A program made the translations under genes and the position numbers. DNA of 64,000 bases, taken from assembly GCA_024637045.1 (NCBI GenBank), contig JAGXFX010000001.1:1-64000 (forward strand), given 5' to 3'. How positions within the stretch are numbered: the first letter of the stretch is position 1; every line of letters begins with the position of its first letter. Shown here in pieces: positions 1 to 64,000 of this stretch. Under the pieces are notes generated by a model that saw only the letters and a program-made list of their open reading frames with translations, searched no databases and had not been told where the DNA came from. Source of the stretch: Soehngenia sp. (GTDB taxonomy: Bacteria; Bacillota; Clostridia; Tissierellales; Tissierellaceae).

Positions 1-38
1 ATTTCTTGTACCCAAAATCAAAATCCCGAAGACAAAAA

Positions 39-93
39 TAGAACCCGACAGGATCAAAGGACTTTTGAAAAGCCTTGGGTCTTGTGGGTTCTA
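39..93 (-). terminator. Imperfect long hairpin with U-tract, downstream of the M20 peptidase gene
   Basis: TAGAACCC (39-46) pairs with GGGTTCTA (86-93), partially paired interior; followed on the minus strand by TTTTT (34-38). Confidence 0.5.
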
Positions 94-153
94 TTAATTT
101 TAACTTTGTGGGGTTAAAATCAGCTATTTAGCGACAGCCCCGTTACTAATTGC

Positions 154-1374
154 CTATTGAAGTTCATCTTCTTTTGGATACGAAGTGAAGTTCTGAGTGA
201 TTCTGGAGTAAATATCAACTGCATTTACAAGGTCCTCAATCTTTATATGCTCATCCTCAGTGTGAGCCAGTGAGAGATCTCCAGGACCAAAAACTACGGT
301 AGGTATTTTGGCATAGGCCTTTAGCAAGGCTGCATCAGACCAACCTATTCCTCGTGTGATATTTGGCTCATAATTCATTATCTCTTTTATTCCTGCTCTA
401 ACTGCTGTTACGATTGTTTCGTTGAATGAAGTAATAAGGGGTGGATGGTACAACGCCAACAAACTCTCAGGAGTGACTTCAATTTTTGCGTTGAATTTGG
501 GATCCTCATCCTTTAGTTTGTTTATGATATCCTGATACTCTCCCATTACAGAATGCTTGTCTTCTCCTGGAATGTATCTCCTGTCAATTCTCAGGATACA
601 TTTGTCTGCAACTGTGCTTTGCTCAGTGCCTCCGGTTATTGTACCGAAGTTCATAACGGAACCGCCCATATACTCATCATACTTTTCCCTTAAAACAGGG
701 TAAAGGTCTTCTTTAACTCTGCTGATAAATGTCATTGCTTGCTCAATTGCATTTACTCCGTTCTCAGGTTTTCCACTGTGAGATGACTTGCCGTAGAATG
801 TGACATCAAACCATTCCAATCCCCTATGGCCAATTGCATACTCGTAGTTTGATGGTTCGCCTACAATAGCACCATCTGCTGTAATACCGGATTTGACAAT
901 ATACTCTGTACCTTCACTCTTGCCTTCCTCGCCGATAACTGCAGTAAATATTACATCCCCTTCAGGTATATATCCGCTTCTTTTCATGGCAACCATGGAA
1001 ATCATAAAAGATGCCAGTGAACCTTTCATATCCACTGAGCCTCTTCCATAGATCTTCCCATCAGAAATATTTGCAGCAAATGGATCGACCGTCATATTAT
1101 AGGGAAGCACAGTATCTGTGTGTCCATTAAACATAAGGGACTTACCAGTACCATTCCCTTTTATTGTAGCCACTACGTTTGGCCTTCCATCAACAACTGG
1201 ATGAAGTTCTGATTCTATTCCATTTTGTACTAGATAATCATGTATATAGTTAGCCACATCACGTTCAAAACCAGGCGTATCCTTGTGGCTTGGTATTCGA
1301 ATTAGATTTTGTGTCAATTCAACAAGTTCTTTCTCGGTAAAATATTTCTTTGGGTCGAATTTCTCTATTGTCAA
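154..1374 (-). CDS. M20 family metallopeptidase (ArgE/DapE/deacetylase-like)
   Basis: ORF 406 aa with GHTDTVLP, GRGSVDMKG and GEEGKSEGTEYI motifs. Confidence 0.85.
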   Translation of the reverse strand: MTIEKFDPKKYFTEKELVELTQNLIRIPSHKDTPGFERDVANYIHDYLVQNGIESELHPVVDGRPNVVATIKGNGTGKSLMFNGHTDTVLPYNMTVDPFAANISDGKIYGRGSVDMKGSLASFMISMVAMKRSGYIPEGDVIFTAVIGEEGKSEGTEYIVKSGITADGAIVGEPSNYEYAIGHRGLEWFDVTFYGKSSHSGKPENGVNAIEQAMTFISRVKEDLYPVLREKYDEYMGGSVMNFGTITGGTEQSTVADKCILRIDRRYIPGEDKHSVMGEYQDIINKLKDEDPKFNAKIEVTPESLLALYHPPLITSFNETIVTAVRAGIKEIMNYEPNITRGIGWSDAALLKAYAKIPTVVFGPGDLSLAHTEDEHIKIEDLVNAVDIYSRITQNFTSYPKEDELQ

Positions 1375-1390
1375 AATATCACTTCCCTTT

Positions 1391-3715
1391 CTAGTTTTTT
1401 ATTCCAATTAACTTGCTTATTTTATTAAGGTAATATGGTATAAATCCCATATGTCTCTTAAGTTGTCCATCAAGCTTTACAAAATATGACTCCATTGACT
1501 CGATATCATCTATATCAGGAGAATAGGTCCCGTATTTGGTTTTGACAAAAAGATTGGTTGCCTGTCTAAATCCAAACTTTTCATAATCGTGAAACTTATG
1601 AGATATTCGATTTGAATATTCGAAATGAGTTTCACCTGGTTTGATTTCATATCCAAGGCTTACAATAATCCAAAGGATCCTTTTATATAAAATCAATAGT
1701 TTGTCTCTACTGCTATAGGTTGAATAGAGTTTCTTTTTATTTATATTTAAATATACTCCTTTTACGAGTTTCCATGCCAATATTAAGGTTATCACAACCA
1801 TGACCCAAAATGCAAACATGGGAACTATATTTAATGTATTTTGTCCACCAAAGTTATCTCCGTTGGAACCATCATTAGTGCCAGAACCACTATTTTCATC
1901 CCTTCCTTCAGTAGATTCAGGATCTCTACTAACCCCTTGTGAATTCTCGCTTTCAATATCCTCCTCAGGGCTTGGATTATAGTCAATTAGCCTTGCCTGG
2001 AGGGGATATGCAGGGGTAGGCTCGAAAATCATCCAACCCACAGGTTCAATAAAAGCCTCAACCCATGTATGAGCATTGCTGTTCAAAACTTCTTGTATGC
2101 CATCATCTGATGCTGGTTCAACAATGAATCCCTCAACATATCGTGCGGGTATTCCTTCAACTCTTAACATAACAGTCAGCGCAGAGGCAAAGTAGGTACA
2201 ATATCCCTGTTCTTCATCAAATAGGAAATGGTCGACAAAATCACTGTCCTCCGGTGGATGAAGTACATCAAGATTATAACTGTAATTGTTTCGTAGGTAT
2301 TCTTCAATAGCAAGTGCTTTATTCAAAGTTGTGTCTTCTTCCTCTGTAATTTCATTTGTTAGTTGAATAGTCCTGTCGGTTATACTATCTGGTAACCCAA
2401 GATAAATCTCAAGGTCAACCACATCATCCAAACCACTATCTGCTCCTCTTTCAACTTGAATACCGTGAGCTCTTGGAGTATAAGCTCTAATATAGTATGA
2501 CTCTCCAGTATAAATGCCTTCTGGATATATAATAGAATGGTCACTACTTACAAGGGAATTTGCATCTTGTTCAATATTATAAGAAGATGGAACTAGTGGA
2601 CTGAATATTGTTGTGGATGAGAAATTATCATTTGTAATAGAGAAGTTGACCTCTCTATGCAACGATTCTTTTTCTTCATCCGTAAGTCCGGAAAAGTCTA
2701 TGTTGTTTTGTGCTGTTCTGTATGATGATTGGTTGGATTCCCAACTACTTCCGGTATAGTAGTGTCTGATATTACCTCTCAGGTAATTTACCCTGTCACC
2801 TCGAATTGTCATAACAACTGTGTCATCAATTCTTACTGGTCCACCAAGCCGTGATGCATCAGTCTGAAAACCTGTGGTTGAAAAATTGAAGGAGAGGGCA
2901 TTGCCAGAAACTCTACGACTTGATTCTCCGGAGCGAAGATCCTGAATCGCAGGAAAAGCTGAGGTTACTTTCTGGTTTAACCAGGACCATCTGATATAAT
3001 CCATTGAACCAGGCAAACTTGCTGCCAGGATTGCGATGATAATGCTGTATGAGATAACAACACTCATCCACTCAGGGTACAGTATTGAAGAACGACTATT
3101 GTTACCAAGATTATCTTCAGCGTCTGATTTTAGCAATGAGTCATACCCCAGAAGAGTTAGATATGAAAAAATGAATAATAGCATAAGATTGAAAGCTTGA
3201 TCATAGAAACTGTACCAATAAATAAGAAAAATAGGTATATACAAAACTGGTATCAATAGGCTGTTTCTGCTCTTAAATATAACCAATCCGGTAAAAAGAG
3301 ATATCATTAGAAGTAGAATTATCCATAGAAAAAGTCTGTTATCGAGACTTATATTCTCAACACCTGAAATATTGTTTATTACATTGTTAATTAGGCTAAA
3401 TAGTCTATCTTTGAAAAGATCATAAAAATCAGGTAAAATATTTCCAATTACAATTGCTGAAATTATAAAGAGTACCATCAAAACGCAAAAATAAAATGGA
3501 TTAATAACAAGAAAGCGAATAATTAGTGCAATTGCTATAACCATACCAATCTGAATCCATATACTTGTTTGGAGGCTCATCCCAACACCAAACATTCTAA
3601 CGAGTGAAAAAATCATCAATAGGTAAACAATATTTAACGCAAATTTTCTATAATCTCTTCTAAATTCAGTCATGGTACACCTCCAGAACATCGCTGACTC
3701 TTTGCTTATGGTCAA
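1391..3715 (-). CDS. Transglutaminase-like domain membrane protein (TgpA-like)
   Basis: N-terminal TM segments; GYCTYFASALTVMLRVEGIPARYVEGF...AHTWVEAF transglutaminase core; C-terminal DUF4129-like tail. Confidence 0.85.
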   Translation of the reverse strand: MTISKESAMFWRCTMTEFRRDYRKFALNIVYLLMIFSLVRMFGVGMSLQTSIWIQIGMVIAIALIIRFLVINPFYFCVLMVLFIISAIVIGNILPDFYDLFKDRLFSLINNVINNISGVENISLDNRLFLWIILLLMISLFTGLVIFKSRNSLLIPVLYIPIFLIYWYSFYDQAFNLMLLFIFSYLTLLGYDSLLKSDAEDNLGNNSRSSILYPEWMSVVISYSIIIAILAASLPGSMDYIRWSWLNQKVTSAFPAIQDLRSGESSRRVSGNALSFNFSTTGFQTDASRLGGPVRIDDTVVMTIRGDRVNYLRGNIRHYYTGSSWESNQSSYRTAQNNIDFSGLTDEEKESLHREVNFSITNDNFSSTTIFSPLVPSSYNIEQDANSLVSSDHSIIYPEGIYTGESYYIRAYTPRAHGIQVERGADSGLDDVVDLEIYLGLPDSITDRTIQLTNEITEEEDTTLNKALAIEEYLRNNYSYNLDVLHPPEDSDFVDHFLFDEEQGYCTYFASALTVMLRVEGIPARYVEGFIVEPASDDGIQEVLNSNAHTWVEAFIEPVGWMIFEPTPAYPLQARLIDYNPSPEEDIESENSQGVSRDPESTEGRDENSGSGTNDGSNGDNFGGQNTLNIVPMFAFWVMVVITLILAWKLVKGVYLNINKKKLYSTYSSRDKLLILYKRILWIIVSLGYEIKPGETHFEYSNRISHKFHDYEKFGFRQATNLFVKTKYGTYSPDIDDIESMESYFVKLDGQLKRHMGFIPYYLNKISKLIGIKN

Positions 3716-4871
3716 TTACGAAAACCGGAATATTATCATCTCTTAACTTGCCAGGAAGAAAGCTATCAACAAGACCTACACTAGAAAGCTTGCTGGTAAT
3801 GGAAATCACAATGGGATTAAGGCCCTTGTAGGCAAGATCTATTGCGACTGCACCATTAGTTGAATCCAAGGAAGGAGTCACGAGTATTGTACTGGAGCCT
3901 TTACGAATCTTTACAGATTGACTGTCTACCAAATCAGCAAGACTATGAAAACCATTACCAGAGTATCTTGCAAGGTTTTCAAGAAAAGTTTTTAATTGGT
4001 CATAATCTCTGCCTTCAATCCTAAAATAGTCGTTGTTGTTCTCATAATTTATTGCGACTGAGATATTGTTGGAAAGGCAATAATGTGCAATGCTTAAGGC
4101 TGATTCAACTACTTTGTCCTCCATATTCTTGTCAAAATCATTCTTGTAGTTACTTTTTAAGCTGTCTAAAAAAATCTCTACATATGTGTCGCTTCGAGTT
4201 TCGAATTCTTTTACAACAGGTATTTCGCTCCTTGAGGAAGCTTTCCAATGGATGGATCTTGTAGAATCACCATCCCTGTACTCACGGAGGGTAGATATTC
4301 TACTCTTGTCTTTGTAGGAATTATCTGATACTAGAAGCTCTCCAGATTGCATGCCTGATGGAACTCTAAAAGAGCTAAGTCGGATGATTTCAGGATATAT
4401 TAAAATGGAAATATCAGATTTAATGTACTTGTTTAGATTATAGAGTCCAAAGACATCATTAATTGTAAGATGAAATCCACCAACCTTATAATATCCTCTG
4501 CGGTTTAGAGTAGATTTCTCAGATTTTGAAAAACTTTCATTGCTTTTAAGGGAAAACGGAATCTGATCAACTGTCTTTCCACCGATATCCTTTGAAAAGT
4601 CTGGAGAGAAGATCAAAATTGGATAAAGTAAAAAGGAATTATTCCGAACAAGGTACTTAATATCGACTACCTCACCTGTAAAAAATTCTCCTGAGTCAAC
4701 ATTTACGGAGCCTGAAAGAAAATACAAACCAATTGCAATATGTACAAATGGCAGAAAAAGAAAGAGAAGCAGGACATGAAAAATAAGGTAGGGGACCTTT
4801 CCACCTACCAGCATGACAGAAATAATTGTGAAGACTAAAAGTATAAGTGCTGATTTAAGATTTTTACTCAT
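3666..4871 (-). CDS. DUF58 domain-containing protein
   Basis: LREYRDGDSTRSIHWKASSR motif; two N-terminal TM helices; sits between MoxR and transglutaminase genes. Confidence 0.85.
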   Translation of the reverse strand: MSKNLKSALILLVFTIISVMLVGGKVPYLIFHVLLLFLFLPFVHIAIGLYFLSGSVNVDSGEFFTGEVVDIKYLVRNNSFLLYPILIFSPDFSKDIGGKTVDQIPFSLKSNESFSKSEKSTLNRRGYYKVGGFHLTINDVFGLYNLNKYIKSDISILIYPEIIRLSSFRVPSGMQSGELLVSDNSYKDKSRISTLREYRDGDSTRSIHWKASSRSEIPVVKEFETRSDTYVEIFLDSLKSNYKNDFDKNMEDKVVESALSIAHYCLSNNISVAINYENNNDYFRIEGRDYDQLKTFLENLARYSGNGFHSLADLVDSQSVKIRKGSSTILVTPSLDSTNGAVAIDLAYKGLNPIVISITSKLSSVGLVDSFLPGKLRDDNIPVFVIDHKQRVSDVLEVYHD

Positions 4872-5865
4872 TGCTTAACACCGGAACTGTAACCCGTTTT
4901 AAGACTCCCTTTAGTATGGATTCCACATTCTTACGTTCGATTCTGGCTTCCGGAGATAGAATCAGGCGATGTCCAAGAACAGGTACTACCATTTCTTTTA
5001 CATCATCTGGTATCACATAATCCCTACCTCTTATATAAGCACAAGCCTTTGATGCTTTCAGCAGATCTATGGATGCTCTCGGGCTTGCGCCAAGCCTAAG
5101 ATCTTCATACGATCTAGATACTTCCGAAATTCTCACTATATATGAAAGAATATCTTCATGAACTTTCAGGGATGCCACTGTGTTTTGCATATCAATTATT
5201 TCATTTTGTGAAACAACTGGGTTAATACCTTTTAGACTACGAATTCCCTGGTAGTTTTGAAGTATTTCTATTTCATCGTTCTTTGAAGGATAACCAAGAG
5301 AGATTCTCATAAGGAATCTGTCAAGCTGTGCCTCAGGAAGTGGGAATGTGCCTTGGTACTCCAAAGGATTCTGAGTGGCAAGAACCATAAAAGGCTTCTC
5401 CAGGATGTAATCCATATCCTCGGTTGAGACTTCTCCTTCTTCCATAGCCTGTAGGAGACTGGATTGAGTTTTAGGTGATGTTCTGTTTATTTCGTCTGCG
5501 AGAAGTATTTGCGTAAAAATTGGACCTTTCCTAAAGACAAAGGAGGAGGTTTCTTTTTGGAACACATTGACCCCAATAATGTCTGATGGCATAAGATCTG
5601 GTGTAAACTGAATCCTTCTGTAGTCGAGATTCATACTTTTCGCAAGTGCCTTAACCAAAGTGGTTTTGCCCACGCCAGGTACATCTTCTATAAGCAGGTG
5701 GCCTTGAGAAAGAAGAGCAATTACAACTATTTCAAGAACATCATCTTTACCTTTTATTACTTTTTTTAAATTTGTCAAGACTGATAAAGCTTTACTATTA
5801 TCCATAGTCCCCTCCCAATTAAATGTCTTATGGTAATTATACCAAAAAACACCACCTATATGCAT
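4864..5865 (-). CDS. MoxR family AAA+ ATPase
   Basis: GVGKTTLVKALA, LLADEINRTSPKTQSSLLQAMEE, ATQNPLEYQGTFPLPEAQLDRF motifs; start probably internal (MDNSKALS). Confidence 0.9.
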   Translation of the reverse strand: MHIGGVFWYNYHKTFNWEGTMDNSKALSVLTNLKKVIKGKDDVLEIVVIALLSQGHLLIEDVPGVGKTTLVKALAKSMNLDYRRIQFTPDLMPSDIIGVNVFQKETSSFVFRKGPIFTQILLADEINRTSPKTQSSLLQAMEEGEVSTEDMDYILEKPFMVLATQNPLEYQGTFPLPEAQLDRFLMRISLGYPSKNDEIEILQNYQGIRSLKGINPVVSQNEIIDMQNTVASLKVHEDILSYIVRISEVSRSYEDLRLGASPRASIDLLKASKACAYIRGRDYVIPDDVKEMVVPVLGHRLILSPEARIERKNVESILKGVLKRVTVPVLSNE

Positions 5866-6002
5866 ATATTAACAATTGTATGTTGATTAATTTACTGTCA
5901 GCTGTGATTGTAAATGTAATCAAATAGTAAACACTTTACTCTGTTATAAGGGTATAATAAACAATAAGAAAGTAAAACTCGAAAACGAGGAGGAAAGTCG
6001 AT

Positions 6003-8234
6003 ATGAGAAAATCAATTGTTATGCTGTTGATTCTGGCTATGATAGTGAGTGGAGGACCATCCTTTGCAGAGGTAGATGGGGAAGACGGGTTTATTGCACT
6101 TCATTTAGGTAGCCCACTTATCTTGTCAGGAGAGGATATAATATCCCTTGATTCTATGAATCCGGGAGTTGTACCAGTTATACACAATGACAGGACACTG
6201 GTACCTTTGAGAGCAATAAGTGAGCATTTTGGAGCTTTAGTTAGCTATGACGCTGACAACAGGGTTGCGAAAATCCAGATTGAAGGTGTAGAATTCTTGT
6301 TTCCAATAAATGAAAGCTATTATGAAATTCATGAAACTGGAAAACAGAATCAGAAAGTTCAATTCGACACAGAATCGCTTATAATTAAAGACAGAACAAT
6401 GGTGCCATTAAGGGTAATTGCAGAAAATATCCTTCAAATGGATGTAGCATATGACAACAGAGTAATCTTTATCGGGAAAAGTCAGGCAAGCATAGATGAC
6501 CAATTAGTTGAAAGCATTAAGACCAAGATTGGTCAAGCTTTGAAGGTAAGTACCAGAGATGAACTTTTAGCTTTGATAGAAAGTATGGAAGAATCATCTG
6601 CTGAAGAGCCTGAAAGAGAACCATTGTTTGGGAATCAGGCTCCGGCAATGGAGGAAAGTGCAGCAGCTGAAGATAGTGCTAAAGATTTTTCAAATACCAA
6701 TGAGCAAGTAGAAGGTATAAATGAAGCTGATATTGTAAAAACCGATGGTACGTTTATTTATGTAGCAACAAGAGATTCTATCAAGATCTACAAGGCAAAC
6801 GACGGAAAACCAGTGCTGACAGATGAAATGGAAGTTCAAATTGACAAGGCAACAGGGGAATATGTTGAGTTTTCTGAACTGTATATCGATAATGGAAAAC
6901 TTGTTGTCCTTGGAAGAAAAGGAACCATGGGAAATTGGATAAGACCAATGCCTGAACCAATTCCAACGACTGAGATAATGGTTGATTCTATTATGCCTTA
7001 TGGTGGAATGGAATTTGTATATCTTGGAGTTTACGATATAAATACAGAGGGCAAGATGAGCTTAGTCAAGGAACTTGAAGTAGAGGGTAACCTGTTATCA
7101 AGCAGAAAGAAGGAAGAGCACGTTTACCTGGTAGTTAATAAATATATCAACTATTATGGTCCATATACTGAAGAACCTATTCCTGTATTCATGGATACAG
7201 TGATAGGATCTGAGCACAGAGAAATTCCTGTTGATAGTATACTTTATCATCCGGGCAGGTATTCACCCAACTATTTATTGGTTGCTGCGGTGGATATAAT
7301 GGACAAGGATGATCCCGCCAATATTGAGGCTTATCTTGGCAGTGGAAGTGAAATTTATATGAGTGATAATGCCCTATATGTAGCAGGAAATGACTATAAT
7401 TCATTCTGGGGTTCAGTAACAAATATTGCAAGATTCTCAGTTGAGGGCACATCTATAGGTTATACTGGAGGAGGTATGGTTGAAGGCACACTATTGAATC
7501 AGTTTTCAATGGATGAGCATGAGGGAAACCTTAGACTCGCTACAACCAGCTGGAATCAGGATAGTGTTAATGCAGTATACGTGTTGGATAAAAACATGAA
7601 TCAAATTGGAGCAGTTGAAAACCTTGCACCAGGGGAGAGGATATTTTCAGCAAGATTCATGGGCGATATGGGTTATATAGTAACGTTTAGACAAATAGAT
7701 CCGTTATTTGTAATCGATTTGTCAGACCCAGCTAAACCAGTTGTAACAGGTGAGTTGAAGGTACCTGGTTTTTCAAATTATCTTCACCCATTAAGTCAGG
7801 ACGTTCTTCTTGGCATAGGTCAGGATATTGATGAGAAAACAGGAAGACAGCAGGGTATAAAACTGTCCTTGTTTGATGTGTCTGATTCAGGAATGCCAAA
7901 GGAAATCGGCAATTTGATATTGGGAGATACAGGCAGTTACGCTGAGGTTCTCCATAATCACAAGGCATTGATGCTTAAGCAAGAGGATGATTTGATTGCC
8001 TTTGATGCAACCCTGAATTCAATTACAGGAGAACTGACAAGAGAAGCATTCAATGGACTGGTGGTTATTAGAGCTAATGCTGAAGGAGACCTGGAGCTTA
8101 TAAAGGAAATATCAAACGAGGGTATATATGGACAAAATGTTAAGAGACCAGTTTATATTGACGACGTATTATACTATGTCATGGATGATAATATAAGGGC
8201 CTTTAACATGGACAATTACAATGAAATCAAATAA
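6003..8234 (+). CDS. Secreted beta-propeller protein with N-terminal copper amine oxidase-N (stalk) domain
   Basis: Signal peptide; DRTLVPLRAISEHFGA / DRTMVPLRVIAEN repeats; NEQVEGINEADIVKTDGTFIYV propeller start. Confidence 0.8.
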   Translation: MRKSIVMLLILAMIVSGGPSFAEVDGEDGFIALHLGSPLILSGEDIISLDSMNPGVVPVIHNDRTLVPLRAISEHFGALVSYDADNRVAKIQIEGVEFLFPINESYYEIHETGKQNQKVQFDTESLIIKDRTMVPLRVIAENILQMDVAYDNRVIFIGKSQASIDDQLVESIKTKIGQALKVSTRDELLALIESMEESSAEEPEREPLFGNQAPAMEESAAAEDSAKDFSNTNEQVEGINEADIVKTDGTFIYVATRDSIKIYKANDGKPVLTDEMEVQIDKATGEYVEFSELYIDNGKLVVLGRKGTMGNWIRPMPEPIPTTEIMVDSIMPYGGMEFVYLGVYDINTEGKMSLVKELEVEGNLLSSRKKEEHVYLVVNKYINYYGPYTEEPIPVFMDTVIGSEHREIPVDSILYHPGRYSPNYLLVAAVDIMDKDDPANIEAYLGSGSEIYMSDNALYVAGNDYNSFWGSVTNIARFSVEGTSIGYTGGGMVEGTLLNQFSMDEHEGNLRLATTSWNQDSVNAVYVLDKNMNQIGAVENLAPGERIFSARFMGDMGYIVTFRQIDPLFVIDLSDPAKPVVTGELKVPGFSNYLHPLSQDVLLGIGQDIDEKTGRQQGIKLSLFDVSDSGMPKEIGNLILGDTGSYAEVLHNHKALMLKQEDDLIAFDATLNSITGELTREAFNGLVVIRANAEGDLELIKEISNEGIYGQNVKRPVYIDDVLYYVMDDNIRAFNMDNYNEIK

Positions 8235-8250
8235 TATAAAATAACAAAAC

Positions 8251-8289
8251 AAAGCCTCTGGATTATCATTCTATTCTTCCAGAGGCTTT
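8251..8289. terminator. Bidirectional terminator hairpin
   Basis: AAAGCCTCTGG ... CCAGAGGCTTT between convergent genes. Confidence 0.75.
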
Positions 8290-8302
8290 AAAATTTATTG
8301 CT

Positions 8303-10206
8303 TTACCAACCGCCGCCACCGCCACCGCCGGAACCACCACCGGAACTACCTCCTCCGAAGCTTCCACCGCCAGTTTTAGCCGGGCTTGATGCCATGGTCT
8401 TGCCAACTGATTTCGTTGTTGAATCCATTCTACTAACAAAGAAAGGTGCAGAAAATGCTCTGCCTGAGTTGGTTTGATACCAATCAGGGCTGTTCATTGT
8501 GATCCCTTCGAAATTCTTTGCCCACTGGTCAGTTACACCAAGTACCATTGCATAAGGGAGTATGTGATAAAAATACTCGGGATCCTCATCAACCAACTGT
8601 TTGATTCTGTCCCTTTCTGCCTTTTCAATGAAGTTCTTAAGGCCTAACAGATGCTGCATCCACTGAATGCCCTGTTTGGTCCTTTTATGTGCAAGCGGTG
8701 ATAAAAATATCACCACAACTCCAATTGCAAAACCAATCAGATATATAGTGCCTGCCTCAGTTATATAGAGAAACAACACCGATATTGCAAAAGCAACAAA
8801 ACCAGTAAATATTCCTGCAAATAGAGTCTTGAATTTTTCAGCGGGCAATCTGGTTTTTATGCTGGCAAACTGAAATGCCGAAACAGAAAGAAAGACTCCC
8901 AAAACAATTCCACCAATTATTGCAAAGACTGCCACAAGACCTGGACTATAAGGATTCATCTCATTGAACAGACCAAGGAAGACCAGAATAAACGCAACTA
9001 CACCCAGCCCGGCCACTCCAAAAGCGGCAAGTTTACCTGACCTGGACAGAAATCTTCTGTTGTCAAAGGAGTTTACAAGCTCGCTTTTTACAGCTCCAAG
9101 AGTTATATAAAAGCTCTCCTTAAGTTGGTCTACTTCCACTACATCGTCAATAGCATAAGTTTCGAAAAGATCGTTGAAGTAGACGCTTTCAAATCTTTTC
9201 GTCCCTGAAGGAAGAGGCTTGAGTTTCTCGAGTTTAAGGGAAGTCTTCATCTTCTTGAAAATCAGTCCGGTTTCGTCTTCTTCTTCAATTATCCTGATAT
9301 AACCTTTATCAGCCCAGTATATCAACATGGAAGTAAGATCATAAGGATCGATCCGATTGTCATAGACATATCCTATTTCAGCAGGAGTAAGATCCTCTGG
9401 AGGATAGAACTCAACAGTTGGATAAATTGGGTCATCCTTTCCGTATTTGAATAATAAGCCAAGTGATCCCAACAGAAGAAGAGGAAACAGAACAAAATAT
9501 GATTTGGTTAGTGTTCTAATTCCTTGTCCATCAGGCTCGACTTCGCTGAAATACCCTTCCTCCAATGGAAGTGCCATTGTCAAGGCTTGTCCGGGTGATA
9601 TGGTCTGATTGTATTGTCCGGTGATGGTATCTTCCGTTACACTGTATTCAACCTGTGCGACTCCCGTAGAGCCTGTGTATCCTGCTGTGAAATTAATATC
9701 CTCTTCATTGAAGTTCTTGGGCATTGTTATTGAAAAAAGTGTCCGATGAATTGGAATCTCCCATTGGTCACCTACGATATTGAAGTAGAACTCATCCATA
9801 TCAGGATTCAAGTCATCCCCAATGTTATATATATAATTCACAGTATAATATTCTATCGGACTTGCATATTCATCTGGATCTCCGATTCTAAGAGAAAGGA
9901 AGTCTCCTTCCCTGGAGGATTGAAATTCATGACCAATCACATCAACATCCTCAATTTTCACAGGTTTTCCAAAATATGTCCTGGTGGGAATATCTCGGAA
10001 TATACCGTGCATATCTGATCGATTAAATTGTACTGTAAGCTTTTCACTGATCCTGTAGGAATTATCCTCAAGTACATCCATCTGTATGTCCAACTCAGAA
10101 ATTTCAAGGTCATATGCTGATGCGTTGGTTATTGATGGCGAAAGAACAATAATTGTAAGAATCAGGAGAAGCAGTAAAAGTTTTTTGTTAAAACTCGACC
10201 TTAACA
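8303..10206 (-). CDS. DUF2207 domain membrane protein with Gly-rich C-terminus
   Basis: Signal peptide, DUF2207-like ectodomain, C-terminal GGGSFGGGSSGGGSGGGGGGGW; track ORF starts at 10234, SD-preceded ATG at 10206 favoured. Confidence 0.8.
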
Positions 10207-10736
10207 TTTTCTCGCTCCGTTTCAACTGCTTCAAAGTAAGTTCCTCTTATGAATCCAAACATCATTGCAACTATATTGGATGGGAATGATTCAACCTTTG
10301 TGTTTAATGTCTTAACCACTGCATTGTAGTATTTTCTTGATTGAGCAATATCTTCTTCAACCTTTTGCAATTGTCTTTGAAGATCAAGAAATTGAGTATC
10401 AGCTTTCAATTCAGGGTAGTTTTCGCTTAGGGCGAATAATGATTTCAATGTCCCTGTCAGCATGTTTTCTGAAGCTTGTTTTTCTTCGATTGTAGTTGCA
10501 TTCATCGCTTGTGATCTTGCCTCTACAATTTTTTGGAAAGTCTCCCTTTCATGAGTTGCATAACCCTTGACCGTTTCAACCAGGTTAGGAATCAGGTCAT
10601 AACGTTTTTTTAGATAGACATCCATAGTTGCGAATGCCTCTTCTACAGCATTTCTAATTGTAACAAAACCGTTGTAGGTGCTGAATACATAGATTCCAAA
10701 TAATAGTATTATACCTCCAGTTACCCAAAAAACCAT
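10188..10736 (-). CDS. LemA family protein
   Basis: YNGFVTIRNAVEEAFATMDVYLKKRYDLIPNLVETVKGYATHE signature. Confidence 0.92.
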   Translation of the reverse strand: MVFWVTGGIILLFGIYVFSTYNGFVTIRNAVEEAFATMDVYLKKRYDLIPNLVETVKGYATHERETFQKIVEARSQAMNATTIEEKQASENMLTGTLKSLFALSENYPELKADTQFLDLQRQLQKVEEDIAQSRKYYNAVVKTLNTKVESFPSNIVAMMFGFIRGTYFEAVETERENVKVEF

Positions 10737-10843
10737 AATATCACTCCTTTGTTATATTTGTGTTTATTATACCACTTACAGACTTCTGAATATATTAGTA
10801 TATTGAAGGGATACCCAAATTTAGGTATCCCCAAAAGTTTAAA

Positions 10844-11803
10844 TTATCTTTTTCTAAATATAGCCCTAGAGTGTTTAAATACCTCTATTAAAGTAATTAC
10901 AATTAACGCGGCAAGACCGATTTTAAGACCTAAGTTAACACCTGTTTCTATTCCAAGCATTTCCTCCCGTGTAACGCTCGGTATACCTGAAAAATCCATT
11001 AAATCAGGAGTAAGTGCAAGTATGGCAAATATTCCTATACCAGCAAGATCAAGCACAATCGAGACAAGACGTGTAACTACATTCCAATTTCTCTTGATAA
11101 GCAAGTATAGATTAAGTAACAAACTCAATCCCAGAGTCAGGTTAATCCATAAAATATAGGGTGCTAAGGCTTCATAATTCATAAATACTATAGTCGTGCC
11201 TTCAAATATCCTGGGCAGAACTGACCCATGATTTAGGAATGCCAGAAAAACGAGAATAAAGATAGATTCAATAATTAAATCTGTTACCTTGACCTGATTG
11301 GTGACTTCAGGTGGTGAATCCAATGACTGCAAGCTCCATTTTTCATCTTTGTCATCGAAGGGGGAAGAATCACTTTCATCATATCTCTCGACGAGTGAAA
11401 ATATTATGGTCACAATTCCAACCACTACCAGACCTCCATTCCACACACCTCCTAAAAATGAGAGCAAGGACATAACAAGATTGCCATCTACAGTAAATTT
11501 AATGATCGATACAACCAGCAATCCTATTGAAATTCCAAGAAGTGCTATTTTTAATACTAGCAAATATGTGTCTATATAATGGGGTCCGATTAAATATCTA
11601 GGTTTGTCAAGAAAGCTTTGTGCAACTTTTTTAGGATTACCCATATTATATAAGGCATCAGCAATTTCATTTTCAGTGTATTCTCTTTCACCATATGTTT
11701 CTTCAAGATATTCATAAATATTTACTTCTATATTTTTTAGGATGTCATCTCTTTGTGATGGTGGAAGATACTTTCCAATGGCATACAAATAATTCTTAAT
11801 CAT
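10844..11803 (-). CDS. HAAS/DUF1700-like membrane protein
   Basis: N-terminal MIKNYLYAIGKYLPPSQRDDILKNIEVNIYEYLEE and multiple TM segments; coupled to PadR gene. Confidence 0.7.
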   Translation of the reverse strand: MIKNYLYAIGKYLPPSQRDDILKNIEVNIYEYLEETYGEREYTENEIADALYNMGNPKKVAQSFLDKPRYLIGPHYIDTYLLVLKIALLGISIGLLVVSIIKFTVDGNLVMSLLSFLGGVWNGGLVVVGIVTIIFSLVERYDESDSSPFDDKDEKWSLQSLDSPPEVTNQVKVTDLIIESIFILVFLAFLNHGSVLPRIFEGTTIVFMNYEALAPYILWINLTLGLSLLLNLYLLIKRNWNVVTRLVSIVLDLAGIGIFAILALTPDLMDFSGIPSVTREEMLGIETGVNLGLKIGLAALIVITLIEVFKHSRAIFRKR

Positions 11804-12143
11804 TTTTTTCTCCTCCTATCAAGTTTCCAAGAACCTTGTTTAGACTTTTCCATTCAGCTATCAGATCATTTCTAACGGAAATTCCCAGAGTACTGATTTT
11901 GTAGTATCGTCTTGGGCGGTTCCCTTCAACCTCCCAGATGGATTCAAGCATTTCCTGTTTTTCAAGTCTTCTGAGCAAAGGATAAAGGGTGTTTTGATCA
12001 ATTTGCAATCCCTTCTCGTCCAGTATTCCCATTAGAGAGTATCCGTATTGTGGTTCATCCAGTTGTGTTAGAACTGCCAGTACAAGAGTCCCGCGCTTCA
12101 TTTCTTGTTGTAGATTATTAAAAAGTTCCTCATGTGTTCTCAT
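11796..12143 (-). CDS. PadR family transcriptional regulator
   Basis: LVLAVLTQLDEPQYGYSLMGILDEKGLQIDQNTLYPLLRRLEKQEML...GNRPRRYYKIS. Confidence 0.92.
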   Translation of the reverse strand: MRTHEELFNNLQQEMKRGTLVLAVLTQLDEPQYGYSLMGILDEKGLQIDQNTLYPLLRRLEKQEMLESIWEVEGNRPRRYYKISTLGISVRNDLIAEWKSLNKVLGNLIGGEKND

Positions 12144-12163
12144 AGGACACCTCCTTTGTTTTT

Positions 12164-12193
12164 ATTATAGTGTACGACACACACCAATGTCAA
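12164..12193 (-). promoter_or_regulatory. Sigma-A promoter of the padR operon with an embedded palindrome
   Basis: Minus strand TTGACA-18 nt-TATAAT, both hexamers consensus; spacer carries GTGTCGTACAC, a possible PadR operator. Confidence 0.75.
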
Positions 12194-12232
12194 CATAAAT
12201 TAATTAATAAATAAAATAAATTATCTTAACAA

Positions 12233-12362
12233 GTAGGGGCGGTTTCCATGCTGCCCCGCATATAGAATTAACTCTAATTGGACGAGAAATCGTATATACC
12301 ATAGATTTTAATAATAATATTACAGGTATCACAATTGGGCGGGCATGGAAACCCGTCCCTAC
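12233..12362. mobile_element. MITE-like element with ~25-nt imperfect terminal inverted repeats
   Basis: GTAGGGGCGGTTTCCATGCTGCCCC at left; GGGCGGGCATGGAAACCCGTCCCTAC at right is its approximate reverse complement; no coding content. Confidence 0.6.
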
Positions 12363-12471
12363 ATAAGAGATATAACGAAATCAATAAAACAAAAGATTTT
12401 ATTTTATGGCAAGGAAATTATTATTTAGGGTATACAGAAGAATAATAAAAAAATATTAGGAGGTTAAAAAT

Positions 12472-12930
12472 ATGAACTATGATGCAGATAGTGTCAATGA
12501 ATATATTGAAAAACTCCCAGATGAAAGAAAGGAAATAATCATAAAGCTTAGAAGTCTTATATTATCAAATATGCCTGAGGGTTTTGAAGAGACATTTAGC
12601 TACGGTATGATAGGCTATGTTGTTCCTCATTCAATCTATCCGGAGGGGTATCATGTAAATCCCGAAGAACCGCTGCCTTTCTTGGCTCTGGCGAGCCAGA
12701 AGAATCATATAGCTTTGTATCACTCAGGGATATACGTTGTGCCTGAACTGGAAGATTGGTTTAGAGAAGAGTACTCTAAAAGAGTAGATACCAAGTTGGA
12801 TATGGGTAAAAGCTGCATCAGATTCAAGAATCCAAAGAAAATACCCTTCGACTTGTTGGAAGAGCTATTTGGAAAAATAAATGTTGATGAATATGTAGAA
12901 TACTATGAGAATAGTATTAAAAAGAAGTGA
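12472..12930 (+). CDS. DUF1801 domain-containing protein
   Basis: ORF 152 aa, YIEKLPDERKEIIIKLRSLILSNMPEGFEETFSYGMIGYVVP. Confidence 0.8.
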   Translation: MNYDADSVNEYIEKLPDERKEIIIKLRSLILSNMPEGFEETFSYGMIGYVVPHSIYPEGYHVNPEEPLPFLALASQKNHIALYHSGIYVVPELEDWFREEYSKRVDTKLDMGKSCIRFKNPKKIPFDLLEELFGKINVDEYVEYYENSIKKK

Positions 12931-13028
12931 TTTGAGTACACCTGGATTTTTAAATAATTATCCGGGTGTATATTACTCTGGAAAACAATGAAATATGGTG
13001 TATAATCTATATAATGATTGACTATTAA

Positions 13029-13952
13029 TTGGAAGAAGGTAATATTATGAAGTTAAGTGAATACAGTCAGGGTCTTATATTGGGAATACTATCATTTGTT
13101 CTTTGGGGATTCCTTCCCCTGTATTGGAAGATAGTGGAGGCAATCAATCCATTTCAAATATTTGCACACAGAATTGTGTGGTCTTTTTTATTTGTTCTTA
13201 TAATAATCATTCTAAAGAAAAAAGGAAAGGAATTTAAAAGAGAGCTTTCAAAGCCTAAGACTTGGATTAGCTTTCTTGCCCCTTCATTTTTTATATCAAT
13301 AAACTGGATTACATATATCTGGGCAGTTAATAATAATTTTGTAATTGAAACCAGTCTTGGTTATTATATAAATCCACTGATTTTAATTTTTATGGGAAGT
13401 ATTTTCTATCAAGAAAGACTTAATAGATTGCAGAAATGGGGACTGGGATTTGCTTTTACTGGAGTTCTTCTAAAGACTATATTATATGGTAGATTGCCTG
13501 TGATCTCTCTAATTATTGCAATAAGTTTTTCAGTATATGGTCTACTTAAGAAGAATACAAAGGTGGACTCACTGACAGGCCTTGCATTTGAGACATTGAT
13601 GATATGTATTCCAGCTCTGGCATACATAGTGTACGTAGAGATTTCATCCACAGGAATAAATGGGAATCTTCCTTCTTATTATTGGTTATTAATCATGACA
13701 AGTGGTATGGCAACTGCAACACCATTGCTTTTATATGCTGAAAGTTTAAAGAGACTTCCATTGAAGATAATGGGATTTATACAGTATATATCACCTTCAA
13801 TTTCATTATTTCTTGGAATATTCATTTTTGATGAACCATTTGACAAGTGGTCACTAGCAGCATTTGCTCTTGTGTGGATAGGACTAGGCTTCTTTACCTA
13901 CTCGCAGGTATTGCTGCTTAGAAATGAACGAAGGAAAAGAGTAGCAAATTAA
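13029..13952 (+). CDS. rarD: EamA family transporter, RarD type
   Basis: LSFVLWGFLPLYWKIVEAINPFQIFAHRIVWS motif and 10-TM pattern. Confidence 0.88.
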   Translation: MEEGNIMKLSEYSQGLILGILSFVLWGFLPLYWKIVEAINPFQIFAHRIVWSFLFVLIIIILKKKGKEFKRELSKPKTWISFLAPSFFISINWITYIWAVNNNFVIETSLGYYINPLILIFMGSIFYQERLNRLQKWGLGFAFTGVLLKTILYGRLPVISLIIAISFSVYGLLKKNTKVDSLTGLAFETLMICIPALAYIVYVEISSTGINGNLPSYYWLLIMTSGMATATPLLLYAESLKRLPLKIMGFIQYISPSISLFLGIFIFDEPFDKWSLAAFALVWIGLGFFTYSQVLLLRNERRKRVAN

Positions 13953-13998
13953 AACATCCATTGGACTGCAATTCACACTTCAGTCCAATGGATGTTTT
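13951..13998. terminator. Bidirectional terminator
   Basis: AAAACATCCATTGGACTG / CAGTCCAATGGATGTTTT perfect 18-bp stem, 12-nt loop. Confidence 0.85.
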
Positions 13999-14001
13999 GA
14001 A

Positions 14002-15195
14002 TTATATTTGCGAAGGATCAATTTCACCGGCTTTAATCAGAGCATTTTTTGCTATTACCGGTCCTAAAACCTCATACACTACCGTGGATGCCAGTATAAC
14101 AGTTCTTATGGTAGCGCCGAATTCAGGCATTACTGTTTGTGCTATCATTGAAAGACCAATGGCTACACCAGCCTGAGGAAGCAATGTTAGACCAAGGTAT
14201 TTTGTAACCATGGCTGGTGATTTTGTTAATCGGGCACCAATAGTTGCTCCTAAAGTCTTGCCCAATGACCTTGCAATAATATAGCCTATTCCTATTAAGC
14301 CTGCGTATCTAAGGACGCTAAGATCAAGCTCTACACCTGCAAGGGTGAAGAAGGCAATAAATATCGGAGGAGTAACCCTGTTTATTATACTAATGGCTCG
14401 TATGCTGTTATGTGAGAAATTTGCAATTGTGATTCCCAGCATCATGCATACCAGTAGAGTTGAAACATGAGCAAATGCTGCTATTCCAATTGATATGAAT
14501 ATTGTTGAAATAACTATACTGAGCAGCTCATCCTCACCTTTTATTTTCGGTATTAGGTAGCTTAAAGCAAGCCCTGCAAGAAAACCGATGCCAAGTGAAA
14601 GTGTAATTTCCCAAAGTGGAACCAATACTGCACTTACAAAGGATATTGTTCCTGATGCAGACATCAGAGATTTTGCAATGGTAAAGGCAATACCGAAAGA
14701 AATAATTGCAAGACCATCATCCATTGCAACTACAGGTAAAAGTGTATCCACAAGAGGACCTTTGGCCTTGTATTGTCTTATTACCATGATCGTTGCTGCC
14801 GGAGCGGTTGCTGCAGCAATTGCTCCAATAACTATTGCAAATGGCAGTGGCTGCTTGAATATGTAGACCATTGCCAGTGTTACCAATACTACTGGAGTCA
14901 GTGCCTCGAATAAGGTTATGGTTATGATGGATTTACCCATCTTCTTAAGTTTTGAGAAGTTTATCTCACTACCTATACTATATGCTATAAACCCTAGGGC
15001 AGCTTCTGAGATAATGTTCATACCTTCAGCTACACCCATGGGTATGATTCCAAGTATGGAAGGGCCTATCAGCACTCCTGCAAGCAGATAGCCTGTAACA
15101 TGTGGTAGTTTGAATTTTGATACAATCTTTGCCATACCGATTCCGGCAAGTAGTATCAGTGCGAAGTAAAATAAATTATTCATTCTTTTGTACAC
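14002..15195 (-). CDS. CPA2-type cation:proton antiporter
   Basis: HVTGYLLAGVLIGPSILGIIP and multiple TM helices; no C-terminal TrkA domains. Confidence 0.85.
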   Translation of the reverse strand: MYKRMNNLFYFALILLAGIGMAKIVSKFKLPHVTGYLLAGVLIGPSILGIIPMGVAEGMNIISEAALGFIAYSIGSEINFSKLKKMGKSIITITLFEALTPVVLVTLAMVYIFKQPLPFAIVIGAIAAATAPAATIMVIRQYKAKGPLVDTLLPVVAMDDGLAIISFGIAFTIAKSLMSASGTISFVSAVLVPLWEITLSLGIGFLAGLALSYLIPKIKGEDELLSIVISTIFISIGIAAFAHVSTLLVCMMLGITIANFSHNSIRAISIINRVTPPIFIAFFTLAGVELDLSVLRYAGLIGIGYIIARSLGKTLGATIGARLTKSPAMVTKYLGLTLLPQAGVAIGLSMIAQTVMPEFGATIRTVILASTVVYEVLGPVIAKNALIKAGEIDPSQI

Positions 15196-15385
15196 CTCTT
15201 TTTAATATTTGGTTGCAAAGTACATATATAAAATTAATTAAATCAATTAATAAATAGATAATAGACAACAATATTTGATTATATGCTTATATTTTCACAA
15301 TTGCAAGTACAATTTAAAAAATTGATTACATTTACTTCTTTTGATATAGTATAATTGCAGCATAAACTGAAAAGGAAGTGTTTAT

Positions 15386-15724
15386 ATGTATGCGCTTTTT
15401 GTAATTCTCAACCAGACAGAGAAGCTGGATGAAATATTGGAAAACCTATATGAACTGGATACAGGCGCTACCACCATCGATAGTGTTGGAATGGGCAAGC
15501 TACTCTTGGAGCATAACGTTAATGAAGGTATTTTTTCAAGCATCTCAAAAATACTTAATGAGGGAAAACCCTACAACAAAACGCTGGTTAGCGTAATTAG
15601 AGAGAAGGAAATATTGGACCAGGCAATTGATAGGATAAAAGGAATATTGAATATGGATGAAAAAAAAGGATCAGGATTTATGTTTGTAGTGCCTGTACTT
15701 GAGATTCATGGGGGATTGGAGTAG
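15386..15724 (+). CDS. Small protein, possible PII-like fold
   Basis: 112 aa; MYALFVILNQTEKLDEILENLYELDTGATTIDSVGMGKLL ... GFMFVVPVLEIHGGLE; divergent from antiporter. Confidence 0.55.
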   Translation: MYALFVILNQTEKLDEILENLYELDTGATTIDSVGMGKLLLEHNVNEGIFSSISKILNEGKPYNKTLVSVIREKEILDQAIDRIKGILNMDEKKGSGFMFVVPVLEIHGGLE

Positions 15725-15766
15725 AAAAATATTGTGAAAATGGTAACAAATTCTGAAATGACAGTA

Positions 15767-15795
15767 TTGACACACAACTGCTGAAGAATTATAAT
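15767..15795 (+). promoter_or_regulatory. Consensus sigma-A promoter
   Basis: TTGACA (15767-15772), 17-nt spacer, TATAAT (15790-15795). Confidence 0.88.
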
Positions 15796-15834
15796 AGTAT
15801 TGTGAAAAGAGTAATTGAAAGGAGTTGTTGTATT

Positions 15835-15873
15835 ATGATAACGATTAGAGTGATTGGGGAGAATAAAATATAA
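15835..15873 (+). CDS. Putative 12-aa leader peptide MITIRVIGENKI
   Basis: ATG preceded by GAAAGGAG SD, 12 codons then TAA; just downstream of a consensus promoter. Confidence 0.5.
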   Translation: MITIRVIGENKI

Positions 15874-15917
15874 TACGGGCAACAAAAAATTAACCTTTCA
15901 AGGGAATAAGTATGATT

Positions 15918-15979
15918 AGCACGATCGAAAGGTCGTGTTTTTGTGTTTACAGACAGGTTGATGTCTGTTTTTTTGTGCC
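15918..15979 (+). promoter_or_regulatory. Tandem terminator/attenuator-like hairpins in the rsgA leader
   Basis: CACGATCGAAAGGTCGTG + TTTTTG, then ACAGACAGGTTGATGTCTGT + TTTTTTG, both before the likely rsgA start. Confidence 0.6.
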
Positions 15980-16049
15980 CAAAATGAGGAAGAATTTGTT
16001 GAAAAGTATTAGAGAGTCTTACAAAACAAAAGAAAATCAGGGGGTACAA

Positions 16050-17132
16050 ATGAATAAAACAAGTATGGAAAAGTTAGGTTACAATGAATTTTACAAAGAC
16101 GAGTTTATAGAAATAGCAGCAAAGGAATCGGGTATGATTCCTGGTAGAGTTTCAGCAGTGCACAGGGAAAGGTATCAGGTTATAACTGAGTACGGAGAAA
16201 GCTGGGCAACATTAAAGGGTTCAATTTTTTACAACAACCATGAATCAGTAATATATCCTACAACAGGCGATTTTGTAGCTGTAAGAAACAATCCTGTGGG
16301 AGAAGATATTATCTATGGAGTACTCAAGAGAAAAAGTGAGTTCTCAAGGATGGACTCATTCAACCGGACCAAACAGGTTGTCGCTGCAAACTTTGATTAT
16401 GTCTTGATACTCTCATCCATGAATGAGGACTTCAACATAAAGAGGTTGGACAGATATATTGTATCGGCATGGGAAAGCGGAGCAGAGCCCGTGGTTGTTC
16501 TAACCAAGAGTGATATTTCTGATGAGCTCTCAATGTATATTGATGCAGTTGAGTCCAATTCTCCTGGAGTACAGGTTTTTCCAGTAAGCTCTGTAACAGG
16601 TGATGGAATTGCAATACTGAAGGATTATTTAAGGAAAGAATCAACATTGGTTCTACTTGGATCATCTGGTGTAGGTAAGTCATCTCTTTTAAATGCTCTT
16701 GCAGAGGATGAAGTGATGAAAGTGAACACTATCAGAGAAGACGATGCCAAAGGAAAGCATACAACAACCCACAGACAGCTGATTGTACTTGATGATGGTA
16801 CAATGGTAATAGATACACCAGGTATGAGAGAGCTGGAGCTATGGAGCTCAGATACAGGAATGGAGGAAGCATTTCACGATATCGAAACAATTTCAGAAAG
16901 ATGCAGATTTCGAGATTGTGGGCATAATGATGAACCAGGATGTGCTATCAGAGACTCACTCCAATCAGGGGAACTTACAAATAGCAGGTGGGAAAACTAT
17001 CTTAAGCTTAAAAAGGAATCAGAATATGCAAGAGCCAAAGAGGAAAAATCAGCAAAAGTTCAAAAGAAGGCTCAGGAAAAGAAATTCGGTAAGATGCAAA
17101 AAGAATATAAGAAGAACAGGGGAATATACTAG
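16050..17132 (+). CDS. rsgA: Small ribosomal subunit biogenesis GTPase RsgA
   Basis: Circularly permuted GTPase: TKSD, GSSGVGKSSLLNAL, DTPGMRELELW, zinc motif CRFRDCGHNDEPGCAI. Track ORF starts at 15912; ATG at 16050 favoured. Confidence 0.93.
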   Translation: MNKTSMEKLGYNEFYKDEFIEIAAKESGMIPGRVSAVHRERYQVITEYGESWATLKGSIFYNNHESVIYPTTGDFVAVRNNPVGEDIIYGVLKRKSEFSRMDSFNRTKQVVAANFDYVLILSSMNEDFNIKRLDRYIVSAWESGAEPVVVLTKSDISDELSMYIDAVESNSPGVQVFPVSSVTGDGIAILKDYLRKESTLVLLGSSGVGKSSLLNALAEDEVMKVNTIREDDAKGKHTTTHRQLIVLDDGTMVIDTPGMRELELWSSDTGMEEAFHDIETISERCRFRDCGHNDEPGCAIRDSLQSGELTNSRWENYLKLKKESEYARAKEEKSAKVQKKAQEKKFGKMQKEYKKNRGIY

Positions 17133-17141
17133 ATAAGTAAT

Positions 17142-17173
17142 AAGGCTGTGTGGATTGATTACCACACAGCCTT
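17142..17173. terminator. Bidirectional terminator
   Basis: AAGGCTGTGTGG / CCACACAGCCTT. Confidence 0.8.
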
Positions 17174-17176
17174 TAA

Positions 17177-18571
17177 TCATGCATGAATAGGTTTGTCGAT
17201 TACATCAAAAGCAGCTTCCATGATGGCTTCTGCAAAGGTTGGGTGGGGATGAATAGTTTTGGCGAGGTCATAGACCGTACCTTCAAGATTCATGATGGCT
17301 ACCGCCTTGGAAATCATATCAGAAGCTACGCTGGCTGCCATGTGAACTCCAATTACTTCTCCGTATTGATTGTCAGAGATGAGCTTTACAAAGCCAGTAG
17401 TTTCACTCTCTGCAATGGCCATCCCATTTGCTGAAAGAGGAAATTTTCCTACAGAAAAATCAATTCCCTTTTCCTTGGCTTCATCCTCTGTTATTCCAAC
17501 ACTGGCAAGTTCTGGGAAGGAATACACAACTCTAGGTATATGGTCATAATTTAACTTGGATTCAATACCCAGAATATTTTCAACTGCAGTAATTCCTTCA
17601 GCTGATGCCACATGAGCCAGTGGAACCTTACCATTTACATCGCCGATTGCGTATACATTGTCCAAGTTGGTAATCATTCTTTCGTTGGTCTTTATGAATC
17701 CTCTGTCATCCAACTCAAGTTTCAGGTTTTCAAGACCTTCAAGATTTGGCTTAAGTCCTAGGAACAAGAGGAACTTGTCTCCTTCAAGAGTCTGTTCCTT
17801 GCCTTTTCTTTCAATTGTTAGTTTGTTTTCTTCGAATTTTATTATTTCAGCCTCGGATATTATCTTCAGGCCATCTTTTTTAAGTTGCCTTTCAAGTGTC
17901 TTGGCAAGCTCTTTTTCGGTATGGGGGAGTATTGACTTGTTCTGATGAACCAAGGTCACGTCTACACCTATTGCATTTAAAAGTGTAGCGTATTCAACAC
18001 CATAAACATCTCCACCTAGAATAACAACATTTTTCGGTAATTCATCAAGCTTTAAGAAACCTTTTGAATCAAGTGCATCACCTGAGTGTATCAGATCTTC
18101 AAGACCTGGGATTTCAGGGTAATAGCTGCCTGCTCCTGTGGCAACAATAAGATTTTCAAAAGAAATAGTCTCATCATTGACCTTCAATGTTTTTGCATCA
18201 ATCACCTCTGCTGATCCTTTTATGGATTTCACGCCATTCTTTTTAAACAGCATCTCAATCCCTGAAACTAGTTTATCCACGACTTTATCTTTTCGATTGG
18301 TGAGTTTTCCCCAGTCAATCTTCGCGTTTGTAAGGTCAACACCAGTAATTCCAAAGTCTTCGCTGCGAAGAAGGTTTCTGTAATGTCTAGCAGAGATAAG
18401 AAGGGTCTTGGTAGGTATACAGCCCCAGTTAAGACATAATCCACCAAGTCTTTCCCTTTCCACCAGAACAACCTTCAATCCTCCCTGTGCAGCCTTTATG
18501 GCCGATACATAACCTCCGGGACCACCACCGATAATTGCTATATCAAATTTTTCCATTATATCACTCTCCAT
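17177..18571 (-). CDS. lpdA: Dihydrolipoyl dehydrogenase (E3)
   Basis: GGGPGGYVSAIKAAQ, GGLCLNWGCIPTKTLL, C-terminal HPHPTFAEAIMEA. Confidence 0.95.
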   Translation of the reverse strand: MESDIMEKFDIAIIGGGPGGYVSAIKAAQGGLKVVLVERERLGGLCLNWGCIPTKTLLISARHYRNLLRSEDFGITGVDLTNAKIDWGKLTNRKDKVVDKLVSGIEMLFKKNGVKSIKGSAEVIDAKTLKVNDETISFENLIVATGAGSYYPEIPGLEDLIHSGDALDSKGFLKLDELPKNVVILGGDVYGVEYATLLNAIGVDVTLVHQNKSILPHTEKELAKTLERQLKKDGLKIISEAEIIKFEENKLTIERKGKEQTLEGDKFLLFLGLKPNLEGLENLKLELDDRGFIKTNERMITNLDNVYAIGDVNGKVPLAHVASAEGITAVENILGIESKLNYDHIPRVVYSFPELASVGITEDEAKEKGIDFSVGKFPLSANGMAIAESETTGFVKLISDNQYGEVIGVHMAASVASDMISKAVAIMNLEGTVYDLAKTIHPHPTFAEAIMEAAFDVIDKPIHA

Positions 18572-19902
18572 TATCCTTTAAGCAGAAGCATATCCGGGTC
18601 TGTCAGCAATTCCTTCAATAGATTCAGGAATCTTGCACCACTTGCACCGTCAATAATCCTGTGGTCGTAGGAAAGTGAAAGTGGGAGAATATGAGCAACT
18701 ACAATTTCTCCGTCTTTGACAATTGGTTTTTCAACAACTCGTCCTATGCCAAGAATAGCTGACTCAGGATAATTTATGATTGGAATTCCGAAGTATCCTC
18801 CGATTGAACCATAGTTGGTTACAGAGAAGGAACCACCTTTAAGTTCCTGAAGCTGTATCTTATTATCTTTTGCACGAGTGCTCAAGTCATCAATGGCTTT
18901 TGCAATTTCAACAACGCTCATCTTGTCCGCATCTTTTATAACTGGGACCATCAAGCCTCTTTCAGTATCAGTAGCAACACCGATGCTGTAGTATTTTTTA
19001 AGAACAAGTTCATCGGTTTCTTCATCAAGACTTGAGTTGAATTCAGGATACTGCTTAAGAGCAACAATAGATGCCTTAATTATAAATGGGAGGTAGGTTA
19101 AGCCTATTTCCTCTTCCTTGAGCATGTCCTTGTACTGCTTCCTGAATTTGTAAAGCTTGGTTATATCTATTTCATCCATTGCCGTTGTATGAGGAATAGT
19201 GAATCTGGATTCACTCATTTTTTCTGAAATGGTCTTTCTTATCTTTGTAAGAGTGACTCTCTCGACAGGTAGATCTTTTGAAATAGAAAGTTTCTTAGGC
19301 TCTGGTTTTTGGGTTTTACTTGGCTTTTCTTTCTCTTCATTTTCCATCTCGCTTGCTTTGTATATGTCATCCTTCATAACCCGACCATTTGGCCCGGAAC
19401 CAGTTACTGTTGTGATATCCACATCAAGATCCTTTGCAAGATGTCTTGCTACAGGAGTTGCGAGAACCTTCCTGCTCTCCTTTTTCGGTTTGGAAGAAGG
19501 TGAACCTTCTGTACTAGATGGTATAACATCAGAGGATGCAACAACCTGACCTACAACACCTGCGGTTTCTTCTTCAACATGCTCTTCTTTTTCAGGTTTC
19601 GATTTTTCCACATCTTCCTCTTTTGCTGTATCCACTTCCGCTATTTCATCTTCTTCTGTTGAACCACCTGCTTCGATAATTATAAATACATCCCCAACAT
19701 TGATCGTATCTCCCTTGTTGGCCTTTAATTCCAGAACCGTACCGCTTCGTGGGGAGGGGATTTCAGTAGTTACCTTGTCAGTTTCAACCTCCGCAACAGA
19801 TTCTCCTTCTTCTATTTTATCCCCTTCCTGGACCATCCATTTAGTAATTACTCCTTCGTGGATTCCTTCTCCTATATCGGGGAATTGAAATTCAAATTTC
19901 AT
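18571..19902 (-). CDS. pdhC: 2-oxo acid dehydrogenase E2 (dihydrolipoamide acetyltransferase)
   Basis: Lipoyl motif VETDKVTTEIPSP, peripheral subunit-binding domain, catalytic SYDHRIIDGASGARFL. Confidence 0.93.
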   Translation of the reverse strand: MKFEFQFPDIGEGIHEGVITKWMVQEGDKIEEGESVAEVETDKVTTEIPSPRSGTVLELKANKGDTINVGDVFIIIEAGGSTEEDEIAEVDTAKEEDVEKSKPEKEEHVEEETAGVVGQVVASSDVIPSSTEGSPSSKPKKESRKVLATPVARHLAKDLDVDITTVTGSGPNGRVMKDDIYKASEMENEEKEKPSKTQKPEPKKLSISKDLPVERVTLTKIRKTISEKMSESRFTIPHTTAMDEIDITKLYKFRKQYKDMLKEEEIGLTYLPFIIKASIVALKQYPEFNSSLDEETDELVLKKYYSIGVATDTERGLMVPVIKDADKMSVVEIAKAIDDLSTRAKDNKIQLQELKGGSFSVTNYGSIGGYFGIPIINYPESAILGIGRVVEKPIVKDGEIVVAHILPLSLSYDHRIIDGASGARFLNLLKELLTDPDMLLLKG

Positions 19903-19916
19903 GGCTGACCTCCTTT

Positions 19917-20897
19917 CTAGTAGCTGACTACATCCAAAATGGTCTTGGCAATTCTTTCAGGACTTGGGATGTAGTGTTTTTCTCCTCTTGGCAGAGGGAA
20001 TGTTGTATCGAATCCTGTAAGTCTTGTAGGCGGTGCCTCAAGATACAGGAATGCTTTCTCATTTACAATTGAGATTATCTCAGCACCAACTCCAAGAGTC
20101 TTTGGTGCCTCATGGACAACTAGTATTCGTCCAGTCTTCTTGACTGATTCAATAAAACTTTCCCTGTCCATTGGAGCGATTGTTCTCAAGTCGATTACCT
20201 CAGCTGATATTCCTTTTTCTTCAACTATTTTTACTGCCTTTTGTACATCGGGAACCATTGCCCCCCAGGCAACTATCGTGATATCGTCTCCCTCCTGGAT
20301 AACCTTGGCTTTGCCTAAGGGAATTTCATAAGCCTCCTCAGGAATTTCCTGTTTAAAGGCCCTGTATATTCTCTTTGGCTCCCAGAAAAGAACTGGGTCC
20401 GGATCCCGTATCGCAGCTATCAATAATCCCTTGGCATCATAAGGGGTGGATGGTATAACAACCTTTAGTCCCGGAATTTGAGCATAAAGTGCTTCAGTAC
20501 TTTCTGAGTGGTGCTCCAAAGCCCTTATTCCACCACCATATGGTGCACGTATAACCATTGGCAGATTGTACTGACCTCTGGATCTGTTCCTCATTCTGGC
20601 TACATGACTGATAATCTGATTAAATGCAGGATAGGAAAATCCTGAAAACTGCATTTCAACTACAGGCTTAAGTCCATTGATTGCCATTCCTACAGCTGTT
20701 CCAACAATAGCTGATTCAGCCAAAGGTGTATCAAATGCTCTTTCCTTGCCAAATGTCTTTTGTAGATCCACACTTGCTCTAAAAACTCCACCTTCAATTC
20801 CCACATCTTCACCGTAGACTACAACTGTGTCGTCGTTTTTCATTTCATTCATTAGAGCCTGGTTAATGGCTTGTATAATACTTAAAGTGTTGGCCAT
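19917..20897 (-). CDS. pdhB: 2-oxo acid dehydrogenase E1 beta
   Basis: VVYGEDVGIEGGVFRASVDLQKTFGKERAFDTPLAESAIVGTAVGMA. Confidence 0.95.
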   Translation of the reverse strand: MANTLSIIQAINQALMNEMKNDDTVVVYGEDVGIEGGVFRASVDLQKTFGKERAFDTPLAESAIVGTAVGMAINGLKPVVEMQFSGFSYPAFNQIISHVARMRNRSRGQYNLPMVIRAPYGGGIRALEHHSESTEALYAQIPGLKVVIPSTPYDAKGLLIAAIRDPDPVLFWEPKRIYRAFKQEIPEEAYEIPLGKAKVIQEGDDITIVAWGAMVPDVQKAVKIVEEKGISAEVIDLRTIAPMDRESFIESVKKTGRILVVHEAPKTLGVGAEIISIVNEKAFLYLEAPPTRLTGFDTTFPLPRGEKHYIPSPERIAKTILDVVSY

Positions 20898-20899
20898 TT

Positions 20900-21982
20900 T
20901 TATTTTCCTCCTTCCAGAAAGGATTTATATTCATCCAGCTGATCTTTTAACTGTGCTGGCATTTCCTCGTAATGATACTTAAAGATATCTTCAATCACTG
21001 TATCGGACTTGTCTTCAATTGACTCAAAGGTATCCTTTACCTCTTTTTCAAGCTCTTTTTTAGTTTCATCTATCCACTGATCATCGATTAGTTTTTTTCC
21101 CTTAAGGTATTCTCCAAATCTTAGGATAGGATCCTTCTTTTTCCACTCTTCAACTTCAGCATCATCCCTGTACTTCGTTGGATCATCAGAAGTGGTATGA
21201 GCTCCCAATCTATAAGTGTAGGCTTCAATAAGCGTAGGTCCATCACCGTTTCTGGCCCTATCCACCGCTGCCTTTGTAGCATTGTACATCGCAAATATAT
21301 CATTGCCATCGACCAGGATTCCTGGCATGGCGTAGGCAGTTGCTTTTAAGGCAATATTGTCACTCATTGTCTGAATTTTTCTTGAAGTGGAAATTGCATA
21401 CTGGTTGTTTTGCACAACAAATACCACTGGAGACTTGAATACAGAAGCAAAGTTAAGTGCTTCGTGGAAGTCACCATGAGAAGTTCCGCCATCACCAACA
21501 TATGTCAGGACAACGTTTTTCTCATTCTTAATGTTATTTGCCATACCAATACCTGTGGCATGCTGCATCTGGGATGCTATAGGAATTGATACCGGTAGAA
21601 CTTTAACCCCTTCAGGCATGTGACTGCCCCACTCATTACCGTACCAGTAAAGATATATGTTTTTAAGCGGAACACCTCTTACAAGCCAAGCTCCCAGTTC
21701 TCTGAAGGCTGGAGCCAACCAGTCTTCCTTTTCCAAGGAATAGGCGCTTCCAACCTGTGCTGCTTCCTGACCAAGATTAGGTGCATAGGTTAGCATTCGA
21801 CCTTGTCTTTGATAAGAAAGTGCCTTCTCATCAATAGTTCTTGTAAAGAGCATGGTTTTGTAAAGATACTTCAGTTGTTCATCATCAAGCTCGGGAATAT
21901 CTTTTTCCAACACAACCTTGCCGGTAGGGTCCAAAACCTGGTACATTTCATTTTTCATTGGATTATAATCTTCCAAACGCAT
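20900..21982 (-). CDS. pdhA: Pyruvate dehydrogenase E1 alpha
   Basis: TPP motif GDGGTSHGDFHEALNFASVFKSPVVFVVQNNQYAIS; RQGRMLTYAPNLGQEAAQVG is PdhA-like. Confidence 0.92.
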   Translation of the reverse strand: MRLEDYNPMKNEMYQVLDPTGKVVLEKDIPELDDEQLKYLYKTMLFTRTIDEKALSYQRQGRMLTYAPNLGQEAAQVGSAYSLEKEDWLAPAFRELGAWLVRGVPLKNIYLYWYGNEWGSHMPEGVKVLPVSIPIASQMQHATGIGMANNIKNEKNVVLTYVGDGGTSHGDFHEALNFASVFKSPVVFVVQNNQYAISTSRKIQTMSDNIALKATAYAMPGILVDGNDIFAMYNATKAAVDRARNGDGPTLIEAYTYRLGAHTTSDDPTKYRDDAEVEEWKKKDPILRFGEYLKGKKLIDDQWIDETKKELEKEVKDTFESIEDKSDTVIEDIFKYHYEEMPAQLKDQLDEYKSFLEGGK

Positions 21983-22101
21983 GTAGATACCTCCTTGAAT
22001 TTATAGTTAATTGATATTTATTATCAGCTATTACTATATTTATATACCTAATTCCTAAACTTAAACAAAAATAACTGCGGGGATATCCTCAGTTCAATAA
22101 G

Positions 22102-23010
22102 CTATTTAGCAAGTTCTACTGCAATTTGTGCTGCAAGTATCGCATTGTTGTATACCAGTTCAATATTTGCATCAAGCGAATCTCCACCTGTTATTTCTTT
22201 TATTTTTGATAATAGGAACGGGGTGGTGTCTTTACCCTTGATTCCATTTTCATTTGCTTCCACGATTGCCTTATCAATAATCTCAGTGATAAAAGCTGCA
22301 TCCATAGAGTACTTTTCCGGTATTGGATTGGCTATAACCACTCCACCATGTAGATTCAGTTCCCACTTGACTCTAAGGAGATCAGCAATTTTTTTAGGCG
22401 AATCCATGTTGTAATCAACAGAAAATCCACTTTTTCTGGTGTAGAATGCGGGTAGTTCATCTGTTTTGTAACCAAGAACCGGAACTCCTTTAGTCTCAAG
22501 GTACTCGAGGGTCAGACCAATATCAAGGATTGATTTTGCTCCAGCACAAACAACAGCAACATCAGTCTGGGAAAGTTCATCAAGGTCTGCAGAAATATCC
22601 ATTGTGGCCTCAGCGCCTCTGTGGACTCCACCGATTCCACCTGTAGCGAATACTTTTATCCCTGCCATTTCAGCAATTATCATTGTTGATGCTACGGTAG
22701 TGGCACCGTCTTTTTCTGAGGATACAATATATGGAATATCTCTTCTTGAAACCTTTGCAATTCCAGATGTTTTACCCATGTAATCAATTTCGTTTGATGT
22801 CAACCCAGCAATTAGACGTCCATTGATTATTCCTATTGTTGCTGGAACTGCGTCGTAGCTTCTAATTATTTCTTCTACTTTTAAAGCTGTCTCGACGTTT
22901 TGTGGATAGGGCATCCCGTGAGAAATGATTGTGGACTCCAAAGCCACAACCGGCTTTCCTTCTTCCAATGCTTTTTTAACATCATTGCTTATATCCAAGT
23001 ACTCTCTCAT
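22102..23010 (-). CDS. psuG: Pseudouridine-5'-phosphate glycosidase
   Basis: VALESTIISHGMPYPQNVETA ... GGIGGVHRGAE signature. Confidence 0.95.
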   Translation of the reverse strand: MREYLDISNDVKKALEEGKPVVALESTIISHGMPYPQNVETALKVEEIIRSYDAVPATIGIINGRLIAGLTSNEIDYMGKTSGIAKVSRRDIPYIVSSEKDGATTVASTMIIAEMAGIKVFATGGIGGVHRGAEATMDISADLDELSQTDVAVVCAGAKSILDIGLTLEYLETKGVPVLGYKTDELPAFYTRKSGFSVDYNMDSPKKIADLLRVKWELNLHGGVVIANPIPEKYSMDAAFITEIIDKAIVEANENGIKGKDTTPFLLSKIKEITGGDSLDANIELVYNNAILAAQIAVELAK

Positions 23011-23963
23011 AATTTTCTAACCTCCATTTTCTTTAATAGACCAAGTATCTTTTCAATTGTTATGCTCTTATTTATTGTACTTTCTGCATCCATAGTCATA
23101 GCAGCAGTTGCCGAAGCAATTTTTACACTTTCTGATAAGTCCATACCCTCGAGCTCACCATGTATGAGCCCAGCCTGGAATGCATCTCCTGCTCCTGTTG
23201 CATTTCTTATTTTTATATCAGGTATTCTTACCAGGCCTCTTTCCTTGGAATTGCTGTAAAATACACCTTCAGAGCCAAGAGAGATACACACATTAACTAC
23301 TCCCTTGGAATGAAGCAGTTCAGCTGAAGCAATGAGATCATTCTGGTTCTCAATACTAATATCTGTCAAAATCTGGGCTTCCAGTTTGTTTGGTTTTATA
23401 GTATGAAAGAAGCCGATTATTTCCTTTGCAATTTTTGCCTTTTCAGAAGAAACTGTATCAAGAAAAAGCTTCTTGCTCTTGAAAAGCTCAACTGCAAATT
23501 TTAAATTATCTTTTGAAAGATTTGTATCAAAAGCAATAATGCTGCTTTCAAATATACCATCCTTATTTTGTAAAATGTAATCTTTATCAAGATATGAATA
23601 AATATCCATTGAACTTATTGCTATATGCATATCCATGTTTTCATCTAGTATTGCCATATAAGTACCTGTACTGCTCCCTGGGATGATTTTAACATTGGAC
23701 ATATCCACTCCCGAAAGGGCGGATTCCTCAATGAGCTTCTTTCCATAGATATCATCTCCAACAACTGAGTACATCTCTACCTTATTTCCGAGGAGTGCTA
23801 TGTTTTCAGCGATATTTCTTCCAACACCGCCAGGGGATAGTTTAGTATTTCCCGGATTGGAATCACCAGGGATAAGTTGTCCGTGTGGAAAACCTGCAAT
23901 ATCCATATTGATGCCACCAATAACTGAAACTTTTCTTTTAGCCTGCGACAAATTCATCACCAC
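23007..23963 (-). CDS. psuK: PfkB family carbohydrate kinase, likely pseudouridine kinase
   Basis: GGVGRNIAENIALLG, NATGAGDAFQAGLIHG; overlaps psuG. Confidence 0.88.
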   Translation of the reverse strand: MVMNLSQAKRKVSVIGGINMDIAGFPHGQLIPGDSNPGNTKLSPGGVGRNIAENIALLGNKVEMYSVVGDDIYGKKLIEESALSGVDMSNVKIIPGSSTGTYMAILDENMDMHIAISSMDIYSYLDKDYILQNKDGIFESSIIAFDTNLSKDNLKFAVELFKSKKLFLDTVSSEKAKIAKEIIGFFHTIKPNKLEAQILTDISIENQNDLIASAELLHSKGVVNVCISLGSEGVFYSNSKERGLVRIPDIKIRNATGAGDAFQAGLIHGELEGMDLSESVKIASATAAMTMDAESTINKSITIEKILGLLKKMEVRKL

Positions 23964-24103
23964 TTTCTAATACTAGTGGATTAATTATACCCAAAGGAGT
24001 ACATCAAATCACGAATATGGGGTATCTTGTAACTAGATTATTGAACTTTGTATAAGTATTTCAAAGAGAAGATTATGGGTTAGCATGGGAGAGGAGAAGG
24101 ATT

Positions 24104-24724
24104 ATGATACTGAATCATGAAGCCTTTCAAATTGGGAAAGACTACGGGGGAAAGCAGCAATGGTTGTCAGAATAAGGACTAAAGACCAAATTTTGGTCGG
24201 ACCGTTCTTGTGGAGTCGCAGCTGCTGCAAATCTTCTCACCTACTTGGGAAGTGAATATGTAGAATTGGAAGACTTGTACCTTGGGAACTCAAAAGAAGA
24301 CTACACTCATCTGATGGAAGAAATATTTGGTTATATCAAGCCTGGAATATTTGGTATACCTACAGTAGAGAAAATGGCAAAAGGTCTTTCCATACATATG
24401 AACAGCAAGGGGATCCAGATGATGCCTTGTACAAAAAAATGGTTCTTTAACGTTAAAGATGGCAGCAGTTTCATAAGAGGAGGATTGGCACAGGGAACTC
24501 CTGTACTGCTTCTTACCTGGAATTACTCAGACAGGGAGCTAAGAAATCACTGGGTTACTGTAACAGGGTGGGATGTAGTATACGGTGAAGAATATATGAC
24601 AGTTTCCAACTGGGGGAAAAAGAAGACTTATTCATATGATAATTGGGTAAGTGAAAGATCTTTATTGAAGGGAGCACTTTATTTTTCCAGAAATAAATGT
24701 CTCGATGCACCAGATGTGGTATGA
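24104..24724 (+). pseudogene. Papain-like/C39-type peptidase-like gene interrupted by an in-frame TAA
   Basis: SD-preceded ATG at 24104, MILNHEAFQIGKDYGGKQQWLSE, TAA 24173-24175, then in-frame GLKTKFWSDRSCGVAAAANLLTYLGSEY ... HWVTVTGWDVV...SNWGKK (Cys/His pair). Confidence 0.65.
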
Positions 24725-24780
24725 TTCATATTATGAAATAATTATGTTAGAGCCAATAACAATTGATTGGAGGAGTTCAG

Positions 24781-25902
24781 ATGAAAATCAAACCGTTTAA
24801 GGTAGAACAGTGGATGAATGAATACGAGATGGATGCAAAATTTAATATCGCTGAGACATGTGTGGATTCAATGTCCTTGACTGAGTTAATACAGATTTCA
24901 GGAGTAGATAAGGAAAGCTTGCTTGATGAGGTTCTTGATTTAAAGATGACCTATGGATACATAACCGGAAATCCAAGACTTAAGGATGCAATTGCAGATC
25001 TTTACAAGGGAATCGATCGCGACGACATTCTAACTACAAACGGTGGGATAGGAGCAAACAATCTGGTTCTAAATACCATAGTTGAGCCTGGAGATGGAGT
25101 AGTGTCAATTATTCCTACGTATCAGCAGCTTTATTCAATCCCAGAGTCACTTGGAGCGGAAGTTAAGATCATGTATCTTCAGAAGGAAAATCATTTTCTT
25201 CCGGACATTGAAAAATTGTCTGGGATGGTTGATAAAAGCACAAAGATTATTTGTTTGAACAACCCCAACAATCCAACCGGATCATTGATACCTGAGGATA
25301 TGATGATTCAGATAGTTGAGCTCGCAAAATCAGTGGACGCTTATATACTTTGTGACGAGGTATACAGAGGTTTAAATCAGGATGGAAGCTATCAGAAATC
25401 GATAGTTGAATTGTACGACAAGGGAATTGGTACTAGCAGCATGTCAAAGGTGTTTTCACTTGCAGGACTCAGATTGGGCTGGATTGCAACAAGAAACACG
25501 GATTTGATGGAAAAGTTTTTCAGCCACAGGGATTACAGTATCATAAGCTGTGGAATGATTGATGAGGTTTTCGGGGCTTTGGCTCTTGAAAACAAAGACA
25601 AGATACTTCAAAGAAATCGTGGAATAATAAGAGAAAATCTCAGAATTCTGGATGACTGGATAAATTCTCATGAAAAATTCTCCTATGTTAAACCTCTAGC
25701 CGGTACCACTGCTTTGGTTTTTTATGACTATGATATCAGTGCTTTTGAGTTTTGCACAGGACTAATTGAGCATTCAAAAACATTTGTAACACCAGGGTCA
25801 TGTTTTGAATATGAAAACAGCTTCAGAATTGGATACGCATCATCAAAGGAAACACTGATTGAAGGATTGAAGAATATGGAGGATTACTCGAAAAACCTGT
25901 AA
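24781..25902 (+). CDS. Class I/II PLP-dependent aminotransferase
   Basis: NNPNNPTGSLIPED, DEVYRGL, SSMSKVFSLAGLRLGWIA. Confidence 0.9.
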   Translation: MKIKPFKVEQWMNEYEMDAKFNIAETCVDSMSLTELIQISGVDKESLLDEVLDLKMTYGYITGNPRLKDAIADLYKGIDRDDILTTNGGIGANNLVLNTIVEPGDGVVSIIPTYQQLYSIPESLGAEVKIMYLQKENHFLPDIEKLSGMVDKSTKIICLNNPNNPTGSLIPEDMMIQIVELAKSVDAYILCDEVYRGLNQDGSYQKSIVELYDKGIGTSSMSKVFSLAGLRLGWIATRNTDLMEKFFSHRDYSIISCGMIDEVFGALALENKDKILQRNRGIIRENLRILDDWINSHEKFSYVKPLAGTTALVFYDYDISAFEFCTGLIEHSKTFVTPGSCFEYENSFRIGYASSKETLIEGLKNMEDYSKNL

Positions 25903-25919
25903 AGAAAAATAGAACTATT

Positions 25920-25941
25920 AATGCCGGGAGTTCCCGGCATT
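25920..25941 (+). terminator. Intrinsic terminator
   Basis: AATGCCGGGA GT TCCCGGCATT then TTTTC. Confidence 0.85.
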
Positions 25942-26022
25942 TTTTCTTGACAAAAGTTGAGAGAGGATATAAGATATTGTAGATACCTGGAGGGGGTATA
26001 TAATATCTTAGGAGGAATTATA

Positions 26023-27012
26023 ATGTTCAAAGTTCTTGCACATATAAAGAATAAGCTTGTCATCTACTTACCCATAACAATGATACTGGCAATTATATAC
26101 GGAAATTTCGTAGATTTAACACCATTTAAGACCTTGGTTCCAACAATTGTATTCTTTATGGTTTATCCAATGATGGTAACATTAAGATGTAAGGAATTGT
26201 TTTCCAAAGGAAATACAAAACTGCATCTGGTGGCACAGGGAATCAACTTTATTATTTTCCCGACGATGGGTTATTTGATTGGTAGAGTTTTCTTTCCAGG
26301 GAATACATATATTATGATGGGAATTCTCCTGATGGCTTTACTGCCCACATCAGGAATGACGATATCCTGGACCGGATTTGCTAAAGGAAATGTTTCAGCA
26401 GCCATAAAGATGATGGTAGTTGGTTTGATTCTTGGATCAGTATTAATGCCTTTCTATCTGAATATTTTCATGGGAGAAACATCAGGTATACCATTTGTAA
26501 AAATCATCAATGAAATTATAAAAGTAGTGTTTATACCAATGGCTTTGGGATTTATCACTCAGAAAGTATTATTGAAAAAATTTGGGAAAGACCGGTTTCA
26601 AAATGAATTCAAAACGAAGATACCACTGATTGCAACAGCTGCATTGGTCGGCATAGTATTCATTTCAACTGCAATGAGGGCAAAGGTTATAGTGGCTGAC
26701 CCTGCGATGGTAGTAAAAATATTTTTGGTTCTTTCTGCTTCCTACGCAATGGCGTTTCTTATTGTAACGATCATTGCCAAGTCAATGTTCAAAAGGGAAG
26801 ATGGTATTGCTCTTATTTATGGTACAGTAATGAGAAATCTCTCAATTGCATTGGCAATAGCACTTTCAATATTTTCTACAGCTGGTTCAGAGGTAGCTCT
26901 TATCGTAGCTGTCGGTTTTGTAGTTCAGATTCAGGGTGCAGCCCTTTATCTCAAACTCGTGGATAAGGTTTATACACCTGAGATAAACACTCCATTGCTT
27001 GAGTCAAACTAA
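26023..27012 (+). CDS. Bile acid:sodium symporter/ACR3-like permease
   Basis: ~10 TM helices; MTISWTGFAKGNVSAAIKMMVVGLILG resembles the BASS/ACR3 superfamily. Confidence 0.7.
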   Translation: MFKVLAHIKNKLVIYLPITMILAIIYGNFVDLTPFKTLVPTIVFFMVYPMMVTLRCKELFSKGNTKLHLVAQGINFIIFPTMGYLIGRVFFPGNTYIMMGILLMALLPTSGMTISWTGFAKGNVSAAIKMMVVGLILGSVLMPFYLNIFMGETSGIPFVKIINEIIKVVFIPMALGFITQKVLLKKFGKDRFQNEFKTKIPLIATAALVGIVFISTAMRAKVIVADPAMVVKIFLVLSASYAMAFLIVTIIAKSMFKREDGIALIYGTVMRNLSIALAIALSIFSTAGSEVALIVAVGFVVQIQGAALYLKLVDKVYTPEINTPLLESN

Positions 27013-27026
27013 ATAGAAGTAATCTC

Positions 27027-27061
27027 AAGACATCAATCGTTGAAATGGTTGATGTCTTTTT
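27027..27061 (+). terminator. Intrinsic terminator
   Basis: AAGACATCAA ... TTGATGTCTTTTT. Confidence 0.8.
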
Positions 27062-27189
27062 ATGCACTGATTAGCCGTATTGGAAAATCTAATAGAGAAT
27101 GGATCTGGATTAAATATTTCAATTGGAATCTTTGAATAGATACATGCTAATATATGTTAGAAGTTTAACATTTGAAGAGGAGGGTTTGC

Positions 27190-28128
27190 ATGAAGAGTAT
27201 TATTGAGAGAGTTCCGGTGCCGATAACTGGTCTATTGCTTGGGCTTGCGGCGACTGGAAATCTGATTCAGAGCTACGGAGAGAGTTACAGAAGTATTTTC
27301 GGTGTTGCATCATTAATCGTATTTCTTGCAGTTATGCTTAAGCTTATAATAAAGGGTGAAGCGGTGAAAAAGGAACTGGAAAACCCAGTGGTCGCCAGTG
27401 TATATCCAACATTGACAATGGGAATGATGCTTTTAGCTACATACATGAAGCCTGTAATGCCTGGCATAGCACCTTATTTCTGGGGAACAGCAATTGTTCT
27501 ACATAGTGCATTGATTATTCGTTTTAGCTTAAGATTCTTAAAGGATTATAGTATCAAGAAGGTATTTCCGTCCTGGTACATAGTTTATGTAGGTATTGTG
27601 GTGGGTTCAGTCACAAGTCCTGCGTTTCAGATGCAGGCTTTAGGAAGAATACTATTCTGGTTTGGTTTGGCTTCTTATTTTGCTTTGCTTCCTGTGGTGA
27701 TTAAAAGGGTTTTTGTGGAAAAAGGAATACCAGAACCGGCGATGCCTACGCTTGTTATAATGTGCGCACCTGCTAGCCTGCTTCTGGCAGGGTATATGAG
27801 TGCTTTCCCTGTAAAGAGCATGGTCATGGTAATTTTTCTTTTGGTATTATCACAGCTGACATACATCTATGTGCTTACAAAGCTACCGAAGCTTTTGGGA
27901 CTCAAGTTTTACCCATCATACTCGGCATTTACATTTCCAATGGTAATAACTGCAATATCCCTAAAAGCTACAGCAGGATATTTTGGTAACCTTGGGATGG
28001 ATTATAGTATTCTGGGAATAATCGTTAAATTTCAGGAATTTGCTGCAGTGACACTTGTTCTGTATGTACTTGTAAGATATTTGGTCCACATGTTACCATC
28101 TGCAGTGAAAACAAAGGCAGCAGCTTAA
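27190..28128 (+). CDS. TDT family (TehA/SLAC1-like) transporter
   Basis: RVPVPITGLLLGLAATGNLIQSYGESYRSIFGVAS; 10-TM pattern. Confidence 0.75.
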   Translation: MKSIIERVPVPITGLLLGLAATGNLIQSYGESYRSIFGVASLIVFLAVMLKLIIKGEAVKKELENPVVASVYPTLTMGMMLLATYMKPVMPGIAPYFWGTAIVLHSALIIRFSLRFLKDYSIKKVFPSWYIVYVGIVVGSVTSPAFQMQALGRILFWFGLASYFALLPVVIKRVFVEKGIPEPAMPTLVIMCAPASLLLAGYMSAFPVKSMVMVIFLLVLSQLTYIYVLTKLPKLLGLKFYPSYSAFTFPMVITAISLKATAGYFGNLGMDYSILGIIVKFQEFAAVTLVLYVLVRYLVHMLPSAVKTKAAA

Positions 28129-28158
28129 TTATAAATCAATAAGGAGGAATTATACATA

Positions 28159-28626
28159 ATGAATAGACTGGAAATACTGGATAAAGTAAGAGAGGAAGCA
28201 GAAGGATATTTTGATAGAGGAGAGTTCTTTTGCTCAGAAGCAGTTGCTCAAACAATCAATAATCTTCTAGGGAAACCATATGATGAGAATATAGTCAAAA
28301 TGGCATCAGGCTTTCCAATCGGAATGGGGAAATCAGGTTGTCTTTGCGGTGCAGTTAGCGGTGGACAGATGGCCCTTGGGATGGTATATGGAAGGGTTCA
28401 TGGGGAAGCCATGAAAGATGAAATGTTTCCAATTGCAGCTGATCTTCACGATTTTGTTAAAGAAGAGTACGGATCAAACTGCTGCAGGATTATAACCAGA
28501 CAATGGACAGGAGACAACTTTAAAAGCCCTGAAAGGAAAAGACACTGTGTAGAAATAACAGGAAAAGTTGCAGAATGGGTAGCAGACAAATTAATTGAAA
28601 ACGGGAAAATTGAAATAGAAGGATAA
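28159..28626 (+). CDS. C_GCAxxG_C_C family redox protein
   Basis: FFCSEAVAQ ... GCLCGAVSGGQMALG ... CCRIITRQWTG ... RHCVEI. Confidence 0.88.
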   Translation: MNRLEILDKVREEAEGYFDRGEFFCSEAVAQTINNLLGKPYDENIVKMASGFPIGMGKSGCLCGAVSGGQMALGMVYGRVHGEAMKDEMFPIAADLHDFVKEEYGSNCCRIITRQWTGDNFKSPERKRHCVEITGKVAEWVADKLIENGKIEIEG

Positions 28627-28631
28627 AGAAT

Positions 28632-28658
28632 CGGGTAGCTTCGAACCGAAGCTACCCG
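28632..28658. terminator. Bidirectional terminator
   Basis: CGGGTAGCTTCG AAC CGAAGCTACCCG. Confidence 0.85.
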
Positions 28659-28668
28659 TTATTTTTAG

Positions 28669-30270
28669 TTAATTACTCTGAAATACAATATTTCCGTCCA
28701 CTATTGTTTGTTCTACCTTTACATTCTTAATATCATTTTTATCGATTGTAAATATATCCCTGTCAAGAATAATCATATCTGCTACATAACCTGGCTTAAG
28801 TCTTCCTTTGAAGTCTTCCTTGAACTCGTTGTAGGCGCTCATAATAGTGTATCCGTCAATTGCATCTTCAACGGACATGTTTTCTTCAGGATAATAGCCC
28901 TCTTCAGGAGTACCATCAAGCCTTTTTCTATTCACCGCAAGATAGATATTCTCGAATGGGTTACAATCCTCTACGGGTGAGTCAGTACTTAAACTAACTG
29001 GTGCACCCATTTTATACAAGGTATTAAATGCATAGGATGTTTCTGCAAGCTCATCACCTATTCTATCATTGATAATCGGAATGTCTGATTGAAGGAAAAT
29101 AGGCTGATACATAACGGCAAGCTTAAGCTCTGCAATCTTTTCAAGTTGTTTTCTTGTGGTAATCTGATTATGAACTATTCCATGACGTAGAGTATTCACT
29201 CCGTCATCCATTATTTTCTCATAGGTATCAATTACACTCTGAATAGCTCCGTTACCAATAGCATGAGTTATTACTCTGATATCCTTATCAGCAGCCAATC
29301 TACAAAGTTGGTAAAGTTGCTCGTCACTTAGTGCCTCAACCCCTCGTTCTCCTGGGACATCGTTGTAATCCTGCTGCATAAGTGCAGTCCTTGCTCCAAG
29401 TGATCCGTCCTTGAATAGCTTTAAGGCTCCTTTTGAGTAGAATTTCTCATCGTATCGGCCGGTCAAGTGCTCAGTACGGAGATAATCCTTGAAGTCATCA
29501 ATTTCCTGGAAGTTATACTGATGTCCGTATCTGAATTTCAGCTTACCGCCGTCTGCAATACCCTGAATTGTTTCAAACACCTTATTGTAATCCTTATTCA
29601 TGATATCACAGGATTGAACAGATGTTAGACCGACGCTAATTGCGTAATCCATGGCCATAATGAAGTCCTTTTCAATATCTTCCTTTGTTTTCAAAGGTAT
29701 AATTGATTGAAGATATCGTACTGCATTTTCGTTGAAGATACCGTTAGGTTCACCATCCTCTCCCAGCTGTATCTTACCACCATCCACTTCTGTATGTTTT
29801 GTGACTCCAAGAACTTCAAGTGCTTTGCTGTTTCCAACAGTCACATGAATACAGACCCTGTCAAATACAATGGGGACATCAGTTGAAATCTTATCAAGGT
29901 CATGCTTGTTGAGGAGTCTCTTTTCGCCATTAACAAAATTATCCTGATTCCATCCCTTACCAACAAGTACATCAACATCAGGGTTTTTTGATAAATAGTC
30001 CTTTCCAATTTGGATAACATCATCAATAGACTTTGCATCTGTCAGCATACAGGAATTCATATTGGAACCAATCATACTAATATGAAGGTGACTGTCGTTA
30101 AGTCCTGGCAATACGGTTTTACCCTTAAGGTCAATTATTTCATCACAGCTGCTCTGAAGAATATCATCATTTGTTCCAACAGCCTCTATGATTCCATCTG
30201 ATATCAATATGGCCTCTTCAAAGTATCCCTTTTCCACATAAATCTTACCATTCTTATATATTCGATCCAT
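28669..30270 (-). CDS. Amidohydrolase family protein (YtcJ-like)
   Basis: GLNDSHLHISMIG, VLVGKGWNQD, LSTDSPVEDCNPFENIYLAV. Confidence 0.88.
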   Translation of the reverse strand: MDRIYKNGKIYVEKGYFEEAILISDGIIEAVGTNDDILQSSCDEIIDLKGKTVLPGLNDSHLHISMIGSNMNSCMLTDAKSIDDVIQIGKDYLSKNPDVDVLVGKGWNQDNFVNGEKRLLNKHDLDKISTDVPIVFDRVCIHVTVGNSKALEVLGVTKHTEVDGGKIQLGEDGEPNGIFNENAVRYLQSIIPLKTKEDIEKDFIMAMDYAISVGLTSVQSCDIMNKDYNKVFETIQGIADGGKLKFRYGHQYNFQEIDDFKDYLRTEHLTGRYDEKFYSKGALKLFKDGSLGARTALMQQDYNDVPGERGVEALSDEQLYQLCRLAADKDIRVITHAIGNGAIQSVIDTYEKIMDDGVNTLRHGIVHNQITTRKQLEKIAELKLAVMYQPIFLQSDIPIINDRIGDELAETSYAFNTLYKMGAPVSLSTDSPVEDCNPFENIYLAVNRKRLDGTPEEGYYPEENMSVEDAIDGYTIMSAYNEFKEDFKGRLKPGYVADMIILDRDIFTIDKNDIKNVKVEQTIVDGNIVFQSN

Positions 30271-30306
30271 AAGCTACCTCCTAGGTTTATTCTTTAGACA
30301 AATTTT

Positions 30307-30346
30307 ATTGTATAGAGCTTCAAACTTCAGAAGCTCTTTATACAAT
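30307..30346. promoter_or_regulatory. Palindromic element upstream of the amidohydrolase gene
   Basis: ATTGTATAGAGCTTC ... GAAGCTCTTTATACAAT. Confidence 0.4.
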
Positions 30347-30404
30347 AATATGATTAATTTAAGAAAATTACAATACAAAGGAGATAAAATGCTCAAACAA
30401 TTTA

Positions 30405-30450
30405 TTTAGATTAAAATGCCTGGGCAAAAGCCCAGGCATTTTAATCTAAA
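30405..30450 (-). terminator. 21-bp perfect hairpin overlapping the mnmA 3' end
   Basis: TTTAGATTAAAATGCCTGGGC aaaa GCCCAGGCATTTTAATCTAAA; mnmA stop at 30441-30443 lies in the stem. Confidence 0.75.
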
Positions 30451-31553
30451 TTTATATAGTTGTAATTTTCATCAAGTGGTTTGATAGATTTGATTATTGC
30501 ACTTCCAAGACAAACGTCATCCTCGTAGAATACAGCAACCTGACCAGGTGTAACAGCCTTTACCGGTTCGTCATATACAACAAGTAGTGTGCCGTCATCA
30601 TTCTTATGAACGGTTACAGGAATATCCTTCTGTCTGTACCTGAATTTAGCTGTACATTTTAAAGGTAATTCAGGTTCCCTTTCAACTATCCATGAGGGGT
30701 CATCTCCAATAAGTGATATCGAGAACAGAGCAGGGTGCGTTGCTCCCTGAGCAACATATAGCTTGTTTTTCTTAAGACTCTTTCCTACTACAAACCAAGG
30801 TTCACCTGTTCCGACTCCTCCAATGCCAATACCTTTTCTTTGACCGAGAGTATAGTGGATAAGTCCAGTATGTTCACCGACTACATCGCCTGCCACATCA
30901 ATTATTTCTCCTGGTTTGGATAGAAGGTATCGGTCCAGGAATTCATCAAAATCTCTTTCTCCGATAAAGCAGATTCCAGTGGAATCTTTCTTGGCTGCTG
31001 TATATAAGTTATACTCCTGAGCTATTTCCCTTACCTCTGATTTTTCAAGATGGCCAATCGGGAATAAAGTCCTTGATAGAGCTTTCTGACCGATCCGGGA
31101 TAAAAAGTAGCTTTGATCCTTGTTGTTGTCCTTGCCTCTGAGTAAAAGGAATTCGCCATCTCTTTCCTCTACCTGGGCATAATGTCCCATTGCAATATAA
31201 TCTGCATCAAGTTTCAGGGCATAGTCAAGGAATGCATTGAATTTGATCTCCTGGTTGCACATTACATCGGGATTTGGTGTCCTTCCTTTTTTATACTCCT
31301 CAAGAAAGTAGCTAAAAACCCTGTCCCAGTATTCCTTTTCAAAGTTTATTGTATAGCAGGGAAATCCCAGCTCCGTTGCAACTCTCTTTGCATCATCAGC
31401 ATCCTGTGCAGAAGTGCATACGCCATCAGGGTCCTTTTCGTCCCAGTTTTTCATAAACAGACCAATTACATCATAGCCTGCTTTTTTAAGGAGTACTGCT
31501 GAAACTGAAGAATCCACCCCTCCACTCATACCTAATACTACTTTTCTTGTCAT
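30441..31553 (-). CDS. mnmA: tRNA 2-thiouridine(34) synthase MnmA
   Basis: [50 protein letters not shown]. Track ORF start 31562. Confidence 0.96.
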
Positions 31554-31619
31554 ATATATCAATCCCTTTCAAATCCCATAAAAAAGTCACTTCAGCATTT
31601 TATGACGAAGCGACTGTGC

Positions 31620-31695
31620 TGGTGGAGATAAGGGGATTCGAACCCCTGGCCTTCTGAATGCCATTCAGACGCGCTCCCAGCTGCGCCATACCCCC
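31620..31695 (-). tRNA. tRNA-Ala (anticodon GGC)
   Basis: Minus-strand GGGGGTATGGCGCAGCTGGGAGCGCGTCTGAATGGCATTCAGAAGGCCAGGGGTTCGAATCCCCTTATCTCCACCA: full cloverleaf, loop ATGGCAT, encoded CCA. Confidence 0.95.
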
Positions 31696-31816
31696 AAATA
31701 TACTAATATGATAGCATCTGAAAAATATTTTGGCAAGGATTTTTGCCTTTGGAAATTAGTTATTGCCTGCGAGTGAGTTAAGTGTTAAATTAGAAACAAG
31801 ATAGGAGGGAGCAAGT

Positions 31817-32038
31817 ATGCATTTCAAGAAATTGATTGCACCCATTATAGTAACGAGTTTACTTTTATCGTATTACGGATTTATATTGCTTAATTTAGTG
31901 AGAATACCAGAATCTATGGGTATAAGAATTCTATTGCTAGTAGTACCGTTGGGATTTATGGGTGTTAGTATCTATGTGCTTGTTGAAAGAATAAAAGAGA
32001 TAAGGAGTGGTGATGAAGATGATCTTGGTAAATACTGA
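31817..32038 (+). CDS. Small two-TM membrane protein
   Basis: 73 aa, SD AGGAGGGAG upstream, overlaps the YbjQ gene. Confidence 0.6.
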   Translation: MHFKKLIAPIIVTSLLLSYYGFILLNLVRIPESMGIRILLLVVPLGFMGVSIYVLVERIKEIRSGDEDDLGKY

Positions 32039-32330
32039 TTACATAAGTGGAAAGACAGTTGACACGCTTGGTCTCGTTAAAGGTTCCACCATACAAAGCA
32101 GAAATGTTGGGAGGGATATAACTCAAGGTTTCAAAACCCTTGTAGGTGGAGAATTAAAGGCTTATAACGAGATGATGAATGATGCCAGGGCTCTTGCTAC
32201 AAAGAGAATGGTTAAGGAGGCTGAAGAGCTTGGTGCTGATGCCATAATCAATATCAGATATGCCTCTGCAGCAGTTATGTCAGGTGCAGCTGAGGTTATG
32301 GTTTACGGAACTGCAGTCAAACTTATTTAG
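32013..32330 (+). CDS. YbjQ/DUF74 family heavy-metal-binding-domain protein
   Basis: LVKGSTIQSRNVGRDITQGFKTLVGGELKAYNEMM...EAEELGADAIINIRYASA. Confidence 0.9.
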   Translation: MKMILVNTDYISGKTVDTLGLVKGSTIQSRNVGRDITQGFKTLVGGELKAYNEMMNDARALATKRMVKEAEELGADAIINIRYASAAVMSGAAEVMVYGTAVKLI

Positions 32331-32360
32331 ATTGACCTATAATTAGAACGGAGTGATAAA

Positions 32361-33416
32361 ATGAGAATTGCCATACCAGGCAAGAAAAAGTTGTTTGATA
32401 TTGGAATGATTTTACTTGCCGCAGTTCTACTAATGATAATATACAAACCACTTGGGAGAGTAATCAATCCATTTATCTATGCCCTTGTGCTTGCTTATAT
32501 TCTCAATCCACTGGTAAATTTTCTGGAGAAGAGAAAAATGAATAGAATTGTGGCAATACTCATTGTATTTTTATTACTCTTCGGGATAATAGGAATTGCT
32601 TTTGCAACAATTATACCTAGTCTTACAGGAGATCTTAGTGGCTTTATTGAAGATATTCCCAACATTGTAAATTTTGTTGAAAAGCTGATTGGCGATCTTA
32701 GAGCAGGTGAAATAGCCTTTATTCCAGAAGAAGTACAGGATTATCTTAATGTTGAAGATCAGTTGGACAGATTGGGAGAGTTTTTAAAGAGAGCATTCAG
32801 TGGAATTTTTAATGTATTGGTAAACTCAACGGGAACACTTCTGGACATAATAATTACGCCGATCATTACCTTGTACTATTTAAAGGACAAGGATAAGATT
32901 CTTAAGGCATTGACAGAAGATATTCCTAAATCAGGAGTTACAAAGATGAAAGAATTTGGCAAGGATATGGATAAAGTATTGGGAGGATTTATAAAGGGGC
33001 AACTTACAATTGCTGCATTTGTTGGGGTATTGACCGGTGTAGGATGCTTTTTTATTGGCGTGCCTTATGCACTTACAATAGGTCTTGTTGCCGGGATAAC
33101 CAATATAATTCCATACTTTGGCCCGTGGTTGGGAGGAATATTGCCAGTTATCCTGGGCTTTATGGAGAGGCCTCTGATGGCACTTTGGGTAATAATCCTT
33201 ATAGTTGTAATTCAGCAGATTGAAGCAGCGTTCCTGTCACCACAGATAATGTCACACTCAGTAGGACTACATCCCTTGCTGGTAATGTTTTCAGTGCTAT
33301 TCTTTGGCAGCATGTTTGGGATAATTGGGATGATAATAGGTGTGCCACTGATGGGGATCCTTAAAATCTTGTTGGGATATTTAAAGGAACTCCGAAATAG
33401 AGTAAAGACTGAGTAA
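32361..33416 (+). CDS. AI-2E family transporter
   Basis: GQLTIAAFVGVLTGVGCFFIGVPYALTIGLVAGITNIIPYFGPWLG motif. Confidence 0.92.
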   Translation: MRIAIPGKKKLFDIGMILLAAVLLMIIYKPLGRVINPFIYALVLAYILNPLVNFLEKRKMNRIVAILIVFLLLFGIIGIAFATIIPSLTGDLSGFIEDIPNIVNFVEKLIGDLRAGEIAFIPEEVQDYLNVEDQLDRLGEFLKRAFSGIFNVLVNSTGTLLDIIITPIITLYYLKDKDKILKALTEDIPKSGVTKMKEFGKDMDKVLGGFIKGQLTIAAFVGVLTGVGCFFIGVPYALTIGLVAGITNIIPYFGPWLGGILPVILGFMERPLMALWVIILIVVIQQIEAAFLSPQIMSHSVGLHPLLVMFSVLFFGSMFGIIGMIIGVPLMGILKILLGYLKELRNRVKTE

Positions 33417-33530
33417 AGAACAATAAAAACTTATTAATTTAATACGATTATGATTGCTTTGGTCATATTTTCAGGTTATAATATTCTTCGTGCTTAATGA
33501 CACGAAAATAACAATATTTTGGAGGTAAAT

Positions 33531-34130
33531 ATGTCAGAAAATAATGTAACTAGAACATCAGTATTAAAAGAAGCTACGGGTAATCCAGCTCCTCTTGGAC
33601 TGTTGGGATTTGGTATGACCACAGTGTTGCTTAATATTTATAACGCAGGACTGATAGAAATGAGTGCAATGATTCTTGCGATGGGAGTATTCTATGGAGG
33701 ATTGGCTCAGGTTATAGCAGGAATCATGGAGTGGAAGAAAAACAATACCTTTGCTGGAACAGCATTCACTTCTTACGGAATGTTTTGGGGAACATTTGTA
33801 GCGATTAAGCTTATGCCAGTTCTTGGGTGGGCAGATGCTCCAACAGGTAAGGCGCTGGCAGCGTATTTATTTATGTGGGGATTGTTTACCTTTGTAATGT
33901 TTATTGGTACTCTTAGGATTAACAGAGCTTTGCAGGTAGTTTTCGGAACACTTACCATTCTGTTTATGCTTTTGGCAATTGGCGATTTCACTGGTAATCA
34001 CGCATTGATAGTAATTGCCGGATATGAAGGAATATTTTGTGGATTCTCAGCTATCTATACAGGGTTGGCACAGGTAATCAATGAAGTTTACGGCAAGGAA
34101 ATTCTTCCATTGGGGACTGTGAATAAGTAA
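33531..34130 (+). CDS. Acetate uptake transporter (GPR1/FUN34/YaaH/SatP family)
   Basis: [24 protein letters not shown] signature. Confidence 0.92.
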
Positions 34131-34141
34131 TACTTAAATTA

Positions 34142-34186
34142 AAATAATTCTCTTAATCACATGGGTGAGAAAGAGAATTATTTTTT
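34142..34186 (+). terminator. Intrinsic terminator
   Basis: AATAATTCTCTT ... AAGAGAATTATTTTTTT. Confidence 0.8.
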
Positions 34187-34256
34187 TGTTGATATATTGA
34201 ATAAAAATAAGGTTATATGGTAGAATACGTTAAAGCGACAGAGAGGAGCGAAGGAC

Positions 34257-34763
34257 ATGGAAAAGTTCAAGGATTACATAATAAGAGAATACAGGGAAGA
34301 GGATCTGGAATGGATAGTTCAGACACACGGAGAATTGTATAGCAAGGAATATGGTTTTGACCATACCTTTCCTGATTATGTAAGAAAGCCTTTAGATAAA
34401 TTTCACAGTGCTAGAAAAGTTGATAGAGAACAAATCTGGATTGCTGAAAAAAACGGGGAAAAAGTTGGAGTAATCGCAATAGCATTCTTTGATGATTATA
34501 CAGCTCAACTACGATGGTTTTTGCTGCTTGAGGATGAAAGAGGAATTGGTCTTGGAAACAAACTGATTGAAACTGCTGTGGATTATTCTAGAGAAGCTGG
34601 TTATGGGAAGATAATTCTTTGGACGGTAAGCATATTGGATGCAGCTAGAAACCTCTATGCAAAGCAAGGATTTACAATTGAAGAAGAAATCCCCCATAAA
34701 ATATGGGGGAAAGATCTCGTTGAGGAAAGATGGGATTTAATAATAGACTCTGCTCAGGAATAA
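34257..34763 (+). CDS. GNAT family N-acetyltransferase
   Basis: WFLLLEDERGIGLGNKLIETAVDYSREAGYGKIILWTVSILDAARNLYAKQGF. Confidence 0.9.
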   Translation: MEKFKDYIIREYREEDLEWIVQTHGELYSKEYGFDHTFPDYVRKPLDKFHSARKVDREQIWIAEKNGEKVGVIAIAFFDDYTAQLRWFLLLEDERGIGLGNKLIETAVDYSREAGYGKIILWTVSILDAARNLYAKQGFTIEEEIPHKIWGKDLVEERWDLIIDSAQE

Positions 34764-35513
34764 GCCATGGGGAGGGCATGTAATACCTGCTTCAGCCCTG
34801 ATTTTGTCCTTAAGGACTTTTCTTACATCGTCAACGGACATTTTGTGTTGTCCTACTTCAACCAAGGTTCCCATTATAATCCGAACCATATTATGGAGGA
34901 ATCCATCACCCGTAAAAGTAAAGGATAGAATCGGTCCTTCTTTTGCATAACTGATTGAGTACAATGTTCTGGTTGTTGATTTCGTCGGCTTCTTGACTGA
35001 AGAGAATCCCAGAAAATCATGAGTTCCCTGAAGTATTTCTATTGCATTGTCGATGGCAAACATATCAAGGGACTCTTTTATATGCCAGGAATACTTCCTG
35101 TAAAATGGAGATTGATATTCCTCTGTATACAATTCATAAGTGTAGTCTTTTTTTACCACATTGTACCGACTATGAAATCTGCCGCTAACTTCCTGGATAT
35201 TTGAAACTACTATATCTTTGGGAAGATAGTGATTGATATATTCCTGAATTTGCTTTTCTGTCATGCTCGTGTCCGTTTTAAAGTTAGCTACCTGACCAAG
35301 AGAGTGAACCCCTGCATCAGTTCTGCCTGATCCTACGATTTTGATTTCCTTCTGGCACATTTCGCTAATAACATCTTCAAGCTTTCCTTGAATGGTGCGA
35401 TCTGATTTTGGTAGTCTCTGCCATCCTAGGTATCTGCTTCCATCGTACTGAATAATCATCTTATAATTTTTCACATAAATCCTCTCCTTAGTATGTAAAG
35501 CCTTCTCCTTCAA
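34737..35513 (-). CDS. truA: tRNA pseudouridine(38-40) synthase TruA
   Basis: QYDGSRYLGWQRLPKSDRTIQGKLE, GSGRTDAGVHSLGQVANF. Confidence 0.95.
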   Translation of the reverse strand: MKEKALHTKERIYVKNYKMIIQYDGSRYLGWQRLPKSDRTIQGKLEDVISEMCQKEIKIVGSGRTDAGVHSLGQVANFKTDTSMTEKQIQEYINHYLPKDIVVSNIQEVSGRFHSRYNVVKKDYTYELYTEEYQSPFYRKYSWHIKESLDMFAIDNAIEILQGTHDFLGFSSVKKPTKSTTRTLYSISYAKEGPILSFTFTGDGFLHNMVRIIMGTLVEVGQHKMSVDDVRKVLKDKIRAEAGITCPPHGLFLSRVYY

Positions 35514-36363
35514 CCTCGGTTACATAGGATACTGAGACAAATGCCTTTTCATCAATGTTTCTAATAAAGTCTCTGATCTTAATATATTCACTTCTGGAAA
35601 CAATTGTATTGACTATTCTTTTGTCTTCGTTTGAAAAACCACCCGTAGCATGATAAATGGTTGTTCCTCTTCCAATTTCCGTATGAACGTAATCATTAAT
35701 CGAAGAAAACTCGCTGGAAATAATCAGCATATTGATTTTAACGTTGAATCCAGCTATCATTTTATCGATTACAAGTGAGTTTATAACAATACCAAGTAGT
35801 GCATACATACCCAGTCTTGCTCCAAATACAAGGCCAGCAAAGATTGTGATGAAGAAATCAGCAGCCAGTAGGGATTTGCCAATATCCATATGTGTGTATT
35901 TGTTTATAATCTTTGCAATAATATCTGTTCCTCCGGTTGATGCATTCTGATTAAATACGATGCCCATACCCATACCATTTATAAGAATTCCGAATATCAG
36001 GTTTATGAAAAGGTCATCTGTAAAAGGTCCGGTCATGGGAATCACAAGTTCGAAAAAACCAATCATGCCGGACAGGGCCAATGATGCATATACAGTGTAG
36101 CCTCCAAACTCCCTTCCCAAAACTATAAAGGCAGTTATAAAAAGTATGATATTTAAAGCGGCAAGTATGACCCCCATGGGTATTGAGGGAATCAGATAGC
36201 TCAGGATCATGGCCAGTCCAGTAGCTCCACCGACGGCAAGATTTGATGGTATAAGAAAAAAATACATTCCCATTGTCATAATTAATAGTCCCAAATTAAT
36301 AAGCATAAATCTTTTAAAGTTAAATTTCATAGAATAGTCACCTTTCTTCTTTGTTACAATCAA
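35488..36363 (-). CDS. YitT family membrane protein (DUF161/DUF2179)
   Basis: GGATGLAMILSYLIPSIPMGVILAALN; C-terminal DUF2179-like; likely start MKFNFKR. Confidence 0.9.
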   Translation of the reverse strand: MIVTKKKGDYSMKFNFKRFMLINLGLLIMTMGMYFFLIPSNLAVGGATGLAMILSYLIPSIPMGVILAALNIILFITAFIVLGREFGGYTVYASLALSGMIGFFELVIPMTGPFTDDLFINLIFGILINGMGMGIVFNQNASTGGTDIIAKIINKYTHMDIGKSLLAADFFITIFAGLVFGARLGMYALLGIVINSLVIDKMIAGFNVKINMLIISSEFSSINDYVHTEIGRGTTIYHATGGFSNEDKRIVNTIVSRSEYIKIRDFIRNIDEKAFVSVSYVTEVEGEGFTY

Positions 36364-36486
36364 GATATTATAGTAAAAATTATACCCAAATGCAAGTATA
36401 TTATCAATTATAGTTTACATTGTCGGCTTGTACAAATAAAATAGAGGTAAGATGGAATAGTAGAAAAATGGGAAGGATTTGATTGT

Positions 36487-37536
36487 ATGACTAATTTATA
36501 TGGAAAAAGAGAGTTTGGAAAGTTGGAACTAAAAAACCCATTTGTCCTGCCTCCAATGGTTGCGTTTGGCTTTGCAGGAGAAAGTGGGAATGTCTCACAA
36601 AGAAATATTGATCATTACGATGAGATAACTAAAAATGGTGCTGGATTGGTCGTAGTTGAAGCAACATGTATAAATCCAGATGGAAGACTCTCGCCAGACC
36701 AACTGGCAATATGGGATGATTCTTACATTGAGGGATTGGGCAAACTGGCGGATACAATACATAAAAATGGAGCTGTAGCCATTATTCAGCTGCATCATGC
36801 AGGCTTAAACGCCAAGGCAGATGTCACAGATTATCCAGTAACCTCTTCGGATTTTGAAAGGAAGGGCAGGTTTTCAAAAGGTATGACCGAGGAGCAGATA
36901 AAATCTACAATAGCTGAGTTTGCATCTTCCGCTGAGAGGGCTCAGAAAGCTGGTTTTGATGGAATCGAGATTCACGGTGCACACGGATATCTTTTGACTC
37001 AGTTTTTCTCAAAGAAGGTTAATAAAAGGACCGATGAATATGGAGGAAGTTTTGACAACAGGAATTTAATTGCAAAAAAAATTCATGATAAAGTTAGAGA
37101 AAAGACAAGAAAGGGTTTTATTGTAGGAATAAGAATGGGTTGCAATGATGATAATATAGAGGAAAGCATAGAGAGGGCAAAAGAGTTTGAAAAAATCGGC
37201 TACGATTATCTTCATGTTTCCACTGGATTTGACAATACCCAAATAGAGGTAGAAGCACCAGCGGATTTTCCATGCAACTGGATAGTATATGGTGGAACGC
37301 TAATTAAAGAAAAGGTAGGAATACCAGTAATTGGAATCAACAAAATTCTTAAAAAAGAACAAATTGATTATCTTCTCCAAAATGAGCTTCTAGATTTGGT
37401 GGCCATAGGAAGAGCTCAATTGGCAGATCATGATTATATTGAACACTTGGTTGGGGAAGGAGATATTGTAACTTGCATTGAATGCAGACCATGCAAGTGG
37501 TTTACAGATGGAACAAAATGTCCAAGGCACATATGA
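36487..37536 (+). CDS. NADH:flavin oxidoreductase (OYE family)
   Basis: GFDGIEIHGAHGYLLTQFFSKKVNKRTDEYGGSFDNR. Confidence 0.92.
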   Translation: MTNLYGKREFGKLELKNPFVLPPMVAFGFAGESGNVSQRNIDHYDEITKNGAGLVVVEATCINPDGRLSPDQLAIWDDSYIEGLGKLADTIHKNGAVAIIQLHHAGLNAKADVTDYPVTSSDFERKGRFSKGMTEEQIKSTIAEFASSAERAQKAGFDGIEIHGAHGYLLTQFFSKKVNKRTDEYGGSFDNRNLIAKKIHDKVREKTRKGFIVGIRMGCNDDNIEESIERAKEFEKIGYDYLHVSTGFDNTQIEVEAPADFPCNWIVYGGTLIKEKVGIPVIGINKILKKEQIDYLLQNELLDLVAIGRAQLADHDYIEHLVGEGDIVTCIECRPCKWFTDGTKCPRHI

Positions 37537-37629
37537 ATTGTTCATTTATTCAAATAAACGGTTATTGGAGGCTATAAGGGGTATATAAATATAGGAACTT
37601 AAGATAAATATTAATGAGGAGGCTGACTG

Positions 37630-38115
37630 ATGAACTACGTTGAATTTGCAATCCAAATGGAAATTGACGGTGAAAATTATTACAGAGAACAGGCAGAAAA
37701 GAATAAAGGTAATGCTCTTGAGAAGGTATTCCTAAATCTTGCCGATGATGAGAAAAAGCACGCTGACCTTGTAAAGAAATACGCAGAAGCTAAGGACTAC
37801 AGTTTGGACGAGCAGAACGCATATGTTGAATTTGAGAGTGTATTCAAGTCTGAATCTGATTTCAAAGTTGAAACAACAGTTGATCCAAATCAGCTGGATG
37901 CATATAGATTGGCTCTTAAGAAAGAACAGGAGAGCATAGACCTGTACAAAAAGATGAAGGAAGAAGCAGAATCAGAAAAAGGAAAGAACTTGTTTGATTA
38001 TTTGGTAAGACAAGAAGAATATCATTTCAAAATTTTTGATGACATGGTCCAACATCTTAGAAAGGCTGAGGATTGGGTTGAGGATGCAAGATTCGGAAGA
38101 AGAGATACTTACTAG
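37630..38115 (+). CDS. Ferritin-like/rubrerythrin-type diiron protein
   Basis: EIDGENYYREQAEKNKGNALEKVFLNLADDEKKHADLV ... EEYHFKIFDDMV. Confidence 0.85.
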   Translation: MNYVEFAIQMEIDGENYYREQAEKNKGNALEKVFLNLADDEKKHADLVKKYAEAKDYSLDEQNAYVEFESVFKSESDFKVETTVDPNQLDAYRLALKKEQESIDLYKKMKEEAESEKGKNLFDYLVRQEEYHFKIFDDMVQHLRKAEDWVEDARFGRRDTY

Positions 38116-38164
38116 ACTTAAGGCGGCCGATGGGCTGCCTTGCTTGATTCAGAGGTGAAATTTT

Positions 38165-38725
38165 ATGAAAAGTTTAATAGTAGTTGATTGTCAATACGAC
38201 TTCATAGATGGTACACTCGCATGCGAAAATGCAGAAAAGGCGGTACTTAATATCATAGATTACATTAACAAAAATGATGTCGATGTTTATTATTCAATGG
38301 ATTGGCACACAAAAGACAATAAAAGTTTCAGTGAGAACGGAGGTATTTGGCCAGTCCATTGTGTACAAGGTGAGAGAGGTGCCATGTTACACGATGATCT
38401 TAGCAAGTTGATAATCAATTCGTCACAGAGACCTAATCCTGAAAATGTTTACTACAAGGGAGCAAACGATAAAATTGAGGAGTATTCGGCCTATTCCGCT
38501 AAAACAGAGTCTGGAGTAGTACTTAATGAAGAAGTAGTAGAGAAGGTAGTTGTTTCAGGTATAGCCAGTGAGTATTGTGTCAGGGAAACAGTACTGGCTC
38601 TCTTGGATGATGGATATGAGGTACAGCTACTGGCTAGTGGAGTTGGTTATGTGGATGATTCCGATCATTTGAAAAACTTGGAAGATCTTCGAGACAGAGG
38701 CGTTGATGTGATCGGTACAGACTGA
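38165..38725 (+). CDS. Isochorismatase-family/nicotinamidase-like hydrolase
   Basis: LIVVDCQYDFIDGTLA, SMDWHTKDN, VSGIASEYCVRETVLALLDDGYEV. Confidence 0.88.
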   Translation: MKSLIVVDCQYDFIDGTLACENAEKAVLNIIDYINKNDVDVYYSMDWHTKDNKSFSENGGIWPVHCVQGERGAMLHDDLSKLIINSSQRPNPENVYYKGANDKIEEYSAYSAKTESGVVLNEEVVEKVVVSGIASEYCVRETVLALLDDGYEVQLLASGVGYVDDSDHLKNLEDLRDRGVDVIGTD

Positions 38726-38779
38726 AGATGCAAGACTCAAGGTAATGATTGTAAGTGTAGTTTAGCAAGGAGGCAGAAA

Positions 38780-39103
38780 GTGAACACTGAAAAAGTTGTA
38801 TATTTTAATTCTGATGAGGAGTTGGATGAGTTTACAAAACAGGAGACCCATATTCTATATTTCAGCTCTGAGAACTGTAATGTATGTCACTCTGTTTCCC
38901 CCAAACTGGTGGACTTAACATCAGAATATGATGTTATGATCGGGAGGATAGACATCAATAAAAATGTGAAGATGGCAGGTCAGCATCTTATTTTTTCAAT
39001 ACCGACCATTTTGATATTCAACGAAGGAAGAGAAATAGTCAGGGAAAGCAGATTTGTTGATTTTGAAAAGATTGACAGAACGCTCAAACTCATTTTAACA
39101 TAA
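38780..39103 (+). CDS. Thioredoxin-fold protein
   Basis: YFSSENCNVCHSVSPKLVDL...SIPTILIF (CNVC motif); GTG start with AAGGAGG SD. Confidence 0.88.
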   Translation: MNTEKVVYFNSDEELDEFTKQETHILYFSSENCNVCHSVSPKLVDLTSEYDVMIGRIDINKNVKMAGQHLIFSIPTILIFNEGREIVRESRFVDFEKIDRTLKLILT

Positions 39104-39115
39104 ATCTAAATCGTA

Positions 39116-39152
39116 TAAAAAAGCATCCATCTACTTTTGGCATGCTTTTTTT
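39116..39152 (+). terminator. Intrinsic terminator
   Basis: AAAAAGCAT ... ATGCTTTTTTT. Confidence 0.7.
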
Positions 39153-39212
39153 GTTCAAAAGTCTCATTTTGGGGTATCATTCAAGTAGATGTAAAACTAC
39201 AAAAATGGAGGG

Positions 39213-39674
39213 ATGGTTATGTATATCAAAGACATTATGACCAAGGATGTTATAACAGTTACTTTAGATGATAATGTAGAAAAATGTGCTTCGTTACTAA
39301 TAAAGCACAACTTAAGTGGACTTCCTGTATTGGATGATTCTGGAAAGCTAGTTGGGATAGTAACAGAAGGCGATCTTATAAGAAGAGCATCAAGGATAAA
39401 GGGTCCAGCTGTTTTGGAGGTTCTTGGTGGAATGATATACCTTGACAGCCCAAAGAAATTCATGGATGAATTAAAGAGCGCCATGGGACAAAAAGCTAAA
39501 GATATTATGACAGAAAAGGTAGTAACAATTGAACCTGATCAGACCATTGAAGAAGGTGCAACACTTCTGGTAGAAAAAAACGTGAAGCGTCTGCCTGTCA
39601 TAAACAAGAAAGGAGAACTTGTTGGAATAGTCTCAAGAAGGGATATTATGAATTATCTTTTCCCAGAGCAGTAG
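39213..39674 (+). CDS. CBS domain pair protein
   Basis: MYIKDIMTKDVITVTLDDNVEKCASLL ... AKDIMTEKVVTIEPDQTIEEGATLLVEKNVKRLPVI. Confidence 0.93.
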   Translation: MVMYIKDIMTKDVITVTLDDNVEKCASLLIKHNLSGLPVLDDSGKLVGIVTEGDLIRRASRIKGPAVLEVLGGMIYLDSPKKFMDELKSAMGQKAKDIMTEKVVTIEPDQTIEEGATLLVEKNVKRLPVINKKGELVGIVSRRDIMNYLFPEQ

Positions 39675-39705
39675 TAAAAATTGATGATTGTAAGGGGGGC
39701 GGAGT

Positions 39706-40524
39706 ATGGTTAAAAGAAAAGAAGGAGTTTTATTAAGTCTTATGGCATTTGTAATGTACGTCGTAATGGTAGGCACAAACGCAATGGCGAATATCCTGCC
39801 AATAAATGGGATCACAACAGGGGAGGTTTCAGATAACCTGCCCAATTTGTTTGCACCTGCTGGAATCACCTTCTCTATTTGGGGAATTATATATCTTTTA
39901 TTGGGAATCTATTCAATCTATCAGATCATATACATATATCGAGGAAATAGTGAAAGTGCTGGACTTAAGAAGGTCAATATATTTTATATAATAACATCTG
40001 TTGCAAACAGTATCTGGATATACAACTGGCATCATGGCAATGTTGGAATAACAGTTGTTTTAATGCTCTTAATCCTCGTTTCTCTTATTGTGATTGTTTT
40101 TACGCTTAGATCCATGATCACTTCGGGAGACAAAATGATTTGGGCAACTCTGCCATTTAGTGTCTATTTTGGCTGGATAACAATTGCAACAATAGCAAAC
40201 ATCACTGGATTGCTTGTAGATATTGGATGGCATGGCTTTGGCATGACTGAGTCTTTATGGACTGTAATTATATTGATAGTCGGATTGATAATTGGTGGAA
40301 CAACTATATGGAAGCTTGAAGATAAAGCCTATGGGGCTGTTATGGTATGGGCATATATTGGAATACTGATTAAGCATATTTCTCAGGATGGTTTCAATGG
40401 AGAGTACCCGGGAGTTATTGTAACTGCAGGAATCGCAACAGGAGTATTCTTATCCATAATATTCCTTGCATCAAGGAAATCGAGAAAAAAAAGGTTTATG
40501 TTCAACAAAAGCTCTGGGTTTTAA
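39706..40524 (+). CDS. Long TspO/MBR-like (tryptophan-rich sensory) membrane protein
   Basis: LFAPAGITFSIWGIIYLLLGIYSIYQI, SVANSIWIYNWHHGNVGITV. Confidence 0.75.
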   Translation: MVKRKEGVLLSLMAFVMYVVMVGTNAMANILPINGITTGEVSDNLPNLFAPAGITFSIWGIIYLLLGIYSIYQIIYIYRGNSESAGLKKVNIFYIITSVANSIWIYNWHHGNVGITVVLMLLILVSLIVIVFTLRSMITSGDKMIWATLPFSVYFGWITIATIANITGLLVDIGWHGFGMTESLWTVIILIVGLIIGGTTIWKLEDKAYGAVMVWAYIGILIKHISQDGFNGEYPGVIVTAGIATGVFLSIIFLASRKSRKKRFMFNKSSGF

Positions 40525-40611
40525 ACTCCATTAAGGGGTAGAAGTATCAATATTATCCCGCGAATTACAGCGAGAAATTAAATGAAATAATAACAATAAT
40601 GAGGTGACAAG

Positions 40612-41013
40612 ATGAGTCTGTTCAAAATGTATGGAGTTTCATTCACCGTATTCTTCGCAATAGACCTGATATGGCTTGGATTGATTGCAAAAAATCTCTA
40701 CAAGGAACACTTGGGATATATAATGAGCCCAAATGTCAACTGGGTAGCTGCCATAGGGTTTTACGTATTCTATATCGCAGGGTTGATATTCTTTGCAATA
40801 GCACCTGCAATCGAAAGAGATAGTTTGCTTTACGCAACATTGGTGGGTGCTTTTTTCGGGTTTATAACCTACGCTACCTATGATATGACAAATCTGGCAA
40901 CACTAAAGGATTGGCCAGTTTTTATTACAGTTGTGGATATTATCTGGGGAACAGTGCTTTGTGGGCTAACAGCTTCAACAAGTTTTCTGATTCTAAAGGC
41001 TATAGGAGTCTGA
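40612..41013 (+). CDS. DUF2177 family membrane protein
   Basis: FFAIDLIWLGLIAKNLYKEHLGYIMSP ... FGFITYATYDMTNLATLKDWP. Confidence 0.88.
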   Translation: MSLFKMYGVSFTVFFAIDLIWLGLIAKNLYKEHLGYIMSPNVNWVAAIGFYVFYIAGLIFFAIAPAIERDSLLYATLVGAFFGFITYATYDMTNLATLKDWPVFITVVDIIWGTVLCGLTASTSFLILKAIGV

Positions 41014-41030
41014 TGATGGGAGAGGATTTT

Positions 41031-42818
41031 ATGACAATGAAAAAGCTAAATGGAGAGGACTTGTACTATGCCTTCTTATCAGGTGCAAACGAGGTGATTA
41101 AACAAAAATACGAACTTAACAGAATCAATGTATTTCCAGTACCCGATGGAGATACAGGATCAAATCTGGCTTATACAATGTACACCATCGTAGAAGAGGC
41201 AAGGATAAAACAGACTGTAAAGCAAACAATGGAATCCATAGCAGAAGCTGCTCTAAATGGTGCCAGGGGAAATTCTGGTATAATTTTTGCTCAGTATATA
41301 AATGGAATGTATATGGAAATGACTGAAGAAGATGATGTAACAGTGGAAGGTTTTACTCATCTGGCAAATCAGGCTGTCCAGTATGCCTATAAATCAATTG
41401 CTGAGCCGGTAGAAGGTACAATGATTACGGTTATAAAGGACTGGGCATTGTCGCTTCAGGAATATAGGGGTAAAGCGACTGATTTTGGTGAGCTAATGGG
41501 GGAGTCACTTCTTGCTGCTGCTGATTCATTAAGGAGAACACCAGAAAAATTGAAAGTTCTGAGGGATGCTCAAGTAGTTGATTCAGGAGCCAAGGGATTT
41601 GTACATTTTCTTGAAGGGTTTCTAAAATTTGTCAGAACCAGTGAAAAAGTAGTTTTTGAAGAGGACTATTCAGATGTACTAATTCAAACTGAAGATTTGC
41701 ATATCATGGATAACATGGATCTTCATTTCAGATATTGTGCTGAGGCACTGATTCAAGGTGAAAATATGGATGTTGATAAAATCAAGCAAGATATAGCAGA
41801 TATTGGAAATTCTCTCGTTATTGCTGGAAATAGAAACAAAGTGAGAATTCATATACATGCAACTCAGCCTGAAGAGCTTTTTAGAAGGTTGAGGAAACAT
41901 GGAAGAATAATTCAGCAAAAGGCAGATGATATGAAGCGGCAATTTGAAGCTATACATTCAAGGGCTTATCCAATCGCTCTTTTAACAGATTCAATTGCAG
42001 ATCTCCCCAAAGAAATCATGGACAAATATCAGATTTACATGTTGCCGTTGAATCTTATGGCAGACGGAAGCAATTACCTGGACAAGATGACAATATCATC
42101 TGAGTATTTCTATAAGCTTATGGATGAAATAGATGAGTATCCTTCATCATCTCAGCCAAGTTCAGTTATTGCAGAGGATTATATAAGATTTTTACGGTCG
42201 AATTATTCAAAGGTTATTGTAATAACAGTTGCTGATAAAATGAGTGGAACCTTGAATACTTTCAGAAAAGCTTTGGGAAAATTGGGAATAGATGATGGAA
42301 GCGTTGCATTGATCGATTCAAAAAGAAATTCTGGCGCTGAAGGCCTGATAGTAATGAAGGCCGCAGAAATGATCCATGAAGGAATGGATTTTCAAGAAAT
42401 TCTAGATAAGCTGGACTCAATAATACAAAAAAGTGAAATATTTGTAAGCGTCACTGATCTTAAGTATATGGTAAAGTCAGGAAGAATTAGCAAATACGTG
42501 GGATTTGCTGCAAATACATTGAATTTTAAGCCAGTTGTATCCATAGACAAGGAAGGGAATGGTTCAATAATAGGAAAAGCCTTCTCAGTCGATGCAAATA
42601 CAAAAAAGATATACTCCCTGGTAGAGGAGATTAATAAGGAAAAAGGAGTCGAAAGATATGCTATTGTTCACGCTGATGCATTTGAAAGAGCCAAGGATTA
42701 CGAGAAACATTTAGTCCAGATGATTGGTAAGGAACCGGAATATATTATGGAAATTTCGACTATTGTTGCAATGAGTGCCGGGATTGGAACTGTAGGAGTT
42801 GCTCTTATAAGCAACTAA
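41031..42818 (+). CDS. DAK2-DegV fusion protein (fatty acid kinase-like, FakA/FakB-type domains)
   Basis: [35 protein letters not shown] (DAK2); [24 protein letters not shown]...SSQPSSV (DegV). Track ORF start 40911. Confidence 0.9.
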
Positions 42819-42831
42819 AAAGGGGGCTATT

Positions 42832-43605
42832 ATGGAAAACTATCTTGTAACTCTGTTAGTATTGTTTATATATTTCAATATTGTATTTGCAATTGCTCAA
42901 TCAAAAAAAAACAATGGTCTGATTGATATAGCGTGGGGATTTGGATTTGTAGTTGTAGCGGTAACAAGCTATTTGATATCTGCGGAGTATACTTTAAGAG
43001 GATCAATTATAACAATTTTGGTACTTCTCTGGGGATTGAGACTTTCTTGGCATCTGTTCAAGAGGAACTGGAACAAAAAAGAAGACTATCGATATGTTGC
43101 AATGAGGGAGAAGTGGGGATCAAAGAACCATGCAGTAATGGCTTACATCAGGGTTTTCATGTCTCAGATGGCACTCTGTTTCATAATAGCTCTTCCAATT
43201 ATGATAACAAACTTTAGCAGTGTAGAGGGTTTGGCAATCTTGGATTTTGTTGGAATCGCAATATGGATAATCGGTTATTATTTTGAGGTTGTCGGTGATG
43301 CTCAGCTTAAAGAGTTTATCAGCAATCCTGAAAACAAAGGAAAACTTATGAAATACGGATTGTGGAAGTACACAAGGCATCCTAATTATTTTGGAGAGGC
43401 TACAATGTGGTGGGGAATATTTCTGATTTCCCTATCCGTACCAGGATCATTACTTGGTATAATAAGCCCAATTACAATAACTACTCTTTTGTTGTTTGTA
43501 TCTGGGGTTCCGCTTCTTGAAAAGAAATACAAGGATCATCCGGAATGGGATGATTACGCAAGAAAAACCAGTAAGTTTATTCCATTGCCGCCAAAAGATC
43601 AATAG
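42832..43605 (+). CDS. DUF1295 (steroid 5-alpha-reductase-like) membrane protein
   Basis: [36 protein letters not shown]. Confidence 0.92.
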
Positions 43606-43626
43606 AACATATCATCTACTTCGGAG

Positions 43627-44583
43627 GTGCATAGAATGTCAAATAAACCTGTTATTGTAGTAAGCAACTGTCTGGGATTTTGTAATTGCAGATATGATGG
43701 TCAGGTGATCAATGATAAATTTGTAAAGGCTTTGGAGTCGTATGTTGATTATATCAAGGTATGCCCAGAGGTTGATATTGGTCTTGGAATTCCCAGAGAT
43801 TCAGTGAAACTGGTTAAGGTAGACGGTAAAGCGGAGTTGTATCAGCCAGGACAGGACAGATATGTAACAAAGGAAATGGACGAATACTCAGAGAAAATTT
43901 TGTCATCATTGGACCATGCAGATGGATTTATCCTAAAGGGTAGATCTCCTTCTTGCGGTATTAAGGATGTGAAATATTATCAATCCATGGTAAAAGGAGC
44001 AAGCTCTGAAAAGGGAATAGGAAGGTTTGCGGAAAAAGTATTTGAAAAATTTCCATTCAGTGCAATTGAAGAAGAAGGAAGATTGACAAACCTCGCCTTA
44101 AGGGAGCATTTTCTGACAAAGTTGTATACAAATATGAGATTCAGGGAGATCAAGGATGGGAAACTAAAGGATCTTGTTGATTTTCATACTCGACATAAGT
44201 ATATACTAATGTCATATAACCAGAAAGAGTTAAAATCCATGGGTAAGATTGTAGCCAATCACCAGAATAAAAAGTATGAAGACTTGTATGGTGAATACAA
44301 GGAACATCTTGGCAGTGCAATGGAACAAGCTCCAAAATTCACAAATCAATTGAATACTCTGATGCACATAATGGGGTATTTTTCAGATTATCTGTCAAAG
44401 GATGAAAAGGAGTATCTACTGAAGAGTCTTGATAAATATAGAAAGAGAAGAAGTCATCTAAGTGTTCCTGTAGGAATATTAAGAGGGTATGCCATCAAGT
44501 ATAAACAGGAGTACATTCTTGGGCAATACATATGGGAACCATTTCCTGAGGATATGTTGGATATAAGCGATACTGGCAAATAA
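43627..44583 (+). CDS. DUF523 + DUF1722 fusion protein
   Basis: VVSNCLGFCNCRYDGQ, KGRSPSCGIKDVKYYQ; C-terminal DUF1722: FHTRHKYILMSYNQKELKSMGKIVAN. Confidence 0.9.
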   Translation: MHRMSNKPVIVVSNCLGFCNCRYDGQVINDKFVKALESYVDYIKVCPEVDIGLGIPRDSVKLVKVDGKAELYQPGQDRYVTKEMDEYSEKILSSLDHADGFILKGRSPSCGIKDVKYYQSMVKGASSEKGIGRFAEKVFEKFPFSAIEEEGRLTNLALREHFLTKLYTNMRFREIKDGKLKDLVDFHTRHKYILMSYNQKELKSMGKIVANHQNKKYEDLYGEYKEHLGSAMEQAPKFTNQLNTLMHIMGYFSDYLSKDEKEYLLKSLDKYRKRRSHLSVPVGILRGYAIKYKQEYILGQYIWEPFPEDMLDISDTGK

Positions 44584-44621
44584 AAGGCTCAAGGACCAAA
44601 TCAAAGGTCCTTGAGTCCTTT
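44583..44621. terminator. Bidirectional terminator
   Basis: AAAGGCTCAAGGACC ... GGTCCTTGAGTCCTTT. Confidence 0.75.
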
Positions 44622-46136
44622 TATGTATTCATTTATTTTATCAATTGTTTGAGATCTAAAATCGGCTGAAGAAGATGAATGTGGTGAATTTATTTTCAGG
44701 TAATCCCAGAAAGCCTGAGTCATAAATGGTTCATTAATCGCAAAGCTTATTGAAGGTGAACTGTACTTCATTACAATCAGACCAATGTTTTCCTTTGAAT
44801 ATATGGTAAGATCATCGTTGATATTTTCAGCAATAAAAACTGTATAGTTTGGGTGATGTTTTAGAAGACTAATTATATTTTCAAGCTGAGCTCGGAAAGT
44901 AAATACATCATAATATACTGGATTTCCCGTAAAGACAGTAAAACCAACGGGGATGTTTTTATCAATCAATTCAGAGTATTCAGGGAGTCTAATTATCTCA
45001 GTAAATTTGTTTGTCTCAAGAAGAGTGATAAAAGAATGAATTCTTTCTTTGTGAAAGGCAAACAATGATTCCCTTTCATCCTTTGAATGATTCTTAAGGA
45101 ATCTTTCCAGTGCAAATAAAGGAAGCGTTATTGAAGATAAAGCTCTGGACTTTAGTATGCAATCAACTTTTTCATACTCAAATTCATTTACTGTATCCAT
45201 AAGCGACCTGTTAGAGGACGAGTTAAAAATCTTCATCAAAGGTCTTCATAGCTTCAGAAAAACATCAAACTCATAAAATAGAGCACTGACAGCATCTTGG
45301 TCAGTGAGATAGAAATTAAGATTATTGCTGATAGTTCTTCCCATTGAATTTGATGAAACTGCACACAATTCGGGCGCAATAAAGATAGTTCTTGTGAAAT
45401 TCACATCCCTGGTTCGAGGATAATAGTAAGGTTCAATGTTACCTGTCAAGTAGAAAGGCATCCACTCTTTTATAGCAGCAAACATTTCATCGAGTGATCT
45501 GGTAATGGTATGTACAATTTTTACCTTGTTTCCTTTTTGTAGTACTTGCATAAACAGCATTGACCATTCCAGTGTAAATTTTGGGTCATCAATCAGCCAG
45601 GCTAAATCTTCATCACTATAGAGATATAGAGTATGTGTCTTCCTGCTGTTTAATATTTCCAAAAGAAATCTTATTACTGCTGAACGCTTTCCTTCAATTC
45701 CATGGTATACATCCTGCATTGGAGAATGTGAATAATTTGTTCCGGTATCCATTTGTACAGCGGACTGTTTTCTGAAGCTGAATTCATCTAGTTTTTTAAT
45801 AAAGCTTCCAACATTGCTGTTGTGTTCATTGCTACTGTCTCTTAGCCAGTTCTCGACAATCGCTTCAAGGCTTTTACCATCCTGCTTATGTGGAATGTTA
45901 TCTGCCTGAAGCTTGTCTTTCAAGCCTTTCAGATGGTAATCCTCCTTGCATCTTTTTACAAGGGTTGCTGACATTTGGGATATATAGTTCTCATTACGTG
46001 AAGGCTTTCTGGACCCTGACCGAAGTCTGCTTATAAAAGATGGATCCAGAGAAGTATGTTTCGCAAGTGTGCTATTGCTTGTATTAGTAAGATTTAATAG
46101 AAAGTCCAATTTATCACTAAAACTCATAAACACCAC
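44601..46136 (-). CDS. HTH regulator split by an in-frame TGA (recoded or interrupted); track ORFs 45246..46136 and 44601..45239
   Basis: N-terminal HTH STLAKHTSLDPSFISRLRSGSRKPSR; both ORFs in the same frame, ...FDVFLKL-TGA(45248-45246)-RPLMKIFNSSSN..., two sense codons between the TGA and the downstream ATG. Confidence 0.55.
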
Positions 46137-46267
46137 CCCTTTAGCTGATTATAGCAAAGAAATCTATAGATTAGCAATGTTTTGTCATCAAAAGTGACAT
46201 CTAAATGGCAATGACAGACTGATTATGTGCAAAATTTTGATCCTAAAATGGGTATATTAATGTTGAG

Positions 46268-46573
46268 GTGAAGGTTATGAATTATCAGGTCAAATTAAAA
46301 TCAGGTTTTTTCAAGACATTAAAGTATAAGATGACAGTGGAAGAAGATGAGTTGATTCTGAGACAGGAGCTGCGTGAAGGATTCGATCTAATACCTATCA
46401 AGAATGAAGATGTTCTTGAGTTGGGATTCATAAGATATCCTGGAGGCAAGCTACAATTTGAAATAATAACAACTGGAGCATATTACTTTGGATACATATC
46501 ACCAGACAATGATACGGAAGAACTCATTAGAGTTTTAAAAGATAGCTATGGTAGAAGGCTAAGTGTTGAATAG
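46268..46573 (+). CDS. Hypothetical protein, 101 aa
   Basis: ORF with SD, MKVMNYQVKLKSGFFKTLKYKMTVEEDELILRQEL. Confidence 0.6.
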   Translation: MKVMNYQVKLKSGFFKTLKYKMTVEEDELILRQELREGFDLIPIKNEDVLELGFIRYPGGKLQFEIITTGAYYFGYISPDNDTEELIRVLKDSYGRRLSVE

Positions 46574-46605
46574 GAATCCTCGGATTTAGTTATCCGAGGA
46601 TTCCT
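46572..46605. terminator. Hairpin, 14-bp perfect stem, no clear T-tract
   Basis: AGGAATCCTCGGAT TTAGTT ATCCGAGGATTCCT. Confidence 0.5.
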
Positions 46606-46694
46606 ATCCATTGTAGCAACAAAAATTGACAATACAACGAAAAGAAACTACAATATTACTTGATGTACAATATGATAATGATTGGAGAATTTAA

Positions 46695-47477
46695 ATGACC
46701 TTAATTAAAAAGGCAGCAGGAAAAATAATATATGGTACAGGTCAGGTTTTGTCATTTATTTTTGACCTGTTCATTGGAATAGCAGAGATAACAGTAGGTC
46801 TTGTAATCGGAATAGCAAGAGGCTTTGCAGCATTGATAGGAATGGGAGGATGTCTGATTCTGTTTTTACTGTTCAGTCCATTTGGGTTGATGATTTTATT
46901 TAATCCCATTACGTTTCTGGTAATTTTATTTTTTATTATATTTCCAATACTGGGTCAGAAATTCATATCTTTTCTCAAGTACTGGAGATACATAATAACT
47001 GAGTATTTATATGATCTGGGAAGTTATTTGATGGATGGCAAAGGTCAACATAAATCCTTTTCTGAATATGGACACAAGTATCAAAAAATGGAAGAAGAAA
47101 GAATCAGACAGGAAAGAGAAAAGAGGCAGCAACAACAACAGAAGGAATGGGAAGAAAGATTTAGGCAATGGCAAAGTTACCAAAGGCAGGGCAACGGACA
47201 GTACTGGCAAGGTCAGGGAGGCTACACAGGCCAGCAAACCTATGCGAATCCCATGACTGAATTTAAGCAGAAATATACAAAGAGCTGTGACATACTGGGA
47301 TTACCATATGACACGGACAAGTATCAGGTTAAGCTTGCTTACAGAAAGAAAGCCAAGGAATACCATCCTGATATTAATAAATCTTTTGATGCAACAAGTA
47401 AATTTCAGCAAATAAACGATGCTTACGAGTTTTTAAGTGATGAAAACATCGAAAGATATAAAAGCATAGGTTCTTGA
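46695..47477 (+). CDS. Membrane-anchored protein with C-terminal J domain
   Basis: N-terminal TMs; CDILGLPYDTDKYQVKLAYRKKAKEYHPDINKSFDATSKFQQINDAYEFL. Confidence 0.88.
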   Translation: MTLIKKAAGKIIYGTGQVLSFIFDLFIGIAEITVGLVIGIARGFAALIGMGGCLILFLLFSPFGLMILFNPITFLVILFFIIFPILGQKFISFLKYWRYIITEYLYDLGSYLMDGKGQHKSFSEYGHKYQKMEEERIRQEREKRQQQQQKEWEERFRQWQSYQRQGNGQYWQGQGGYTGQQTYANPMTEFKQKYTKSCDILGLPYDTDKYQVKLAYRKKAKEYHPDINKSFDATSKFQQINDAYEFLSDENIERYKSIGS

Positions 47478-47508
47478 TTTTAGTTTAACATTAAAAGGAG
47501 GATTTAAT

Positions 47509-47979
47509 ATGAAGTATTTTCATTACGAGACTGAAATCGGATATCTTACAATAGCAGAATCCGATGAGAAAATTACTGAAGTTGGTTTTGGCAAAAAAGC
47601 TTACCCGGACTCCATGAGAGAAGAAACTCCTTTAATAAAAGAATCAATCAGACAAATCATAGAATACCTGGAGGGGAATAGAGAAAAATTTGAATTGCCG
47701 ATTCAATTGACAGGAACAGAATTTCAGCGTAATGTTTGGAATTCACTGAAAAAAATACCATATGGCGAAACCAGAAGTTACAAGGAAGTGGCTTTAATGG
47801 CTGGGAATCAAAAGGCTTATAGGGCAGTTGGAAATGCCAATAACAAGAATCCAGTGGCAATTATTGTCCCCTGACACAGAGTAATTGGAGCCAACGGTGA
47901 TTTGGCAGGATTTGGTGGAGGAATAGACATCAAGAAAAGATTACTTGAACTAGAGAATAAAAATGCTCACTCCCTGTAG
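47509..47979 (+). CDS. ogt: Methylated-DNA--[protein]-cysteine S-methyltransferase (Ogt/MGMT), probable selenoprotein with TGA (47872-47874) at the active site
   Basis: Through TGA: ...[53 protein letters not shown]. Family motif is (I/V)PCHRV(I/V). Track truncated it at 47874. Hairpin GCCAA-CGGTGAT-TTGGC starts 15 nt after the TGA. Confidence 0.85.
47890..47906 (+). promoter_or_regulatory. Candidate bacterial SECIS element (ogt)
   Basis: 5-bp stem GCCAA/TTGGC, 7-nt loop CGGTGAT with G at loop position 2; 20 nt between UGA and loop. Confidence 0.65.
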
Positions 47980-47993
47980 GGAGTGAGCATTTT
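47960..47993 (+). terminator. Terminator of the ogt gene
   Basis: AATGCTCACTCCC TGTA GGGAGTGAGCATTTTG; TAG stop of the full-length ORF lies in the loop. Confidence 0.8.
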
Positions 47994-47994
47994 G

Positions 47995-48119
47995 TTAGCA
48001 CTTATTCATCATTATATCCAGAATAACAGGATCTGTATTGCTCATTCCTTCAGTTGAAACCCTTGCAAGGTTTGAGATTGATTCTTCAACAGTTGCTCCA
48101 ATATTACCGTTATCGCAGG
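47995..48119 (-). pseudogene. C-terminal remnant of a UPF0597/CyuA (L-cysteine desulfidase-like) gene
   Basis: CDNGNIGATVEESISNLARVSTEGMSNTDPVILDIMMNKC* resembles the C-terminus of YhaM/CyuA as I recall it ([30 protein letters not shown]); no upstream body. Confidence 0.5.
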
Positions 48120-48142
48120 GTACAGATACTTGGCGAAGGTGT

Positions 48143-48211
48143 AGAGTCAAAAAAATCCTTGCAAAGAAACTAGGGATAAGTCTTGCCACCTTATACAGAA
48201 AAATTGACTAA
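48143..48211 (+). pseudogene. C-terminal remnant of a Fis-type HTH regulator
   Basis: RVKKILAKKLGISLATLYRKID* matches the Fis-family HTH end; no upstream ORF. Confidence 0.5.
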
Positions 48212-48238
48212 CACATAGAACTTCTTCAGATAAAAAAA

Positions 48239-48258
48239 TACGCCTCTTAAGAGGCGTA
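48239..48258 (-). terminator. Terminator of the MerT-like gene
   Basis: 20-nt perfect palindrome TACGCCTCTTAAGAGGCGTA followed on the minus strand by TTTTTTT (48232-48238). Confidence 0.85.
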
Positions 48259-48552
48259 AAATAATCCAAGAATAGTTGGATAGTATAGTGCCAGTATTGC
48301 CAGTGCTGTGGAAACCCAGAATATAATTCTTGTGGTCTTCCCGGCATTTTTCTTTTCTATCCTACTATAAGCTAAATATAGAAGAATGCCTGTTATTATT
48401 ACAAAAATTGGCTTATATTTAGTTAAATTCGCAAAATATGCAGTTCCTACAGATCCCAGACCCAGGGATGCCAAAATAAGGCCACCACTTCAACAGAGGG
48501 ATGCTGCCACTGCAGTAAAAATTGACGAAACGCTCATTAGTTTTTCTTTCAA
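48247..48552 (-). CDS. merT: MerT-like mercuric ion transporter, probable selenoprotein with TGA (48492-48490) replacing the second Cys of the CC motif
   Basis: TTG start with GGAGG SD; MKEKLMSVSSIFTAVAASLC-U-SGGLILASLGLGSVGTAYFANLTKYKPIFVIITGILLYLAYSRIEKKNAGKTTRIIFWVSTALAILALYYPTILGLFYAS*. Matches MerT organisation, C-terminal K(x)IFW and P(x)(x)xxFY. The track reports only the part after the TGA (48247..48474). Confidence 0.82.
48451..48467 (-). promoter_or_regulatory. Candidate bacterial SECIS element (merT)
   Basis: Minus-strand ATCCC-TGGGTCT-GGGAT: 5-bp stem, 7-nt loop, G at loop position 2; 25 nt between UGA and loop; loop contains GGUCU as in the E. coli fdhF SECIS. Confidence 0.65.
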
Positions 48553-48564
48553 TCCGGCACCTCC

Positions 48565-48580
48565 ATACCCCAAGGGGGTT
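48565..48580 (-). promoter_or_regulatory. CsoR-family-like operator palindrome upstream of the MerT-like gene
   Basis: ATACCCC-AA-GGGGGTT on the plus strand, between the SD and a minus-strand TTGAAT-17-TAGAAT promoter candidate. Confidence 0.45.
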
Positions 48581-48770
48581 TAACGATATTTTTATTCTAA
48601 CACATATTTCAAAAAAATTCAAATTAAGTAGTAATAGATTGTTCAGAATGACCTTCCAATTGTTTTGAATCACTCAATAGTGGTAATAGTATAGTAATAG
48701 ATATGAAAGATGATCTTGACGCATCAAACAGTTTTTGTTGCGTGAAAATAACAAAGAAAGGGGTTTATAT

Positions 48771-49919
48771 ATGGAAAAATTAGACCTTGATATTTTAAAG
48801 GAAATGTCCCAGAGGGACTTAGATGGACTTGTCTCTATTTATTTACCCACCTTCAAGAGTGGACAGGAGACAAATCAAAGCAGGATAAGGCTGAAAAACC
48901 TATTAAGGGATGCTGAATCTGATTTGGAAGAGAAAGGGTTTTCACCGAAGGATGCCCAGTCGATGCTAAAACCGGCAACCAAACTTCTTGATGAGACTAT
49001 TTTCTGGCAAAATCAAGACAGAGGACTTGCAATATTGATATCACCAGAGGGAATGAAGTATTACAGACTACCCTTTGAGGTTGAAGAATTGGCAATGGTT
49101 TCAAACCGGTTCTATATTAAACCGTTGCTTAAGATTGTTGCATCTATAGAAAAGTTTAATATCCTGACACTTACTCAGGATGAAGTTAGATTTTTCGAAG
49201 CAGATCCATATAGTATCAGAAAAATTGATGCACCAGAAATAGACCAATTGGTAGAAGATTATATACCAGCAAATGAATTACACCAGGAAGCCACAAGTCC
49301 AAAGGGTGCTGCATCAGGTGGCGGACCAGGAATGCATGGATATAATGAAATGAGTAAAACAGAAAAAAATGAAATATCAAAACACCTTAGAACAATCGAT
49401 AAAGAGGTTAACAAGATTCTTAAGGAAACCAAACAACCTCTGATAGTATACTCAGTGGACTATATTTTTCCTATGTACAGAGAAGTAAGTTCATATTCCA
49501 ATCTAATGGAAGAGTCGATTAAAGGAAGCCCGGAAGGTGTCGGAGAAAAGGAAATACATGAAAAGGCGATGGATATATTTACTCCTAAAGTAGATAAAAG
49601 GCTCGAGAAAGAGTTTGAAAAGTTTAAAACTCTCATAAACACAGATTCCAAGTTTGGCAGTGATAGTATTGAGAGAATTGTACTTTCAGCAAACAGTGGA
49701 GGAGTGGATACTCTTTTCATTGCAGAAGACGTACAGAAGTGGGGAGCTATCAACGAGGAGGAACATAGCCTTGAAGTAAACAATAAAGAAGCTGTCGGCC
49801 ATCTTGACCTGATGGATCATGCCGCGTTGATGACACTGACAAATGGTGGAACCGTGCATGTTCTGGAAAGGGACAAAATGCCTTCAGGAAAGCCAATTAC
49901 AGCCATATTAAGATTCTAG
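48771..49919 (+). CDS. baeRF family (bacterial archaeo-eukaryotic release factor-like) protein
   Basis: MSQRDLDGLVSIYLPTFKSGQETNQSRIRLKNLL ... LDLMDHAALMTLTNGGTVHVLERDKMPSGKPITAILRF; track ORF start 48735. Confidence 0.75.
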   Translation: MEKLDLDILKEMSQRDLDGLVSIYLPTFKSGQETNQSRIRLKNLLRDAESDLEEKGFSPKDAQSMLKPATKLLDETIFWQNQDRGLAILISPEGMKYYRLPFEVEELAMVSNRFYIKPLLKIVASIEKFNILTLTQDEVRFFEADPYSIRKIDAPEIDQLVEDYIPANELHQEATSPKGAASGGGPGMHGYNEMSKTEKNEISKHLRTIDKEVNKILKETKQPLIVYSVDYIFPMYREVSSYSNLMEESIKGSPEGVGEKEIHEKAMDIFTPKVDKRLEKEFEKFKTLINTDSKFGSDSIERIVLSANSGGVDTLFIAEDVQKWGAINEEEHSLEVNNKEAVGHLDLMDHAALMTLTNGGTVHVLERDKMPSGKPITAILRF

Positions 49920-49927
49920 AGACCTGA

Positions 49928-49972
49928 ATTATAAGGGTACACTGAAAATCTTGTGTACCCTTATAATTTTTG
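49928..49972 (+). terminator. Intrinsic terminator
   Basis: ATTATAAGGGTACAC ... GTGTACCCTTATAATTTTT. Confidence 0.85.
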
Positions 49973-50004
49973 AGTAAAATTATAAAAAATGGAGGTTAGG
50001 TTAG

Positions 50005-50847
50005 ATGAAAAATTTCGTCACAACAAGATGGTTAAAGGGCAATCTGGATATGGAAAATCTATTGATTTTTGATGTCAGGTATGAACTGGGCAACGAGGAG
50101 TATGGTAAGGAAGAATACAATAAAGGACACATAGAAGGCGCAATATTTGTACCTATGGAGGATTTGCTTACGGGAGATGTAGGAAATCATGGAGGAAGAC
50201 ATCCACTTCCTGACATGGACCAATTTGTTCGCAGTATTAATGATTTAGGTGTGGATGATTTCAAGACTGTGGTTATTTATGATGATGGAGAACTAGCCAT
50301 GGCCGGCAGATTATGGTGGATGCTAAAATATATAGGCAAGGATCAGGTTTTCCTTCTAAAAGATGGAATAAAGGAATGGAAAAATAATGATTACGGTTTA
50401 TCCATTGAGAAGGTGGAGCCGTCAAAGGGTGGCGAACTAACACTTAAGATGAATAACCGAATGATTGCAGATGTTGAAGATGTTAAAGAAGCAATAGGAA
50501 AAAACAATGAAATAATAGTGGATTCTAGAACGCCAGATAGATACAAAGGAGAGATTGAGCCAATCGACAGGATTCCTGGACATATTCCGGCAGCAGTAAA
50601 TTATCCCTGGACCGAATTGGTTGAAGACTTGGGTGAAATTGATGCAGATAAGCTTGTAGCACATTACAGTGAACTGGCACAATACAACAAGATAATTGTA
50701 CATTGTGGTTCAGGAATAACCGGTACGGTAAATATAATGTTTATGGATGAGATTGGTCTGAAACCTGTTCTTTACCTTGGAGGATACAGTGACTGGATTA
50801 GTTATGAGGGAAATGAAATTATTAAAGAAACAAAAGGAATCGACTAA
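50005..50847 (+). CDS. Rhodanese-type sulfurtransferase (two domains)
   Basis: GHIEGAIFVPMEDLL, GHIPAAVNYPW, catalytic IVHCGSGITGTVN. Confidence 0.92.
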   Translation: MKNFVTTRWLKGNLDMENLLIFDVRYELGNEEYGKEEYNKGHIEGAIFVPMEDLLTGDVGNHGGRHPLPDMDQFVRSINDLGVDDFKTVVIYDDGELAMAGRLWWMLKYIGKDQVFLLKDGIKEWKNNDYGLSIEKVEPSKGGELTLKMNNRMIADVEDVKEAIGKNNEIIVDSRTPDRYKGEIEPIDRIPGHIPAAVNYPWTELVEDLGEIDADKLVAHYSELAQYNKIIVHCGSGITGTVNIMFMDEIGLKPVLYLGGYSDWISYEGNEIIKETKGID

Positions 50848-50858
50848 GCAACTTATGC

Positions 50859-50904
50859 ACATACCATCAAAAAGTTAACTAACAAATTGATGGTATGTTT
50901 TTTC
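50859..50904 (+). terminator. Intrinsic terminator
   Basis: ACATACCATCAA ... TTGATGGTATGTTTTTT. Confidence 0.85.
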
Positions 50905-50949
50905 AGGATTGTTTACATTGGATGTTGATTGCTGTAATATTATACTATG

Positions 50950-50963
50950 TTCAAACGGTTGCA
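50950..50963. promoter_or_regulatory. Candidate LacI/MalR operator at the malQ promoter
   Basis: TTCAAACGGTTGCA, imperfect dyad, just downstream of -10 candidate TATACT. Confidence 0.45.
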
Positions 50964-51002
50964 TAATTAAGAGGGAATCAGATGGAAAGAAGGTGAGAAA
51001 CA

Positions 51003-52487
51003 ATGAAGAAAAGAAAGAGCGGAATATTGCTATCTGTATCATCACTTCCAGGAGAATATGGAATAGGTGATTTTGGTAAAGAGGCATACAGATTTGTCAA
51101 TTTTCTACATGAAGCAAGACAGAAATACTGGCAGATTCTACCGCTAGGTATTACAAGCTATGGGGATTCTCCCTATCAAAGCCTGTCTTCATTTGCCGGC
51201 AATCCGTATTTTATAAATTTGGATGAATTAATTCAAAGAGGATATATATCCAGGGAAGAGGTATTAGCCGAAAAATTGTATGCAGACCAAGATAAAGTAG
51301 AATATGGCAAACTCTATGACGCAAAATACAAACTTCTCAGGAATGCATACAAAAACGGAAAGGATGAACTTTGGACTGATCTTAAACTGTTTTATATCGA
51401 AAACAAAGATTGGTTAAGGGAATTCGCATTATTTATGACAATCAAAGAGCTGCATAACAGCAAGGCATGGCAGTTGTGGGACGAGGAGTATAGAGACTTC
51501 CACAGCCGAGAAACCAGTGATGTTGAAAGTGCAGAAGAAGAACGATTCTTTTTCTGGGTTTTTACTCAGTATTTTTTTGTTGGACAGTGGACAAGACTAA
51601 AGGATTACGCCAACTCAAAAGGGATTAAAATAATTGGGGACCTGCCAATTTATGTTTCAGCAGACAGTGCTGATTTATGGGCAAATCCATCACTTTTTAA
51701 ATTGGATAATAATTATGAGCCAGTAACCGTTGCAGGAGTACCGCCTGATTTCTTTACAGCCACGGGACAATTGTGGGGGAATCCAGTCTATGACTGGTAT
51801 GCTGTGGAAAAAGATGGTTATAGTTTTTGGATAAGGAGAATATACTACAGCTTCAAACTTTTCGACACATTGAGAATAGATCATTTCAGAGGTTTCGAAT
51901 CATTCTGGGAAGTGCCAGCGGGATCTGTGAATGCAGTGAATGGAAGATGGGTCAAAGGTCCGGGCATGAACCTTTTTAATAGGATTAGAGAGGAGCTTGG
52001 AGAGCTGGATATAATCGCTGAGGATCTTGGTTTTGAGTCAGAAAAGGTAGAAGAGCTAATGAATGATACTGGATTTCCAGGAATGAAGATTCTACAGTTT
52101 GCATTCGATCCAGTTGGAGACAATGATTACCTTCCTCACAATCATGAGAGAAATTCAGTTGTATATACTGGAACCCACGACAATAAAACCGTCAGGGATT
52201 GGATTGACACCGCTCCTGAAAAGGAGAAGGAATTTGCAATTGAATATCTTAAGTTGGAGGATGAAACAGAGGGATACAACTGGGGACTTATCCGTGGAGC
52301 ATGGTGTTCAGGAGCGTATCTTTCAGTGGCGCAGATGCAGGATTTTCTGGACTTGGGTGAGGAATCGAGAATGAACGTACCTGCAACATTGGGTAATAAT
52401 TGGACCTGGAGAGTTAAAGGATCAGATATTAATAGCACTCTGGCAAAGAGAATAGCCAAACTTACCAGGACTTACAGGAGGGGTTAA
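51003..52487 (+). CDS. malQ: 4-alpha-glucanotransferase
   Basis: LSVSSLPGEYGIGDFGKEAYRFVNFL, LRIDHFRGFESFWEVPAG, IAEDLGF. Confidence 0.95.
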   Translation: MKKRKSGILLSVSSLPGEYGIGDFGKEAYRFVNFLHEARQKYWQILPLGITSYGDSPYQSLSSFAGNPYFINLDELIQRGYISREEVLAEKLYADQDKVEYGKLYDAKYKLLRNAYKNGKDELWTDLKLFYIENKDWLREFALFMTIKELHNSKAWQLWDEEYRDFHSRETSDVESAEEERFFFWVFTQYFFVGQWTRLKDYANSKGIKIIGDLPIYVSADSADLWANPSLFKLDNNYEPVTVAGVPPDFFTATGQLWGNPVYDWYAVEKDGYSFWIRRIYYSFKLFDTLRIDHFRGFESFWEVPAGSVNAVNGRWVKGPGMNLFNRIREELGELDIIAEDLGFESEKVEELMNDTGFPGMKILQFAFDPVGDNDYLPHNHERNSVVYTGTHDNKTVRDWIDTAPEKEKEFAIEYLKLEDETEGYNWGLIRGAWCSGAYLSVAQMQDFLDLGEESRMNVPATLGNNWTWRVKGSDINSTLAKRIAKLTRTYRRG

Positions 52488-52488
52488 T

Positions 52489-54852
52489 TTGTTAAATCAC
52501 GAGAACTTAAAAAAAAGAATAGAAGTTTATGCCATGACAACCTTTGGTGGGGAGTTTAAACAACTTCTGGATTCAGAGAAATATGTAGTTTTATCTAAAG
52601 CAATGATGGAGACCATACTTCCATACTGGAATGACTCCAGAAAGAAAACAGAGGGGATGAAGAAAGCATATTATTTATCATCCGAGTATCTGCTGGGAAG
52701 ATTTTTGACTAACAACCTTATTGCAATGGATACAAAGGATGAGGTCAAGGAATTACTGAAAGAAATGGGTGTAGACTACAATGAAATCGAGGAGTCTGAG
52801 GAGGATCCAGCACTTGGCAATGGTGGTCTTGGGAGACTTGCAGCATGCTTTTTGGATTCTGCAGCAACACTAGGATATCCAATGGATGGATACGGAATTA
52901 GATACGACTTCGGTCTTTTTAAACAAAAAATTGTTGACGGAGAGCAGGTAGAGGTTGCAGACAATTGGACTAAATACGGTGATCCCTGGGGGATAAGAAA
53001 GGTAAGTGAAATTGTCCGAGTAACCTTTAAAGGTAGCGAAATCTATGCAGTACCATATGATTATGCTGTGATAGGCTATGATAAAAAACTTATAAATACA
53101 TTAAGACTTTGGAAGGCAGAGTCATTGGAAGAATTTGATTTCAGAGCATTCAATGACCAAAAGTATGATCAGGCCGTAAAAGCAAAGAACGATGCCGAAA
53201 ACATCGCAAAGGTTCTTTATCCCAATGATTCATACGAAGAAGGCAAAAAACTGAGATTAAAACAGCAGTACTTCTTTGTTTCTGCATCTCTTCAGGATAT
53301 GCTTAGAAAGTTTAAGGAAAAGAACATTGGTCTTGAGAAATTTCCTAAGTACCATTCAATACAGCTAAATGATACTCATCCTGCTGTTGCCATACCAGAG
53401 TTAATGAGGCTGTTGACAAGAAAAGAAGGCTTGGGTTGGGACGAAGCATGGGCAATCACAACTGCCACATTCGCATACACAAACCATACACTTCTTGCTG
53501 AAGCATTGGAACAATGGCCTGAAAGATACTATCAGGAATTAATTCCACAGGTATATGATGTTATTACAAAAATTAACTTAATGCTTATCGAAGATCTTAG
53601 GAACCAGGGAATACAAGATCATGACCTTAATCGTTATGAAATAATTCATAATGGGAACATAAGAATGGCCTGGATGTCAATATATGGTTCAAAATCGGTA
53701 AATGGAGTTGCAAGACTTCATACGGATCTTCTAATAAACAAGGAGCTAAACGATTGGTATAAATTATATCCTGAAAAATTCAACAATAAAACAAATGGAA
53801 TAACACAAAGAAGATGGTTATTGCAATCCAATCCTGAACTCTCAGAACTTGTCACTGAACTTCTTGGTTCAGATGAATGGATTACAGACCTGAAGAAACT
53901 AAAAGACTTGGGAAAATATATTCATGACGATAAAGTGATGGAGAGATTCCTGGACATAAAAAGAGCAAAGAAACAGCAACTTGCAGAGTATATAAAGCAA
54001 GAGGAAGGTGAAGATATTGATCCGGATTCATTGTTTGACATTCAGATAAAAAGACTACATGAATACAAAAGACAGCTTCTTAATGCATTCCATATTCTTT
54101 ATCTTTACTATCAGATTAAGGAGAATCCTGAAAAGAATACAGTACCGAGAACATTCATATTTGGAGCAAAAGCAGCTCCTGGGTATGTAAGAGCAAAAGC
54201 CATTATCAAATTTATTAATGACATTGCGGGGTTAGTGAATAATGACCCGGTAATGAAAGGAAGGCTAAAGGTAGTATTCGTTCAGAACTATAGAGTATCA
54301 TACGCTGAAAAACTTTTTCCTGCAGCAGATTTGTCAGAGCAGATTTCAACTGCGGGAAAGGAAGCTTCCGGTACCGGAAATATGAAATTTATGCTTAATG
54401 GAGCTCCCACAATTGGCACCTATGATGGAGCAAATATTGAGATAGTTGAGGAAGCAGGAGAAGAGAACAACTACATCTTTGGAATCAGGGTAGAGGATAT
54501 CGAAGAAATCAAGGATACCTACAATCCAGAAGGAATATATCAGAATGATCCCAAATTAAGAAGGGTAATGGATACATTGATAGATGGGACTTTTGAAGAT
54601 GAAAAGGGAGTATACAGAGAGTTGCACAATTCATTGCTTTACGGTGCAAATTGGCATAGGGCAGACAATTATTTCATCCTCAAAGACTTTGATGAATATA
54701 GAAAAACACATGAGAAGGTCGATGTTGATTACAGGGATAGACTAGGCTGGGCACGAAAATGTTGGTTAAATATGTCAAATTCGGGTAAATTTAGTTCAGA
54801 TAGAACTATTGAGCAATACGCCCAGGATATATGGGAAATAGATAAAATTTAG
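52489..54852 (+). CDS. glgP: Glycogen/maltodextrin phosphorylase
   Basis: LGNGGLGRLAACFLDS, TNGITQRRWL, EASGTGNMKFMLNGAPTIGTYDGANIEI. Confidence 0.97.
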   Translation: MLNHENLKKRIEVYAMTTFGGEFKQLLDSEKYVVLSKAMMETILPYWNDSRKKTEGMKKAYYLSSEYLLGRFLTNNLIAMDTKDEVKELLKEMGVDYNEIEESEEDPALGNGGLGRLAACFLDSAATLGYPMDGYGIRYDFGLFKQKIVDGEQVEVADNWTKYGDPWGIRKVSEIVRVTFKGSEIYAVPYDYAVIGYDKKLINTLRLWKAESLEEFDFRAFNDQKYDQAVKAKNDAENIAKVLYPNDSYEEGKKLRLKQQYFFVSASLQDMLRKFKEKNIGLEKFPKYHSIQLNDTHPAVAIPELMRLLTRKEGLGWDEAWAITTATFAYTNHTLLAEALEQWPERYYQELIPQVYDVITKINLMLIEDLRNQGIQDHDLNRYEIIHNGNIRMAWMSIYGSKSVNGVARLHTDLLINKELNDWYKLYPEKFNNKTNGITQRRWLLQSNPELSELVTELLGSDEWITDLKKLKDLGKYIHDDKVMERFLDIKRAKKQQLAEYIKQEEGEDIDPDSLFDIQIKRLHEYKRQLLNAFHILYLYYQIKENPEKNTVPRTFIFGAKAAPGYVRAKAIIKFINDIAGLVNNDPVMKGRLKVVFVQNYRVSYAEKLFPAADLSEQISTAGKEASGTGNMKFMLNGAPTIGTYDGANIEIVEEAGEENNYIFGIRVEDIEEIKDTYNPEGIYQNDPKLRRVMDTLIDGTFEDEKGVYRELHNSLLYGANWHRADNYFILKDFDEYRKTHEKVDVDYRDRLGWARKCWLNMSNSGKFSSDRTIEQYAQDIWEIDKI

Positions 54853-54938
54853 GTTAAGGGGCTTAGCCCCTGACCTGTATTTACAGGATTTAATTCCTTC
54901 CTCAGGGATGGATTAAATTATATATTTTTACATTCTAT

Positions 54939-54950
54939 GCAAGCGTATGC
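54939..54950. promoter_or_regulatory. Candidate LacI/MalR operator upstream of malE
   Basis: GCAAGCGTATGC dyad 25 nt before the malE ATG. Confidence 0.5.
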
Positions 54951-54974
54951 ACAACATGATTAGGGGGAGAAAAA

Positions 54975-56309
54975 ATGAAGAAAAATCTATTTTTGGTTTT
55001 GTTTCTTGTATTGGCACTTACAGTGACAGCATGTTCGCCTGCAACAAACGAGGAACCAGAACCATCTGAAGAACCATCAGGTGAGGCACCTGCTGAGGGC
55101 ATAACAGCCAGCATATCAGTACAGGTTGAAGCTGATTGGAGAGGCTATTACGAGCAGGCAATTGAAAGAGTAATGGAAAAGCACCCGGATGCTACAATTG
55201 AGCTTATAGAAACAGGTTCATTTGATCATCTAGACGTACTTGATGCTACAGACGTAACAAATGAGGACGTAGCTGATGTATTCGCAATACCAGCAGACAG
55301 AATTTACGGATTATCCAATAACGAAGCACTATCACCAATGGATGCAATGGCGATGGCAGAAAATGTTGGTGGATTTACTAATTATGATGGAGGTCTTGGA
55401 GGGAACTTCGCCATTGATGGGGATTACCTTGCCTTTCCAATGAACATTGAGACCTTGGTGAACTTCGTTAACACAGCTAATGCAGAAGTAAAGGGAATCG
55501 ATCTTGAAGGCGAAATCGAGTTTACTGAGCTTGGACATGTTGATATGCTTATACCAGCATTTGATGCATGGTTTGGCGTTGCATTTGCTAATGCAGGTGG
55601 AATCGAACTCCTTGGACATGATGAATCAGGAGAGTTGTACTCAGATATGACTAAAGAATTTTCAGAATTAGACGAGCAGCAACAAGCTGTATTTACAGCG
55701 CTTTATGATTATTGGAAGGCTCACTATGAAGCAGGAACTCCTCTTTGGGATGAGAATGCAGCATGGGGATTCATGGACACTGAGTTTTCAACAGGTGGAC
55801 AAAATGTAATTAGATTGGAAGGACCATGGTCAACAGGAAGTCTTTCAGCACTGGCAGGAGATGGTGAAGACCTTGATATCATACCTATAAATCAGGTTGT
55901 TGTTGAGGGATACCCACTTGCTCACTGGAAAAGTGGCTGGGGACTTGCAATAAACTCGAGAAATGAGATGGATGCGGACAAGATGGCTCTTTCTCAAGCA
56001 GTGATTGAAGAGATTATGAACACAGAATTTGCTATCGATTTCTTTAAGGCGACAGGTAAGATAATGGAAAACGTGTCAGCTGATGAATACTTGAATTCAG
56101 ACCTTTCTGAAACAGACAAAAAAGCAATTTCAGCGGTTCTTGAATCTTATGATGCAGCTCCAGCAAGACCATTGTTTACAGAGTGGGGATCTGTTTGGGA
56201 TACATGGAAGAACGGACTTCTTTCATGGTCTTCTGTGAATCCAGGGTCAGTCGAAGAAGCATATGATGCAATGAAAGCTTCCTTCGAGGCCATGATGATG
56301 AATTACTAA
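54975..56309 (+). CDS. malE: Sugar (maltodextrin-like) ABC transporter substrate-binding lipoprotein
   Basis: Lipobox LALTVTACSPA; SBP family 1 fold pattern; followed by permeases. Confidence 0.88.
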   Translation: MKKNLFLVLFLVLALTVTACSPATNEEPEPSEEPSGEAPAEGITASISVQVEADWRGYYEQAIERVMEKHPDATIELIETGSFDHLDVLDATDVTNEDVADVFAIPADRIYGLSNNEALSPMDAMAMAENVGGFTNYDGGLGGNFAIDGDYLAFPMNIETLVNFVNTANAEVKGIDLEGEIEFTELGHVDMLIPAFDAWFGVAFANAGGIELLGHDESGELYSDMTKEFSELDEQQQAVFTALYDYWKAHYEAGTPLWDENAAWGFMDTEFSTGGQNVIRLEGPWSTGSLSALAGDGEDLDIIPINQVVVEGYPLAHWKSGWGLAINSRNEMDADKMALSQAVIEEIMNTEFAIDFFKATGKIMENVSADEYLNSDLSETDKKAISAVLESYDAAPARPLFTEWGSVWDTWKNGLLSWSSVNPGSVEEAYDAMKASFEAMMMNY

Positions 56310-56312
56310 ATA

Positions 56313-56348
56313 TTTTTGGGAACAGAGTCTAGGCTCTGTTCCCAAAAA
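56313..56348 (+). other. Intercistronic stem-loop after malE
   Basis: TTTTTGGGAACAGAG / CTCTGTTCCCAAAAA perfect 15-bp stem; runs into A-tract rather than T-tract. Confidence 0.75.
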
Positions 56349-56375
56349 AAATATCCACTACACGAGGAGAGAATA

Positions 56376-56831
56376 ATGAGTGAAAAAAGCCATCTGCCTC
56401 TAAATAAATTTTACATATTATTGTTTATAACCAGCACTCTCGTATTGATCGCTTCGATTGAGGCTCTTATTCTGGTGAAAGGTGGGGAATTGTTTTTACA
56501 ATGGGCACAAGAGAATTTTCCCGGCACAACTCCAGATAACTTTCTTTTCACTCAGTACGTATCATCAAATCTTTCGATATATTTTCTTAAGGTTTTGATT
56601 CCTGCTACAATCGCAATTGTAGCATTTATTACGGCTACAAAAGCAAGATTAACTCCCATTGTAGTGTATATATGGATTATTCTTTCCTTTGGTGGTCTTG
56701 CATTTACTACTGCGGATATGAATTTTCAGTCGATATTTTTTTATATTAATGGACTTTTTTATACTGGACTTATACTTTATATTTATTTTATAGTCGGATT
56801 ATCCAGAGACAATACCGGAGGTGAGGATTAG
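56376..56831 (+). CDS. Small multi-TM membrane protein in the maltodextrin operon
   Basis: MSEKSHLPLNKFYILLFITSTLVLIASIEALILVKGG; ACGAGGAGAG SD. Confidence 0.7.
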   Translation: MSEKSHLPLNKFYILLFITSTLVLIASIEALILVKGGELFLQWAQENFPGTTPDNFLFTQYVSSNLSIYFLKVLIPATIAIVAFITATKARLTPIVVYIWIILSFGGLAFTTADMNFQSIFFYINGLFYTGLILYIYFIVGLSRDNTGGED

Positions 56832-58928
56832 ATGGCAACCTACAGTTTATATCTGAAGGACAAGATTGGGAATAAGTATGAACGGAAAAACAACTATGTG
56901 TTGGAACTTGTCAAACTGGATAAAAAAATAAGTGAAGAAACCGACATGAAGAAGAAATCCTTGCTCCATTCGGAGAAAAAGAATCTGATTGCAAACAGGA
57001 ACAAACATCCACACAATATCAAGCTTAAGGAATTTCATAACCAGGAAAAAACTTTTCTTAAGTCTTTGAAAAACAGTGAAGCTGAATTTGAAAAATCTCT
57101 TTCTGACTCGTTGAATTCGAAGGTAAAGCAACTCAAGACCAGAATGTACCATCATCAGCAGAGGATGACTTTTTACAGGGAGTATGTGGAATTAACATAC
57201 GAAGCAGATTTCAAGTTCAAGGAAAGCAAAATCAATGTGGAACAGATACCCGAGATTATAAGATTTATCGAATGCATCGAAAGTGAATTGATTGAAGCGA
57301 AGGAGCAAAAAATCAAACTTGACCCCAAAAAAGATGCTAAATTAAAGAGTGAACTTAAATTATTTAAAGAGGAAGCAAAAAAGAAAAGGAACGAAGAAAT
57401 TCACAAAGTAAAAGACCGAAAAAAAGAAGGAGTAATATCAAGCAAGGCAGAGAAAAATTCAATAAGGGAGCTAAAAAGAGAGTACAAGAATCAGGTCAAA
57501 TTGGAATCATATAAAATTCCATCCAAAGAAAACAAGGATTTCATTCGAAGCAAGAAAAGAGAGCTCTCAAATGTTATTAAAAGAGAAGAAAAGATTTTAA
57601 AGGCTGATATAGCTGATGCCAGAAGGAAAATTCCCATAGAAATAGCAAAGAAGAAGCCTAAAGTCGCATATCTGACACCTCTTTTACCAGGATTAGGTCA
57701 GATGCTTAATGGCCAAAGAAGAAAAGCTATGTTTTTCTTTCTTGCCAGCTTTTTTGTATACTTCATTGCAATCCCATATGCCCTTGGTTATGGAAATTAT
57801 CAAGGAGAGGGAATAGCTGGCTTGATTACACTTGCAGAAGGTGGAGCCAGAGTGCACAAGTCCCTTATATTTATGATTGAAGGGGTAGTGGCAATTTTTC
57901 TGTTGTTAATTGGGATTGGATTATTATATGCATCCTTTAGGGACGTTCTTTTAACTGAAAAAAACATGATATCTGGTATTCGTCCGCCTAATTGGTTCGA
58001 GACCAAAAGAATGTTGTTCCAGGAAGGGTTCCCCTATATATCTTCCTTGCCAGCAATGCTTGTAATTGTTTTTATAGTTCTGGTGCCTGTAATAACAACA
58101 TCACTGCTTTCATTTACAAATATGAATCCACAAAATCAATCCAAATTCGCATGGGTAGGCATAGAAAACTACAAATTGATTGCTTTAGGAGAAGGACTTG
58201 CAGGGAGTGTATTCTGGCTAATATTTGTTTGGACCATAATATGGACATTGGTTGCAACAACACTTGCAATCCTTTTAGGTTTTTTCCTTGCCTTGCTTGT
58301 CAATAAGGATAGAATAAAAGGAAAGAAGTTCTTCAGAACAATATTTATATTACCTTGGGCAGTTCCTGCTTTTATCACAATAATGTTCTTCAGCATAATG
58401 GTAGCTCCAGGTGGAGTAATAACTGAACTGTTGAATTCAGTTTTCAACGGCAGAATTGAAATAAAGAACGATATTATCATGACAAGAGCAGCCTTGATAT
58501 TGATACAGGGGTGGCTTGGTAGTGCATATGTATTTCTGCTTACTACAGGTGTACTTCAAGCAATTCCAGGAGACCTGTATGAAGCTGCAGACATTGATGG
58601 CGCATCATCATTTGAGAAAATGAGAAGAATAACAGTACCGCTTGTACTGTTCCAGATAGCTCCGCTGCTTGTAACGCAGTACACATTCAATTTCAATAAT
58701 TTTTCAGTCATATTCCTGTTTAACAGCGGAGGCCCGTTTGATCCGCAAAGGTACGGTAATTTAGCTGGTTCATCAGACCTTTTGATATCATATATATATA
58801 AGCTGGCTTTCGTTCATCAATATCAGGCTATTGCTGCAGCCATAACAGTTTTTATTTCGCTTGGTGTCATGTTCTTTGCATTCCTGGGATTCAGAAGATC
58901 CAAAGGATTTAGGGAGGGGAGATTATAA
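56832..58928 (+). CDS. malF: MalF-like ABC permease with long charged N-terminal extension
   Basis: ~270-aa K/E-rich segment, then LTPLLPGLGQMLNGQRRKAMFFFLASFFVYF, then binding-protein-dependent permease core EAADIDGASSFEKMRRITVPL. Confidence 0.85.
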   Translation: MATYSLYLKDKIGNKYERKNNYVLELVKLDKKISEETDMKKKSLLHSEKKNLIANRNKHPHNIKLKEFHNQEKTFLKSLKNSEAEFEKSLSDSLNSKVKQLKTRMYHHQQRMTFYREYVELTYEADFKFKESKINVEQIPEIIRFIECIESELIEAKEQKIKLDPKKDAKLKSELKLFKEEAKKKRNEEIHKVKDRKKEGVISSKAEKNSIRELKREYKNQVKLESYKIPSKENKDFIRSKKRELSNVIKREEKILKADIADARRKIPIEIAKKKPKVAYLTPLLPGLGQMLNGQRRKAMFFFLASFFVYFIAIPYALGYGNYQGEGIAGLITLAEGGARVHKSLIFMIEGVVAIFLLLIGIGLLYASFRDVLLTEKNMISGIRPPNWFETKRMLFQEGFPYISSLPAMLVIVFIVLVPVITTSLLSFTNMNPQNQSKFAWVGIENYKLIALGEGLAGSVFWLIFVWTIIWTLVATTLAILLGFFLALLVNKDRIKGKKFFRTIFILPWAVPAFITIMFFSIMVAPGGVITELLNSVFNGRIEIKNDIIMTRAALILIQGWLGSAYVFLLTTGVLQAIPGDLYEAADIDGASSFEKMRRITVPLVLFQIAPLLVTQYTFNFNNFSVIFLFNSGGPFDPQRYGNLAGSSDLLISYIYKLAFVHQYQAIAAAITVFISLGVMFFAFLGFRRSKGFREGRL

Positions 58929-59833
58929 TGGTATTCTTCGGAGGAAAAAAGAAAAAGAGAAAAGGGCTATATCTCTCTGACAAACCACCATTGACAATTC
59001 CGGGAATAATTGGGTTGATAATGTCCTACACAGTTCTGTTTGCCTGGGTCATTGCAATAGTATGGCCGTTGTTTCAGATGGTAGTAGCTGCATTTAACGG
59101 AAGACAGCAGCAGAATATTATGGGAAATGCAAACTTTGAGTTTTCATTGAGACATTTTGAATTTCTATACAATGAAACGTATTATATGTTGTGGGTTAGG
59201 AATACACTATTTATTGCAATCAGCACGGCTCTTCTGACTCTGATAATGGTATCCTTCACAGGATACGCCTACTCAAGGTATAGATTCAAGGGAAGAAAGG
59301 CATCCCTGATGGCAATAATGCTGATTCAGACAATACCAACATTTGCTGGGATAACTGCATTTTTTACAATGCACTCAATCGTATCATCAATAATCCCGGC
59401 TTTTAGCAGACAGATGATGCTTATACTGATATATGCAGGTCCAGCCATTGCTTCAAACACCTTTATACTGAAGGGCTATATTGATTCTGTTTCTACAGAA
59501 CTGGATGACGCCGCAAAAATTGATGGGTGTTCCAATTTTGACATATACAGGTTGATTATTATGCCCATAGCAAGGCCAATGCTTACAATCATAGCTCTCT
59601 GGTCCTTTATCGGTCCGTTTATGGATTACCTGCTTGCAAAAGTCCTGCTGACAAGTCCAAGTACCTACACTTTGGCTGTGGGATTATTTACTTTGATAAG
59701 TGATTTTAGAACCATGAATCAACCTGCATTTGCAGCCGGCGGCTTACTGACCGCCATACCGATAGTCATATTGTTTATTGTATTGCAAAAACAGCTGGTA
59801 TCAGGATTGACTAGCGGTTCTGTCAAAGGATAG
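58928..59833 (+). CDS. malG: MalG-like ABC permease
   Basis: ELDDAAKIDGCSNFDIYRLIIMPIARPML EAA-loop motif. Confidence 0.92.
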   Translation: MVFFGGKKKKRKGLYLSDKPPLTIPGIIGLIMSYTVLFAWVIAIVWPLFQMVVAAFNGRQQQNIMGNANFEFSLRHFEFLYNETYYMLWVRNTLFIAISTALLTLIMVSFTGYAYSRYRFKGRKASLMAIMLIQTIPTFAGITAFFTMHSIVSSIIPAFSRQMMLILIYAGPAIASNTFILKGYIDSVSTELDDAAKIDGCSNFDIYRLIIMPIARPMLTIIALWSFIGPFMDYLLAKVLLTSPSTYTLAVGLFTLISDFRTMNQPAFAAGGLLTAIPIVILFIVLQKQLVSGLTSGSVKG

Positions 59834-59845
59834 GAGGAGACTTGC

Positions 59846-60934
59846 ATGAAGGTAATAATGAAAAATCTAGGCAAGAAATACGAAGGAAGAGAAAACTTTA
59901 CCTTAAGAAATATAAATCTCGAAATCGATGACCAGGATTTTTGTGTAATTCTTGGACCATCAGGTTGTGGAAAGACGACATTGCTAAGAATGATTGCAGG
60001 ACTGAATTCAATAACAGAGGGAGATCTTTACTTCGATGAAAGAAGAGTAAATACAATTCCTCCAAAGGACAGAGATATTGCAATGGTTTTTCAGTCATAT
60101 GCGTTGTATCCTCATATGACAGTATATGATAATATGGCATTTTCTCTTGTTATGAGAAAAGAGAGAAAGAAATTAATTGACGAGAGGGTAAAAGAAGCTG
60201 CAAATCTTTTACAGATTGAAGATTACCTTCATGCCAAGCCAGCTGACATATCCGGTGGGCAGAGACAAAGGGTTGCACTAGGCAGGGCAATCGTAAGAAA
60301 TCCAAAGGTGTTCCTAATGGACGAACCACTATCAAACCTGGATGCAAAATTGAGAGAGCATATGAGGGTGGAGCTGGTTAGATTGCACAAGAATTTAGGC
60401 ACCACTTCCATTTATGTAACTCATGACCAGACAGAAGCAATGACAATGGCCACAAAGATAATACTTCTTGATGATGGTAAGATTCAGCAGGTGGGAATAC
60501 CGGAAGAGTTTTATAACAAGCCTGCCAATATATTTGTTGCAAATTTCATTGGTTCCCCTTCCATAAATATTATTAAAGGAAAATTCAGAGAAGGAAAATT
60601 TATATCAGAAACTGATACCATTACATTGACTCCGTCACAAGAGGATGCACAGCTTTTGAAAGCTTATGAAGACAAAGAAATATCAATAGGAATCAGGCCG
60701 GAAAGATTTGAAAGTGGCGGCGAATTCGGAGACACATTTGAAGCAACCATAGATGTAATAGAAATGCTTGGTAAGGAAAAAACACTATTTGCAACATTGA
60801 AGGATGGATCAGACCTTCTTATTTCAACACCAGGACATTTTGAATACAAGGAGGGAGAAACCCATACTTTCGGATTCGATATAAATGCAATACACTATTT
60901 TGACAGTGAAACAGGAGAGAGAATAAACAAGTGA
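59846..60934 (+). CDS. ABC transporter ATP-binding protein (MalK/UgpC family)
   Basis: GPSGCGKTTLLRMIAG, SGGQRQRVALGRAIVRNPKVFLMDEPLSNLDAKLR; C-terminal TOBE domain. Confidence 0.95.
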   Translation: MKVIMKNLGKKYEGRENFTLRNINLEIDDQDFCVILGPSGCGKTTLLRMIAGLNSITEGDLYFDERRVNTIPPKDRDIAMVFQSYALYPHMTVYDNMAFSLVMRKERKKLIDERVKEAANLLQIEDYLHAKPADISGGQRQRVALGRAIVRNPKVFLMDEPLSNLDAKLREHMRVELVRLHKNLGTTSIYVTHDQTEAMTMATKIILLDDGKIQQVGIPEEFYNKPANIFVANFIGSPSINIIKGKFREGKFISETDTITLTPSQEDAQLLKAYEDKEISIGIRPERFESGGEFGDTFEATIDVIEMLGKEKTLFATLKDGSDLLISTPGHFEYKEGETHTFGFDINAIHYFDSETGERINK

Positions 60935-60947
60935 TTGGAGTGTCGTC

Positions 60948-61970
60948 ATGGTTAAAAGGCAAAGGATCACAATAAATGATGTAGCCAGGGAAGCGGGAGT
61001 TTCACCATCAACTGTATCAAGAGTAATATCCAAAAATCCAAGAATCAGCAAATTGACAACTGAAAGCGTATTGTCACACATGAAAAGACTTGGCTATCAT
61101 CCAAATGCAATAGCAAGGAATCTGGCTATAAATTCGTCAAAAACTATCGCTCTGATAATGCCAGAAAATCCTGGGGAGGCGCTCTTAAATCCATTTTTTC
61201 CGGTAGCGCTTAGAGGGATAGTAAAGACATCCACAAAAAATGGATATGATATTCTGCTATCATCAACCACAGAAATCACTGATATGCAAATTGTAAAAGG
61301 ATTGGTCTCTGCTGCAAAGGTAGATGGAGTTCTATTCATGACCAGTAAGATTGAGAATAAGTCAATTGAGTATCTTCGCGAAATTGAATTCCCCTTTTCA
61401 GTAATTGGATCTCCATACGAGGATGTGGATGACACAAATCATGTGGACAATGATAACGAAAGAGCCTCCTATGAGTTGACAACATATTTGGTGGACAAGG
61501 GATCCAAAAGCATAGCACTGATAACTGGAGGAAGATTCCTGACTTTGACAGAACAAAGGATAAAGGGCTTTAGAAGAGCTATATCAGAAAAGGGATTGGA
61601 CGAAGAAAGCGGGAGATTATTTGTCGGTGAATTTAACGAGGAAACCGGCTACAGATATGCAAGGGAAATAATCGATTCTGGAGAGAAATTTGATGCAGTT
61701 GTAGCAACAGACGATGTTGTTGCATACGGTGTTGTTTCGGCTTTTATTGAAAGAGGATTAAGTGTCCCGGAGGATACTATGGTAGCAGGCTTCAACAATA
61801 GCTTATTGTCCAGACAATGTGCAGTACCAATAACATCAGTGGAAATTAATGCAGACTTGCTTGGAGCCCAGGCAGTGGATATAATAATGGAAAATATACG
61901 CAATGGTGAAAGACAGAAAAAGAGAACAGTTCCTTGCACGATATTCAAGAGAAAATCCACATGGGATTAG
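60948..61970 (+). CDS. LacI family transcriptional regulator
   Basis: ITINDVAREAGVSPSTVSRVISKNPRISK. Confidence 0.95.
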   Translation: MVKRQRITINDVAREAGVSPSTVSRVISKNPRISKLTTESVLSHMKRLGYHPNAIARNLAINSSKTIALIMPENPGEALLNPFFPVALRGIVKTSTKNGYDILLSSTTEITDMQIVKGLVSAAKVDGVLFMTSKIENKSIEYLREIEFPFSVIGSPYEDVDDTNHVDNDNERASYELTTYLVDKGSKSIALITGGRFLTLTEQRIKGFRRAISEKGLDEESGRLFVGEFNEETGYRYAREIIDSGEKFDAVVATDDVVAYGVVSAFIERGLSVPEDTMVAGFNNSLLSRQCAVPITSVEINADLLGAQAVDIIMENIRNGERQKKRTVPCTIFKRKSTWD

Positions 61971-62000
61971 ATAACCTGGCATAAATATGTCGGGTTTTTT
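61971..62000 (+). terminator. Intrinsic terminator
   Basis: ACCTGGCATAAATATGTCGGGTTTTTT. Confidence 0.65.
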
Positions 62001-62129
62001 AAATGTTCTGGAAAATGATACTTTATTTTGCTAAATAGCTATTTTGTGATTGAAAACCTTGTCAAATAGTGGTAATATCTTATTATGGTGGAATATTCCG
62101 CTAAATAATTCAGTACTGCGAGGGATAAT

Positions 62130-62744
62130 ATGGACCACAAGCTGATGGAGGATAACTTACAAAAAATAGAATCCGTAGTTTCAAGTAAGATTGTTTTCGG
62201 AAATGGCAACAACATTGATGAAATCCATCTTGTAGCAAATGGTCACAGAGGACCCAAGCAAATAGCCAGAGACGTTCAATCAATTTTACTTGCTACATAT
62301 GACATAGATGTTGATCACAAAAAGATAAGCATAGCCCAGATTCAAGACGATACGCTCAGGAGAAAAGCCAACAGAGTGAAGTTGGAAGGTGTACTTAGGG
62401 AGTCTCGTGATTCCAGAGCGATAATTAAGGTAGCAATCTCTCTTGATGGAGAGGAGTTTACAAGCTCAAGGACAGGAGTAAATTCTTCCAGAAACACAGA
62501 CAGAATGCTTGTGGAAACGACATTGGATGTGGTACAGGAAGCAAATGGATTTGAAGACATATTTTTATTTGACGATATAAGACAGGTTCCAGTTGCGGGA
62601 ACAAATATAATAGTAATTTGTGTAACTGGAGTTATCGCTGAAACAGAGCAGAGACTTTGCGGTGCAAGTGTTGTTGGCACTGATTATAACAAGGCAGTTG
62701 TCAAAGCTACACTTGATGCAGTAAACAGATTTATCACAAAATAG
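62130..62744 (+). CDS. Conserved-looking hypothetical protein, 204 aa
   Basis: Long ORF, MDHKLMEDNLQKIESVVSSKIVFGNGNNIDEIHLVANGHRGPKQIARDVQSILLA. Confidence 0.75.
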   Translation: MDHKLMEDNLQKIESVVSSKIVFGNGNNIDEIHLVANGHRGPKQIARDVQSILLATYDIDVDHKKISIAQIQDDTLRRKANRVKLEGVLRESRDSRAIIKVAISLDGEEFTSSRTGVNSSRNTDRMLVETTLDVVQEANGFEDIFLFDDIRQVPVAGTNIIVICVTGVIAETEQRLCGASVVGTDYNKAVVKATLDAVNRFITK

Positions 62745-62747
62745 TGA

Positions 62748-62950
62748 TAAATGCCGGCTGATCCAAACTTTTTTACTTAGCGAAGCGAATATAGCATGCC
62801 TCACTAGCGAATGGCATAGTACTCTAAAGGAGGCTATATTCGATGAAAAAAATCGCAAGCGTACTACTAAGCGTAATGGCAATGGCATTAGCAGCAGGCG
62901 CACATTATTCACTAATCTAGTAATTTCAAAGTAAACAAAGCCGGCATTTA
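62748..62950 (+). ncRNA. Candidate structured RNA/cis-regulatory element delimited by 12-nt inverted repeats
   Basis: TAAATGCCGGCT (62748-62759)/AGCCGGCATTTA (62939-62950); CGAATATAGC (62786-62795)/GCTATATTCG (62833-62842); ATGCC (62796-62800)/GGCAT (62813-62817). Confidence 0.55.
62843..62920 (+). CDS. Possible 25-aa hydrophobic peptide MKKIASVLLSVMAMALAAGAHYSLI
   Basis: AAAGGAGG SD 9 nt upstream; signal-peptide-like; may instead be fortuitous inside the structured element. Confidence 0.3.
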   Translation: MKKIASVLLSVMAMALAAGAHYSLI

Positions 62951-62978
62951 CAATATAAGTAGGGAAGGGGGCTTTGAA

Positions 62979-64000
62979 ATGCAGCTAAACAGAAAAACCA
63001 AGCTATATTTAGGATTTCTAGTTATAATAGCATTGCTATTGTACTCATATGTTTTTGTTAATTTTTCGATTAATAACATTTGGATGTTTCTGTTTTGGGC
63101 TATATTAGCAATTGTAGTAGAATCACTTTTGATTCCCATGCCTAATAATACAGTTGGAGTGTCTGTAGGGTATGCAGTGAATATATCTTCTATAATTGTT
63201 GGAGGACCATTATTAGCTACTACTGTAGTTGGATTGGGCTTCTTGCTTAGAGCACCTAAAATTGAAGGCAGAGGATATGTTCATGTTTTCAATTTACCTC
63301 CTCACAAATCTATTTTCAATGTTACTCAAAGTGTAATAGTAACTTCAATTATGAGTGTTACCTATGTCTATTCAGGAGGAAGCATTGGAAGTTTCAATTT
63401 TTTGTCGACAATAATAATAACTTTAATTGGGGTAGTTCTTAACACTTCAATAATATCAGGTTATCTTGCGTTGGTTAGTGATTCTAAATTTGTAGAAACT
63501 TGGATTTCAAATATTAAAGGGACATTACCAAGTTCAATAGCTGTTGGAGTAATTGGTATAATAATTGCACTGGCATATATCGGATACGGTTATGGAGCAG
63601 TTATCCTATTCTTTGGACCATTACTGCTTGCAAGATATTCATTTAAACTATACATAGAAATGAGAAATCTTTACCTTTCAACTATTCAGGCACTTAACAA
63701 GACCGTTGAAGCCAAGGATCCATATACAAGTGGACATGCAAACAGAGTTGAAAAATTTGCCGTTGATCTAGCCAAAGCTTATCATCTGCCATTTGAAGGT
63801 ATACAGAATCTAAAGACCGCATCAATACTTCATGATATAGGTAAAATTGGAATTCATGACGAAATATTGAACAAGGCATCACGACTTACTCAAGAAGAGT
63901 TCCAGGAAATCATGAGACATCCTTCAATAGGTGCAGAAATAATCAGCAAGGTTGACTTCTTAAATGATATTACAACTATTGTTAAGCATCACCATGAAAG
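62979..64000 (+). CDS. HD-GYP domain protein with N-terminal membrane sensor (runs off window end)
   Basis: ATG at 62979 after AGGGGGC; ~8 TM then NKTVEAKDPYTSGHANRVEKFAVDLAKAY...ILHDIGKIGIHDEILNK...EIMRHPSIGAEII...VKHHHE. Not in the ORF track because it has no stop in the window. Confidence 0.92.
   Translation, partial: MQLNRKTKLYLGFLVIIALLLYSYVFVNFSINNIWMFLFWAILAIVVESLLIPMPNNTVGVSVGYAVNISSIIVGGPLLATTVVGLGFLLRAPKIEGRGYVHVFNLPPHKSIFNVTQSVIVTSIMSVTYVYSGGSIGSFNFLSTIIITLIGVVLNTSIISGYLALVSDSKFVETWISNIKGTLPSSIAVGVIGIIIALAYIGYGYGAVILFFGPLLLARYSFKLYIEMRNLYLSTIQALNKTVEAKDPYTSGHANRVEKFAVDLAKAYHLPFEGIQNLKTASILHDIGKIGIHDEILNKASRLTQEEFQEIMRHPSIGAEIISKVDFLNDITTIVKHHHE

Follow-up and report, generated by a model that had tools for sequence, protein, structure and literature searches.

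RNAIII, with its delta-haemolysin gene, is a dual-function RNA in which the ORF of a short hydrophobic peptide lies inside a structured RNA. In the odc1 motif of Alphaproteobacteria (uORF-25-1), the right shoulder of helix P1 holds the ribosome-binding site (RBS) of a conserved 11-aa peptide ORF (PMC8632094), and ModT, the raiA RNA of C. difficile, affects c-di-GMP levels and is linked to sporulation (PMC11706538). The locus described here, within a 64,000-nt stretch of Soehngenia sp. DNA (the window), likewise joins a structured RNA to a short reading frame, and does so between a gene that we call up204 and the gene for a membrane HD-GYP phosphodiesterase (Table 1). That this structure, its ORF and the surrounding cassette are real is near certain.

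Table 1. Coordinates of the element and of its flanking genes in the window
Feature	Position	Strand	Remarks
Upstream gene up204	62130..62744	+	204-aa ORF
Closing stem, 5' arm TAAATGCCGGCT	62748-62759	+	perfect complement of 3' arm; covariation
First conserved box AGCGAAGCG	62779..62787	+	AGCGnAGC invariant in 58 core sequences
P1, 5' arm CGAATATAGC	62786-62795	+	pairs with GCTATATTCG
P2, 5' arm ATGCC	62796-62800	+	pairs with GGCAT; covariation
Second conserved box TAGCGAA, inside P2 loop	62805..62811	+	AGCG invariant in 58 sequences
P2, 3' arm GGCAT	62813-62817	+	pairs with ATGCC; covariation
Shine-Dalgarno AGGAGG of micropeptide	62828-62833	+	sequence
P1, 3' arm GCTATATTCG	62833-62842	+	covers last G of Shine-Dalgarno and spacer to start codon
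Micropeptide ORF MKKIASVLLSVMAMALAAGAHYSLI	62843-62920	+	25 codons, wholly within element
Closing stem, 3' arm AGCCGGCATTTA	62939-62950	+	perfect complement of 5' arm; covariation
Membrane HD-GYP phosphodiesterase gene	62979..64000	+	runs off window; 413 aa in genome

The first-pass annotation of this DNA had pointed to a perfect 12-nt inverted repeat that starts 3 nt past a stop codon and closes over 203 nt, to a perfect 10-nt inverted repeat bordering a Shine-Dalgarno (SD) sequence, and to an inner ATGCC/GGCAT hairpin, and all three are present. The stop codon is the TAG of up204 (62742-62744), and the 203-nt unit spanned by the closing arms ends 28 nt 5' of the HD-GYP start codon. P2, the ATGCC/GGCAT hairpin, stacks on P1, which itself ends directly 5' of the ATG at 62843. 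What had been overlooked was the 25-codon ORF opened by this ATG beside the SD. The proposed structured RNA of about 200 nt before the HD-GYP gene stands with respect to its conserved and covarying stems and fails as a purely non-coding element, there being a micropeptide gene inside it. The element occurs as a single copy in the genome.

The fold predicted from the single sequence contains all three helices (-57.2 kcal/mol, z -1.68), with 15 of 200 shuffled sequences folding as well. Because this energy is unexceptional, one sequence alone proves nothing, and folding energy was not counted as evidence. The check that had been named beforehand, namely conservation and covariation of the stems in relatives, was far more informative. 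Across 19 close relatives, 95% of the cells in the three helices are paired and 13 of the 25 base pairs show double, compensatory changes; the covariation score is 0.259 as compared with 0.113 in shuffles, none of 500 shuffles reaches it, and sliding the helix partners against each other abolishes the signal. Pairing is equally well kept in the set of 58 core sequences (96% of cells).

With respect to the closing stem, the sequences found at 111 loci are diverse and unrelated (for example GCCGGC, AAAGCCAAAACATCAT, AATCAGGTTTGCAG, AGGGCCGAC and CAAACCGC), yet the two arms still fit each other, with a mean score of 31.7 for arms paired with their own partner versus 18.5 when partners are swapped between species. 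For P1 the corresponding scores are 22.1 and 17.9, a smaller gap that reflects the fixed sequence of P1 near the lineage of the window. In the divergent lineages represented by L161, L168 and L172, P1 has been rewritten (GTTTGCC/GGCAAAC in L161 and GAACAACC/GGTTGTTC in L168) with pairing retained right up to the start codon. At least two AGCG boxes precede the micropeptide in all 112 loci that carry it, where 6.9 would be expected in shuffled sequence, and in L007-L009 a third, AGCGAAG-like box lies between the closing arm and the core. Partition function calculations indicate that the region 5' of the micropeptide start is less accessible than that 5' of the HD-GYP start in 96 of 111 loci, the mean unpaired probability being 0.27 for the micropeptide RBS and 0.46 for the HD-GYP RBS. 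A conserved and covarying helix covers the edge of the SD and the spacer, as is found in cis-regulatory RNAs that mask an RBS, and masking of the micropeptide RBS is predicted. The closing stem, for its part, resembles an intrinsic terminator in part of the species, as judged from a U content of 0.58 past its last G-C pair (versus 0.33), although many lack a U-run and a run of at least four U was seen in 30 of 83 cases. In the window itself the U-run is weak, and a terminator scan with a loop limit of 8 nt flagged none at the closing stem.

The 112 micropeptides, mostly of 25-29 aa, share a common design in which a basic N-terminus is followed by a hydrophobic middle, a near-invariant Gly-Ala motif (Gly in 111 and Ala in 109 of 112) and a short tail that contains Trp in 71 cases. 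Between related pairs, differences per codon position amount to 0.223, 0.086 and 0.345, with the third position most variable. This is the pattern of selected coding sequence, which argues that the micropeptide is under selection at the protein level. These peptides stay below the cut-off of every Pfam and NCBIfam family. Assignment to Phr precursors was rejected on a sub-cut-off match to Phr_nterm (17.6 vs 25 bits), and assignment to AgrD-type precursors was rejected since the characteristic cysteine is missing, Cys being found in 3 of the 112 peptides.

The HD-GYP gene product is matched by Pfam HD_5 (1.2e-15) and carries the catalytic signature HD..HDxGK..HHE..GYP, with H285, D286, G288, K289, H338, H339, G346, Y347 and P348 invariant in 50 sequences and a structural match to 4mcw (E 3.7e-11). 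Its N-terminal domain has six transmembrane segments and is similar to the S-components of ECF transporters (BioY, RibU, FolT), at E 0.03 and weaker with a target TM-score of about 0.6. With a profile of this domain, matches were obtained in 44 of 371 class genomes, which almost coincide with those that have up204. The AF2 model of up204 (pLDDT 91) consists of an N-terminal alpha/beta domain and a C-terminal half built from tandem beta-beta-beta-alpha units of the LeuA-regulatory or dsRBD-like type. The window's copy has no Pfam or NCBIfam match, a search of PDB sequences with the up204 profile gave none either, and LeuA_dimer was matched weakly in 9 of 55 relatives. Foldseek returned the LeuA regulatory domain as best match (E 1.2e-4) and tandem dsRBDs next, all with low TM-scores of 0.2-0.4, and on the model the likeness of up204 to LeuA regulatory domains is as great as that to RNA-binding dsRBDs. 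Among neighbouring genes, a RaiA/HPF gene was seen upstream of up204 at 28 loci, and a gene for a DUF5317 membrane protein lies just 3' of the HD-GYP gene at 25 loci (for example L086 and L095) and is a candidate for inclusion in the cassette. Riboswitches of the c-di-GMP-I class were observed near the HD-GYP cassette in two cases (L086:2060-2145 and L213:3373-3459).

A BLAST search with the region (E<=0.001) gave one match per genome in 22 of 60 relatives; one of these, a short match in L026, was discarded as not being an element. Searches with a DNA core pattern and with R2, a covariance model built from the 58 cores, revealed the element to be widespread in Clostridia, with carriers that include Caloranaerobacter azorensis, Geosporobacter subterraneus, Anaerosolibacter carboniphilus and Caproiciproducens faecalis. 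Out of 391 class genomes, R2 matched 41, always with a single copy, and the up204 profile (A2) gave strong matches in 46, including all 41 that were positive with R2; the remaining five (L192, L196-L198 and L265) proved on inspection to have a diverged element. In the phylum sample, up204 was found in 161 of 399 genomes (40%), and nearly all loci that were read have the element. Some loci reached by more than one search share genomes. Counting distinct sequences only, among which related species are not independent, there are 119 up204 loci, and a micropeptide is present in 112 of these, or all Clostridia-type loci with enough sequence. Of the other seven, six are on contigs that end less than 190 nt past the up204 stop, and one is L212, where up204 occurs as a tandem pair and the element follows the second copy only. 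The HD-GYP gene lies downstream in 111 of the 112 micropeptide loci, the contig ending first in the other. Full or variant cassettes are also present in other classes of Bacillota, in Bacilli, in Actinomycetota and in the Chloroflexota sample (3 of 121 genomes, with peptides such as MKWRMAYLKVMYALLVVATLVLAAGADLKWH). Across the loci compared, the order up204, RNA/micropeptide, membrane HD-GYP is fixed.

Natural variants provide a view of how the parts of the cassette depend on one another. In L261, an HD-GYP locus without up204, the AGCG core is absent whereas the closing stem and the micropeptide (MKKIAAVLASILALVLAGGANLTWW) are kept. L262-L264 hold weaker HD-GYP paralogues, also without up204 and core, in which a related micropeptide is followed by an ordinary terminator. 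Among 20 up204 loci examined in Actinomycetota, the six with HD-GYP carry the closing stem and the micropeptide, and the other 14 (L247-L260) lack a micropeptide as well as any HD-GYP gene in the roughly 1.6 kb downstream; judging by the latter, the role of up204 extends beyond the cassette. Within these groups, then, the peptide goes with HD-GYP and the RNA core with up204. The situation in Bacilli is different. There, the cassette was found in 6 of 121 genomes, and all six loci (L232-L234 and L241-L243), which were read individually, retain up204, closing stem and HD-GYP; the closing stem is TTGCATAGCATAAC, and the peptide within it is cationic rather than hydrophobic, with a tail of the GD..W type (e.g. 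MLKMIKKIMKSNKNANVSYGDILAWG). AGCG boxes were not evident in most of these loci and the core was not recognised by R2, so that neither the simple reading as a transmembrane subunit nor the link between core and up204 is universal. It is their position that identifies the Bacilli loci, which are best treated as a divergent variant.

Taken together, these observations are most consistent with an RNA that acts in cis, harbouring a micropeptide gene and gating it, within a dedicated c-di-GMP cassette, a mechanism to which we give about an even chance of being correct. The element probably controls a c-di-GMP signal, since a conserved RNA structure stands beside one membrane enzyme that degrades c-di-GMP. 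In the proposed scheme, P1 and P2 with their AGCG boxes would form a translational on/off switch for the micropeptide, and up204, acting by RNA binding or ligand sensing, would be the most likely binder of P1/P2, because none of the four HD-GYP loci without up204 that were examined has the RNA core. This inferred link between core and up204 stands on those four loci, three of which are related paralogues. The micropeptide, in turn, may act on the membrane domain of the HD-GYP protein, either as a small membrane subunit or as an exported or interfacial peptide with its W-containing tail, a partnership suggested by the fact that the peptide stays with the HD-GYP gene when up204 and core are gone. 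The closing stem would separate the micropeptide message from both neighbouring genes, and as it is terminator-like in many species it may in addition hold down read-through towards HD-GYP. In a more specific and tentative version, up204 would read the RNA switch that sets the dose of the cis-encoded micropeptide, and this peptide would be dedicated, as ligand or subunit, to the membrane c-di-GMP phosphodiesterase, whose sensor domain is of the vitamin-transporter type; we give this version clearly less than an even chance of being right.

Several features of the core would also suit a riboswitch, in which P1, P2 and the AGCG boxes bind a small molecule to control micropeptide translation and up204 acts elsewhere in the pathway. 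The core is compact, its loop nucleotides are invariant, P1 is predicted to mask the RBS, and the likeness of the downstream sensor domain to vitamin-binding S-components makes a small ligand plausible. We nevertheless consider a riboswitch rather unlikely, as the core is confined to one locus, with one copy per genome and never before a second type of gene, and as it disappears together with up204 in the four loci described above, where a self-sufficient aptamer would not need that protein. The 3' arm of the closing stem, which begins a median of 13 nt past the micropeptide stop codon and often has U next to it, raises the alternative of a leader-peptide attenuator, in which ribosomes translating the ORF, perhaps stalled at its conserved C-terminus, determine if a closing-stem terminator arises ahead of HD-GYP. 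Such a role would fit the paralogues, where an ordinary terminator separates the peptide from HD-GYP, and a chain of 24-29 aa would remain inside the ribosome exit tunnel. Selection on the N-terminal KK and the hydrophobic segment of the micropeptide speaks against it, as do the wide range of stop-to-arm distances (0-84 nt) and the lack of a U-run in many species, and attenuation is on balance unlikely.

The fact that the closing stem joins both ends, as in several large bacterial ncRNAs, and the narrow span of the element (median 209 nt) could instead reflect an independent RNA of about 200 nt, a dual-function mRNA/sRNA that is set free at the closing stem, through processing or termination, to act in trans. 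We regard this as quite improbable, given that no promoter of its own stands out for the element in the window, that the conserved core is built around the micropeptide RBS, and that its strict association with HD-GYP speaks for a role in cis. Perfect terminal inverted repeats are likewise a property of mobile or palindromic DNA, whether a MITE or an inverted repeat for integration or protein binding. The arms, however, differ between species while remaining complementary, a coding gene lies inside, and the single genomic copy together with synteny that is fixed across phyla refutes a mobile element or MITE, leaving this explanation with a negligible probability. A type I toxin-antitoxin system, considered as a mobile or multi-copy module, was rejected in view of the single copy and the fixed synteny beside one host gene.

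In terms of novelty, the element is apparently undescribed and has no entry in Rfam, Pfam or NCBIfam. The first-pass annotation could not assign it to a known family, and a search with Rfam 15 agrees, giving no match at the element in the window, either at the gathering threshold or at E<=10, and none at the element in 36 homologous loci; a match to snoR113 was far below its cut-off and was discarded. The sole match in the window at the gathering threshold is a tRNA gene (31623-31695, minus strand). The texts of three large ncRNA surveys and of the ModT paper do not describe the element, and no description of it came from the literature searched on HD-GYP in combination with RNA motifs, with micropeptides, with DUF5317 or with sensors of the S-component type; a supplementary list may still mention it. 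If the proposed function is correct, this would be a widespread and previously unrecognised signalling cassette, the element being carried by about a tenth of the sampled class genomes. The membrane HD-GYP enzyme would gain a candidate partner in the micropeptide, and the RNA class would have a candidate ligand, protein or small molecule, that can be tested; the natural variants in which RNA core, peptide and HD-GYP occur apart from one another lead to directly testable predictions.

With respect to known systems, the HD-GYP protein of the cassette has the same C-terminal domain fold and catalytic residues as the phosphodiesterases 4mcw and PA4781, and differs from these in its N-terminal domain of the six-helix S-component type and in having its own RNA and micropeptide. 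The micropeptide resembles Phr and AgrD precursors in being short, with a basic N-terminus, a membrane-directed segment and a short variable tail. As compared with RNAIII, the element is fixed in cis before HD-GYP, and action in trans is not evident. The likeness to raiA RNA or ModT (RF03072) lies in a length of about 200 nt, a single closing stem and occurrence in Clostridia; the element is nonetheless separate from it and encodes a peptide, and the resemblance suggested at first pass was not borne out by the raiA model, which has no match at E<=10 in 62600-63100. With scores of 169-183 bits, the same Rfam library does find raiA RNAs outside the element in L086, L192 and L196. These lie about 1-3.5 kb upstream of it (L086:1608-1852, L192:3027-3230 and L196:444-644), and it may not be by chance that the two RNAs are neighbours. 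In design, the closest counterpart is the odc1 motif, where the RBS is likewise embedded in P1 and both RNA and peptide are conserved. The two are unrelated in sequence, taxon and target genes, and unlike odc1, the element described here has an additional long-range closing stem, a longer peptide of 24-29 aa, an HD-GYP gene downstream and up204 as a partner.
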